From contig NC_053044.1 in assembly GCF_003473485.1 (NCBI RefSeq), positions 2,616,501-2,680,500 of the forward strand: a DNA stretch of 64,000 nucleotides, given 5' to 3'. This DNA is from Medicago truncatula (Eukaryota > Streptophyta > Magnoliopsida > Fabales > Fabaceae). Positions 1-64,000 of the stretch are shown one piece after another. The position numbers were made by a program, and so were the translations under genes. Position 1 is the stretch's first letter; each line of letters begins with the position of its first letter. Below the pieces are notes generated by a model. It did no database searches. It was not told the DNA's origin and saw only the letters and a program-made list of their open reading frames with translations.

Positions 1-744
1 AACTAGAGAGTTGCTCTTCTTCTTGTGCATTGCCATATATGTCAACAACATCAAAAGAGTGGTGATGAATCAATGAACACACCAACAACAGAGAGGAGAG
101 ACATCAGAGAAAGTGACGAGGACAATGCATGTTAGTAGAAAAATTGGTGCACTGTCATATATCAAACCTTCTCCTCTTCCATTGTTTTTCATTCCCACAC
201 CTCCTTAATCATGTTTAGTACCCCCTCCCCCAATTTTTCAACATCCCACCCCATGAATGGTGCTCCGTACCACAATCTATGCATCTCTTTGCAATTTCTT
301 TTCGTGGACGGTTTCAGCATAATATTTTTTTTACTTTTATATATAAAGTATTAATTACACATGAATAGAAGACAAACGGACAACAAGCTGCATCGTTAGA
401 CTTTTTACAGTGGCAAAATCAATCCTCGTAAACACAACGTTCATGGATCTATGGGACAGTGAACTTTATGTAGAAGGTCAACAACTTCTTTATGTAGATT
501 GTCAGAATGAATAATCAAAATGAATAATTCTTAGAAAGGCGTGGAAATATTTTCGCTTCTTATTCCTTCACTTTTTTTTTTACTTTAGAAAAACTATCTA
601 TTAATAAGTAATCTTAAACTCAAAAGCAAATATTCTTCAAATGTTACATCTTGAGACGTGGAACTCATGGTGCCGAATTTGAAAAGCGATCTAATTTTGT
701 TATGAGTTTCTTGGTGGAGTGTGAGATACAGAGGGAGACATGAG
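1..744. other. Intergenic, no gene recognised
   Basis: No convincing coding region was found. The stretch is AT-rich, with a C/T-rich patch around 165-240. Short ORFs on the minus strand at 594-905 overlap the hAT-like terminus and have no recognisable domain. Confidence 0.5.
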
Positions 745-1200
745 AACAGGGCCGACCTTGGGCATAGGCTCGAGGTGCGACGGTCTAGGGCCCGAGTTTT
801 TGGCGCCAGAAATAATTTTGGGGGTGTATATAACAAAAGTTGTTGTATAGCGGGGTTTATATAGCAAATTACACCATTGGTCCCAAACATGAACAATGTT
901 TTCAACCCTAATGATGTTTTTGGTATATACCCCCCTCCCTCCCTCCATCAAGTGTATTCAACCCTAAATTTCACTATCAAGTGAGACATACAAAAATTTG
1001 AATAAATTAGACCATGAAAATGAGCAAATTGATGATAATTCAAGTGTTTCTAATGATGTTTCAAATGCATATACTATTTAAAATTTGGTGATGATTTTGA
1101 AAAATAAATTCCTAATTTTAATATTTATAATCCAAGAGAATTAGGACAATATTGATAATAAATCAAATGATATTCCTGTTAAAAAGGGTCCTCTTCTGTT
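745..1200 (+). mobile_element. hAT-type transposon remnant (5' end and start of transposase)
   Basis: The piece begins with cagggccgaccttgggc at about 745, a start typical of plant hAT terminal repeats. From about 960 to 1200 the plus strand, read across frame breaks, gives a low-complexity Asn/Asp-rich stretch followed by residues resembling NIYNPRELGQ and DNKSNDIPVKKGP. This resembles the N-terminal TTF/zinc-finger region of hAT (MYM-type 1-like) transposases. Stops and frame changes show that it is dead. No matching right terminus was found, so the piece is truncated. The family call comes from recognised motifs, not from a search. Confidence 0.55.
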
Positions 1201-1229
1201 AGTCTGATAACTCTTTAAAAACAGGGCTT

Positions 1230-1600
1230 GCAATATTAACGTAAACAAACTAATTTCATTACTCCATTTCCAAATCACAAATTGCATATGGTAAACCAAT
1301 GCATAGGTTAACAACCTAAATAACATAACATTTAATACAATACTGCAATAAGTGAACTGACTTAAAAACAATAAAATTCCAAATATTACAATGATATTCA
1401 CAAGACTTTTCTCCTTATTCTTCAATGCATCGTTTTTCTTCAACAATCCTCGTATAATTTTCATAATTTTCTTCTGTCTCTCGAGCACTCTAGGATCAAA
1501 CCATCGGAAGAAACTGCATTTTCTTCTTTGAAATATCTTCCACACCCATGGAATCTCCTTCATGGGTTTTCATCGATCCAGGCTAAACATGAGGGGGGGC
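1230..1600 (-). pseudogene. GRF-type zinc-finger protein relic
   Basis: On the minus strand, two overlapping frames together resemble a GRF zinc finger. One frame gives RRFHGCGRYF near 1535-1565. The next gives RRKCSFFRWFDPRVLERQKK at about 1465-1530, followed by a Lys-rich probable coiled coil (RGLLKKNDALKNKEKSL) and a hydrophobic segment. GRF fingers have the pattern F..C....C.FF.W.D, and in legumes they occur in many small proteins, often within transposons. The finger is split by a frameshift, so this is called a relic. The longest open frame is 1141-1563. Confidence 0.5.
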
Positions 1601-1620
1601 TTTGGCTTTTATTTATTAGG

Positions 1621-1837
1621 GGACTAAAATCGCTACATTTTAAAAGTTAGGGGGTGAAAAGTGCATTTAAGTCATTTAATTTTGGTTATTTGAATATCCC
1701 ATAAATGATTCAAGTTTTTATGAAGAAGCTAAAATCGAATATATTAATTGAACTTCTTAGTCAATCCCACACAAGGAGTACTAGAAAAGACTAAGAGGAA
1801 AAGCTACGATTACATCAAGGATCCAATAGTGCACGAA

Positions 1838-1869
<32 letters not shown>

Positions 1870-2199
1870 CTCTCTAAGAAACACAAAACAAGACTAGAAA
1901 GTTAAACCAAACATAAATTAGGGTTAAGCCACCACATGTGATAGTTAAAAACAAAATTTGGATGATTTGCCTTTAGCCACCAAAATGATGGCTAAAGATG
2001 TTGAAGAGATTCCCCCCTGTGTGTTGAAAACTCTTGAATTTATTTTGTGTCAAATGGTTCAAATGCAAGAAAGCCAAATTAAATGAAGAACTGGGCTAAC
2101 TCTATTTGAGAAGCCACCAATCGAGCCTAATTGAAGTAAATGATTGAAAACTTGAGTTGAGTGAACCATAGTAAAACCTAACCAAACATAGATATCAGA
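1621..2199. other. Intergenic, repeat-like
   Basis: No gene is visible. A run of T followed by A around 1840-1868 and the start at 1612 (ggggactaaaatcgctac) look like transposon debris, but no element could be delimited. Confidence 0.4.
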
Positions 2200-2600
2200 C
2201 CCAATTTTTTCAAAGAAACCACAAGACAAAAAGATATGCTAGATATCCTCCTCCTTGCCACAGTTCCATGCACATAACATAGCATTTGGTTGGAGCACCC
2301 TTTCGCTTGATTAAGTTATTTGTAGTTGATAAACGATTACGTAACAAACGCAAACAAATATGTTGACTTTTAATGGAACCTCCTTATGCCAAAAGATATT
2401 TGAATGATCAACATTGATATGTTGGTCCATTGAAAGAAAGTAGTTATAAGCGCCATAAACATTATATTTTGAATATTCACGAAGTTGGTAGATCCACCTC
2501 TCACTAACATTAACATGCAAAACATTATGATAAAGTAACATGCAACACTCCCTCAATTTTACTTTATCCCAAGCCAATAAACGTCGCCGTCATTTTCAAG
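2200..2600 (-). mobile_element. L1-type LINE fragment (zf-RVT region)
   Basis: The minus-strand frame at 2311-2577 contains WDKVKLRECC, then YNVYGAYNYFLS and IFWHKEVPLKVNIFV. These follow the plant LINE zf-RVT pattern (VR.AY..L, W...VPLKV.LFVWR). Downstream the frame is shifted but continues with residues like those that normally follow. No reverse transcriptase or tail was seen, so it is an internal fragment. The flank up to about 2870 may belong to the same element. Confidence 0.6.
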
Positions 2601-2869
2601 CCTCACCACCCTTCTCCCACCCTATATTTAACATATCTTCCACAATCGCCATTTTGTTATCAGCTAAGGAAAAAAGGCGACTAATTCTGTCTATCAGAAC
2701 CCCTCCATCAAACCAAAGATCACACCAAAATAAAGTGTTTGTGCATCCCCCACCTCACGATATAAGTTATCAATCAAACCAATTATCAACTCTCACACCC
2801 ACCCCACTTCAATTACTAAGTAAATTCTTCCACCAAGATGAAGCAAACCTTCCCCCATCCCCATAAATG

Positions 2870-3952
2870 CTTCAAGTTGAAAATATTTAATACCATTGTC
2901 CCTTAAAAAAATAATTTGAAACCAAATATAAAACTCTTTACCGACATCATTTTTTATCATTTTATATAAATATAATAAAAGATATTTTGTAATTAGGGGA
3001 TACGATATTTTTTATCTTCAATTTTTCCTTTTTTTTTTTTTTTTTTTTTTTTTTTTGTCAAGCTTCAGTTTTTCCTTTTAACAAATCTTTCTTCTTATTT
3101 ATGTTGGTTTTAAGCCATTTTTTAATCACTATTTGCATACCTTTTCATCTCTTTTAATTTAAATTAGTGATTTTATATATATATAGTCTTTGGTGTAAAA
3201 ATCACACTATTATATAGTACTGTGGTTTTTTTTTTTTGAAAGGATATAGTACTGTGGTATTATTATTATTTTTTAGTACTTTTATATGTTAGTTCTAAAA
3301 TGTCTTTCCAAATATCTACGTAGAATATTTCAGTTTGGTGCATGTGTAGAAAAGTTTTTTTATTTTTTATTTTGAAAGAGCATGTGTAGAAAAGTTGTAC
3401 ACCAATACAAACTAAATCATCATTTCTCTTAATTGAATACATTTTCAAACATACTATTGTTTTGTTTTTTGAAGGAAACATACTATTGTTTTGTTGTCTT
3501 AGAAAATAAAATTTGATTTTTTATGCTATTTTTAATTTTAAAATTAACACAAAACCAACAGCATTTAGTGTTCTCGTGACCAAATTGCAATTTTCCTTTC
3601 TCATGATTTGGTCTTTTTTTTGTTAGTTTGACGTGTGCAATGATGTCAGGCTTTGCAGATCCAATCATGTCTCTTTCAACACAATTTAATGTTACATGAA
3701 TGTTGTTATTTTCTTCTCATAGCTCTATAATTGTCCTTTCAGTTGTGTGACAAATCTTTTTTTTTTTTGAAGGAAAGTGACAAATCTTTGTTATTGTCTT
3801 TTGGTTCAAAGAACAAGTGCCAATTTATTTTCTTGTATTTTTTGTGTCTTTCTGATTAGTCTTTTTCATATTGCAAATAAAAAAAAAAGAATTCGGTGAA
3901 GAGGGTCATAACATAACACAAACATTGTAACCATTGTTTTGTGTTGAAAAAA
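2870..3952. promoter_or_regulatory. 5' flank of the first ZIFL gene
   Basis: AT-rich, with long T runs at 3030-3056 and a tandem-like repeat of catactattgttttgtt around 3450-3495 (two copies). A second local duplication repeats gtgacaaatctttg at about 3747 and 3777. No certain TATA box was picked out. Confidence 0.4.
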
Positions 3953-6900
3953 ATGGAAGATGGAAATGTTGGAGAGACATTGTTGAAGAAAAAGTACTAT
4001 GAGAATTGTCCTGGTTGTAAAGTTGACAAAGCAAAAGAGCTCAAAACTGATGTTTCATTTCGAAATCTCTTGAACATATGGATGGTGGTTTTATGCAGCT
4101 GTAAGCTATGCTTTGAAATTAATTTTCACTTTGTTAAAGAATGATGATTCTTCTTTTAATTTTGGTGATGAATGATGATAGCTATAAGAAAGAAATATAA
4201 AAATTCTGTTACAGTTTAGTTAGTTTGTCAAACTTTTAGGTGTAAAAATGTACAATCCCTTATATTATAGTTTCACAAGATAAAGCATATTGAAGCTATT
4301 AACCAAGAAAAAGTTCTTAGTAGTGATTTATCTTTCTCAGCTGCTTATTGATACATTTCTGATGTCATTGTATTTGATCTTTTCAGCTCTACCTATATCA
4401 TCTCTATTTCCTTACCTATATTTCATGGTAAGTTTAATAACTTAAATTCATCATAGTACATATTTTAATTTTGTGACATCATTATTTCTTGGAAGTTTCT
4501 CTGACACAATAGGTGAATGCATTTTTGTTATCTAAAGTTTGCTACATTTTGGCTAAAGTATTCCAACATTTAATGTGAACAGTATTTTTATTTAGATAAG
4601 AGATTTCAATATTGCAAAAAGAGAGGAGGACATAAGTGCTTATGCAGGTTATGTGGGTAAGATTGATTTATTTTTTATTTTTTTTAAAACTTCCTTTGAT
4701 GTCTTTTATCTTCATAAGTTCTTTATTTCTTATCCTACTATGACTGTGAAAATGTTGTAGGATCTGCATTCATGCTTGGAAGATCTTTGACATCAATATC
4801 ATGGGGGATAGTAGCAGATCGTTACGGTAGAAAACCTGTGGCAATTTTAGGGATTATCTCGGTGTAAGTATATATGTCATTGAGGTTTTTTTTCCGAATA
4901 GACATATTTGAGTTTATCTACACGCATAACACTTGTAGGACTGTTTGAGAGATCTTATGGAAACAACTTATGACATGTGTGTCAGTTCTTTTCAGCTAAC
5001 TTCCATAAGTTGTTCATGATAGCTTATGCAAATATTTTGACTTTATTTTATATTTTGTTATAGAAAATTCTTGTACACAAGTATTTATATATCAAGTGTC
5101 TATGGTATAAGTGCTAAACTAAGTTGTTTATTCAATAGAGGGAGAATATGGTTTTCCATTAGAGCATTGATGATGATGATTACTTGATTTCAGTATCATC
5201 TTCAACACACTATTTGGCCTTAGCACGAGTTTTTGGATGGCTGTTACAACGCGGTTTTTTCTTGGATGTTTAAATGGTTTGCTTGGACCAATGAAGGTAC
5301 CAATCAACACAATAATACCTAAATGTTTCATCCTTCAACATCAGAGAGCAATCATATGTCTGTCATTTGTATATTTAGATATCAGTTAATTTTTTTTTTT
5401 GTCGCATCCTTTTCTAATAACAGGCATACTGCTCTGAAATTTTTCGAGAAGAAAAGCAAGCTCTTGGACTCTCAACTGTAAGCTTCTGTAATCTTTCTCC
5501 GACAAGTGTCGATGTCCGACACCTATAAGGCATTGAGTATATATAAATTGACTCTGTTGTATAGTTGATACACACAGTTTCACCATCTCATAGTGATACG
5601 ATTTCAGTTCAGTGCAGCTTGGGGCATAGGTTTAATAATTGGACCAGCTTTGGGAGGTTATTTGGCTCAGGTACTCTATTTTTTTCCTTTTGTAATGAAA
5701 ATATGTCTTGAGAATAGTCTTAGATTTTGGACATAGAAAAATGGCATGAATTCCCAATTGGATTTCTAACTTGATGTATTGTGAGAATACTATACCTTAG
5801 CCATATATGTGATGATCATGAATTGGAACTGATAAACACTTAGAAATCCTTCTTGTATATTCAAACATGGACTTGTTAGATGTCTATTATTTTAACACAC
5901 TTTTACTTGTTTCTCTAATAATTTGTGTGAAATTTATATTTCAGCCAACTGTAAAATACCCAAATCTATTTCCAAAGGATTCCTTCTGGGACAAGTAAGC
6001 GAATTTATATATCTTGATTTTTGGTTTCGTAAAATTTTGACAATTTAATTTTTTCTTCCAAGCTCATTGTCATTTTCAAAACATATATCTTGTCGCAGGT
6101 TTCCATATTTCTTGCCTTCCATTTCGATATCAGCTTTTGCGTTTGTGGTAGCAATTGCCTGCATCTGGCTTCCGGTATGTGTATCTTACTGGATTCTGAA
6201 AAAACATGACATTTTTTATGAGTAGGAATCAAACTCAACTTGGTATCTGAGGGTGAAAACACTCAGACATACTGCATACCAACCACTTATGCTAAACTAT
6301 GGTGGTTGAAAAATCGCGATCTATATCATTGATTTACAACTACAGATTCCTCAAGTTTATTACCAATTTTGATGTGGTATCAGTAAAAGTAAGGGTCTGA
6401 ATAATAGATAGAAAGTTCTTTCAGGTTCCTCTTTGGTTCAGAAACAAGCATCCAAAATCAACTTAATTCTCACTTGTATCTTTATATCCTAAGATTTGGC
6501 TCCTCTGTAGCGATAGTTCACTTTAAACGCATATAGCGGTTGGTTAGAAAATTATCGGCAGTGATATAAATAACTTAATATTTTGTTAAGCCAGTATAAC
6601 TGTTTGATCACAGTATAGCAACATTTTTCTAATGCTATTATATTGACATTGCATGATATAGCGACATTTTTTGTGTAGGTTTTTTAGCTCAGTCCTGCTT
6701 TTACTTCCCTTTTTATGCTCACGCGAACAATAAATATTTCTCTTTACTTTACCATCAATATAATTTCTATAAATGCATGCCTGTCCGACTGTAGGAAACA
6801 TTACACAACCACCCTCTTAGCAATGAGTCCATTGATGATGCTGAAGCTTTAGAAACTGGAAGAAATGGGAGAGCAGGCAAAAACAAGATAATCCAAAAAG

Positions 6901-9900
6901 ATGAAAACCTCTTCCTAAACTGGCCCTTAATGTCATCTATTGTTGTGTATTGCATTTTCTCACTTTATGATATTTCTTATCAAGAGGTACCATTTCTACT
7001 TAATAAAGTTAGTTTATGCATATTTAATAGATGTTATTTTGACTTTTCTTCTATAAAGCACGGACACAAACACAAACACGGACATGACACTGACACATTG
7101 ACACTAATAATATTTTGAGAAAAGAAATTAACTGAATGTAATCTCATGTGATGGTATCATGTCAATCTCGGGAACGCTTTCTATCTGAAGTGTCGATGCT
7201 ACAAGCTTTTCCTTCGTTGATGTCTTGTTCTAACTAACTTGCAGCAGAACTGATATTTTATATTATAGGCTATAAGTAAACATCATTCTACTTCTTGATA
7301 GGTCTTCTCATTATGGGCGGTTAGTCCTAGAAGGTTGGGTGGTTTGAACTTCACAACTGAAAATGTTGGTGATGTTCTTGCAATATCAGGTACATCTTTT
7401 ATATGCGTATGCATCCCTAGTGATTTATTATTCTCTTACTTAATCAGAACTAGGAATATATAGTGCAACTTTGGGAAAGTGCTTAGTCTTTTGTATCATC
7501 ACAATACCAAACATTAATCATAACTAAATTTCTGTTCCATCTTCCTCTTATAACTTCAATACTTAGATATACTTTATTTTGTGCTTTCTTTTCACAAGAT
7601 ATACTGCTTAATTATTCAGCTCTTCTGAAATGATCAATGATCAGGTATTGGTCTTATTGTCTACCAGCTTTCCCTATACCCATCATTAGAAAAATCTTTT
7701 GGACCTGCAAGATTTGCTCGCATCTCCGGGGTAAGTTTTCACCATTCATAGTGGTTAATGCAACTCAGCATTACATTATTTCTTGTTCTAAAATTGTCTT
7801 GATGTTTTGTCACCTTATGTAGGTGTTAGCCATACCTATTTTGCAAAGTTACCCCTTCATAGCAATGCTTTCTGGAATCACATTATACCTAGTGATTAAT
7901 ATTGCTTCTCTTCTGAAGAATATTCTCAGTGTAAGTTTATTGTGTTTTGTTTATTTAACCAATCATTAGTGATGCAGTTTCTAAATGTATTGCATTGACT
8001 TCATTAAACATCGAAAAGGAGTCCAATTTCGTTGATTGAAATTTTTTTTGCTGGATTTCAGGTGACCATAATCACAGGTTTATTTCTTATGCAAAATAGA
8101 GCAGTGGTAATGTTTGGTTCCACTCTAAACTATTTTATTCCAAAATTTAAGATCATATTTTAAGGAAATTGTAGCATAAATGGCATGTTCATTAACAGGA
8201 GCAACGTCAAAGAGGGGCAGCTAACGGCATTGCTATGACTGGAATGTCAATATTCAAAACAATTGGTCCAGCTGGAGGTGGTGCAGTGTGAGTGAATCTT
8301 TGATTTCTCTAATCACATAAGACATTTGAGTACCCATCACTAATCCTCTTTCAGAATGAAAAGCTTTGCAAGTATATTTGTGAAAAAACAACAGTTAGGT
8401 TCTTCTGCTATAACAGGCCAATATTTAACAAATTATTTCTTAATCCTGGTAAATAATACACATTAGTGATGATTTGTATCTTACCTCCAATGCATAGTTT
8501 CAGATCTCCCTTCCCTATCACATTCATCTTGGAATCATCTCCAAGCTTGACTGATTCTCTAAATGCATCATCATAATCAAATAGCCAAGCTTTAGTTTGC
8601 TACACCCTGAATCAAGAAACCACACTTCTTCTTTTGTTGTTGTGCTCACCTTTTTTGAGCCATAAACAACATTTCTTCTGTGTCATCAAATTTTGCAAAA
8701 TTTGCATTTTTACTTTCCCGATTGGGACATTCATTCTGATGGCGCCCGATTTTTTGACACTTATAACATTCAACAAGTTCTCCTGCTTTCCTGTCTCTTC
8801 CATGCCCTCTAGCACCAATACGTCCTCTTCCACGCCCATAGCCCCTTAGATCTTGACCAAGTAAACTGCTTTGCAGTTCATCCATTGAGAGAGTAATGAC
8901 ATCATTTGATTATTCTATAGAGCACACCACATAGGTGAATCTTGATGTCCTACCTTGAGATCTTTAATCTTGCTTTCTTCTACAGCTTTGAGTTGTTCAG
9001 GAGTTGCATTTGATGGTGCCACAGTGATTCCAGTCTCCACCAATCCGCAGTACTCCTTTGATCGCAGCAGTTTCTCCGTGAGTTCTACCTAGTGATCATA
9101 TAACCCATCAAACTTAGGAATTGCAGGTGGCATGAAAGATTGAAGCTCTGCCATAGCTGAATCTTCAAATCCGTTCGAAGAACATGAGAAAGATTGAAAT
9201 GAAGAAGGATCTTGAAGATCAATGAGAAAACTGTTTTAACTAACTTCCCTCCAAAAAACTGTGTTTTTGTTTGTAAAACTGAATGTTTACAGGACCCTGA
9301 TACCAATTGTGAGGTGAATTCTATTCTCATTATTCAGTTGAACTGATACAAAGCTATGTATAGCACTAGTTCATCATAGAGGTTTAACTAACTAGCTTAC
9401 TTGGAAAACAAGTAACCTCTAAAACTAACTTCTAACCAACTAACCATATGCAATAGAATGAAATATATCACTTGGCATGTAGAATTCATTTCTGACTACA
9501 ATCATATATTGAAAACAATATAATATATTCAGTTTTCTTATTCTGATATTTTGTTCATTCAGATTAGCTTGGTCACAAAAACGGATGCACGCATCTTTTC
9601 TCCCAGGTATGATGCTCAACTAATTTTAACGAGTCAATACTTACATACATCACATTCACATATGTAACTGTTCAATTTTTTCTTATTGTATGCTATCTAT
9701 TTGTAAACAACATAACAATATTTAAGAGTTTAATTCCTACACATAAGTAATAGAAAGAAAAGCTGCAACAGTAGAATGACATAGGAACTCTTCTATGAAT
9801 ATGACATCAAAATACTTAAGAGCATTTTAACATTAATTTATTTTACTAGATATATTAGTTACCTGAATTCCTGAACCTCTATGCGGTGCATAACTGCAGG

Positions 9901-10012
9901 GACTCATATGGTATTTTTTGTCCTGAATATTGCTGGAGGACTTGGAGTTCTATTGATGTTTACGCCATTTTTGACTGAAAAAAAGAAAACACCCTCTCAG
10001 CAGTTACACTAA
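3953..10012 (+). CDS. ZIFL: ZIFL-type major facilitator (zinc-induced facilitator-like), copy 1
   Basis: Seventeen exons can be read with GT..AG ends: 3953-4100, 4387-4427, 4596-4656, 4761-4863, 5194-5296, 5424-5477, 5608-5670, 5945-5994, 6099-6174, 6795-6986, 7302-7389, 7645-7730, 7823-7930, 8062-8106, 8199-8287, 9563-9606, 9900-10012. They sum to 1464 nt, an open frame of 487 aa, the usual ZIFL length. Diagnostic parts: an N-terminal ENCPGCKVD motif (Cys19, Cys22) specific to plant ZIFLs; the MFS loop 2-3 motif [12 protein letters not shown] at about residue 98; [10 protein letters not shown] in the TM5 area; a long charged central loop encoded by exon 10; [10 protein letters not shown]; and GPAGGGA near the end. 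Twelve membrane spans are expected. Characterised ZIFLs act at the tonoplast or plasma membrane in zinc/nicotianamine, potassium or auxin-related transport. The substrate here cannot be read from sequence. Intron 15 carries a copia fragment. A GTG 12 nt upstream of the ATG was ignored because plants start at ATG. Confidence 0.93.
8350..9470 (-). mobile_element. Truncated copia LTR-retrotransposon inside ZIFL intron 15
   Basis: Read on the minus strand, a roughly 163-bp LTR (9470 down to about 9308, TG..CA ends) is followed by a primer-binding-like tggtatcaggg. Next comes a gag start ([17 protein letters not shown] near 9155), a CCHC zinc knuckle ([15 protein letters not shown], near 8740-8780), then the WFLDSG protease-like motif and a gag-pre-integrase-like stretch ([12 protein letters not shown]) near 8440-8610. 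Stops and deletions interrupt it, and integrase, RT and the second LTR are missing. It lengthens intron 15 to 1275 bp, against 510 bp in the sister gene, and leaves the splice sites untouched. Confidence 0.8.
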
Positions 10013-10489
10013 CATAAATAAAGGATATAAATTGAACCTTTTCTCTATAAAAATCCTCTTTAGAGAAAAAGGGTGAGGATTATTAATGCATATCAATCAC
10101 AGGACCAGATTGATGCTTTCACATTATGGTTCTCTATCATAGTAGCCTGCCATCGAATATTTTTTTGTATAACCATGTTACAGTATTCACTGTCATTTAG
10201 TAGTGATTAATCTCTGTCGTACGATCTATTAGGTGCACAAGGTGAGTTTTTCCCTCCCGACCTATTTTGTCCGAATGTGATAAGATATGTTCGTGGTCTG
10301 TGCCATCCTATATATGTGTTGTTGTAACAATCAATAGTATGAATCAATACAATCATACCTTTTTATTTTCCCTGTATGGTTAAACTCAGAAATTTTGTAT
10401 TTTCTTCCCATGGAAGAATTCTCCTTAAAATAATATTGATATGATCGAATATGTAGTTTTTTAAATATTGCTAAAACAGTAAAACTCTT
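10013..10489. other. 3' flank of ZIFL copy 1
   Basis: This is the probable 3' UTR and downstream DNA. No further gene was found. AT-rich stretches could serve as polyadenylation signals but none stands out. Confidence 0.4.
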
Positions 10490-11010
10490 AAAAGGTTAAT
10501 TGTGGTGCCCCGACTATGCAAATTTAGTTTACACGGTAATCCAATAGTATTGTGTAACATCATTTACTCTTAATTAATCTATTGCTTCGCGAAAAAAATA
10601 ATTTTGTTGCATCTATCCGTTTTCTCAAAGGTATCAAATATCCCTATTCTCCTACTTCCTTTCTTCATGCGAACGCGACTCCAATGAATAACCATTGAAT
10701 CCTATTGTCTTTATGATCTAAAAATTGTCGTGGAAGACACAATATTTTTCGAAGAATTCGTTCGGATCCACCCTAATATCATGAAAAATGGAAACAAATT
10801 CTCTCGAAATCTCTCGAAATTGTGAGAGACACAATTTCTCTATAGAATTATGTGAAGATGTGTTGCACAAATATAACAAAACATAATTAATTTTAGTTTT
10901 ATTTAATAAATTAAATAAATAACACATTTTTAAGAGTAAATGATATGGCACGATACTATTTGATGACTGTGTAAACTGACTTTACACACACAATCAAACT
11001 CTAATTATAT
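10490..11010. mobile_element. MITE with about 60-bp imperfect terminal inverted repeats
   Basis: Sequence at 10525-10578 (tagtttacacggt, then aatagtattgtg, then catttactctt) returns inverted at 10930-10980 (agagtaaatgat, then cgatactattt, then gtgtaaactgac). The element is about 500 bp. A short minus-strand ORF inside it (10718-10951) shows no domain and is not taken as a gene. Superfamily is undecided. Confidence 0.55.
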
Positions 11011-11082
11011 GGGAAAGTAGTAATAATTATATAGAATATTTAATAAAATATTCTTAATTTTCTTCTAGCGATCTTTTATTTT

Positions 11083-12095
11083 AGAGTTTTTCTATTCACA
11101 TCCTATATATTTCTGGTTACACCCAATTTTTTTAAAAAGTTTTTGATAATATCAAAATTGTCCTTTTAAATAAATTTTCTTAAAATCTTGATTTCATTCA
11201 TTCTCACTCTAAAATTCCACTCTCTTTCACCCACCAACGATCAAACAATTCTGATATTCAATTAATCTCTACGGAAAATTAAAGAGTGAATCAAAACATT
11301 TTTCATTCATACTCGATTGCATATAAATAAGTGATTTTTTTCTTCTTTTTCAATAACGCTGGTTTCAATTTTCTTCTTCTTGTTCAACTGCACGACAATT
11401 TCAGTTTTACATTGTTGAGGTTAACTTAAATTCAGTTTAAGTAGGTTCATGTAAACTTAGTTTACATAACCTACTTAAACTGAGTTTAAGTATGTAGATT
11501 TAAACTCAGTTTATGACCTACTTAAACTAAGTTTACATGTACATACTTAAACTGATATTACGTATAATCATTGAACAAGGTTGAACTTTTAGATGTACAC
11601 TTAAACTCAGTTTACATGACCTACTTAAACTGAGTTTACATGACCTACTTGAACTGAGTTTAAGTATGTGTAATTAAACTCAGTTTACATGAGTTACTTA
11701 AACTTAGCTTACATGATCTACTTAAACTGAGTTTAAGTATGTACACTTAAACTTAGTTTACATGACCTACTTAAAATAAGTTTACATGTATATACTTAAA
11801 CTGAGATTACGTAGAATCATTGAACAAGGTTGAACTTTTAAATGTACGCTTAAACTCGGTTTACATGAACTACTTAAACTAACTACTTAAACTGAGTTTA
11901 AGTATGTACACTTAAACTCGGTTTACATGACCTACTGAAACTAAGTTTACATGACCCAAAGAGGAATTTTAGGGTGTAACCAAGAAAAAAGGAAGATGTT
12001 TTTTGAAAATTAAATTTTATGAAAGGATAATTTTATCATTTTGAAATGCAACCAAGATTAAACAGGGTGTAATTAGAAATACTCTTTATTTTATT
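11083..12095. mobile_element. TIR element filled with a palindromic minisatellite
   Basis: Outer parts form an imperfect inverted repeat of about 95 bp. The left side is gagtttttctattcaca, then ggttacaccca and aaaattgtccttt. The reverse complement of the right side reads gagtatttctaattacaccc, then ggttgcat and aaaattatccttt. Between them lies the array at 11418-11950. No ORF is present, so this is a non-autonomous element, possibly Mutator-like. Confidence 0.5.
11418..11950. repeat. Minisatellite of tttaaactcagttta-type palindromes
   Basis: About 25 units of roughly 20-24 bp are built around the near-palindrome cttaaactgagtttaag, alternating with tttacatgacctactt spacers. A higher-order repeat is also visible: the stretch ending actgatattacgtataatcattgaac at about 11550-11577 recurs as actgagattacgtagaatcattgaac at about 11800-11826, about 250 bp later. 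Spacers are too short and too similar for CRISPR, and the host is a plant. Confidence 0.85.
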
Positions 12096-12307
12096 GTTGT
12101 TTGGCCTTTTTGTTTGTTGTTTTTCTCTTTTCCCTTTGTTTCTTGGCTTAGACGTTCTTGTACTTTATTTGTATGTGATTCCTAAACCTCGCCCTAATTT
12201 ATGTATACTACTGTCAATATAAATTTAAAAGCCAACTAGTTTCTACTGCCACCTGAAATTACGTGTGAACGTAGGAGTAGGTTATTTTAATTTCATTTTT
12301 TATTAAA

Positions 12308-12525
12308 GGAGTAGGTTTGGATTTAGAGCAGTTGAATGGAATGTCGATTGTTTAGTGGTTTCTAATGTTATTTTTAATAATGAGAATGGAAGTCTAATTT
12401 GTAGATCTTTAGTTATGAAGATTCATCGATTGTTTGAGTTGGAGTGAAAGGTTGCGGTGAATCACTCTTACCATGAATTTCAATCAATGTGTTGATGCTT
12501 TGGCAAAATTCAGATGCTAGAATAC
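12308..12525 (+). mobile_element. LINE RNase H scrap
   Basis: One plus-strand frame reads WNVDCLVVSN, then MKIHRLFELEWKVAVNHSYH and NQCVDALAKF. This is the C-terminal half of a plant LINE RNase H domain (the N.CADALAK end motif). It has no flanking RT and ends in a stop. Confidence 0.6.
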
Positions 12526-13300
12526 CATCATTGTTTATTATGATGGAAAATTCTATGAAGTCATTAAAATGACTTTTTTGTTGAAGTTAACACTATAACA
12601 CCAAAAGTGTTGTGAGTAACACCACACTATTTATTCATTCATTTATAGTTTGTCTTCTTTTTCTGGTTCCGGCCCACTATGTACCCAAAAAAAAGGAGGT
12701 TACTCCCTCCGTCCCTGTATATAAGCTCTCGTCCTTTTTTTTAACATGGATTCAACAACCCATGATTCACTTTATCGTCATGGGTTCAACGTAACAACCC
12801 ATGATTCACTTTATTGTTTTAAATTTTCCTTTTCTTCTTTTTTTCTTATTTGATTAATTTTTCTTTTCCTTTTCTTCGTATCTCTTCTTTTTATTGATGT
12901 TTCATTTTTCTTCTTTAATTCTCCTTGACATATTTGATTATATATTTATAAATAAAAATATAATATTTTTTTTTTGTTAGAGCATTTCTTGTAATTTTTA
13001 GTCCATAATTATCATATAAAATAGTAAAACTCTAATCTCTAACAACAAACATTATAATTTTTTGAAAGAACAAACATTATAATTATTCTCTCAATTAAAA
13101 CATTATAAACCTTTTATTTTTGTCTGTGTGCAAATTAAACTAGGGAAAATAACAACCTAGAAGATTGATAAAGCTATTAGCTTGATGTTGTATTTTTATT
13201 TTATTGATTAAAATATTGATATTTTTTGTGATAGTTACAATATTAACTATTCTTTTTTTTTATTTTTACGGTGTTATTTTCAATTAAATAGATGATTGCT
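12526..13300. other. Intergenic with half a Stowaway-like MITE and a 46-bp tandem repeat
   Basis: A single Stowaway-like end (tactccctccgtccctg) is at 12701 without a matching right end. Just after it a unit of about 46 bp holding caacccatgattcactttat is present twice (about 12748 and 12794). The remainder is AT-rich with nothing recognised. Confidence 0.45.
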
Positions 13301-13329
13301 CTTTTAAAAAAATTAAGTTTTTATTTTAT

Positions 13330-13840
13330 TAGGGGCCTATTTTTTATTGAGAGTCGAGCCTCCAAGTACATAGAAACGACGCTGATAAAGAATCTCTGGA
13401 GTAATTTTGTCATAGATAAAACTCCAAATGGACATAGCATTCAGACAATCACGAAGAGTTTGAATATCGTCCTCAATAACCGCACCACATCCATGACAAG
13501 TAGTATCAATGGTATGGTGTGTAGACCCTCTGAAAGCTTTAGTAGGGAGACTATCATGCATCCCTAACCAATAAAAGTGTCGTAAGTTTTCAAATATGGG
13601 AAGACGTCAAATTCAATTCCAACAAATAATATGTGTTGCTTGTTGATGAAGAAGTCGATTAAACCACCTATATCCTAAGCTAACTGAATACTCACCATTA
13701 GAGCAGTCACTCCAAATGAGTTTATCCTTAGTGTCATTATAAGAGAAAAGCCACGAATACGGTCCTAGTAAAAGAGAGGTAGCAAAGTATAAAGTTTGTT
13801 GAAATTTCAAACGCCATTATCAAAGGATCACAAAGACGGA
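13330..13840 (-). mobile_element. LINE zf-RVT fragment
   Basis: Minus-strand frames at 13613-13810 (DKLIWSDCSNGEYSVSLGYRWF) and 13337-13561 (HDSLPTKAF, CHGCGAVIED, WSFIYDKI) follow the zf-RVT pattern of plant LINEs (W....G.YSV..GY, LPT, C..C). A frameshift near 13600 separates them. This is a dead fragment. Confidence 0.65.
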
Positions 13841-13989
13841 GATTGGTATCCATTTTCAATTTTTTTTTTATGAGATTTTTCAGACTCGCAGTCCTTCACA
13901 TAGGGTTTTGATTTGTAAAGTACCAACTTATATATTTTATTAGAGGTAAAAAATATCAGCTTATATTCTTTCATATCAAAGTTGAGGTG

Positions 13990-14506
13990 GGTATTTTATA
14001 TATAGAGTGCAAAGTAACGGTTCAGTTTGGGAGAAATCGTGCAAGACGTGGTTGAAATGCAATGTGGATACCGCGTTTCATGATCATAACCATATTACAT
14101 TTTTTGTGCGTTGTGTTAGAGGCTTTTGTGGGCAATTCATTCGGGCTCAAACGAATTGGCAGCGGGCAAATATGATAGTTTTGGAGGGGGAGGCAGTAGC
14201 CTTACTCGATGTCGTTCACTTTGCTGATGGGAAAATGTTGTCTTTCAATCCGACTCAACTACTCTAGTGCGAGCTCTATCGTCTTTGTGCCATGGTGATT
14301 CAGAATTCTATGATATTGTTTTTAGTATTATTTATCAGTTATTTTTACATTCCAACCTCGAGATGAAGTTTGTTAGGAGACAAACGAACATGGTTGCTCA
14401 TACTTTAACTAGGGCGACCTGTTCTTGGGCTAGTCACCGTAATTTTTATTTTAAGCGTTCTTGTATTGAACATTGGTTGATTAATGATAATAGTTTTGAT
14501 ATATAA
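13990..14506 (+). mobile_element. LINE RNase H domain, frameshifted
   Basis: Two plus-strand frames, 14007-14267 and 14267-14506, join across a one-base shift near 14245. The first has W.KCNVDTAF and EGEAVALLDVVHFA, the second FVRRQTNMVAHTLTRA. These are the start, catalytic Glu region and end of a LINE-encoded RNase H. The opposite orientation to the zf-RVT piece at 13330 means the two are from different insertions or were inverted. Confidence 0.7.
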
Positions 14507-14509
14507 AAA

Positions 14510-15515
14510 AATCATGTGCATTACATAAAAATAAATGATTTTTTAATTAAACATTTAATATTTTGTATAACAAATATTAATATTTCGTATAAAAATATAT
14601 TTTGTCATTTATATTATTTTTTTATCAATATTGAAACTAAAATATCGATATTGAATTAATACGGAGTCCACAAGTCTTACCTCTATTGATTCTTTAAAAA
14701 TAAAATTAGCGCAATTGGTAAAAATGTCGAAATTATGTGGCGGGGTTTCGATCCGACCCCTCCACATGTGTATTAGTTCAATGTTTATTTTACATTCCTT
14801 CTATCTACAAAAATTAAAGTAAAAAATAATACATGAACATTGCATTAATGCTGCAATGCAGCACATCGGTAATTATGAACTCCGTGTTGCATAATTTACT
14901 AACAATAGATTGGTCTAAGTGACAAGTGAGTTGAGCTTATTCAATTTCTTGTTAGAGGAGTTTTGCCGATTATTGTGCTCTACATAACTCGAGGGATTAA
15001 CCTTTACAGGATATCCGATTTAAACCGAAATTTTTTCATTCGTATTGTATCGTGGTAATATTGCTGGCACCATAATTATCATAATAATGGCATATTATGG
15101 ATTTAAACTACCATCATCTTGGACGTAATGTTTGATGCTTTCATGTGTGTCCACGTTCATTTCCACAATAACCAAATGAGTATATATATTTGTGATCAGT
15201 TCTGCATCTACATCTATCCCTTTCAATTCTTCAATGATTTACTAATCAACATATATTAATGTTTGCTCATTTACGGAACAAACCACTAAAGTAGTAAACT
15301 TTATGTTTTATTCTCTGCATTCCTCAACGTGTTCTCTTCCAATAAAAAATAAAAATATTGTAACTTTTATTTGACAACAAGTGAGGTTGTGTTGTGTTAT
15401 AGATAAATATGGAAGATTTTGGAGGGTCATTGTTGAAAAAACAATATTATCATGAGAATTGTCCAGGTTGTAAGGTGGATCAAGCAAAGGAATTGAAAAA
15501 AAGATGTTGTTGGAA
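14510..15515. repeat. Duplicated block, copy 1 (repeat DNA plus ZIFL 5' flank and exon-1 fragment)
   Basis: 14510-15060 is repeated at about 16215-16812, and 15060-15515 at about 18065-18570. The two halves are contiguous here but separated by about 1.25 kb in the second copy. A tRNA-like box B (ggtttcgatccgacccc near 14742) sits inside the first half and is mirrored by ggggttcgatcccgacccc near 16480, so both contain an old SINE-like piece. Confidence 0.75.
15411..15515 (+). pseudogene. ZIFL exon-1 fragment
   Basis: The frame from 15411 starts with an N-terminus very close to that of the 18471 gene ([14 protein letters not shown]) and then breaks off about 100 bp in. Non-homologous DNA and a copia piece follow. 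Relative to the intact copy, about 50 bp upstream of the ATG are missing, including the sequence that provides tataaaag at 18409. No later exon is present before 18471. It is a duplication scrap. Confidence 0.8.
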
Positions 15516-15519
15516 CACT

Positions 15520-16215
15520 AGCAACATAGTGAAAAATTGGATAAGAAATAAACATCTTAGAAAGATTGAGAGCCATACTACCTAGTAAGTGTTTATATAA
15601 GTGAGGAGTGGCCTACAACGGTGTGCCCTTGGGGTACCCACTTTTGCGAACGGGTGAGCATTAAGAAATTATATATATATTTCACACGCTAGATGCCGTC
15701 GTCCGTCCAGCCGGGCTTGGGTAGAAAAAAAGATTATTTTTTTGTCCCTTGAAAATGTTAAATTAATTTTTTATTAATTTAATCATTATCCGAAAGCGTG
15801 GTCTACGTACCGTATTGAGTTGTTTAATCAAACGATTGATTAAACCATATTTTTAGAGTGTTATTTCTAGAACGATTACTTACGGTGCGGTACATAATCG
15901 AACAGGCGGACTAGACTGTTTTATCCTGGAGGCGGCGCGGTTGTTAGTCTACCTTGCACAAACTCGAGTAGTGCCGCGAAACGTCTTAAAGAAAGCGACA
16001 TGGTTGTGACTCAACCCTGTAATATCTTCGTTGGTAGTTTCAATTTATTAAAGGTACTTTTCTGAATTCGAAAAAAAACAATTTTAAGACGTTTCGAAAA
16101 ACACAATGACTACTGAAGAAATTATCGTGTCTAGAACGGCATCTGATTTCAACAAACCGTTCAAGTTTCATTGCAACAACTTCAAGCGTTGGCAACCAAA
16201 AATGCTATTTTTCTT
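15520..16215 (+). mobile_element. Copia LTR-retrotransposon fragment (LTR end plus gag start)
   Basis: An ATG at 16106 opens MTTEEIIVSRTASDFNKPFK, followed by NFKRWQPKMLFFLT, the N-terminus of a plant copia gag (KF.G.NFKRWQ.KM). The preceding 500 bp is GC-richer than its surroundings and likely LTR/leader sequence. Gag stops after about 38 residues at 16215, where duplicated block copy 2 begins. The rest is lost. Confidence 0.6.
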
Positions 16216-16812
16216 AACCATAAAAAAAATTCATGTGTATTGCATAAAAATAAATGATTTTTTTATTAAAAATTTAATTTTTGTATAAAAAAATCATTCT
16301 ATATTATTTTTTATCAATATTGAAACTAAAATATCGATATTGAAACTAAAATTGAGATAAATTTCAATATTATAAAATGTGAATTAAATTAATACGGAGT
16401 CCACAAGTCCTACCTCTATTGGTTCTTTATTTAAAAAAAAATTTAGTTCAATTAATAAAAATGACGAAATTACATGGTTGGGGTTCGATCCCGACCCCTC
16501 ACTTGTGTGTTAGGTTCAATGTTTATTTTCCATTCCTTCTATCTACCTAAAAAAAATGCACGGACATTGCACAAAGTGGGTTAATGCTGCAATGTAATAC
16601 AGTGGTAAGTATGACTTTTTTGTTGCACAATTTACTAACAGTGAATTGATCTAAGTGGCAAGTGGCTCAAGCTCATTCGATCTCTTGTTAGGAGCTCATT
16701 TTACTCTATGCAACTCAAACGATTAAGCTTTACAGTTGTGCGAAGAGAACAACTGAATTAAACCAAAATTTTCAATTTGTATTATACCGTGGTAATATTG
16801 CTTGCACCATAA
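16215..16812. repeat. Duplicated block, copy 2, first half
   Basis: Matches 14510-15060. Shared landmarks include caatattgaaactaaaatat, tacggagtccacaagtc, gcaccataat and the box-B-like gttcgatcccgacccc. The continuation into ZIFL flank is interrupted after gcaccataat at about 16812. Confidence 0.75.
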
Positions 16813-17238
16813 TAAGGGTTAAATTTATTTTGGTCCCTACGAATATGTCATCTTTTTGTTTTAGTTCCTATAAAGGTTTTTTTTTAACTTTTAGGCTCCC
16901 AAAAGTTTTCCATCTTCACTTATAGTCTCTCTTTTTAAGTAAACTTATGCAAAATTCATATTTTTGAATAACATTTTACAGAAAAAATTATAATCTTATA
17001 AAAATTTCTCCCAAAAAAATTGAATTTTTTAACAAAATATGAGTATTTTATATTTTTAAGCTTAGAAATTTATATTTAATTTATTTTTGTTAAAAAATTC
17101 TAAAAAAAAAAAATTGGAGGGATTTTTACAATATTATAAATATTTCTGCACAATTTCATTAAAAAATATAAAAGTTGGCTTAAAAATAAGAACCAACAAT
17201 AGTGATTGAAAATTTTATAGAGACTAAAAATTGAATGA

Positions 17239-17996
17239 ATTTTTTTTGTTTTTGAGCAAAGGCAAGATTGATTCATTTCATTAATAATAATAAGTGGATA
17301 CAAGTAACGAGGAACATCATGAAAAAGGTAGGGGCTCTGATGAGATAAGGAAGCTCTAGCTATATTTTGAGCTACCCTATTTGCTTGCCTCATGACATAA
17401 AGCACATAATAATTATTGTGGGATGCTAATAAGGTCTTACATCTAGAGATTATATCTCCAAACTCATTAAGAAGAGTAGAGGTGGAAATAATAACATCAA
17501 CTACTAGCTTACAATTGGACTCAAATATGACGGACGCCATGCCCAGTGGCGGAGCCCTTCATGGGTTGAGGTGGGCCACGGCCCATCCGAAAAAATTAAA
17601 AAATTAACCACCATAGGTCTATTTTGCGAGATTTTATACAATTGTGTTGGTTTTAAGTTTCTGTTGATTCAAACTCCTGCAAAGTGGTGTAGTGGCCCAC
17701 CCGAAAAAAATTAAATAATTCAATTATAGGTCTATTTTGCGACACTTTAAACAATTTTTCAACGGTTATAGTTTTCCGCGCTTTCAAAAGTAGCATATGT
17801 GATTTTTCTAATGTTTATACTTGGCATGTTAGCGGAGGCTTATAGACCTTCAATTTTAGTGGCCCACCCGAGCTTTTTTTTCTAGTTCCGCCACTCATGC
17901 CTTGATTGTCAGCGTAGGTTAAGGCTTCAAGAAGGCTTAGAGCCTCGGCTTATGAGGGGGAAGAAGTATATAAAGAATACTTAGATAATCTATAAC
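17239..17996 (-). mobile_element. LINE 3' end with RNase H, interrupted by a hAT MITE
   Basis: On the minus strand, EALSLLEALTYADNQG (about 17950-17905) continues, after removal of 17541-17897, into MASVIFESNCKLVVDVI, then YVMRQANRVAQNIARASL (17540 down to about 17330). These are the Glu, Asp and ANR.AQ..AR parts of a plant LINE RNase H. An A-rich end (T run on the plus strand near 17240) marks the 3' terminus. Confidence 0.7.
17541..17897. mobile_element. hAT-type MITE
   Basis: Ends read cagtggcggagcc and ttccgccact, inverted repeats of hAT type. catgcc is present on both sides as a short direct repeat, below the usual 8 bp. The interior repeats the phrase ggcccacccga and tctattttgcga. Conceptual removal restores an unbroken RNase H reading frame in the host LINE. 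Confidence 0.7.
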
Positions 17997-18064
17997 GCAA
18001 CGCCCCTGAAGAATGAAAATTTTAAATAAATTAAAACGAAAAGTTTGTATATTTATATGCATAT

Positions 18065-18470
18065 TTAACCCATGTAATAACCATAATAATGGCATATTAT
18101 GGATTTAAAACTACCATCATCTTGGACGTAATGTTTGATGCTTTCATGTGTGTCCACGTTCATTTCCACAATAACCAAATGAGTATATATATTTGTGATC
18201 AGTTCTGGATCTACATCTATCCCATTCAATTCTTCAATGATTTACTAATCAACATATAATAATGTTTGTTCATTTACGGAACAAACCACTAAAGTAGTAC
18301 ACTTTATGTTTTATATTTCTCTGCATTCCTCAACGTGTTCTCCCAATAAAAAATAAAAAATAAAAATATTGTAACTTTTATTTGACAACACGTTAGTTGT
18401 TTCTTACATATAAAAGGATTTGGTGTGGAATAACAAAATCACAAAGGTTGTATTGTGTTTTTAGATAAAC
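18065..18470 (+). promoter_or_regulatory. Promoter and 5' UTR region of ZIFL copy 2
   Basis: Matches the 15080-15410 flank closely (landmark ccaccattttgaacg is absent, but ggacgtaatgtttgatgctt and gtgtccacgttcatttcc are shared). A plausible TATA box, tataaaag at 18409-18416, lies 55-62 bp upstream of the ATG and is absent from the duplicate. No other element can be asserted. Confidence 0.55.
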
Positions 18471-21400
18471 ATGGAAGATTTTGGAGAGTCATTGTTGAAG
18501 AAACAATATTATCATGAGAATTGTCCTGGTTGTAAGGTGGATCAAGCCAAGGCATTGAAAAAGGATGTTACATTTAGAAATGCTTTCAATATATGGATTG
18601 TTGTCTTATGTAGTTGTAAGCAAAAACATTTTTCAACTTAGAGTTTGATTGCATAGAGTGCTTTCGGATTAGGCGTGTCCCGATGCCGGACATGTGTCGT
18701 GTCTAACACCGCCACGACACCAACACATAGTTACACTTAATTATGTGATTTTCTCAAATGATTAGTGGTGTCGGCGTGTCAGTGTCCGAGTCGTGTCCGT
18801 GTTTCATAGTTCCTATCACTAATTACTCACTTTGTTTTTCTTTTTTCTTTTGTGATATTGTTACAGCTCTTCCTATAGCATCTTTATTTCCATACCTCTA
18901 TTTCATGGTGAGTGACAGTTACTGTTTCCTGTTATGTCTTTATCGCACATTACTACATGAATTCTCATTTCAGATATTAAAAGTTTCTTTAGATTTTGAC
19001 TTTATCATGTGAAAATTGTTTGTGTCCATCTTTGTAATAAATATTCACAAATTTTGGAAACATGTCACATATTTCATGTCTATGATATAACATGAAATGT
19101 TCATGCAGCAGGTTGATGTTTTCCTAATTGTATTAATCCATGGAAGAAATGAATTATTTTTTTAAATATTACATTGTATAATATAATGTTTTCTATATAA
19201 TATCAGGTAAAGGATTTTAATATTGCTAAAACAGAAGAAGATATCAGTTCCTATGCTGGTTATGTAGGTAAGATTAATGGCAGTATTTTCATTGATGTGT
19301 TCTATATAATAATAAGTTCTTCATTTTTTTATCTACATATGATTGTGAAAATGTCATAGGATCTGCCTACATGCTTGGTAGAGCTTCGACATCTATATTA
19401 TGGGGAATGATAGCCGATCGCTATGGTCGAAAACCTGTTGTGATAATAGGAATTATTTCTGTGTAAGTTGCAACTGAGGTGGATACTTTTTCTTTTGAGA
19501 TACACTAAGAGTTAATTTGAGCTTATTTACTAGTATAAGAACTTTTAATATTGTTTGGGAGAATTTACAGAAACTGCTTATGACGTGTCTCTAAGCCATT
19601 TTCAACTTATTTTCATAAGCTGTACAGAATAGCTTGTGAAAACAGCTCGTAACTTATACAAGAAAACAATGACTTTATTTATTTTGTATTTAAATAGCAT
19701 AAACATAAGTACTTATATTATAAGTGTTTATGCAATAAGCATTTCATTAAGTTGTTTATCCAAAAAGGGCTTCAATGTCTTCTTAAAATATCAATGGTGC
19801 TGATTTGATTTCAGTATAATTTTCAACACACTATTTGGCCTTTGCACAAGTTTTTGGATGGCTGTTACGATGAGATTCGTTCTTGGAGGTTTAAATGGTT
19901 TGCTTGGACCAATGAAGGTATCACTCAAAACAATTTATATTAAATGTTTGGATTTGTATACTTGAATATCTCAAATTATCTATATAATTTGTTTATTATA
20001 ACCTCCTTCGTTAATAGGCTTATTCTTCTGAAATTTTTAGAGAAGAATACCAAGCTTTAGGACAATCAACTGTAAGTCTCACAAACCTTTGTTTATCGTT
20101 TCTTTGAACCACATCACCGTTGTTGTAATGATTCAAACTATAATCTGATTTCAGGTTGCAGCTGCTTGGGGAGTAGGATTGGTCTTCGGACCAGCGTTGG
20201 GAGGTTATTTGGCTCAGGTAATATTTCTTTTGTTTTTCATTTGTTCCTTCTGGGATAAAACAATTCAGAAAAAGTCATGGATTTTAACATGGACTTGAGA
20301 TAACTTGTATTGCAAGACATGAGTTGCTATTCCATTTGTGTCCCAAAATTTAGGTACTACCTCGGTATAAGTATAAGCTTTCGTTTCTTTGGAAAAACTT
20401 GTCCCTAAATATAAGCTCTATTTCAAAATACTCATTGCATTTTTTCGAAATCTACACCTTATTTATACTACTAATTCGTTTTGGAAGAGGAAAAGTCGGA
20501 ATTTGACACATTTATACACAATGTACACTAATTACATTGTCAATTTTTCTTAACATATACAAAAAAATGATATAAAGGGACTTATAAAAACGGACGAAGG
20601 TAGTATATATTTCATGTTGAAAAAGGTAATACTCTTCCAAATTGGGAAAAGAAAATGAAAACAAAGCATTTGTCACTTCTTTCTCTAATAGTTTGTCCAA
20701 TTTTGTTTCACAGCCAGTACAGAAATATCCAAATATATTTCCAAAGGATTCCTTTTGGGACAAGTAAGTGGATTTTTTTTTTTTTTTTTCATCTTATAAC
20801 AAACTTCAATCGTCTATTATGTTTTTAATTGTTGTTGTACTAAGTTTCATTTGTCAAAACTTAACATCCCTCCAGGTTTCCATACTTCTTACCATGTTTC
20901 ATTGTATCAGCTATGGCATTTGTTGTAGCGATTTCCTGCATTTGGCTACCGGTATGTATCTTGTTGAATTCTAACATTGTATCTGTTCATTAATCACATA
21001 TATAGTTGCCCTATCTTTATGTTGTGTGACTTCTATTCTGACCTTAATATTATGATGATATGTCACCATATTTCCGTATCCTTTTTATGTGGTTTTCGGT
21101 TTTCTCCTATGAGTACTAATGATCTAAAACATCTGCGTCAATGTAGGAGACACTTCATAATCACAAAGTATCGACCAACAAAATTGAAGCTTTAGAAAAT
21201 GGAACTAACGAGGATGAGAAAAATAAGACGATCCAAAAAGATGAAAGCCTCCTAAAAAATTGGCCCTTAATGTCATCTATTATTGTTTATTGTGTTTTCG
21301 CGATTCATGACGTTGCTTTTGCAGAGGTATTATTATTCCTACTTAAAGATGTTTCTGTTTTCTATTCTACCATTCATCAACCTGTGCATCTATTATCTTA

Positions 21401-23654
21401 TTCTACATTTTATTTTTGAAGATTTTCTCATTATGGGCTGAAAGTCCTCGAAGGTTAGGCGGTTTGAACTTTGGAACTAATGATGTCGGTAATATTCTTG
21501 CAGTATCAGGTACATCTTGGACATTTATGAATCTTTAGATATTTATTAAGATTAGGAACAGTCCTTCCTTCCTAACCCTTTATCTCCAAGGAATGATAGC
21601 ACTTGCACATAAACTTGTACGGGTTGACATGACGCTATTTGGTTGCTTGCTTGTTCAATGAATCAAAAATGGATTTTATGCAGACATAATCTGAATACAC
21701 TTGAACCATATTAAACTTGTTCAGGTGTTGGTATTATAATGTTCCAGCTTGGCTTATATCAATCAGTGCAAAAAATTTGTGGACCTATCGTTCTTGCTCG
21801 CATTGCAGGGGTTAGCATTCACCTTTTGTAACAATTACTCAGATTCAACATTTCAGTTTTTGTTTAATTTAAAACATGTCTTCATCATATATTTGTAGGT
21901 GTTATCAATACCAATCTTGCAAAGCTTCCCTTTTATGACAATGTTGTCAGGCTTTACACTGTACATATCGATATATAGTGCTTCCATTTTAAAGAATCTT
22001 TTGATTGTAAGTGAAACTCTATCTTGCTGCAACCAACAAGTGATATTGAGGTTTAAAAGGAGTTGAATAGACTTTACTAAAACTCGGGAGATCGGTTTAA
22101 TTTTTATTGAAAACTTGATCTTCATTGAACTTTCCTAATTGTTTTCTTTTTGATGGATTTAGGAGATAATTTCTACTGGTTTATTCATTCTGCAAAATAA
22201 AGCAGTGGTAAGATTTTGTTTCTACTCTTCAGGTTTTTTTCCCCTTGAAAAAGTTCTGTATGGAATTGCAACAAGATATATGACTTTCTTTTTGTTTTGA
22301 AAACAGGATCAACATCAAAGAGGTGTAGCAAATGGCCTTTGCATAACTGCTATGTCAGCATGCAAGGTAATTGGTCCAGCTGGAGGCGGCGCAATGTGAG
22401 TATCCCTTTGATTTCGTTACCTTCTATTTGAATTATAAATAATATTTCCTTAACATGTGTGTATGTTCTTTATTATTTGATATAGTTTATTCATTTGTAT
22501 CTTTTATGTGTTCAAACTTTTCCAAGTTCAAACAGAAGTAACTAGTCCATTTATTGTCATTGCATATTTTAGTAAGAAAGTATTCAATGGAGATTACTCT
22601 GTCCAGTTTATGATCCAATTTCTATGTAACGCTAACACTCAGATTGAAGGTGAGTTTGGGGTCTGACATGTGTCAGTACCCGACAGTGACACTAACTGAC
22701 CCATTCAAATACTTCATATTTAGCAAATTATGACCAGTATCGATGTGTCGATGTTCTGTGTCCGTGTATCATAGTCTAATTCCATTGAATAAATGTCACG
22801 AGTGTTTCATAGTCATATAGCATTAATTTAACAGTACCTTTTTTCACTACGTTGCTATAATGAAGATTATATGCAGTGTTCTTATTTTGATCTTGCTAAC
22901 TGCAGCTTAACTTGGTCACAAAAGAGGATGGATGCTTCTTTCCTCCCAGGTATAACTCTCAACTAATTTGTTTGATGTGTTTTCTGTTTCAGATGCTGCT
23001 GAATTTTGAAATTCTTAGTCTAATTAGGTAATAATTAGTGTCTTATCCACTCATGGTGTGTTCATTAGGTAATTCAAAAATATATAAGCCTTATCTTTTC
23101 TCTACTCACGGTTTCGATTTTTGGTTCAGTACAATGTTTTATCCACTTATCTTTTCTCTACCGCAATTTAAAATATTGTTTCTAGCATAGAGTTCTTACT
23201 TGAGCTAAAGCAAAAGAAAGAAACTGCAACTTTAGATCGAGTAACATTTGAACTTCTTGTTCTACTGTCTTCAGCAGTGATTGGTTTTGTTTTGTTGATA
23301 GGATGATTATGGTTAACAATAAATAAAGCACCAAGACAAACAAAAACATAGATACCGAGCACTCCAATATCACATAGAAATTGATAATAATTTTAAAAAT
23401 AGAAGTGATTAAATGTAACAACATGTGCCAAATACTGTGTAGGTGTTGGACATTGACACGTGCCCGACACTTGGCATGCCTTCAATTGAAGGTGTCAATG
23501 CTAAATATTTATAAACTAGCTCACTGTTGAACATTCAATTGCAGGCCCCCATCTGGTGTTCTTTGTGCTCAATGTTATTGAAGGACTTGCATTGTTATTG
23601 ACATTCAAACCATTCCTGATTGAAAGAAAACCCCCCTCGGAGCAGTTGCGCTGA
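18471..23654 (+). CDS. ZIFL: ZIFL-type major facilitator, copy 2
   Basis: Seventeen exons: 18471-18615, 18867-18907, 19207-19267, 19360-19462, 19815-19917, 20018-20071, 20155-20217, 20714-20763, 20876-20951, 21147-21326, 21422-21509, 21725-21810, 21899-22006, 22163-22207, 22307-22395, 22906-22949, 23545-23654. They total 1446 nt, 481 aa, with no internal stop. Fourteen of the 17 exon lengths equal those of the 3953-10012 gene; only exons 1, 10 and 17 differ. The protein has the same landmarks: [10 protein letters not shown] (Cys18, Cys21), [42 protein letters not shown] and GPAGGGA. It is the tandem paralogue, presumably a 12-TM antiporter for chelator, metal, potassium or auxin-related cargo. 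Differences cluster in the central loop (shorter by four residues) and tail. Intron 7 holds a Stowaway-like MITE. Confidence 0.93.
20357..20603. mobile_element. Stowaway-like MITE in ZIFL copy 2 intron 7
   Basis: Ends read ctacctcggtataagtataa and, inverted, acggacgaaggtag, flanked by TA on both sides. About 250 bp with no coding capacity. Confidence 0.6.
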
Positions 23655-24550
23655 TATTAACATTATTTTGCAAGAGGTGAAATATTATAGCAACTGGGAA
23701 TGTTTGTTGCCATAGAATGTCAGCAAAGGACAATATCCTAACAACAATACCATTGGATAGCAGCTTGACTTAAGTTTGGATGACTACTCGTTGGAATTTG
23801 CATCATGCAAATTTGGGTTTTGATTAATTATTGAGCTTTCAGTGGAGATCATATAAGCAGTGAAGAACTTTCCAGTAGATTAGTTGAGTTTGGATTGATT
23901 GGTTCCATTTGAATATTTGATGTAATACCAATGTGTTTTCAAATTTTATGTATTTTATGAGTGATGTCTTTTGAAGAAAATTATTGGAATGAACCGGTTC
24001 ATTTGTGCAAAACCATTTATAACAATGTTTCGCGAATCTATACGAGTACTTGTTTGATTTGTTTGGTTTTACGTTCATTCAATGTGAAAGTAAATCCTCC
24101 TTGGCTGAACTACAGAAAAGGATTTCCTATAATCAGTCTAATGGTTCAGATTTTAACTACAGAGAAGGATTTTCTATAATCAGTGCAGTCAACACTCACT
24201 ACACTCATTTGAGCTTTCAGATCTCTACTCAATGTATTAGACGAACATAATTCAGTGACTTTAAGAAATTATAACTCCAAGGAACCAATGTTCATAACCT
24301 GCATAGTTCTTTTATGTTGAGTTGCATTGAACATCTGCAGATTGAAACTCAAACACAATCATGGATGAACTTTCGAAATTCTTAGTAAATTAAAGTATTA
24401 TTTCCACGGTTTGTTTGGTAACTTTGAAAACTAGAAGTTTTTGAGTACTTGCATGATATTAAATAAAGCAGTTGGCATTCATTAACCATAGTAAAAAAGG
24501 AATAAAGATAAATAGCGTACAACATGCTTAAAACAATAAATTAGTACAAA
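23655..24550. other. Convergent 3' flanks of ZIFL copy 2 and the PWWP gene
   Basis: No gene is visible. Part of it (about 23985-24290) was duplicated to 38460-38735 in the scrambled copy. A small tandem repeat (ggatttcctataatcagt and ggattttctataatcagt) occurs near 24120 and 24170. Confidence 0.5.
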
Positions 24551-27500
24551 CTAAGTTTCTATTGTAAATCTTACCCTACGTTTCTTTATGTTTTCCTGTT
24601 TCAAGGAATTGGATTTTTTCAGACATGATTTCAGAGGTGATCCTGTTAGTTTTGCTGAGGGATGCACATGATATAAATTCTTCAACTTTCTTCGTTTGTG
24701 TTCAAAAGGATCTAGCCAAAACCGGATATTAGCCTCACCAAACTGGACCTTTCTTTTGGCAAATTGATATGCAGCAACTGCGTCACTTTCTTTGAAAAAA
24801 GCCACCCGAGCTGATCCAGTGTAACAAAAGACACGTGTGTTTGAAGAATCTACAGTGCCAAATACACTGAACTTCTTTATCAAATGTTCCTTTGATGGTA
24901 GATTGAAATTCTTGGGGAACTTCATGTTCAGAAATTTAGAACAAATGGGAACATGAGTTTCTGATTGCTCTCTGACTTTTGAACTGAATATAATTGGCGA
25001 ACGATCTCCAGAAAATGATTTTAATCTTGCTGACTCTTTTGGCTTAAGAGGTGTTATACTTATATCACCATCACAACTTCTTTGCAGCCTCTCCTGGTAA
25101 ACAGAAGAGCTAGATCTTAATACAGATTTTACTTTTGTTGCACTGGCATTAGCCTCAAGATTATCAGAATGGAAGCCAGACGCTAAACTAGGAGATGATT
25201 CACATGTAAAAGACTGTTGGAACATCAAGTTTTGAAATCTTTCCATATCCACTTTATGGACCTCATCAGTGAAGATTATGCTAGTTTCATGAAAGTGTGT
25301 GCAGGACAGAATGTCTTTTCGAATACTTTCTTCTGGTTCAAGAGTACTGATGTTTGAGATCCTAGGTCTGGTATTTTTTGAGATGTATGCAAAACCTTCA
25401 TTTTCTTGAGCTCTGCCAATTTGAGGACATAAAGCATGTTTATCTGGTCGCTTTCTTTTTCTGTTAAGGCATATAGTGGTTTCTATGTCAGGCAAACTAG
25501 AGAAATGAGTCTTGAAATTGGAAGCGATAGAAAAATGAGCTTCACTCATTCTAGAACAATTTTCAAAGCACATATCAACCATTCCATGCTCTAATATATT
25601 TTTAAGTCTCGGATGGTTCTTCCTTTCCAACTTTAGATTCTTTCCCCAAATGTGGAACGGGCTTAAGGCAGGAGAATGCATAAAGAGTTCAGCCTTACCA
25701 CTGGTAGCTGCAGCGTCTGGAATAATCAAAATTTTATTCTGAAACAACTGTACAGAATGTCCTTCCAGATCAGGAACTGTTGGCTTCAATCTTCTTATAG
25801 CATCAGTGGTAATTTTTTTCTGACTCAAAGAGGGACATTGATGCACCTTCACATTATCACCTAATGATAAACACCATAATTTTTTAATATCAAGATACTA
25901 TTCAACATAGGAATGAGATAGAAGCTTCGTTATGTCAATAAAATGGTAAATATTGACAAATTAATATCATATAGTATAATACTTTTTCCATTTTAAATTA
26001 TGGATAATCATCACAAGCATGGTTAACAAACTCACAAGAGGACTAGTAAACTAGTTTGTGGTATGTTTCTAGGTAGGAAAATCTAGTTGAATCACATACA
26101 TACTCAATTTTGGGAAAACTTGGTTGAAATTGTGTGGACTCGTTCAAACTCAATATCACAAATCTATGCCCGTGTAATCAAGTTTGATAAAAAGGAAAAA
26201 TTGGGCCCAAAAAATTGTTAAACAAAAATATTTCACCGTATGATTCTACTTCTTTGCTCCATCTAAATGCTTCCCTGCCAACCAAACCACCCCTGCCATC
26301 ATTCCCATCCAACTCGTGAAGACAGTATTGTTCACTCTTTCAGCGATGATCCGGTCGAGCAATCATGTCCACTCATGACACACTGCTGCACCACATGAAC
26401 ATACCTCTGCATTACTACGCAAGACAATAATCTCCCTCCATCTTTCTTCTGCATCCTTGTGCTTTACCAGTGCCTTTTTTATGTGATAAGGTGTTGTTTT
26501 CACAGCATAAAAAATTCTACCTCTATTTTTTGTTTTTTAATAGCTAAACTTTTATTGAAAACACTTGAGCACAAACTGCGCTTGAGATTGAAGATACAAA
26601 TAAAATTCTGAATAGCAGAAAAACAACTAAGAACTACCAAAAACAACTGCCCCTGTAGCTAAAACTGCTGATACAGCAACCCCAAAACACCACCTTAGAG
26701 GGTCACAGAATTAACAGCTGGCTCTTAGAAAAAAGAAAACGCAAATCACCTAAACACAAACCACTACAGACCTGGCATCCTGAGGGACTCAATTGCAAAG
26801 GCGTAACAACAGACAGACAATCAAGGCAAAGACCAAAACACAGCCACCAATCAGCACCCGACCTCACAGCAGACCCCAATACATAAGCATACACAGTGAA
26901 GGGTTCCAACACTATTCAAAGTAAGACATGAGTTTTTGCGTAGTTTACTCAGGAGCCATTTCAGTGAAATCATCTTAATCTCATCCACTTCAGCCGCACA
27001 GCAGTTCACATTAGAGAACTGATTGGATTACCACGTGCCAAATTCGGAGCTAACTTTTTCCATATCACCCAAATTACCACGTGCCAAATTCGGAGCTAAC
27101 TTTTTCTAACGCTTTTATTTCCTCCCTCTAATTCTACCATTGTGCATAAATCTGATTGGATTACCTAAATCAGTCCCGAACAATTATTCATCCCATACCA
27201 GACCCCTGCAAAAGCTATCTTTGTGTATGCATAGGTATATATTTTGGTTCTGTAATTTAATTTTTCATAGGTATTCAGCTCTTGCTTTTAAGTGTTGTCA
27301 GGTAATGAACTTGTGTTCTGGACATTCATGTATTTATAAGACTTTTACAATACTGTCACACTTAACAATGGTAATATCGTTCAACTTATAAGATCTTTTA
27401 ATATTACTTTTTAATAATCCAATCTAGAGTTTTTGTATGAAAAATCCAACAATAATCTATTTTGTTAATCATGTTATTCTTACGAAGTATCCATCGTTGT

Positions 27501-28403
27501 TTAGTACTAAGTACTTTAATAGTAACTAATCAGTGTCAGAAAAGAATCAGAATTCGAACCCTTGATCACTCTCTTCCTAACTCCTTAGTCTCTTATCACT
27601 TTTTGTTAAACCCTTATCATGCTTCTATGACTTTTCTTCACAAATGTCATGTCTATAGACAAATTTCAACCCTTTTTTTTAAAGGAAATCTCTACCCTGT
27701 TTTCCACAATAATTACCCCAATTCTGTCTTTCATAATTTGACTCAATATTTCTTATCTTATGTAACCACTTTTATGTTGCATTCAATTATGATAATTTCT
27801 CAAATTATTATTGTACATTAGTTCATAGATATTTGTCAGAACTCAGAATTCTTATCATCTCAACAGTCAATTTTATAAGAAAAAGATTAAAAACAAAATA
27901 CCTAATTTTGGAGCTTCTCTGTAGACTTTCTTCTGCTTAATTGAAGAGTAGTGACGAAAAGCATGAACCTGAGCAACGACTTTAACAGCATCAACAGCAC
28001 ACGAAGCCTCAACCCAAGGCAAAACAGCAGCATCTAAAACAAAAGCCAAAACTCCAACCGGGTCAAACTGATAACCCGACCCGTGTAAAACCCTCTCCTC
28101 TTGGTTATGACCCGTTATACAACGGCACCGCAAACTTGAAACGATTCTGAGACCGAATAACCTAAGTGCAGAACGGAAGGCTTCGCATTGAAATGTATCG
28201 TTTGAAAAGGGTAATTCATCGAAAGGAATAACTTCGGATTGAAGAAAGAAGGTGCGTTGTGTGGTGTTGGGGTTGTTGAAGAAGGAAAGTGAGATGCCGA
28301 GGTGGTTGGAAGATGTAACTAAAGCTGGAGACCAATTGTAGTTGTTGTTGTTGTGAGGGAACTGAATTTCTCTTACCCAAACAATATCACCTTTTCGAAC
28401 CAT
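24551..28403 (-). CDS. PWWP-like protein with RRM-like C-terminal segment
   Basis: Two exons on the minus strand: 28403-27902 and 25860-24551 (GT donor at 27901, AG acceptor at 25861). They join in phase and give 603 aa. The N-terminus MVRKGDIVWVREIQFPH, then WSPALV, resembles a PWWP/Tudor-like chromatin reader start (G..VW....WWPA), though the usual PWWP tetrad is degenerate. The middle is Ser-rich and looks disordered. Near residues 510-560, LPSKEHLIKKFSVFGTVD, then TRVFCYTGSARVAFF and DAVAAYQFA, match the C-terminal RRM-like segment seen in plant PWWP-domain proteins. A basic tail (ENIKKRRVRFTIET) ends it. A role in chromatin regulation is inferred from the family. A TATA-like tatataaa (minus strand, 28448-28455) lies 45 bp upstream of the ATG. 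Confidence 0.72.
26530..27010 (-). mobile_element. LINE 3' end inside the PWWP gene intron
   Basis: The minus strand reads VDEIKMISLKWLL (about 26950-26990) and, after a shift, a Cys/Leu-rich unconserved tail, ending near an A-rich segment (plus-strand tttttaatagctaaac at 26533). The same kind of terminal segment is found at 31726-32227 and 36735-37083. No clear target-site duplication was found here. Confidence 0.55.
27025..27110. repeat. Two tandem copies of a G-box-bearing 44-bp unit
   Basis: attaccacgtgccaaattcg, continuing with gagctaactttttc, occurs at about 27029 and 27073. Each copy has a perfect CACGTG. It lies within the PWWP gene's only intron. Whether it is regulatory is unknown. 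Confidence 0.6.
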
Positions 28404-29131
28404 TCTTCTTTTTTTCTTTCTTGTTTCAATCTTGTTTATGAGTTTCCTTTATATATTCAAGTTGTATTGTGATTTGTGAATCTAATTTTTCTCTTCTCCC
28501 GCCCTAATCCAATTTTCACCAAATAAAGGCGCCACATTTAAAAAGGGTTAAATATTAGGATAACCAGCCGTGATATTGAAATTTTAAAATGGAATTGTGT
28601 GTTATCTTAATCAAAATACTTCATTATGTTAAAATGAGTCAAGATTCTCTCCATTTACAATTGTCTCCATTTCGTTGGAGAGATATAGATACAAAAAAAA
28701 AAATTTAAAAAAAGTATAATATAATTAATAATTGTGGTTTATTTAATTAAAATATTTATTATCTCTTTTTTATGTCTATCTCTTTTTAGATTGTATCCTC
28801 CATTTATTTTGATAAATGAAAAGGATTTTAATTCATAAAAATATAAATTATTGTATGAAAAATAATAATATTTATTAATTGTGTTTGTATAAATTGTAAA
28901 AAAATGACAATTAAGTAAGTACTTATTTAAAAATTGAAATAAGAATGATGAGAGGGTAGAGTCTATAGGACCACCACCATCCCACTCTATTCTCAGAACC
29001 TTCACTCCACTATGGAATTCGCATAGCTAGAAACTAAAATCCAACCATTGTTATTCTTCTGCGGCATTGAATCGAACCCTATTTTGGATCTCAAATATAC
29101 CATTTAGAATTCAAACCCTAATTTTAGAGAA
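28404..29131. promoter_or_regulatory. Divergent promoter between the PWWP gene and F-box gene 1
   Basis: The 728-bp gap separates oppositely transcribed genes. tatataaa serves the minus gene. For the plus gene no single TATA box is convincing in the AT-rich 28730-28900 stretch. The F-box side (29000-29131) is shared with the flank at 33300-33446. Confidence 0.5.
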
Positions 29132-30289
29132 ATGGCGGAGGGTAGAAGCGACGGGGAAGAAGATGACCCAAATGACATCGTCCCTACTTCTCTCACACTC
29201 ACGCCCGAAACCATAACATCTCCGCCGCCGCTTCCGATTCTTCCGTTTGATGTTCTGACTGACATTCTCTGTATGCTTCCGGTGAAATTACTCGTGCAGC
29301 TTCGGTGCCTTTGTAAGTTCTTCAATTCACTTATTTCTGATCCTAAATTCGTAAAGAAGCATCTTCAATCGTCAACTAAGCGCCGCCACCTTATGCTAAC
29401 AACTATTGATCATCAACAACAGTTTGTTATGTATGATTCTCCAATCCCTTCGCTTTTTTCTACTTCAACCATTGTTGCACAAACACAACTTTACCCTCCT
29501 AATGGAGATACCTACGCATCAGTGAAGTGCTCTTGCGATGGCATCTTTTTGGGTATGTTCTCTCATACTTCTTATTTCTTGTGGAACCCTTCCATTAGAA
29601 AGTTTAAGTTATTGCCTCCATTGGAAAATCAAGACAAAAGTGCTCCTTTTACCATAATTGTTCCTTATACCATAAGCTTTGGGTATGATTGTTTCATTGA
29701 TAAGTATAAGGTCATTGCTGTTTCTTCCAAAAATGAAGTTTTTCTTTATACTTTAGGGACTGATTATTGGAAAAGAATAGACGACATCCCATATTATTGC
29801 ACAATCTGTAGATCGGGATTATATGTCAGTGGTGCTGTTAATTGGTATGTACATGATGAATCAGATAGTTCTTTGTACTTCATTCTTTCTCTTGATTTAG
29901 AAAATGAGTCATATCAAGAGCTTTACCCACCTGATTTCGAGGATGAGTCATATTCCTGGACATTGGGTGTGCTGAGTGATTACTTGTGTGTCTTTGCAAC
30001 TAGTGATATGTTTTTGAATGTTTGGATTATGAAGGAATATGGAAATCAAGAGTCTTGGACTAAATTGTGCAGTGTTCCTGACATGCACGATCACGGTTTC
30101 CAAGCATCTGCCGCTGTATATATTTCTGAGGATGATCAACTGCTCTTGCAGTGTTACGAGTTTGACAGTGGCGAGGAGAAGTTGGTTGTCTACGATTCCA
30201 AAACTGGTATTTTTAATATTCTTGAGTTTCAAAACAACTATGAACATATATCCCAAAAAGTCTACATTGAGAGTTTAATATCACCTTAA
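29132..30289 (+). CDS. F-box protein with F-box-associated interaction domain, member 1
   Basis: Single-exon, 385 aa. The F-box lies at about residues 36-78 (LPFDVLTDILCMLPVKLLVQ, then LRCLCKFFNSLISDPKFV), the usual Skp1-binding helix set. It is followed by the F-box-associated pattern CDGIFLG, then YFLWNPSIRKFKLLPPL, SFGYD, KVIAVS, LGTDYW and VSGAVNWY, ending KLVVYDSKTG and ESLISP. Plant proteins of this type are substrate receptors of SCF ubiquitin ligases in nucleus or cytosol. The target cannot be inferred. It heads an F-box cluster whose members differ in acidic/Pro-rich N-termini. The first in-frame ATG at 29132 is used and agrees with the paralogues' starts. Confidence 0.88.
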   Translation: MAEGRSDGEEDDPNDIVPTSLTLTPETITSPPPLPILPFDVLTDILCMLPVKLLVQLRCLCKFFNSLISDPKFVKKHLQSSTKRRHLMLTTIDHQQQFVMYDSPIPSLFSTSTIVAQTQLYPPNGDTYASVKCSCDGIFLGMFSHTSYFLWNPSIRKFKLLPPLENQDKSAPFTIIVPYTISFGYDCFIDKYKVIAVSSKNEVFLYTLGTDYWKRIDDIPYYCTICRSGLYVSGAVNWYVHDESDSSLYFILSLDLENESYQELYPPDFEDESYSWTLGVLSDYLCVFATSDMFLNVWIMKEYGNQESWTKLCSVPDMHDHGFQASAAVYISEDDQLLLQCYEFDSGEEKLVVYDSKTGIFNILEFQNNYEHISQKVYIESLISP

Positions 30290-31710
30290 GCTGGGATTCA
30301 ACTGCAACATATACATGGTTAGTTTTATGTTTATGTTATTTATTTTATTTTATGTCTGCTTTGATTCTTAGTGACTTGTTGGATCATTGTTAATCAATGG
30401 TTGATGGAATCTGTAGGTTGAAAATTGCTTTTTATTTTCAATAGTTTGGTTAATTTGAGTTGTTACTCTCACATCTTGCACTATATTTTAAATAGTTCAC
30501 TCTCTTATTGGGTGAGACTAATTTCTAGAGTGTGTGACCCACATAAATTTTACCCAATAATAGGGTGAATAAAAGAGTGTTCCTAACACTCCTCTTAAAG
30601 TTTCCCATGACATTTTGGGATTAACATGGTCATTCTCTGTGTTTGTGATTATCTTAATAGACTTTATTTTTTTATACACTAGTCTAGTATGATAGTGTTG
30701 ATTACTGCAAATTAATAATTATATAATTAAAGTATATATGGCTCATAGTACAAGTGAGTTGCATCTCCACTCAGGACAATGAGTTTGGTTTGGTTTAATT
30801 GTTTTAAGTGTCCCAGAAGATAGGAATATAGGATTCATTTTCTTAGATTTTATTCCTTTTTTTTGTTTTCTCATTGTTTTTACAAGGTTTTTTTCAATCT
30901 CAATAATCTTCTAGAAATGCTAGTTTCTAGAATTGCAAGATGATTTGACTTTCTTGCATCTATTGGTTGGTTTGAACTTGAATCATATCATATGTTAGTT
31001 TTCTGCTCACTCTTAGAAATACCTTTACTATGAAATTGGCTTACTCCTGTGCTCCCTAGTATATAGTTCTCGCATTTGCAATTTCCATTAAAGTGTATCC
31101 CTCTTCTCTTTTATATATATGAAACTCATAGGTTGCTATTTCATGCTCTAAAACATGTACCAATTCAATTCTCCAAACCCTGCAGTTTTAAAATCAGCAC
31201 ATTGTTTTGTGAAGATCAGGTCTTTTCTTTCACCACTCGTTCTTTGTATTATCATAGTCATACACTTCACATGTGTGTGAATAATTCATATTTAGCTTTT
31301 TGAAACTTATAGTGAGTTTTAATGCAATTCTATGCCTCGTTTTCATTTTTCTTGTTTTGAGAATTAGAAGAATGCTGCATATTTGAGTATTTTCCAAGAT
31401 AATGAAAAGGTGAGGTTGTTAACAGAATGGAAACATGTTTATCCTTGCGAGTGCTTGGGTATGTGGCTTAGTGCTCATTCTAGTTGACTGCTCTGTAGAG
31501 CTTCCCCCATACATGTTAGTCATCAATTTTTTAAACAAATTAACATGTTTATTAATTTCTTGGTAACTTTGTGTTGCTAGTGCTGAATTAATCATATTGT
31601 ACATTCAGTTTTAAGTTTTGAATTATGGGTTACGATTACCACTCGGTTTTGACGGTAATTATTATTTGAAACATGTTGGTTTCCATTTTGACATAATATT
31701 GCCCTTTTCG
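30290..31710. repeat. 3' flank of F-box gene 1, duplicated downstream of F-box gene 3
   Basis: Matches, in reverse orientation, the 42780-41080 flank. Shared landmarks are ctcacatcttgcactatat with taaatagttc (30467), gatagtgttgattactgca (30692) and cttggtaactttgtg (31559). It lacks the Stowaway MITEs that interrupt the other copy. No gene was recognised; a short ORF at 31076-31303 has no domain. Confidence 0.7.
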
Positions 31711-31725
31711 TTGTGCATATGATTT

Positions 31726-32227
31726 TTTTTGAACAGCTAACAGACTTTATTAAACGCCCAAGGCAACTCAGAAGCAAGACTGTGCAAACTACCCAACAAA
31801 AACTAAAAACAAACACCCCTATGTCAGCTAACAACACTAGCATAAACCCCAAAAACAGCCGGATCATCACAGAGTTGTTGCAAAAACACTCCTAAAGCAT
31901 ATCCCCCTCAACCTTATTATCTCAAAAACACTCTCTCGGGTTCCAACACCACTAGTAATACAAGGAAGCCACTACTTTTAGCCTACTTAAACTCCAATGC
32001 CAAGATAAAACCTTTATGTCATCCATGATTTCATCCATCTCCTTGGCCTTATTATTGAAAATTCTATAGTTTCGCTCCTTAGTCCAACAATCTAAGTGCA
32101 AAAATAGATTAGGAGAAGTCACCATATACCACTGCAGCCAGTGCATAACTTTGCTCCACACCATCGAGACCACATGACAGTGTAAAAAGAGATATGTTGT
32201 TGTTTCTTCAACCTGATCACAAAGGCA
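31726..32227 (-). mobile_element. 5'-truncated L1-type LINE with 15-bp target-site duplication
   Basis: ttgtgcatatgattt flanks the insert at 31711-31725 and 32228-32242. The element runs on the minus strand, ending at a T run (plus strand). Its coding part reads WSKVMHWLQWYMVTSP, then CWTKERNYRIFNNKA and IMDDIKVLSWHWSLSRLK, the C-terminal end of plant LINE ORF2. The paralogous flanks at about 41080 and 48600 carry the empty site with a single catatgat. Confidence 0.88.
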
Positions 32228-32242
32228 TTGTGCATATGATTT

Positions 32243-33446
32243 ATTTGTTTTTGTTGTTACTGTTTAGTGGTGTCTAGTTTTCTGATTGGCTGAGTTGAAA
32301 GATTAACATTATTAATTCGTAGCATTTATTCCCCAAGTGCTAAGTATTCACTGTCGGGAGTGTTGATAGAGAGATGTCGGAGTGGGAAGAAACCGAGTTA
32401 ATCGCAAACAAGGGAAAGACTGAGCGTCCTGATTCAGAGAGAAAAATGGCTGCAATGTTGCGCGCAACATAGAGAGATGGAGTGAGAGGCCGCACTTATG
32501 GTACAAAGACCCAATTCATTTTTAAGATTGCACGATTTTACGATTTAAATCGTGATTTTGATAACGCTTTAATATTATGCACAAATTCAAACTGACTATG
32601 AGCGTTATGGTTTTTTTATTTTAGCTCTCGCATTTTGATAGTGTGTATGGATTTTTTTTGAATATTTAATGTGAAAATGAAAGTTTTGTATATTTGGTAT
32701 TTTATTTGCAGGGGGTTTGCTTAAATGATATTATTGAATTCTTACATGCACGTCACACATTGTACAATTCATAACATTGGTGAAATGACCTGAATATAAT
32801 TGATATAATTTCTGAGATTGTATTGAAGTTCATTTCCATATGTGTTGCCTTATAATGTCTCAATATTTTAATTTTTATTGCACCTCAAGCCTCAAAATAG
32901 ACTTATAACATCATAGTTCAAATGTCTCTTTTTCAGGCTGGTTGTGTTTGTTCGTTTCAATAGAAGGGTTATTCTCTATCTGGCTGAATTGCTTCGGTAT
33001 CTTGTGGTCTGGAGCGGTGCTGAAGATGGCCGTGAAAAAGGGTAGTAGTTTTAGGGTTGTGGAATCCCCAAGTTCATTTTGATTATTTATTATGGTGTAA
33101 ACCTTGATGAGGTGAAAAAACTATATGTTCTAAATAGATAGGCTAAACTTTTCTCGGGCTGTATTATAATATGTTGTTTGTAAGAAAATACAATCTTCAA
33201 AGTGTAATATGTTTGACTTGCATGTTTCACCGTGTTATTCTTGTTCTACCAGAAAAAGCTAAGCTAGTTGGCCATACTCAAAACATCACCCCACTGTGGG
33301 AATTCACATAGCCAGCGTCTTTTTCCTTTTCTCACCAACCATTGTTGTTGTGCTACATAGAACCGAACCCTAATTTTGGATCAAATATACATACGATTCA
33401 GAACTCAAACCCTAATTTTGGAAACTCCACTTATTGTTGTAAAGAA
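32243..33446. other. Continuation of F-box 1 3' flank, then 5' flank of F-box 2
   Basis: 32243-33060 matches 41080-40125 reversed. Within it, tctctttttcag followed by gctggttgtgtttg near 32930-32950 resembles a splice acceptor and short exon. From about 33290 to 33446 it matches the 5' flank of F-box gene 1 (ttcagaactcaaaccctaat). Confidence 0.55.
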
Positions 33447-34653
33447 ATGGCGGACAGTAGAAGCGACAGGGAAGAAGACCCAAATGACATCGTCCTTACT
33501 TCTCTGTCACTCACCGCCGAAACCATAACATCTCCGCCGCCACTTCCGACTCTTCCGTTCGATGTTCTGATTGACATTCTATGTAGGCTTCCGGTCAAGT
33601 TACTGGTACAACTTGGGTGCATCATTAAGTTCTTTCATTCTTTAATTTCCGGTCCAAAATTCGCAAAGAAACCATCTTCGTATATCAACAAACCACCACC
33701 TCATGATAGCCTTGAGGAATGATTTGGATGAGTTAGTTATGCATCATTCCCCAATCCCCTCGTTTTTCTTCTTCTTCTTCTACATTTGTTACACAGACAC
33801 AAATTTACCTTCCTAATACTTTCACATTTCGACGTAACTATGTCAGTGTCACATATAGACATAACAATGTGACCGTAACGTGCTCTTGCGATGGCATCTT
33901 TAGCGGTGTGCTCAAAGCTGGTTCTTATTTTCTGTGGAACCCTTCCATTAGAAAATGTAAGTTATTGCCCCCTTTGGAAATTCCAGGCGAACGTGTTCTT
34001 TTCTACGTAAGCTTCAACTATGATCATTTCATTAACAATTATACTTTGCCCCCTTTGGAAATTCCAGGCGAACGTGTTCTTTTCTACGTTTTCTTTTCTA
34101 CGTAAGACTCGAAGACATCCCAACTAATTACCACATCCATAGATCACAAATATTTTTGAGTGGCACTGTAAATTGGTTGGCAAGCAATAATTCAAGTATG
34201 TATTTCATTCTTTCGCTTGATTTAGAGGAGTCATATCGACAGCTTTGGCTACCTGATTTAGAGAAGGAGTCGTATCGACAACTTTGGCTACCTGATTTCG
34301 AGAATGAGAATGAAAATGGTCCGTGGATCTTGGATGTGATGAGGAATTGCATGTGTGTCTTTGCAACTAGTGATGTGTTTTTGGATGTTTGGATTATGGA
34401 GTATGGAAGTGAAGAGTCTTGGACTAAATTGTACAGTGTTCCTAACATGCAACATCGGGGTTTAGAAGTCTATAAAGCTTTATATATTTCTGAGGATGAC
34501 CAACTACTCCTGCAGTGTTATGAGATTGAAAGTGGAGATATGAAGTTGGTTGTTTACGATTCCAAAAATGGTACTTTAAATATTCCCGAGTTTCAAAACA
34601 ACTATGAACAGATATACCCAAATGTCTACATTGCGAGTTTGATATCACCTTAA
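33447..34653 (+). pseudogene. F-box protein, member 2, broken by frameshifts
   Basis: The ATG at 33447 starts MADSRSDREEDPNDIV, close to member 1, with an F-box (LPFDVLIDILCRLPVKLLVQ). The frame fails at 33722. The homologous reading resumes at 33869-34105 (CSCDGIFSG, SYFLWNPSIRKCKLLPPLE) and again at 34156-34653 (VNWLASN to IASLISP). Two internal direct duplications are visible: about 45 bp at 33966 and 34048 (ccctttggaaattccaggcg), and about 38 bp at 34228 and 34264 (SYRQLWLPD twice). The region between LPPLE and NWLA is missing its homologous middle. Transcription cannot be excluded, but a full-length protein is not encoded. Confidence 0.85.
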
Positions 34654-35345
34654 GTTGGGATTCATCTGCAACATATATATGGTTAGTTTTTGTCTGTGTT
34701 ATTTATGTATTATGCCTAATCTGATTCTTGGTGACTTGTTAGATCATTGTTAATCAATGGTTGATGGAATCTATAGGTTGAACATTGCTTTTTATTTTCA
34801 GTAGTTTGGTTAATTTGTGTTGTTGATTCTCTCACATCTTGCACTATATTTTAAATAGTTCGCAATCATCAATTGCATTAAAAGGTTTGTCATTTGATTT
34901 TCTAAGATTTGCGTTATGAGTTAGGTGTAATAATGCCTGCTTAGTGTTGCACAAATTTTTTAATGTTTGTTTCAAATATTGCACAATGGATTATGAACTA
35001 AACTGAATATGTCATATAATACTATTGTGATGTCAGTTTTTAAGGAAGATAATTCATTTGTTTATTGTAATGTCTTCTCTCCAACCCAATCTTCTGTACC
35101 ACCGACGATTTTTTCTTTTGTCTGCTGCTACACTAGACTCAACATAAGTTATATAATACTAGATGTAGCCTTTTGACAAATTGGATTTCTTCACTTTCAA
35201 CCTAGTCAATTTTCCCTCTGAATCTGATGGTGTGAACTGTTTTTTAGACTATAACATATGCAAACAACCAATGAATTATAGTAAACAATGTACCGAAGTG
35301 TAGAATTGTAAATGGATAGTTATCTTATAGTTATGTATTGCCCAC
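34654..35345. repeat. 3' flank of F-box 2, duplicated downstream of F-box 4
   Basis: Matches 57560-56990 in reverse (gattcatctgcaacatatat, then gttgatggaatctataggtt). No gene. Confidence 0.6.
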
Positions 35346-35848
35346 GTTAGGCAGAAGGCTCCAGTGCAGAGATAGACAGCTCCTCCAAATTTTCTGAAAG
35401 CTAACATGGGAAGGTCACTTGGGGTTTGCTAATTCGAAACCACGACAGAGAGGTGCTCTTTGCAGCGAAATGAAGTGCAGATTTGATGGCAGATTGACTC
35501 TTGGCAAAAACTCTGGGTCTAAGATGGGGGGGTATCCAATCAGTTCTAGATTTACAATTTAGTAATGTTGTGTTTGAATTAGATGCATCAGCTGTAGTTA
35601 AGTGTATCAACAATAGCTAGTATAAGCCCTTTTATTAGTGACTGTCATGATTTTGTTTGGTAATTTAGATGGTTGTTCTGTTAGTTTTGTTAATCGCTCT
35701 TGTAATGTAGCTGCTCATGAGCTCGCTCTGGCTGCAAAAACTCTAGGATCATGTACTTGGGTGGGGAATGCCCTTCTTAAAGTCTGGTCTGTGTTCTCTC
35801 TTGGTTTGTTCTAGTAATGAACTAGTGGATTGTCAAAAAAAAAAAAAA
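35346..35848 (+). mobile_element. 5'-truncated LINE with poly(A) tail and 19-bp target-site duplication
   Basis: atagttatgtattgcccac at 35327-35345 recurs with one change (atagctatgtattgcccac) at 35849-35867. The insert ends in about 14 A residues. Its reading near 35660-35800 is VSFVNRSCNVAAHELALAAK, the end of a LINE RNase H domain. An empty site is present in the paralogous flank near 56985. Confidence 0.9.
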
Positions 35849-35867
35849 ATAGCTATGTATTGCCCAC

Positions 35868-36734
35868 ATTTTCATTACTTGATCCTCCAAGTGAAAAGGG
35901 TATTTGATTTGTTTTCAGTTATTTTGTATCATCAGCCGCAAGTCATCCCATCTTATTCTGAAGGACACTGACACTGATTTGTTTTTGAGACACAAATCTT
36001 TATATAGTTGCATTTTAAAGTATTATATGCCTAGAAGAAATATTAAAAGGATTTAAATTGTTTATGTAAATATCTATAGTTAGCTAAGTTGTTATATTTT
36101 GTGTTATAGTAGTTTGGTCCAATGGGGCTGTGAATAGGAAAGAAATACATACATGGATGAGAACATAGTAACTTATAGAATTAAAACAAATTTGTACCGT
36201 TGTTATGGTTTTGGACTGCCCCGATTACACGTTAATCGGGCTGATCAACTAAATAAATGGTCAAGGAAAGTGTGACAACTAGGAAATGTTGATGTTGATC
36301 AGACCGGAAACTCTATTCCAAGTAGCATGTAGAGGTATGACGTATCAAAAGCTGATAAAAGCTATCCTCAGGGAGAATTGGATAACCACAACATCAAAAA
36401 GAGGGTATAAAATGGAGACCTTTTACATACCTTTTGTGGTTGATTGTTTGGCTTGAGAGCTAAAATACCTTGGTGCTAAGGTCCCCATCTCAAGAAACTT
36501 GGAGTTTTGTGACATGAACGCTTGATTCTGTTTTAATTTTCTTACGGTTTATGCTAAAACTGTTTTTAATAAGTCTTGGTCTACATCTTGTGCAGTGCAG
36601 AATGTGAATATAGAATTACAGGGAAAGATAAAGATGAGCACTTAGTGTACGAGTTCGACTTCAAAGCCATTTTTTGGATGTACATTATTTATATCCTCTT
36701 ACTTTTCTCTGCTAGTACAGGGATTTTTTCTTCT
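35868..36734. repeat. Further 3' flank of F-box 2 (paralogous to 56590-56980)
   Basis: Shared landmarks are cattttcattacttgatcctc, gacactgacactgattt and gataaagatgagcac. A possible acceptor plus short open stretch (tgtgcag, then CEYRITGKDKDEH) at about 36590-36680 is kept in both copies. The paralogy ends near 36690. Confidence 0.6.
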
Positions 36735-37083
36735 TCTTTTGAAACGGCTAAATATTATTAGAAACACAACCTAGCTCAAGACGAGCAAGAGGCGCAAGAA
36801 ACGAACAAATACAAGGTGAGCCAAACACAGACGCATGCAATTGGCAAAAAGCCAAAAACAACAAACAGCCATAGCTGGTTCAACCAACACTTAAGGCTAC
36901 CTCCTAAATCAAAGCAAGGCGCAAAAACAGAATTGCAGCCTGCCACCAAAACCAAAACCAGAAACCAAAAACACACACTGCTACAACAATAGCAGACTGA
37001 AACCGAACAGCAGCCCGCAACCCATCCCGCAGCAGCAAACTCCTGGAAAACACAGTTCAGCACAGCCGGACCTGATCCCCAAA
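36735..37083 (-). mobile_element. LINE-like 3' piece at a duplication junction
   Basis: The minus-strand frame joins directly to PWWP pseudogene sequence at 37083 and runs as a Cys/Val-rich, unconserved tail to 36776. The plus-strand start (ttcttttgaaacggctaaat) resembles the A-rich ends of the LINE pieces at 26533 and 31726. No target-site duplication was found. Confidence 0.45.
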
Positions 37084-37640
37084 CATTTTCTTGCTCCCTG
37101 CGAATTTGAGAACATAAAGCATGTTTATCTGGTCGCTTTCTTTTTCTGTCGAGGCACATAGTCGTTTCTATGTCAGGCAACCTAGAAAAAAGCCTTGGTA
37201 CATTGTCTCCTCTTTCACCGATGTAATCAACCAAATGAGTCTTGAAATTGGAAGCGATAGAAAAATGAGCTTCACTCATTCTAGAACAATTTTCAAAGCA
37301 GATATCAACTATTCCGTGCTCTAATATATTTTTAAATATCGGACTGTTCTGCCTTTCTAACTTTAGATTCTTTCCCCAAATGTGGAATGGGCTTAAGGCA
37401 GGAGAATGCATAAAGAGTTCAGCCTTACCACCCGTAGTTGGAGCCTCTGGAATAATCCAAAGTTTATTCTGAAACAACGGTATAGAATGTCCTTCCAAAG
37501 TTTATAGCACCAATGGTCATGTTTACCTGCCCTCCGTTGGATATGACCTCATGTTTTTCGTTGGGTTCTAAAGCCATAGATTCTCGAGTAATTGATAGTG
37601 CCTTCTGAGTCAAAGAGGAACATTGATGCAGCTTCACAGG
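37083..37640 (-). pseudogene. PWWP-like gene fragment
   Basis: Matches 25405-25850 of the intact gene (exon 2 start), minus strand: GHSIPLFQNKLWIIPEAP, SPALSPFHIWGKNLKLER and MCLDRKRKRPDKHALC are shared with small changes. It carries an insertion of about 60 bp near 37505-37590 and lacks exon 1 and everything after the nuclear-signal-like RKRKRP. It is a decayed duplicate. Confidence 0.88.
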
Positions 37641-37644
37641 GGTT

Positions 37645-38735
37645 TGTGACAAAAAATTTGTGGACCTATCAATCTTGCTCGCATCGCAGGGGTTTGTGAC
37701 AAATACTCGGAATCAACATTTCATCTTTTGTTTAATTTAAAACATGTCTTCATCTTATATTTGTGGTGTTATCAATACCAATCTTGCAAAGCTTCCCCTT
37801 CATGACAATGCTGTCAGGCTTTACATTGTACATGTGGATATATAGTGCTTCCATTTTAAAGAATCTTTTGATTGTAAGTGAAACTCTATCATGCTACAAC
37901 CAACAACTTGTGAAGGTTGGCAACAAGCGATATTGAGGTTGAAAAGGAGTTGAATCGACTTTGCTAAAACTCGGGAGATCGGTTTAATTTTATTGAAAAC
38001 TTGATCTTCATTGAACTTGCCTAATTGTTTTCTTTTTGAATGATTTAGGAAATAATTTCTACTTGTTTATTCATTCTGCAAAATAAAGAAGTGGTAAGAT
38101 TTTGTTTCTACTCTTCAGATTTTTTTCCTCTTGAAAAAGTTCTGTATGGAATTGTAACAAGATATATGACTTATTTTTTTGGAAAACAGGATCAACATCA
38201 AAGAGGTGTAGCAAATGGCATTTGCATAACTGCTAATTCAGCAAGCAAGGTAATTGGTCCAGCTGGAGATGGCACAATGTGAGTATCCCATTGATTTCAT
38301 TACCTTCTATTTGACTTATAAATAATATTTCCTTAACATGTGTGTTCTACAAGTTCTTTATTATGAGATATAGTTTACTCATTTGTCTTTTATGTGTTCA
38401 AACTCTTCCAAGTTCAAACATAAGCAACTAGTCTATTTCTTGTCATTGCATATTCTAGTAACCAGTTCATTTATGCAAAACCAGTTATAACAGTGTTTCA
38501 CTAACCTATACTAGTAGTTGTTTGATTTGTTTGGTTTTACATTCCCTCAATGTGAAAGTAAGTCATTGACTGAACTGCAGAAAAGGATTTCCTATAATCA
38601 GTGCAGTCATTGACCATTGATAAAGATCTAATGGTTCAGATTTTGAATTCCTAATTTAACAAAATAATTATGCGAGCTTTCAGGTCTCTATTCAATGGCT
38701 TAGACGAACATAATGCAGTGACTGTTACGAAATTG
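37645..38735 (+). pseudogene. ZIFL gene 3' fragment
   Basis: Covers the end of exon 12 (37652-37690), exon 13 (37766-37873), exon 14 (38049-38093) and exon 15 (38190-38278) with introns, matching 21768-22570 of ZIFL copy 2. It then jumps at about 38460 to that gene's downstream flank (23990-24290). The exon 13 acceptor tgtag has become tgtg, destroying the AG. Exons 16 and 17 are gone. Retention of introns shows a DNA-level, not RNA-mediated, duplication. Confidence 0.9.
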
Positions 38736-39120
38736 TAACTCCAAGGAACCAAGATTCTTATTAGAGCCAAATTCTCAATCAATGTTTTCACTTCATTTGA
38801 AGGTTTGGTCTTCATAATACCTTCAACTGAAGCATCTAAGACCATTCGAATTTGAACTATGTGAGTAATATGACTTTTAGTGAACATTTGCACCAGTTGC
38901 AACTTGCAAGTCATCAAAGTTGTGTACAATACATTTCTTCAAGAGAAACGTGAACCTCTCTCACACATCATATAGATTCTATGTCCTGCTGTTCAAAACT
39001 GGCATCTCCTCTTTCTTTTCCATGCACTTTGTGATAAGAAAGAACCGATTAGAAAAACTTTGCTTCAAGTCGTCCCACTGCACAGTAGTTTTGTGCTGGA
39101 AAACATTCAACTAGTCCTTT
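38736..39120 (-). mobile_element. Gypsy-type retrotransposon gag scrap
   Basis: The minus strand reads QHKTTVQWDDLKQSFSNRFF (about 39105-39045) and later VLDASVEGIM and EVKTLIENLAL (about 38830-38760). These resemble plant Ty3/gypsy gag (W..L...F..RFF; LDA..GG......EA..LIE). Stops break it. The exact border with the ZIFL flank is unclear. Confidence 0.55.
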
Positions 39121-39904
39121 TCTTTTGAAGATGAAGAGTAGATGAAAAGTCTTAGTTTCTTGACATATTCAGAGACTCCATTTGGATTGGTGGTAAAAAA
39201 TGTCTCGTAGAAATACGACTCATGTTTTATAGAAATATCTATGAGTTAGCCATAGTAAAAAATGCCTTTTGAGCTTGTAGTTTTCTTCTCTGTGCAAGGT
39301 GAAACTGTTTGGAATGAACTGGGACTTGGGACAAAAAATTTCCTAATTGTATGGAACTCAATTCTTCATTGTTTATTGTCTACATACTTCCATAACATCC
39401 ACAATAGCACCAAATATTGATTGATCAATTTGTTTGGTCAATACCGAAAGACACGACACCCTACTGAGTTTTCTTGCTAGGAAAATACAAATACTTAAAC
39501 TGATCTTTTAAGACAATATTTTCCTAAACTATCCGTAACACTAAAGTGCATGTTATAACGAGGACCCGTCAACTGTGAGGTATTTTTAAAAACACGTTAA
39601 AAACACCGTCCAACACCCTCCATTTTTTCCGATTTCATAATCTGAAATAGGTGTTGATGGTGGAAAAAGAAAATTCACAAATCATTGTGTAAACTATAAG
39701 ATCTCTATTCAAAGGTTCAGACAAGCTTATTACGGTGACTTAAAGACATTGACATATCTTGTATTTCTTTCTTCTACTAATATTTTTTCCTTTAAAACCT
39801 AATCAAAATATATTTTTATTTTCTGCAGAAAAATGATTTTAAAAATAAGCTTACACAAACATAACTAAAACATGTAAACTGATTTTTAAATAATCTTAAA
39901 CAAA
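39121..39904. other. Intergenic, nothing recognised
   Basis: AT-rich sequence with no coding pattern. A phrase shared with the hAT/LINE pieces was not found. Confidence 0.4.
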
Positions 39905-41276
39905 CGGGTAACAAATATGTTTTTGCAAGGAAAATACAACATCCAAATGCATTTTGCAATTAAAGAATCCCTCAATTATCCATTTCACTACGCTTCAAAA
40001 TCACACAACCTATCCATGTTCTATCAAGGCAAACAACAGACAATAATAAAGTCAGAGACAGGTTTATCCTATCTATTCCAAACATATAGGTTTTTTACCG
40101 TCTAATTTGATTCCAGAAGAAATAATCAAACAGAACTTAAGAAGTTAAATAACCCTATAACTATTACCCTTTTCAATCCCATCTTTAGCAAAGCTCCAGA
40201 CCACAAAAAGAACCCAAGCAATTCTGATTTTGAATAACCCTTCCATTGAAACAAACAAACACAGCCAACCTGAAAAAGAGACATTCCAACTATTACGTCA
40301 TAAGGAGTACTTTGAGGCTTAAGGTGCAATTAAAATTACAAACACAATAGTGAGACATTATAAGGTAGAACTCGTATGGAAAGGATCTTCACTACCATCT
40401 CAGAAACTATCAATCATATTCGGACCATTTTACCAATGTTATGAATTGTACAATGTGCTGCATGTGTTAAGAATTTAAAAATATTATTTACACAACAATA
40501 TAATGAATATATCTTTGAAGCAGAATTTTAAAACGCCTGCAAATGAAACACCAAAATATAAAAAATTCATTTTCAGATTAATCATTCAACAAGAAGAAAC
40601 CGTTATCTTGTGAATTTCTATCCCTCAAACATTATAAAAAAGCAAGAGCTAAAACATAAAAATCATAATACGCTCCTTGTCAATTTGAATCAGTGCATAC
40701 AATCAATGTTATCAAAATCACGATTTAGATCCAGATCTTAAAAAAGACCATTTGCAGCTTGAAAAATTGAAGTCAAGATTGTAAAAGTAAATCGGGTTTT
40801 TTGTGCAAGGAGCAAGTGCGGCCTCTCATTCTGTCTCTCTCAGTCGCACGCAACAGTGTGGCCATTTTTCTCTAAATTGTGAGTCGCGACTCTCTGCCTC
40901 TCCCTTCTTATGATTCATTCAGTTTCTTTCCTCTAAGTCTCTAACACATCTCTCTAACATTAAATACTTAGCAGCTCGAAAATGAATGCATGGCATGAAT
41001 CATATTAGCATTTCAACTCAGCCAATCAGAAAACTAGACACCACTCAGCAGTAACAACAAAAAAATAAAATCAATCATATGCACAATTAAAAGATCAATA
41101 TTACGTCAAAACAGAAACCAAAATGTTTGAAATAATAATTACCATCAAAACAAACATAGTGGGAATGGTAACCCTTTATTGAAAACTGAATGTACTATAT
41201 GATTAATTCAGCACTAGCAAGGAATAAAGTTACCAAGAAATTAATAACATGTTAATTTCTTTAGAAAACTAATGAC
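39905..41276. repeat. Large duplicated segment, copy A (3' flank of F-box gene 3)
   Basis: Pairs with 47401-48795 in the same orientation and, reversed, with about 33060-31570 behind F-box gene 1. The first 710 bp differ from copy B at about five positions by eye. After about 40617 the difference rises to about one in ten. It contains a conserved short minus-strand ORF (40126-40329) with no known domain. Confidence 0.88.
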
Positions 41277-41351
41277 TAGCAAGGCATAAAGTTACCATAA
41301 TTAAACCCAACAAACAATCCCTCAACACACTTGCAGTATGATTGATAATTA

Positions 41352-41617
41352 CTTCCTCCGTTCCTTTTTAATTGTCACATTTGCATAAATTTTTTGTTTC
41401 TAATTAACTGTCACTTTCAAAGTTCAATGCAACATTAAATGTTGTTTTACCTTTATTACCCTTGATTATTTATTGTAGATATATGAAATAAGATATTAAA
41501 TGATGAAGGTTATTATTGGAAAAAGATGAATTGTTGTATCAAAAGTAGTAAAAAGTATTTGTTGTCTTGGTTTGTGTAAAAAACTCAAAAGTGACAATTA
41601 AAAAGGAACGGAGGGAG
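41352..41617. mobile_element. Stowaway MITE
   Basis: Inverted ends cttcctccgttcctttttaa and ttaaaaaggaacggagggag, flanked by TA. 266 bp, no coding capacity. Confidence 0.85.
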
Positions 41618-41729
41618 TAATAATTTGCAGTTCAACTACTATGAGTCGTATATACTTTAATTATTAATTTGCAGTAATCAACACTATCATACCAGAGAAG
41701 TGTGTAAAGAAATTAAGTCAATTAAGCTA

Positions 41730-41986
41730 CTCCCTCCGTCCCTTAATACATGACATAGTTGACTCCATTACGCATGCCAATGCATAATTTTGAGCTTAAA
41801 TATCTTGAATAATATGTTAAAAAAATTATGAAAATTTGATATTTTGAAAATACTCATCGAGACGAATCTAACGGCATCTTATATGATATTATTTATATTT
41901 GTATATTAGTAGAAAAATATGGTCAAAGTAAACTAGGTCAAAATTGCAAATTTTCAAATAGGTCATCTATTGCGGGACGGAGGGAG
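41730..41986. mobile_element. Stowaway MITE with empty paralogous site
   Basis: Ends ctccctccgtcccttaat and gcgggacggagggag, flanked by TA. The matching flank behind F-box gene 1 (near 30650) lacks the element and has a single ta between taag and atcac. Confidence 0.85.
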
Positions 41987-42794
41987 TAATAACAAACACT
42001 GAGAATGACCATGCTATCCCAAACTGTCATGGGAAAACTGAAGTTTTCAAGATATGAGTCTGTTCTCTCTTGATCTCTAGATAACTAGTTGATTTTATAT
42101 TGTTCAAAAAGAGGATAGAAAGAACCTAGGTTACATGAAAAACCCTATAATTGGACAACTATCATCACCACCAAGAAAATAATAGGCTAATTGGTAAAGA
42201 ATCCTCATTTGATAAATGTAACCATACATCATAAAATAGAAGCTCTGCGAGAATCTTTACGGAGAAAGGACTAATGAGAGCTGACAAGCATCACACATGC
42301 AGAATCTTTACGGAGCAATGAACATGAACATTGAAAACAGTAGGGTGAGGTTCTTCAGGAAAAGGTGAATGAGCATAGAACTTTACGTTACTAAACTCAA
42401 AGTTTGGGCAAGAAAAAAATAAATGAAAAATTTACTCAGTAACTGTGGTTTTAGTTCAGTTCATAATGCATTGTGCAAGATTTGAAGCAAACATTAAGAA
42501 ATTTATGCAACACTAAGCGGACATTGTAACATCTACATCTTATCGCGAATCTTAGAAAATCAAATGACAAACATTTTGATGCAATTAATGATTGCGAACT
42601 ATTTAAAATATAGTGCAAGATGTGAGAGAATCAACAACTCAAATTAACCAAACTATTGAAAATAAAAAGCAATGATCAAGCTATAACTAGTAGATTAATA
42701 ATGATCTAACAAGTAATCAAGAATTAGAGCAGGCATAACATATAAATAACACAGACAAAAACTAACCATATATATGTTGCAGTTGAATCCCAGC
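41987..42794. repeat. 3' flank of F-box gene 3
   Basis: Reverse match to 30290-30630 and in part to 34654-34900. No gene. Confidence 0.6.
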
Positions 42795-43943
42795 TTAAGG
42801 TGATATCAAACTCTCAATGTAGACATTTGAGTATATCAGGTCATATTTGTTTTGAAACTCAGGAATATTCAATGTGCCAGTTTTGGAATCATAAACAACC
42901 AACTTGATATAGCCAGTTTCACCCTCAATTTCACAACACTCCACCAACAGTTGGTCATCCTCTGAAATATATAAAGCTCTACTGGCTTTCAAATTCTGAT
43001 CTTGCAGGTTAGGAATAGTGTACAATTTAGTCCAAGACTCTTGATTTCCATACTCCTTCATAATCCAAACATCCAAATATTCATCACTAGTTGCAAAGAC
43101 ACACAAGCAATCCCTCAACACACCAAAGTCCCACGGATTATTTTCATCCCCGAAGTCAGGTGGGCAAAGTTTTTGATACGACTCGTTCTCTAAATGAAGA
43201 GAAATAATGACTTCGTATGCAAACCAATTAAGAGTGCCACTAACAAATACTCCATCTCCAAAACAAATGGGGTCAGAATATGGAATGTCCTGTATTCTTG
43301 TCCAATAATCAGTCCCCAAAGTATTAACCCTAACTTCATTTTCGTCAGAAACAATAATGACCTTATAATTATCAACGAAGTGATCATATCCAAAGCTTAG
43401 TGTTCTGATAAAATTGTGACTTTCCAAAGGAGGCAATAACTTAAACTTTCTAACGGAAGGGTTCCACAAGAAATAAGAATCATCATTGAGCTGACCACAA
43501 AACACGCCGTCGCAAGAGCACAGCAGGCCCATCCAGAGATGTCCGTTTGTGAGAGTACTAGTAGGAAGGTAAAGTTGTGTTTGTGTAACAATGGTAGAAG
43601 TAGAAAAAGGTGAAGGGATTGGGGAATCATACGTAACAAACTCATCAACATTTGTTAGCATGAGGTGGTGGCGTTTGGTTGCCATACGAAGGTGTTTCTT
43701 TACGAATTTAGGATCAGAAATTAAAGAATTGAATAACTTACAAACGTATCGAAGCTGTATAAGTAATTTCACCGGAAGCCTACAAAGAATCTCAGGAAGG
43801 AGATCAACAGGAAGAGTTGGAAGCTCCAGCGGTGTGTATTTTAGGGTTCCGGCGACCAATCGCCGCCTTTGAGTGTTGGTTGTTTCCTCCGTAAGTGACT
43901 GAGAACAAACGACGTCGTTTCGGTTGTCGTTTCCCTTCGCCAT
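42795..43943 (-). CDS. F-box protein with F-box-associated domain, member 3
   Basis: Single exon. The start is placed at 43943 (MAKGNDNRND), giving 382 aa, because it aligns with the MAQGNEGEDN start of member 4. The open frame extends 30 codons further to 44033, but that part is Ser-rich and unmatched. The F-box is at about 42-86 (LPTLPVDLLPEILCRLPVKL), then CDGVFCG, FLWNPSVRKFKLLPPLES, SFGYDHFVDNYKV, LGTDYWTRIQDIPY and VSGTLNWFAYEV, ending VYIESLISP. It is a likely SCF substrate adaptor, target unknown. It is closest to member 4 (57585-58763) by eye. A transposon with palindrome arrays begins about 120 bp upstream of the ATG. Confidence 0.88.
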   Translation of the reverse strand: MAKGNDNRNDVVCSQSLTEETTNTQRRRLVAGTLKYTPLELPTLPVDLLPEILCRLPVKLLIQLRYVCKLFNSLISDPKFVKKHLRMATKRHHLMLTNVDEFVTYDSPIPSPFSTSTIVTQTQLYLPTSTLTNGHLWMGLLCSCDGVFCGQLNDDSYFLWNPSVRKFKLLPPLESHNFIRTLSFGYDHFVDNYKVIIVSDENEVRVNTLGTDYWTRIQDIPYSDPICFGDGVFVSGTLNWFAYEVIISLHLENESYQKLCPPDFGDENNPWDFGVLRDCLCVFATSDEYLDVWIMKEYGNQESWTKLYTIPNLQDQNLKASRALYISEDDQLLVECCEIEGETGYIKLVVYDSKTGTLNIPEFQNKYDLIYSNVYIESLISP

Positions 43944-44501
43944 TTCTTTAGAACTACGAAAGTGAAAGGGAATCGCGAGAGAACTAGAACTGGATAATAA
44001 GAGAGTAAAGCAACATTGAATGCACTTCGTCACCGAGAGTTAATAACAAAGGGAGAATTGTTCCCACATTTGGTTTGGCTATGCCACACAAGTAAATTAC
44101 ACAAATGTCCCTCGGCAGTTAACTGCCGAAGTTTTTAGGAAACCGGCGGCAGTTAACAGCCGAGGAAAACCTCGGCAGTTAACTACCGAGGAAAATGTTA
44201 TAAGAACAGAACTGCATAGGAGTTTCCAAAACTCCATTGTTGCGTTTTTAATTATCCAAGGTGCAATTTTGAGTCATTTGAAGTCATTACAAGCCAATTT
44301 TAATCACAAAAACAAGTAAGTTTTTTGAATCCTATTGTATTGTTGCTTTGTGGTCGAATTGTATGTTATTTTTTGTTAAATTTTGATTATATTGATTTGT
44401 TGATTTTATGATATGTTAGGATAGTTTAGGTTAGAATGGTTAGAATGGTTAGAATTGTTAGTATAGGTTGAATTGATCGCCATTTTTCTTTTAATGTAGA
44501 T

Positions 44502-44747
44502 ATGTCTCAGAATCAGAATCAGGGTAACATTCACGATGATGAGAAGAAAAAAGAAAAATCACCTATGACGTGGCATGGAATTGTTTGCGATGGTTCCGAA
44601 AAAAAGAAGGGTTCGAAGGTGCCAGTGTACAATCACTCAAGGTTGAGGAGGAGCGGGAGGACATGCTATTTCGGTCCTCAACCAAAACAAGGTACCGCAG
44701 GGACTGTAGCGGACAAGCCGATTGATTTGTGTGACGAGGAAGAATGA
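44502..44747 (+). CDS. Small ORF in Mutator-like element, function unknown
   Basis: 81 aa, starting just after a possible acceptor (taatgtag). Lys/Glu-rich N-terminus (DDEKKKEKSP), a central basic patch (NHSRLRRSGR) and an acidic end (PIDLCDEEE). No domain was recognised. It may be the last exon of a larger gene or element-encoded. It converges with the 45535 ORF across the foldbacks. Confidence 0.35.
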   Translation: MSQNQNQGNIHDDEKKKEKSPMTWHGIVCDGSEKKKGSKVPVYNHSRLRRSGRTCYFGPQPKQGTAGTVADKPIDLCDEEE

Positions 44748-44960
44748 ATGTAATGGCTTTTAATGCCTAATTGTTTTGGATTTTTTTATGTTTTATTTTT
44801 CTGTCGCGCACATTTTGTTTGACATTATGGTATTTAGAATAAAATTGCATTTGGAATAAATAAATTTGAAAACAAAATAAGATAATTATTGTTCCATTCA
44901 AAACAAAATATATGTTATCACATTACATTGCATTACACATTAGATTCTGAAATTTACCTT

Positions 44961-45190
44961 CCAGCTGCAACAATCATCTTACCACTGAATGGGGCAAATT
45001 CAAACTTGCTAAGCAGCAGGAATCCAGTATTCGATAAGCATCTTGAACGCTGGTATTCAAGTGTCAAAAGAATGAGGTGCATTCCTTGACACTTGAATAC
45101 CATTGTCCAAGATGCTCATCGAATACTGGAGTCCTGCCGATTAACAAGTTTGAATTGCCCCATCCAGGGCAAGACAATTGTTGCAGTTGG
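44961..45190. repeat. Long foldback 1 (about 105-bp arms, 18-nt loop)
   Basis: Arm 44961-45067 pairs with 45085-45190 at about 85% by eye. Both arms read, on the same sense, caacaat, then attcaaactt, ccagtattcgat and tggtattcaagtgtcaa. The loop is about aagaatgaggtgcattcc. The length suits a young MIRNA or siRNA hairpin, but transcription is unknown. Confidence 0.85.
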
Positions 45191-45195
45191 AATGT

Positions 45196-45526
45196 GCATT
45201 CCAACCCCAACAATTGTGTTACCTTTGAATGGGATAAATTCAAACCTGCAAAACAACATGACTCACGCATTTCGCCGAGCACTTCATGTTTTCCCTTTGA
45301 AAAGAATAAATTTTTATGAGGCTTGCTTTAGATGATGGTATTCAAGTGCCACAGAATTGAGGTTCAATCCTTGACACTTAATACCTTCATCTAAACCAGC
45401 ATAACAAGAATTTAATATTTTCAAAGGAGAAACATGAGGTGCTCGCGAAATGCTCGAGTCCTGTTGTTTGACAGGTTTGAATTACCCCATTCAAATGAAG
45501 ACAATTGTTGTAGTTGGAATGCACCT
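45196..45526. repeat. Long foldback 2 (about 155-bp arms), related to foldback 1
   Basis: Arm 45196-45352 (tgcattccaac, caacaattgt, aattcaaacctg, gcatttcgc, gatggtattcaagtg) pairs with 45372-45526. The pairs of arms in foldbacks 1 and 2 share caacaatt, tgaatggg, aattcaaac and ggtattcaagtg, so the second is a longer relative of the first. Confidence 0.82.
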
Positions 45527-45534
45527 TACCCTAA

Positions 45535-45882
45535 CTAATGACGATCTTCTAGCGGAATCAAACTTTTGATGATATCTTCAGTTGATCTAAGCAACTTCAC
45601 CCGCATATCGATCCACTGGAACATGCTGTGCTCCCAAAACATGGTCGTCACGTTTTCGTCGTTCGTTAATTCCACCCAAGTGAATGATACTCTCCCATCG
45701 TCGAGCGTTGGACGTTTATACCAAACGTGTTCCACCATCCTTGTGTCTCTGGGGTTGACTCTTTCGTTGAATTCAGTCAGTTTATCCTTGAGACATCTTA
45801 ACGTTACACCAAGGCACCGAACCTTCAAACTCTGAGGTTCTCCGCCGTTGAATTGCGCATGAACGTCGATCCACCCGACCAT
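45535..45882 (-). CDS. MULE N-terminal-like small ORF
   Basis: 115 aa from an ATG at 45882, preceded by a possible acceptor (gtgtag). The open frame extends to 45933. The sequence MVGWIDVHAQFNGGEPQSL, then VWYKRP, SFTWVELTNDENVTTMF and IDMRVKLL recalls the N-terminal (PB1-like) domain found ahead of plant Mutator-like transposases or in stand-alone element genes. No zinc finger or transposase core follows. Confidence 0.4.
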   Translation of the reverse strand: MVGWIDVHAQFNGGEPQSLKVRCLGVTLRCLKDKLTEFNERVNPRDTRMVEHVWYKRPTLDDGRVSFTWVELTNDENVTTMFWEHSMFQWIDMRVKLLRSTEDIIKSLIPLEDRH

Positions 45883-46352
45883 TGTTTTAAATCTACACAA
45901 TAAGAAACTAAAAACAATCAATGAAAAACTCATTCAAACATTTCATCGAACACTTGATGTGCACATTATACATAGAGTCTAAAATTCATAAAAATAACCC
46001 TAAAATTTTAAATCTTATACTCTTACTAAAATAAAAAAATTAAGCATATAACATAAACATCATGCAAATATTTTAACAACATTAATCAACTAACATATAC
46101 CCTAAAAATTAATTATAACATGTAAATCTACTAAAAAATAATAAATGCACTCAAAAAGTAAAAAATAATAACATTTATAACAACTAAAATGTAAGTTAAT
46201 AGCATTATAATTACTTACTTGTGATTTTGTTGAATAAAGTTGGTTGGATTTGGTTGTGTTTTTTAGAGAGATTTTGAGAGAAATTTGAAGAAATTATTTG
46301 GAAGATAAGATGAATAATGGATGAGAGGAAATTCTGCCAGATTTTGTAGAGC

Positions 46353-46470
46353 AGATCCTCGGCAGTTAACTACCGAGGTTTTCCTCGGCAGTTAACTGCA
46401 GCCGGATTTTTCAAAATTTCGGCAGTTAACTGCCGAAGAAAACCTCGGTGGTTAACTGCCGAGGAAAACT
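46353..46470. repeat. Palindrome array, right-hand
   Basis: Four or five copies of the cggcagttaactgccga type (variants ctcggcagttaactaccgag, cggtggttaactgccgag) separated by gaaaacctcgg-like spacers. They mirror the array at 44112-44205. Confidence 0.85.
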
Positions 46471-47020
46471 GAACATCCAAAACTTCACAAAATTCTCAAT
46501 TTCTCTCCAATCTTCGCCAAATCTTCTTTCACGAATTGCAAGCAAATCAACGGGACACTTATATTATATAGTAGTGTGTAGGTTTGACTAGACAACTAAA
46601 ACTTTGTCATTAGTAATAAAATACTACTTCTACACTCTAGAAAAAAAAATAACAATCACGTCTCATTGAAAATTGCTTATTATCAATACATAAAGTTACA
46701 AGAACAAACTTTAATTTTCATGCCGATTAAATCTTCATCATTCTAAAAAACATTTCAATATAATTCTAAATTATTTTGAAAGCCGGATTTTTACACAAAC
46801 GTTTAAAATTCATCATAACGGTTCAAATAGCAAAAAAATATTGGTGCAAATGCACAACTTAATTAAACCAACATTTTTGTACATTAAACAAAGTAAAAAA
46901 AGCCCATAAAATTAAAAATAATGTCATCAAAGTAGAAATATACAAATATACAAATATACATAACTCAATGTGATCAAAAGACTAAAACTAAAAAATAAGT
47001 CCTAAAAAAGAAAAATAGTA

Positions 47021-47399
47021 CTACTGGTCCTGATCCTGCTGATGGTGCCTCCTCCTCGGCCTCTGGGCTCTCCTCCTGGTCAAAATCGGCGCGATCTGCT
47101 CCCTCATATGGGTCATGGCCTCAAACCACTGCTAAGGGGTCATGCTCATGACCTCCTCCTGGCCTAACTGCGCATCAGCGTAGGCAACAGCGCCACTAAC
47201 CATGTCATAGGTGTCAGGCGAGCTTCTCGCCTCATACCGCTCCCATTGGTCTGCAATGATCTGCTCTTCATTTGCAGGCCTCGGAAGATCTCCTGGAATA
47301 GGTGGCAAGATCTGAGGGTGAGACACCCTAGTGTACCATATGACATAGCCATCCGCCACCCGCCATGTATCCTCTCCTGCGTGTGAGTGCGGAGAAACA
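47021..47399 (-). pseudogene. Plant-mobile-domain (phosphatase-7-long-form-like) gene, C-terminal piece
   Basis: The minus frame reads VADGYVIWYTRVSHPQILPP, then PGDLPRPANEEQI and an Arg-rich end RRRAQRPRRRHHQQ. The Y..WY.R.SHP....P pattern followed by a basic tail is typical of plant-mobile-domain proteins annotated as phosphatase 7 long-form homologues. A TAG stop after EEVMSMTP interrupts the frame at 47132-47134. The 5' part is cut off at the junction with the duplicated segment at 47399. A pseudogene by both criteria. Confidence 0.65.
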
Positions 47400-47400
47400 G

Positions 47401-48795
47401 GTAAGAAATATGTTTTTGCAAGGAAAATACAACATCCAAATGCATTTTGCAATTATAGAATCCCTCAATTATCCATTTCACTACGCTTCAAAATCACACA
47501 ACCTATCCATGTTCTATCAAGGCAAACAACAGACAATAATAAAGTCAGAGACAGGTTTATCCTATCTATTCCAAACATATAGGTTTTTTACCGTCTAATT
47601 TAATTCCAGAAGAAATAATCAAACAGAACTTAAGAAGTTAAATAACCCTATAACTATTACCCTTTTCAATCCCATCTTTAGCAAAGCTCCAGACCACAAA
47701 AAGAACCCGAGCAATTCTGATTTTGAATAACCCTTCCATTGAAACAAACAAACACAGCCAACCTGAAAAAGAGACATTCCAACTATTACGTCATAAGGAG
47801 TACTTTGAGGCTTAAGGTGCAATTAAAATTACAAACACAATAGTGAGACATTATAAGGTAGAACTCGTATGGAAAGGATTTTCACTACCATCTCAGAAAC
47901 TATCAATCATATTCGGACCATTTTACCAATGTTATGAATTGTACAATGTGCTGCATGTGTTAAGAATTTAAAAATATTATTTACACAACAATATAATGAA
48001 TATATCTTTGAAGCAGAATTTTAAAACGCCTGCAAATGAAACACCAAAATATAAAAAATTCATTTTCAGATTAATCATTCAACAAGAAGAAACCGTTATC
48101 TTGTGAATTTCAATCCCACAAATATTATCAAAAAAGCAAGAGCTAAAACATAAAAACCATAATACGCTCCTTGTCAGTTTGAAATAGTGCATACTATTAA
48201 TGTTATCAAAATCGCGATTTAGATCCAGATCTTATACAAGATCATTTGCATCTCGAAAAATTGAAGTCAAGATTGTAAAAGTAAATTGTGTTTTTTGTGC
48301 AAGGAGGAAGTGTAGCCTCTCATTCTGTCTCTCTCAGTCACATGCAACAGTGCGGCCATTTTTCTGTAAATTGTGAGTCGTGACGCTCTGTCTCTCCCTT
48401 CTTATGATTCATTCAGTTTCTTTCCTCGCTTCCGTAATGCGTCACTAACACATCGCTCTACCAACACACCAGACATTAAATACTAAGCAGCTCGGAAATA
48501 AATGCAAGGCATAAATCATATTGGCATTTCAACTCAGCCAATCAGAAAACTAGACACCACTAAGCAGTAACAACAAACAAAAAAAAATCAATCATCATAT
48601 GCACAATTAAAAGATCAAATATTGCATCAAAACAGAAACCAAAATGTTTGCAATTATAATTACCCTCAAAACAAACATAGTGGGAATGGTAACCCTTAAT
48701 TGAACACTGAATGCACTATATGATAAATTAAGCACCAGCAAGGCATAAAGTTACCAAGAAATTAATAACATGTAAACTTCTTTAGAAAATTGATG
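47401..48795. repeat. Large duplicated segment, copy B
   Basis: Pairs with 39905-41276. It begins abruptly within the plant-mobile-domain piece at 47399. The ORF at 47619-47822 is identical in length to 40126-40329. Further weak similarity to the F-box 3 flank continues to about 49230 (tactatgagtcgtatatac). Confidence 0.88.
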
Positions 48796-49244
48796 ATAAG
48801 CATATGCAGCGTTCCTTCTTAATCTCAAAACCAGATAAGTAAAAATGAGGCATAGAATTGCATTTCAATCTCACCAATGGTGCAAGAACCTGATGCTCAC
48901 AAAAAACAGTGTTTGGTGATTTTAAATTTGCAAGGTCTAGAGAAATTATTAGCCAAAAAGTAGCATGATATGAAACAAGTTTAAATTAACCAACATATGC
49001 AAGAGAGTCAAACCATTGCAATACTAGAAACTAGCATTTCTAGAAGGTTAACTAATATTGAAAGAAAACCTGTTAAACAATAAGAAAAAAAGGATTCTAA
49101 AATCTAAGAAAATGAATCTTCTACTCCTATCTTTGTTGTCTCGTTCCATATAATTAAACCCAACCAAACTCATATTGTCCTAAGCAAACATGCAACTCAA
49201 CTGTACTATGAGTCGTATATACTTTTTATTTATTTATTTTATTT

Positions 49245-49530
49245 TATTTTTTAGAAACAGAAAATTTATTCTTGTCGAGTAAATGCAAGACACAAAAACC
49301 CTCGTGGCAGACAGAAAATTACAATAGGTACTGATATACCGGAAAAACCTACGACCCACTCCACCCCACAAAACCTCTCGGCCCAAACAACCCAGCTGAC
49401 AGTAAACCAAGAGCACCCTTCAGCAGAAAACCAGAAGGTGGCTGCCAAACACTGCAAACCAACAGCAGGACAAGCCCTCTTGGCCAAACCACCCAGATGG
49501 CAAAACATAAAAACACCCTGCAGAGTCTAG
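49245..49530 (-). mobile_element. LINE-like 3' end
   Basis: On the minus strand a Cys/Gly/Leu-rich unconserved tail ends at acaagaataaattttctg and an A/T-rich end, like the pieces at 26533 and 36735. Three overlapping frames are open; none has a domain. Confidence 0.4.
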
Positions 49531-49619
49531 TGGGTACCTCTTCTGCACTTGAGAACATTTGCAGAAGGTCTGCACTATAGCGTACCTCTTCTGCTGATGG
49601 GAGATTGCCACGAGTTTGG

Positions 49620-49987
49620 CTACCAACAACATGAGATTTCGCCTGTACGGATGATACCGTTGCAAGAGCCAACAATATCAAGTCTATCAAAATCGGTGAA
49701 AGGATAAGTGTGTTGACTTACATTGGTGGTTAAGTCGTTGGTGAAAGCAGAGTCTAGTGGGTAGCGTGAGTGCACTTGGCGAGTGGTTGACAGGGAAAGA
49801 TTTTCATGATGAATTTGTGATCGGAGATAAGAGAATTCCATGGCTTGCAGACACATCGAAGTTGAAAGAGGAGCTTTACCGGTAACCTACGTAGAATTTC
49901 TTGAATAAGGTCGAAAGGAAGAGTGGGCAGTGGCGGTGATGTCAGTGTTAGCTGGTTGTTGACAGCGGTAGATGTTTCCTCCATCAA
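49620..49987 (-). pseudogene. F-box protein N-terminal relic, member 5
   Basis: The minus frame from 49987 gives MMEETSTAVNN, then LPTLPFDLIQEILRRLPVKL and LFQLRCVCKPWNSLISDHKF, a good F-box at about residues 21-65. A stop follows after 77 codons. A shifted frame continues with YPLDSAFTNDL and DIVGSCNGIIRT, the start of an F-box-associated domain, then decays into repeats of acctcttctgc. It belongs to a different F-box subtype from members 1-4. Confidence 0.75.
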
Positions 49988-50351
49988 TCTGTAAACAAAG
50001 ATAGTTTTCAGCTAATTTAACGTGAGAGAACGATATATAATTTCCCTAATAACATGGTTCCGGGAGTATTGTGTGTAATTTCATTAATAATAAGAAGAAT
50101 ATGAGAAACACTTAATGAAGATTAATTTGATGATGATTCTCGTTTGTTCAAAGTTGATAAAACCAAGCTGGTGGGTTCAAAGGTTATTAATCTGAAAGAG
50201 ATAGATAGAATTGACAGGGGTGGCGGCTGGCTTGAAGAAGAAGAAAAGGAGAACTAGGGTTTAGTTTGAATGATTTGTTGTGATTAAAACAAAACAATAT
50301 AAATAGTGGCCGAGGGAGAAGTTAAATAAATAGTCTGGTCTGGCCCATCTT

Positions 50352-50961
50352 TTTTTTTTTTTTTTTTTGAGAGAAAGTGAATTATATCATTTCATTAAAA
50401 ATCAAATCAGTAATACATGCAGGAGTATCATCAAAGACCTGGAAGCTAGTACTAGATGTGGCTGCCCTAGCTAGTGTATGTGCAACCTCATTCGTTTGCC
50501 TCCTAATAAACTCGACATGAGAGTTTGTTAAATAAGTGTTAGAAAAGTAAATATTGTTGTCCATAATAGAGCCAAATTCGGTAGCATCTCCGCGGCCTTT
50601 GTTGAAATAATCAGCTACTCTTTTATAGTCAACTTCAAAATCAACAATTGTAAGTTGAAGTTCTTGTATCCACCGAATTGCGTGGTGTAGACCCAGGGCC
50701 TAAACATGGTTTTAGACCGGACATGATTCCCATCAGAATCTCGGATGCACATCCCAAAACCTACTTTATTGGAGTTGTTTGGAAAGGATGCATCAACATT
50801 GCATTTATATCTGCCAATACTCGGCTTCCTCCAACGAACATTCATGTCCCGATTATGTTGAGGGGCATTCAACGTGGAAACTGAACTATCGTGCCTTAAA
50901 AGAGGTTTATTGCGATTAGCACTACGCCAGCCTTCCAGAAGATGTTTTGCTCTTTCTGGCT
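50352..50961 (-). mobile_element. 5'-truncated LINE with RNase H and 11-bp target-site duplication
   Basis: tggcccatctt flanks it at 50341-50351 and 50962-50972. The minus strand reads RWRKPSIGRYKCNVDASFPN, then GFGMCIRDSDG and, after a frameshift, VEFIRRQTNEVAHTLARAA, a RNase H domain. A T run on the plus strand at 50352 is the poly(A) tail. Confidence 0.88.
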
Positions 50962-51002
50962 TGGCCCATCTTGTAAATTTATAAATCAGTTTTTTTTTTT
51001 TA

Positions 51003-51668
51003 ATTCTACTTTTTACCCAAACTGTTTTGCTCGTTTCCAAAGTAAATGTCTATATTGCCCCTACGTAAGTTAACTTGCGCTGCGTGAGTTAACTCACGCT
51101 AGTGTTAAATTTGCATGACTTAACTCACGCAACGTGAGTTAAGTCACGCCGCTGAAAATTCATACTAAACCCCAACCCAACGTGAGTTAACTCACGTTGG
51201 TTTTTTTATTTTTATTTAACTTCTTCAGTAGTGTTGTCATTTATAATGATATGCTTACTTTCAAATGAAGTGACATTTCTTTATTGGTATTTGTGCTATT
51301 CAACTTCAGAATATATGGCTAGAGGTATTTTATTATGGCTAGAGTTATTTTATTATGATAGGGTTGCTTCATGATATAATAAAAAATGTATAACCAATGT
51401 GTAAGGCTAGGTACTTTATTATGATAGGGTTGCTTCAGAATATATTAAAAAATGTACAACCAATGTGTAAGAGAAAGAATATTGCCGACACTCATAATGA
51501 AGCTTTGAAGGAAGCTAAATAAAAGTAAGAAAACCAGCGTGAGTACTCACACTGGAGTTCAGTGTGTGTTTTTCAGTGTGAGTTAACTCATACAACGTGA
51601 ATTAACATGCGTAGGGGTATTTTGATCATTTACTTTGGGAATAGGCAAAACTATTTGAGTAGAGACTA
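51003..51668. mobile_element. Non-autonomous Mutator-like element with palindrome arrays
   Basis: TIRs of about 55 bp: the left includes ttttgctcgtttccaaagta and ttgcccctacg; the right, reversed, includes ttttgcctattcccaaagta and tacccctacg. Next to the left TIR are four or five gcgtgagttaactcacgc-like palindromes (51074-51200), and next to the right TIR degenerate ones (51535-51605). The interior repeats tattatgatagggttgcttc twice. T runs on both sides prevent certain target-site calling. Confidence 0.75.
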
Positions 51669-53145
51669 GATTTTTTTTTTAGCATTCTATCTAACAAATA
51701 AAAACAATAACTATCAAAAACTTGATGGGACAGACAATGTTGAGGAAGGAGAAGTCACATAAGCTAAAATATTACCTTTCTATTTTGCTTCAATTTCCTA
51801 AGAAACAACACTACCCAGACCAGAAAACACATTTCACTCTGTGTGACTACCAACTTGGATGTCTTGCTTAGACACACTCAAAACACCTTAGGCTCAGCAA
51901 CATCACAAACGTCAATCCCATCATAGTATAAACATTCTCAACTGAATACAACTTCAAATGTCTGTCATTTTTCGTGAATCATAGATGATTCAATTTTGTA
52001 AAATAACACAACATTCTATCTGAACAAGAAAAAACTGAACGTTGGAAAGGATCCTGCTATAAATTACCATAGTGAGTAATATGAAGGAAAGAGAAGAACA
52101 TAGGAAGGGAGTAGCAAACAAAAGTTATATTGCAATTTGAAATGAATTAATTTTCATTTAACAGAAAATTTAAAGTCACAAATTGAAGTTACTTAGTCTG
52201 TTGTAATCATTGATTACATATCCACAAAAAATAAATTGATAAAATAGAAATAACATCAATCTAGCTATTCCAATTGAGTTATAAATGTTTACTGCTTACA
52301 TAATTAAAATCCTAAATCTAAAACATCAAGTAAGGATTTGAGAAGATGCAATTTGAAGCAACATTGAGATATAGATATATATGCACAAGCAATATACAGA
52401 ATCTTTGTTTAAATACCGCCTATCTATCATTTTCTGCAGATTTCAAACACCGTTTTATGTCTTAAAAATTTACAGATTCCGCAAGGAAAGTGACCAAATA
52501 ATAAACATACTGAAGTTTCCAACTTTTGGACTTGAATTCCTCATTGTGGAAGACAAAAAAATCTTGTACAAAGGGTCCTTAATTTGTTTTTATTGTATCT
52601 TTCTTATTATAAATCTGCGGAAATGAGATTTTGCTGAGCTCAATTAAATTAGGAAAAAGATGCAGTTTCTCTCATTAACTCTTAGTCATTAGTATGTACG
52701 TTGCAATGTTTGCTATAAGATGCACAAATTTCATACTGTTTTCCTCATATCTTGCACAAAACAATATGAATTGAACATAACTTTATCATGGATGTGGTAC
52801 TTAATGAAGGTTACGATCGCTTTGAGTGGTATCACGGTGGTCACTATGTCTATATAAAGAATTACCACGCCATAGGAACGTCAAAAGAACCGCTGGCAGA
52901 CATCAAAATTCTAATTATGATTTCGAAAATACAAGTAGTTACCCTCTAATGCAGTGCATGATTGTGAATTATATAAATGTAATACAATATTAGGGACCAA
53001 ACAACTCTAATAAACAGATAATACAAGTAAAAATAACACCAATTTCTCAAGCTTCAGATTTATGATCATTAATTAACAATAATCCATGAAGCCACTTATA
53101 ATCAGTGCAAAAACATAATAAAAAACATATAGGTTGTGGCTAAAT
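51669..53145. other. Intergenic, nothing recognised
   Basis: No gene or complete repeat was identified. Short ORFs (for example 52381-52626) lack domains. Confidence 0.4.
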
Positions 53146-53290
53146 TTAATGCTCAAGTGATATTAAGCTGTCAACGCTTGCTTCTAGGGCACATTGAAAT
53201 ATAGTAAACTTTAAAGTACCATTCTTTGAATCGTAAACAACCACATTCTTTTTCTGATTTTCTACATACTCCAGCAACACTTGGTCAAGC
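53146..53290 (-). pseudogene. F-box gene C-terminal scrap
   Basis: The minus strand gives DQVLLEYVENQKKNVVVYDS, then KNGTLKFTIFQ and VDSLISLEH before a stop. It aligns with the last 45 residues of the F-box genes here (DDQLLLQC, LVVYDSK.GT, ESLISP). The rest of the gene is absent or unrecognisable. Confidence 0.7.
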
Positions 53291-56200
53291 GATAAGACTT
53301 GGCAGGATCTGGGATGTTAGAGAAAGTGAACATTATGTTCTTGAGCCTGCAGTTACACTATGTTCTGATTCACGCACTCTGAAATCAAGTTTTGTTTTAG
53401 GCTCTATTATCGTATTTGGTTATTATTATATCATGTCAATAAAGTTGTGCCTTTTTAATTACTCAAATGTCTAAAAAATGGGTTCCCTCCTCCCTATGCT
53501 TTGGGAGAGTTTGTAATATTGCAGATATAATTAGCATCATAACTTGAATAATATTCACACTGATCCATTCAATGAGTTGATATAATTTTCCAAACACTTT
53601 ATGTAAACCATATATAATCTAGTGAGACCTGATGGATTAAACCATAATCTAGTAATAGTTTCTTTTTTTAATGTTTCATACTCATTAGAAACTTCCTTAC
53701 AATTGAACACCAGAGAGAATTTGAACATCTTAATTATTCTGCACCAAAAGCAGAACCATTCAATGCCCCTTCCTCAACTAAATATATGTAAATAAGAAAA
53801 CTCACGAAGAAAATAAGAGAACCATTTTTCAGGAAAATATCACCAAAGGAATCAAAACTTTACCACCAAAATTTTCTCTATTTTTCACAACATGATTTCA
53901 TGAATCTAAAGACAAGACCGGTTTCACCGCAATGCTTCTGAGACCATTAAGAATAATAATAAGACATCAAATCACATCTTACATAGGTCCTAGGCGATCA
54001 AGACCGGTTTCACCATTTTTTTGAGTGAAGGTAAGGAAGTTTTAGAATCGGTGTTGAGTTTTGTATTGGAGAAACTCTATTTGCAACCCATACATAGGTC
54101 CTAGGCGATCAAAAAATTCATCTTACATGCATCAGTGCCATTGCGATAAAAAAATTAGGAAAATACCTGGGACTCTCAAACACAAGGTGTGCAAAGACAT
54201 ATCAAAGCTTTCACCATAGTTAATAAATCTGCCGTGGGTATTTTTTGTGGGTGATCATTGAGCTTGGGTCCAATTTCCATCCCTAATCGGGACAAGGTAG
54301 GGATGGACCTTTCTACCTAAGGTATGAGTTACCGCATTCATTTGTCTTTAAAGAGTTTACAAAATATAAATTGCCACATCTTTTGCATTCATCGTTTGCC
54401 CGTGCCAAAATTTTGTTGCAACTTTCATTTGGTTGGTACCATACACGCAAGTTTCGACTTTTGCTTTTATTTAAACCCTAAACATTTAACTCCTCAACTC
54501 TTTAATCTCTTAAGTCAAACCACTTGAACTACCCAACCACTATTTGAACACCCATAAACATGTAGAATTACACATACACATAAATAGCAGCAATTTGACT
54601 ATTTCTATTGGAAATTCTAATTTGTATATAAAAATAAAATAAAAATTTTAGACAAAAAAAAAACCCAAAAACAAAAAAAAACAAAAAATTAATCACTAGC
54701 ACAAGACATGCTAGCGACAATCATCACACAATAATTAATAACAGTTCACAGGCTTAAACAAGTCATCACCCCTTAATAATATCAAAAACATATCTCAAGC
54801 TTTAGAATTAGACAATAAGATCAATCACAATTGTAATTAGAATAAGCACCATCACAAAGACTTCACATTATCTTGGACTCACAAGAAGAAATTGGCAATG
54901 ACGTATCAGCCTCCAAAGACTTCACATTATCAATTGTAATTAGAATAAGCACCATCTTTTTCTTATTCCACCACTTCTTCCAATCTTTAACTTTGTAAGG
55001 CCTATTTTTGTATTCAAGTGATCGTGTTTCTGCAGCACCTCTTTTTGGTGCTTTATTCCCTTCTGTATTTGAAGATTATTGCATAGGTGTATACATGCCT
55101 CAAAAGTGATAGCATTGTCTTGATCATGTTGGAAACATTTCTTCACATTTTACTATATAAATTCAAGGTGGGGAAAAAAGAACCCTTAAATAGAACTTGA
55201 AAGCCCAAAAGAAAATGAGTAAAGGATTAAGCAGGAGATCTAAATGTCCAATTGATCACAAAAACTTTCAAGAGACTCTTTCAACTTATTTCTTGACTCA
55301 GTTGACTTAACTTATTTATTTAGCATGAATAAAAATCACAGATACAAGGTCACTTTCATGTTAAGCTAAACCCACTCAACCTGCATAATTTTGCAGGTCA
55401 CTCTAAATAATGATCGTTTCATGTTTCTTTTATATAAGAGGCCATTCCTTTCCTTCCTTTCCTTTCTCCATTCCCACAAAAAAAAAATTAAACTAAACCA
55501 ACAGATTTCCTTTCCTTCCTTTCCCCATTCCCCACAAACAAGGCCAACTACATAGGAATAAAATAGAAGCTTTTAAATAGATATTGGATAAGAGAGTGAT
55601 TTCATCTAAGAAAATGAAAGCCATCAATATTTATATGGGCACAGAACGAACTCTTTACCTTGTACACAATTCAACCAAAACAAAATAATTAAAACAAACA
55701 CACAGACAATAGTAAAATAATGCACAAACAAGAATTCTTTCAGAACTGAAAACACGCAGAAATAGAACTGCAAAACCACCAGAATGCTGCAGCAAAGTAT
55801 AATCAAGGTATTGTTATAAAACTGATAAAGACAATAATGATAAGTGCAACAAAATAATAAAACCAATACGACATTTCCTACACAAGTTTTTTGCTAAATT
55901 ATAAAAGTATTAAACATTCTAATGATAAAAGTAGGATAGAGATTGAACGCAAGATATTCAGAAACAGAAAGTATTAAACATTCTAATTATGACAAGGATT
56001 GATTCCTCTGACTGCAATAAATTTACAAGGATGGCTGAAAACAGAGAGCCCAGCCCGAATTCATTGAAAAAACAAGGCATTCCTCCTACAGCTGAGGTTG
56101 AATAGACTCCGAAAAGACCTGCTGAAATAACAAGCCAAAATAACTTATTCATTGAAGAAATAAATCCAGAACATGACAACTAACAAGTTCAACAAATCTG

Positions 56201-56585
56201 AAAAATAAAATGTAAACAAACATACAATGTTAACAAAGTCAAGGCAAACAATAGTTAGAATCTAACCACTATTGTGTCTAGTCTAGCATTAAGAACAGGC
56301 ATGTAAGACATGAAAATATATCGATAACATAATACATACGTGCCATTTAAATTGCAAATCTAAAATAAATGCAGCCATCAAAAGATTATCATATAACTGC
56401 AATCCTACATGAAATAATAAAATCCAGAGTCAAATAAGGCATAATAGTTAATAATTTTATCTGTAACGAGTAATTACCAACACAACCTTATTCAATTTAT
56501 TACTACTATAATCAGCCAATACATCAGATTCTTGTATCAATACATATTCCAGTAGTCACTACTAATAGGATATAAATAATGTACA
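53291..56585. other. Intergenic with small local repeats
   Basis: No gene was recognised. There is a repeat of cataggtcctaggcgatcaa near 53985 and 54095, with gaccggtttcacc at 53917 and 54002; a duplicated piece (caaagacttcacattatc with aattgtaattagaataagca) near 54830-54955; and a duplicated CT-rich tract (tttccttccttt) at about 55448 and 55510. Confidence 0.45.
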
Positions 56586-57584
56586 TAAAAAAATGGCTTT
56601 GAAGTCAAACTCATAAACTGAGTGCTCATCTTTATCTTTTACTTTAGTTCTATATTCACATTCTGCAGTGCACAGGATGTAGACCGAGACTTATGTTTTG
56701 CACGGTTTAGCATAAGTTTTCCCTTCCAATAAGGATAACCGAAACAGTAAGAAAATTAAAACAGAATCAAACGTCCTTGTATATCACCAACAAAATCTTT
56801 CAACTGTGTCTTATGAATCAACATTAAACCCTTTAGAGTATTTCATCACTAATTTATCCCTACCACTTCAAATCAAGACTTCTCAAAAATAAAATAAAAT
56901 CAGTGTCAGTGTCATTCAGAATAAAATAACTGAAAACAAATCAAATACCCTCTTCCACCTGGAGGATCAAGTAATGAAAATGTGGGATATACATAACTAT
57001 AAGATAACTATCCATTTACAAATCAACACTTTGGTACATTGGTTATTTGCATATGTTATAGTCTAAAAAACAGTTCACACCATCAGTGGGAAAATTAACT
57101 AGGTTGAAAGTGAAGATCCAATTTGTCAAAAGGCTACATCTAGTACTATATAACTTATGTGGAGAATCATCGGCGGCATGAGATCATTCAACTGTGTCTC
57201 TTTTTCAGTATAGCGTGTCTTTTTGTTACAAGTTCTACAATAATTATCTTCTTTAAAAAAATTACATCACAATAGTGTTATATAACATATTCAGTTTGGT
57301 TCATAATGCAGTGTGCAAGATTTGAAGCAAACATTAAAACATTTGTGCAACACTAAGCAGACATTATTACATCTAATTCATAACGCAAATCTTAGAAAAA
57401 TCCAATGACAAACCATTTAATGTAATTCATGACTAACCAAAAAATAAAAAGCAATGTTCAACCTATAGATTCCATCAACCATTAATTAACAATGATCTAA
57501 CAAGTCACCAAAATCAGAGCAGGCATAACATATAAATAACACAAACAAAAACTAACCATATATATGTTGCAGTTGAATCAATGC
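56586..57584. repeat. 3' flank of F-box gene 4 (paralogous to 34654-36690)
   Basis: Reverse match to the F-box 2 flank. It lacks the LINE found at 35346-35848, giving the empty site tagttatgtatatcccac (reverse strand) near 56985. Confidence 0.7.
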
Positions 57585-58763
57585 TTAAGGTGATATGAGA
57601 CTCTCAATGTAGACTTCGGCATGTGTATGTTTATAGTTGTTTCGAAACACAGGAAAATTCAATGTGCCAGCTTTAGAATCATAAACAACCAACTTCATAT
57701 CGTCACATTCAGCCCAATCCTGATGACATTGTACCAATAGTTGGTCATCCTCTGAAATATATAAAGCTCTATCGGCTTCTAAATCCTGATCTTGCAGGTT
57801 AGGAATAGTGTACAATTTAGTCCAAGACTCTTGATTTCCATACTCCTTCATAATCCAAACATCCCAATATTCATCACTACTTGCAAAGACACACAAGCAA
57901 TCCCTCACCACACCCACGTCCCACGAATTATTTTCATTGTCGAAATCAGGTAGCCGAAGCTTTTGATACGACTCCTTCTCTAAATCAAGAGATATAATGA
58001 CATCATATGCAAACCAATTAACAGTGCCACTAACAAATAGTCCATGTCCAGAAATGGGGTTAGAATATGGAATGTCCTTTATTCTTCTCCAATAATCAGT
58101 CCCCAAAGTATTAACACTAATCACTTTTTTGAAAGAATGGGCAACAACCTTATAATTATCAATAAAATGATCATATCCAAAGCTTAGTAATGACCATTTG
58201 TGATTCCGCAAAGGAGGCAATAACTTAAACTTTCTAATGGAAGGGTTCCATAAGAAATAAGAACCATTATTGAGCTTACCACAAAATATGCCATCGCAAG
58301 AGCTCATCATCAGGTCGATGCAGTGATGTCCATTTGTGAGAGTATTAGGAATGTAAAGTTGTGTTTGTGTAACAACGGTAGAAGTAGAGAAAATTGAAGG
58401 GATTGGAGAATCGCACATAACTATGTCACGATCATAATAATAATCATAATCACAAGAATTTGTTAGCATGAGGTGGTGGCGCTTGGTTGACATACGAAGA
58501 TGCTTCTTTGCGAAATTAGGATCAGAAATAAGAGAATTGAAAAACTTACAAACGCATCGAAGCTGTACGAGTAATTTCACCGGAAGCCTACACAGAATCT
58601 CAGGCAGGAGATCAAAAGGAAGAGCTGGAAGCTCCGGCTCCGGTGGGCATGTTAGGGTTCCGGCGGCCAATCGCTGCCTCTGAGTGTTGGTTGTTTCCAC
58701 CACGAGTGAGTCAGAAGAATCGACGGCGTTTCGGTTGTCCTCACCTTCGTTTCCTTGCGCCAT
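57585..58763 (-). CDS. F-box protein with F-box-associated domain, member 4
   Basis: Single exon, 392 aa, starting MAQGNEGEDN. The F-box is at about 47-90 (LPALPFDLLPEILCRLPVKL, then VCKFFNSLISDPNF). Next come CDGIFCGKLNNGSYFLWNPS, IRKFKLLPPL, SFGYDHFIDNYKV, LGTDYWRRIKDIPY and VSGTVNWFAYDV, ending VYIESLISP. A probable SCF ubiquitin-ligase adaptor, closest by eye to member 3. A TIR element starts about 110 bp upstream of its ATG. Confidence 0.88.
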   Translation of the reverse strand: MAQGNEGEDNRNAVDSSDSLVVETTNTQRQRLAAGTLTCPPEPELPALPFDLLPEILCRLPVKLLVQLRCVCKFFNSLISDPNFAKKHLRMSTKRHHLMLTNSCDYDYYYDRDIVMCDSPIPSIFSTSTVVTQTQLYIPNTLTNGHHCIDLMMSSCDGIFCGKLNNGSYFLWNPSIRKFKLLPPLRNHKWSLLSFGYDHFIDNYKVVAHSFKKVISVNTLGTDYWRRIKDIPYSNPISGHGLFVSGTVNWFAYDVIISLDLEKESYQKLRLPDFDNENNSWDVGVVRDCLCVFASSDEYWDVWIMKEYGNQESWTKLYTIPNLQDQDLEADRALYISEDDQLLVQCHQDWAECDDMKLVVYDSKAGTLNFPVFRNNYKHTHAEVYIESLISP

Positions 58764-58869
58764 TTCTCTAACTCAAATGTAAAGTGAATTGTTTGCTCGC
58801 GAGAGAAATAAAGCAGAAACAGACGCTCCACCCTAGTTTCACGTATCTCGAATTTTTTTTGTAGATTTT

Positions 58870-60655
58870 TTTTAGACTACCTCAAATTCGTCCTTGAATT
58901 TTGAAAAATCGACCAATTTCGTCCCTGAATTTTGCGAAATATCAAATTAGTCCTTGAATTTTACAGACGTCCATCAAATTCGTCCCTCCGTCCAAAAGGT
59001 CTGTTAATAACGATGATGTGGCTTCTTGCATGCTTTGTTGTCCTCTACACGTGTCAGCAAGTCAGCCACTTGTACAAGGACTAAATTGATGGAAATTGTC
59101 AAAATTTGATATTTAACATTTCAGTCTCTTTTTTCCTGTGTTTTCAATTATACCCCTCTATTACATGTGTTGTCCTGGATCGATTTGAGACTTACTGTCA
59201 TAATTTGAGGATTAATTTGATGGATTTTGTTATAATTTAAGGGCTCATGTGATTGATTTTTATTTGCAGAGAATGAGTACAAGGAGATATGGCATGAGAG
59301 GACCAATGATTTCAAATGACATGCATAAACAAACACCACTTAGGGGTCCTGCTCCACAAGATCCAACTGCTCTTGGAGTTATTAGAATTCTAAATCCAAA
59401 TTACGGGTCATCCGCTTCTACTCAACCCCAATACATGGAGTTTATCTCAACTCCAGGATTTCCAAAGCATTGATGCATGTTTAAATTATATTTTTGGACT
59501 AGTTTAATTAATGTTTTTTGGACTTGTTTAGTTTACGCTTTTTTGGATAAGTAATCACTTAAGAACATCAAATGATTTGATGTCTTGATGACTATGTAAT
59601 GTTATTTTTTTTGGCTATGTAATGACTTATGAACATCAAATATATGACTTATGATGGTATGAAAATGTCTGTCTTTTTATAATCAAAGTGTCTGTCTTTT
59701 ACTTTTTACTTTGTTCAGCAAATGTATGCACCAAGGATCACAGTGATATCTGTTGTGAAAATTCAAGGACCTATTTGATGGTATTTAAACCAATTTGAGG
59801 ATCGATATGATGAATATGTATATAATTCAAGGACCAATTTGATTAAAATATTTTGACAGAAAGGTTTGGTTCATTCATTGACAACCTCTTTTCATTACAA
59901 CATTACATGGACATGGCACAATACAATATCATTTTAAACAACTCAATCAAACAAAATACCCCTATCAATATCTTAATCAACCTAAGCTCACTTCCTACAC
60001 AATCAACTTTATCCATCAACCTTGTCCTCCAAAATACACCTAGAGCTTGAAGATGAATACCAGTTGTTGTAGTTGTTTTTGCCCATTCGCGCACCAGCCA
60101 TCAATCCTGAACACCGAATCTACAAGGCAGACCACTTAATTTATGAATTTCGAATTTAATAAAAAAAAATTAGGGTTCTAAGTTTTTTGAATTGGGGAAG
60201 AAATTTGACATCAATTCATGGAAGAAATTTTGGGGATTTTGAACTCTATGTAAGGAATTATAACATTAGGGTTCCAAATTTATATATTTGGGGAAGACAT
60301 AGCCCTTAACGAGGAAGAGGAGAAAGAACCGTTACTCACAAAGAAGGGAAAGAGCCGTTGCCAATTTTCTGAAAATCCATCAATTTGGTCCTTGGAAATT
60401 TTGTGTAAATCCATCAATTTGGTCCTTGGAAATTTTGTGTAAATCAATTAGTTTGGTCCCTGCTTGCATGGCATATGACGTGGTAAGCTTTGTCAGAGGT
60501 TAACGTTACACGTCACCTCTGTTAACAGACCAACTTAATGGAGGGACTGATTTGATTGACATTTTGTAAATTCATGGACTAATTTGATATTTCGCAAAAT
60601 TCACGGACGAAATTGGTCGATTTTTCAAAATTCAAGGACGAATTTGAGGTATAAA
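58870..60655. mobile_element. 1.8-kb element with about 130-bp terminal inverted repeats
   Basis: Left arm 58879-59010 and reversed right arm 60520-60650 share acctcaaattcgtccttgaa, then gaaaaatcgaccaatttcgt, gcgaaatatcaaattagtcc and ggtctgttaa. Identity is about 85-90% by eye. Subterminal DNA repeats the phrase ggaccaatttgat many times, including a 33-bp tandem repeat at 60378-60440. A small ORF lies inside (59273-59473). The superfamily is undecided. Confidence 0.75.
59273..59473 (+). CDS. Small ORF in the TIR element, function unknown
   Basis: 66 aa from an ATG just after a possible acceptor (tttgcag). The sequence MSTRRYGMRGPMISNDMHKQ, then PTALGVIRILNP and an end GFPKH is Arg/Pro-rich with no domain I recognise. 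It could be an exon of captured or element-encoded DNA. Confidence 0.3.
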   Translation: MSTRRYGMRGPMISNDMHKQTPLRGPAPQDPTALGVIRILNPNYGSSASTQPQYMEFISTPGFPKH

Positions 60656-60745
60656 AGTTTGAACGAAATTTTTCAAGGACTAAAAATAAAAGTTAATATA
60701 TTTAGAGTGGCAAAAATTACAACTTAATTAGATGTTATGGGCATA

Positions 60746-60827
60746 GTCCTCATAAGTTTAGCTCAGTTGGTAAAGACAATGCATAATATATGCAAGGTTC
60801 GAAGTTTAAACTCCGGCCACCACCAAA
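60746..60827 (+). mobile_element. tRNA-derived SINE with 16-bp target-site duplication
   Basis: agatgttatgggcata flanks it (60730-60745 and 60828-60843). Inside, tagctcagttggtaaag matches a polymerase III box A and ggttcgaag a weak box B. A third copy of the flanking 16-mer at 60877 is not explained by the insertion. Confidence 0.75.
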
Positions 60828-61067
60828 AGATGTTATGGGCATAAGTTCGACCATAGAAAAATATTATACCTTAATTAGATGTTATGGGCATAAGTTAAAT
60901 CTTAAGAAAAATAGTTGTTACCCATTGTGGCAATGCACCGTTCGAGGGATTAGTCTATGCAGAAGCTCGTAGAGAAAACCGATTCATATAAAAAATAAAT
61001 AAAAATATTTATAAAGTATAAATTTTAAATAAGTTTAAATAAAATAAAATGTGTCTGCAAAAACTTA

Positions 61068-61334
61068 ATCCCTCCATTTTAAAATGAGTGTCGCTTTAAC
61101 CCATTGCACAGATTAAAGAATCAAATGAAATAATCATTAGACATAACACTTTTACTAAATTGCCCTTATTTTATAAGAAAAAGACAAATTTAAAGTTGCA
61201 TTGAAAATTGTGTGAGAGAAAAAAGTTGAAAGAAAAAAATTAAAGTTGTATTGAAAATATAAAGCGACAGCCGACATTCATTTTAAAACAAATCTTTTTG
61301 GCTAAAGCGACACTCATTTTAAAACGGAGCGAGT
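61068..61334. mobile_element. Stowaway-like MITE
   Basis: The start ccctccattttaaaatgagt, then gtcgcttt, returns inverted as aaagcgacactcattttaaa, then acggagcgag. About 265 bp. Confidence 0.75.
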
Positions 61335-61700
61335 ACTAGCGAAGTCTTTCAATTTTTTTTTTCTAGCCAACTTAAATTTTAATTTAAATCTAGAAAATGG
61401 AGTACTGTAGTAGCTTCCTTGAAAAATTTGATGAAGACAATTAAGAACCATTTAAATGATTTCTATGTATCCCTAAAAAAATGATTTCTAAGTAATTCTT
61501 TAAAAAAATTGATTTCTATTAATGAGAGTACAATCAGATGATTTTTCCTTAAAAAAAATATCTGATATGATCTGCTTTTAATTATACAGTTTTGAATGCA
61601 TTCTTATGTTCTCATTACTTTATTTATTTTGTATTAAATTTATATTAAAAAATAATTAACTACTTGAACTCTTTTTAGTGATTAGATTCATATATTTGTG

Positions 61701-61787
61701 TTATTGTAAGTTTAACTCAATTGATATAAACAATGCACATATATGCAAATTACATGATTCAAACCCCGTTACCAAAAAAAAAAAAAA
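61701..61787 (+). mobile_element. tRNA-derived SINE
   Basis: Box A-like gtttaactcaattgatataa and box B-like gattcaaacccc, ending in about 14 A residues, are flanked by tcatatatttgtg and tcatacatttgcg (two mismatches in 13). Confidence 0.7.
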
Positions 61788-61800
61788 TCATACATTTGCG

Positions 61801-63250
61801 CAGAGAAGTCACAAATTTTAGGTTCAAATTCAACCCTACAAATGTCATGACAATAACGTTACAATTTGTGCATATAAATATGAGATATTCTTGTATGAAC
61901 TCTCACTCAACACATCATTCTTACACCAAACCAATAAAAAATGACATATGTTATTAACTTTAAAAAAAGTGTGATTTTAATTAAGGAAATGGAAACATAA
62001 ATGGTGGTGGGTGGTTCTTGTAGGTTAAAAAAAGTGGAAAAAAGGAGAGAGAAATATTAAAAATAACGAAAAAAAATTCTGATATTAATTCTTTTTATTA
62101 TTTTAATGAGATGTTAGATTTTAATTGGTTGGGTGTAAGAGATCACCTAATAATTTCTTTGTAAATATACAACCTTTTCATAAGATTTATTTATTTTATT
62201 TAAATATTAATGATATATCAATTATTTCAATAAGCAAATGATCGTTTTTTCTATTAGTTTCAAAATAAAATTGACGTACCAATATTCAGAAAACAATTTT
62301 TTTTTGACAAAGAAAACATTTGTTTATTAAACAATATTATTATTTTTTTTTTGGTCAAGATTAAACAATATTATTTAAATCGACATTATATATTTTTTTG
62401 GAAAGATCACGTTAAATATTGATAAAACACTGATCATTACCAATTAACATTAATTAGTACCATTAACGTTTATTTCAGAATAATTTTTTTGGTTTCCTTT
62501 GGTTTTAACTGAATTATTTGTAAACTTTTGAGCTCTTTGTTGGCACACCTTGTATTTAATTTTAAGGGCTCTCTGCATGGTGTTAATATTACCTTGTTAA
62601 AAAAATTAATTAGACTATTATGACGGAAAAGGGGAATACTCTCCTGCTATCAAGCATAGTTTTTGGGCATTTCACTTCATTTCTTTTATGTAAGGGAATG
62701 TATGCATTAATTGTTTTTAAATTTACTTTATATATCATGCGAAATTATAGCCGGGCCTTCCTACAAATTTCCGTAGTCACACAATAGTAAAAAAATTGGT
62801 TTAAATATTTTAAAATTGGATTAACTTAATGACGTAACATCACTTAGTATAATTTCTAAAATATTCTATATTTTTATGATAACTAAAATAAACTAATCTT
62901 AACTGATGAGCTTTTTCTTTAAAAAAAAAAAACTAATGAATTTTCCTCAAAAGAAAAAAAAAAAAAAACTAATGAACTAATCCTTCAAAACAAAAACTAA
63001 TGAACTAATAACATATAATGAGGCAGTATACTTTTGAGTTTATCCAAAAAAAAAAAAAAACAGATGGATTTTTAGAATGTGCTCGTTTTTTTTACATTTC
63101 AGCATTCCCTTCCCAAAACTTGCTTATATTATTTCGTTGCAGTAAAATGCATAAAAAAAGAAACAATTTTATTTACAATTCTACTTTAATATTTTTATTA
63201 TTGTTTACTACACATTAACATAAACTCCTATGATTATGCACATTAACACC
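61801..63250. other. AT-rich intergenic and upstream region of the proline-rich gene
   Basis: No gene was recognised. A-run/aactaatgaa units repeat at about 62925-63010. Short ORFs lack domains. Confidence 0.4.
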
Positions 63251-63258
63251 TATAAATA
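63251..63258 (+). promoter_or_regulatory. TATA box of the proline-rich protein gene
   Basis: tataaata stands 105 bp upstream of the ATG, in front of a C/A-rich leader (ctcacaacatctc), a usual plant 5' UTR composition. Confidence 0.6.
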
Positions 63259-63362
63259 AATCAACCTCAAACTAACACTCTCACAACATCTCAAAACATC
63301 TCACACCACCAACATCACTTCCTCTCCCTGTGTTTCAAGGTTACTTTATCTTGCACAGAAAA

Positions 63363-63980
63363 ATGATCAAATTTTTAGCATTGGTGTTATTATTACTCCA
63401 ACTAATCTTTCTCACCACATTTGCTCAAGAGCTTGAACCTGTTCTTTATGAAACCGATGGTTTTAGATTTAAGCCTTTTGTCCCCTCTAAGCCTTTTATT
63501 CCTTCTAAGCCTGGCCTTTTTAGGCCTAATCCAATTTCCGTCGATGTCCCTATTGTTATGCCCATTCCTGTTACTCCTGTCCCTATTACGCCTGTCGTTG
63601 TTACTCCTCCTGCCCCTGTTACGGTTCCCCCAATTGACCCTCTTGTTCCTGTACCACCTGCCCCTGTTGAGCCCACTGTCCCTGTTGAGTCTTCTAATCC
63701 TGTTATGCCCTCCCCTGTTGAACCTTCTACCCCTGTCCCTATTACGCCTGTAGTTGTTACTCCTCCTTCCCCTGTTACGCTTTCCCCAATTATCCCCCTT
63801 GTCCCTGCTACGCCTGCACCTGTTGAGCCCCCTGTAGACCCTTCTGCCCCTATTATTGCCCCTGTTGAGCCTCCGGTTATTCCAACATTCCCCCCATTGG
63901 ATGTAGCTGCTCCTTCTTACTCATCATTGCCACTGCGCCCCACTTACATCTCTAGAAGATTGATGGCTGTTCACTTTTAA
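63363..63980 (+). CDS. Secreted proline/valine-rich protein
   Basis: 205 aa from the ATG at 63363; a GTG 33 nt upstream was not used. A signal peptide is evident: MIKFLALVLLLLQLIFLTTF, with likely cleavage after Ala near residue 21, before QELEP. The mature part has KPF.PSKPF repeats, then a Pro/Val-rich run of PVTP, PVEP and VPITPVVVTPP units, and a C-terminal non-repetitive SSLPLRPTYISRRL. A block of about 26 residues beginning VPITPVVVTPP is present twice (63582 and 63732). Such proteins are wall-associated or secreted structural proteins. It lacks SPPPP extensin motifs and Tyr cross-link motifs, so a specific class is not assigned. Confidence 0.85.
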   Translation: MIKFLALVLLLLQLIFLTTFAQELEPVLYETDGFRFKPFVPSKPFIPSKPGLFRPNPISVDVPIVMPIPVTPVPITPVVVTPPAPVTVPPIDPLVPVPPAPVEPTVPVESSNPVMPSPVEPSTPVPITPVVVTPPSPVTLSPIIPLVPATPAPVEPPVDPSAPIIAPVEPPVIPTFPPLDVAAPSYSSLPLRPTYISRRLMAVHF

Positions 63981-64000
63981 GTCTCTTGCAATTGAGCCTA

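Follow-up and report, generated by a model that had tools for sequence, protein, structure and literature searches.

Why would a plant transposon carry two long hairpins, side by side, between genes that point toward each other? The question is raised by a locus in the window (the whole stretch of 64,000 nucleotides of Medicago truncatula DNA analysed here), for which the original prediction had proposed a hairpin-siRNA or proto-MIRNA locus born inside a mobile element. The explanation we prefer, with a probability of about 0.4, is that the foldbacks are a fixed and functional part of a Mutator-like element (MULE) family, serving as a selected RNA structure at the 3′ end of one of its genes, ORF B, between convergent genes. 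The features of the locus are as follows.

44053-44104, plus strand: left terminal inverted repeat of the Mutator-like element (GAGAATTGTTCCCACATTTGG...), from locus alignments and a comparison of ends and 9-bp duplications
44105-44192: palindromic CGGCAGTTAACTGCCGAGG repeats upstream of ORF C, with a match to Rfam MIR2629
44502-44747, plus strand: ORF C, 81 aa, no Pfam match
about 44958-45069, plus strand: hairpin 1, left arm (whole foldback 44958-45200)
45052-45095: hairpin 1 apex and loop, the longest strongly conserved block in 19 copies
about 45085-45200, plus strand: hairpin 1, right arm, from arm-versus-arm alignment and folding
about 45197-45352, plus strand: hairpin 2, left arm (whole foldback 45197-45528)
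about 45363-45528, plus strand: hairpin 2, right arm, from arm-versus-arm alignment
45535-45933, minus strand: ORF B, 132 aa as listed, no Pfam match (searches used 115 aa from the ATG at 45882)
46356-46465: second palindromic MIR2629-like array, upstream of ORF B, from inverted repeats and sub-gathering Rfam matches
47021-47383, minus strand: truncated 3′ end of the plant-mobile-domain (PMD) gene, with a stop codon as well (ORF end 47132)

The two foldbacks lie in tandem as described, between a plus-strand ORF ending at 44747 and a minus-strand ORF ending at 45535, and they are related to each other, since arms compared across the two hairpins are 61-64% identical. After reversal, the arms of hairpin 1 agree at 94 of 109 aligned positions (86%) and those of hairpin 2 at 126 of 151 (83%); the foldbacks are real, and the self-complementarity of 85-90% estimated by eye comes down to 83-86%. 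Folding of 44930-45545 yields two long hairpins on each strand, with energies of -323.5 kcal/mol (plus) and -362.8 kcal/mol (minus). Dinucleotide shuffles (n=20) have means of -136.7 and -155.3, respectively, and none of the 20 is as low as observed (z scores -27.0 and -33.6), which confirms the long hairpin shape. By folding, either strand could form the hairpin precursor expected of a MIRNA gene, and the long near-perfect foldback is of the kind that a hairpin-siRNA locus would transcribe and dice. Peptides translated from one arm, and those of an ORF running through the hairpins, had no Pfam match. The apex and loop of hairpin 1 are 97-100% identical over four neighbouring 11-base bins in the 19 copies, against a region mean of 90%, and may be a contact site; outside the apex, four single 11-base bins also reach 98-99%.

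Twenty 10-kb loci around close copies were fetched and compared with the window. The alignment starts at 44045-44059 in 12 of them and further in for the other eight; in 18 it stops at 47383, and in L025 and L030 it stops earlier. The window copy is a remnant, the element being broken off at 47383. Exact 9-bp target duplications flank the element in 12 of the 20 loci, L033 has one with a single mismatch and L039 is doubtful, while the pattern was not found in the other six; the window copy cannot show a duplication because its right end is lost. In L023, L029, L030, L037, and L038 the left end reads GAGAATTGCTGTTCCCACATATAG, with few-change variants in the other duplication-flanked loci (13 in total), and the right ends of these 13 elements are the inverse of the left ends, again with few changes. 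Element length is 5.9-6.1 kb in nine cases and 3.6, 7.3, 8.0, and 8.4 kb in the remaining four. From the 9-bp duplications and inverted ends, we classify the carrier of the hairpins as a high-copy MULE, in agreement with the predicted location inside a mobile element.

One full element, L034, encodes two PMD-gene ORFs that match PF10536 (E 4e-29 and 7e-15), along with ORF B, the double hairpin and a convergent ORF C. No transposase ORF was listed within L034 and L021 (the two copies with ORFs listed), nor was a transposase found among the listed ORFs of the window copy. Over 20 copies, pN/pS is 0.45 for ORF C and 0.74 for ORF B, with in-frame stops in 2 and 6 copies, respectively.

Transposases do occur in some long relatives. 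When all 150 listed ORF B places were compared with 27 of 150 listed transposase places, picked by eye for their nearness, a MULE transposase domain was found 3.2-4.6 kb from five of the ORF B places, convergent in all five. The locus L067 (735-3026) encodes a 763-aa ORF with the MULE transposase domain PF10551 (E 2.5e-26), followed by a 114-aa ORF, palindromic repeats, a homologue of ORF C and the start of a hairpin; this locus was fetched in part, and the remaining hairpin and ORF B fall outside the fetched stretch. The C-terminal part of its transposase has a weak match to OTU-like cysteine proteases that is below the cut-off (E 0.011), and the 114-aa ORF (3602-3946, between transposase and ORF C) has no Pfam match and does not match ORF B significantly. 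Given a transposase in some long relatives and its absence from L034 and L021, the window-type element looks like a derivative that lost this gene.

Terminal inverted repeats together with 9-bp target duplications, which MuDR also makes, place the element alongside MuDR and other MULEs. In maize MuDR, mudrA and mudrB are convergent (PMC3440606), as are the transposase and a second gene in some of the long relatives. The present family differs from MuDR in having a long foldback pair between the convergent genes and a separate PMD gene. MULEs that hold a plant mobile domain, as this one does, have been described as PMD-transposase fusions in grasses and Amborella, and the authors of that work speculate on an anti-silencing use of the PMD (Ikeda et al., 2017; PMC5418596). 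Unlike in those fusions, the PMD ORFs here are separate, and L034 and L021 have no transposase ORF in the element.

Another inverted repeat of Mutator-type sequence is Mu killer of maize, proposed as a source of hairpin RNA (PMC3440606). Mu killer is one rearranged locus in which an inverted duplication makes both arms copies of mudrA, whereas the pair described here is spread through a family. A silencer of the Mu killer type was considered and set aside: in a comparison of the arms with the full element L034, the best match outside the hairpins was not below E 0.02. Among the genes of the element, as represented by L034, no source of the arms could thus be detected.

We then turn to the distribution of the pair. 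A DNA search with the hairpin region gave 425 candidates, the best 40 of which (the window itself aside) are 95-98% identical to the window; these indicate copy number and are no test of presence, because the hairpin region was the query. A genome search with ORF B gave 807 candidate places, of which the best 150 were scored, and 26 relatives were chosen by their diverged ORF B (79-87% protein identity), regardless of hairpins. Sorted by eye, 15 of the 26 have both hairpins (including L047, without the hairpin 1 apex, and L048, with an internal insertion), one has both but interrupted (L062), five have a single hairpin (L044, L053, L057, L059, and L066), and five have neither intact (L045, L050, L051, L054, and L055), although L051 retains a tip. 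Since the hairpins are also present in relatives, they escape the objection that they might be missing from other copies. Alignment A2, used below, combines the window with 5 of the 20 close loci and 13 of the 26 diverged loci, giving 19 rows; it superseded a 21-row alignment from which L047 and L057 were removed, and excludes L047, L048, and loci with one, interrupted or no intact hairpin. Between its two main clades, 13% of the arm sites of hairpin 1 and 22% of those of hairpin 2 differ, and in each of the 19 copies Watson-Crick pairing of either hairpin's arms is 81-90%. Judged from these sequences, the pair is an old, family-wide part of the element and not a new-born locus.

Comparison with known microRNAs gives a similar picture. 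Within 44940-45540 every Rfam family stays below its gathering score, the best being MIR7504 with 32.5 bits against 83. The idea of a proto-MIRNA born inside the element is therefore not supported, for a pair that is old and family-wide, with arms of no recognisable origin in the element's genes and no such Rfam match. The sole known microRNA match is MIR2629 (RF04063, gathering 60), at the palindromic repeats: the first array scores 60.5 bits on the minus strand (44105-44173) and, below gathering, 51.7 bits on the plus strand (44098-44196), and the second scores 55.6 bits on the plus strand (46345-46410) and 49.7 bits on the minus strand (46414-46475), both also below gathering. The central hairpins resemble transposon-derived plant MIRNA genes, including MIR2629, in being foldbacks of transposon sequence. 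They differ from them in that their stems are longer and duplicated, and the match to MIR2629 itself lies outside them, in the palindromes that precede the ORFs. What is annotated as MIR2629 may be this transposon's palindromic repeats rather than a regulatory gene. According to a Medicago small-RNA study, some miRBase entries, for example miR2630, are likely false (PMC4212123). Short words (12-16 letters) taken from the apex of hairpin 1 retrieved no plant paper from main texts, the eight matches being animal or human studies by title, and the hairpin pair was not found described in the literature searched, chiefly freely available main texts.

These results bear on whether the diced small RNAs are themselves what is selected, for instance against a host or rival-element transcript, which would make the locus a long-hairpin siRNA or MIRNA locus. 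Stems of more than 100 bp that fold on both strands would suit such a role, as would the 44 bases of 97-100% conservation at the hairpin 1 apex, and the element family could be a small-RNA source, because its palindromes match MIR2629. We nevertheless regard this reading as rather doubtful. A fixed target would be poorly served by arms whose divergence between clades is 13% in hairpin 1 and 22% in hairpin 2, and the arms have no homology to the element's genes. In a usual miRNA the conserved block does not include the loop, whereas here it does, and the hairpins belong to no Rfam family at gathering score.

Has the pairing been kept, or is it what remains of an old near-perfect inverted duplication that decays slowly in a successful element? 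Pairing at the tips of the tree is 0.842 (19 copies), compared with 70-71% under neutral simulation (HKY assumed, kappa 3), and 0 of 120 simulations reach it. On internal branches, with root branches left out, 57.5 pairs were broken, 30 restored and 2 compensatory, against simulated values of 80.5, 14.1, and 0.4. Neither the broken nor the restored value is reached in any of the 120 simulations; the two compensatory changes are reached in 7 of 120 fixed-tree simulations, which is a point against a selected structure. On terminal branches, 213 broken, 34.5 restored and 5.5 compensatory pairs stand against 242, 33.7, and 2.6 simulated, and the somewhat low number of broken pairs (213 vs. 242, sd 14) is a further point against a selected structure. 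When every simulation was given its own inferred tree, neither the internal restore/break ratio nor the compensatory count was reached in any of 100, but the terminal restore/break ratio was reached in 46 of 100. The ratio differs between internal and terminal branches with an odds ratio of 4.5 (p 4e-9, counting root branches and treating events as independent), and in a control in which partners were slid by -2 and +2 the internal/terminal contrast had no consistent direction. Complementarity was thus kept along the inner branches, where elements were still being copied, and the balance of broken and restored pairs on terminal branches looks neutral. Restorations recur at some positions, so their number may be inflated by tree error or exchange between copies. 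The lower variability of paired than of unpaired sites (1.3% vs. 4.6%) was dropped as a biased measure, pairing having been defined on the same consensus.

A tree-free comparison separates the two hairpins. Pairing of hairpin 2 lies above the neutral ceiling from a perfect ancestral palindrome in all 84 cross-clade pairs (bootstrap excess 0.023-0.101), and that of hairpin 1 in only 6 of 84. The pairing of hairpin 2 has accordingly been maintained, and upkeep is only suggested for hairpin 1. A passive relic fits hairpin 1, and it would also account for terminal changes that mostly break pairs and for a hairpin region whose conservation in close copies does not clearly exceed that of the flanks. 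Hairpin 2, which pairs better than even a perfect ancestor would leave it, disfavours such slow decay, as do the internal-branch results, and as a general explanation it is distinctly unlikely. Since selection has apparently kept at least one hairpin able to fold, that hairpin probably does something useful for the transposon.

Upkeep could also occur in DNA: if template switching or gap repair let one arm correct the other as the element transposes, complementarity would be copied rather than selected. Palindromes are prone to self-templated repair, and confinement to inner branches suits a transposition-linked process as well. Between the clades, hairpin 2 has a multi-base replacement that is coordinated on both arms (about 45280-45296 and 45427-45443). 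Below the root, on the other hand, most inner-branch restorations are isolated one-base changes that occur on either arm, making long conversion tracts less likely, and the terminal restore/break ratio is as simulated. We consider mutual correction of the arms unlikely and infer that the selected entity is RNA. The G-U pairs lean, without significance, toward the ORF B transcript: on internal branches, 26 would form on the ORF B strand and 14 on the other (p 0.08), or 21 to 12 without root branches, compared with 66.5 to 70.5 on terminal branches; in a set of 21 close copies the events number 23 and 20. Strand-specific wobble was therefore rejected as proof of RNA-level selection.

The layout of the locus also distinguishes the two genes. 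Read-through from either side had been predicted, and it remains plausible for ORF B, whose stop codon is six bases from the right arm of hairpin 2. ORF C is not equally likely to transcribe the hairpins, because about 210 bases with AATAAA/ATTAAA motifs at 44838, 44855, and 44859 separate it from hairpin 1. On the ORF B strand, the motifs beyond the hairpins are at 44792 and 44759, and given the adjacency and six-base gap, an ORF B mRNA ending at either would carry both hairpins as its 3′ UTR. Hairpin 2 itself contains such motifs at 45411 (ORF B strand) and 45305 (ORF C strand), where transcripts might terminate; use of that at 45411 would shorten the ORF B 3′ UTR.

Because of this 3′ UTR position together with the convergent layout, we favour a structured 3′ end. 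The hairpins could protect the ORF B transcript, and could part it from the opposing transcript of ORF C or, where present, the transposase, so that antisense overlap stays limited. Any siRNAs diced from the stems would then be a host response or by-product; such small RNAs are plausible in view of what plant dicers do.

Transposon hairpins are usually regarded as accidents that expose an element to silencing. In the present family, at least one long hairpin was apparently kept foldable during the spread of a large transposon family. A more ambitious interpretation, and in our judgment an improbable one, is that the family maintains by selection its own long-hairpin RNA, active in counter-silencing or gene regulation alongside the PMD gene, whether as a dicer decoy, as a protected 3′ end or through small RNAs against host factors. 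As a single genome supplies copies in large number (807 candidate ORF B places) along with a partner gene for the PMD, whether elements profit from double-stranded RNA becomes directly testable.

The surroundings of the element contain further repeats. Two direct copies of a 1.4-kb stretch (39902-41281 and 47395-48802) are 93.7% identical; between them lie an F-box gene (42795-44033, minus strand) and the truncated transposon, and the right copy begins 12 bases past the transposon break. Relatives of the F-box gene region lie on both strands (29205-30498, 33514-35348, 42450-43950, and 57290-58770) and, at 71-84% identity in the longer matches, constitute a local gene cluster. A tandem array with periods of 24, 49, and 73 bases and units like ACTTAAACTGAGTTTACATGACCT occupies 11424-11956.
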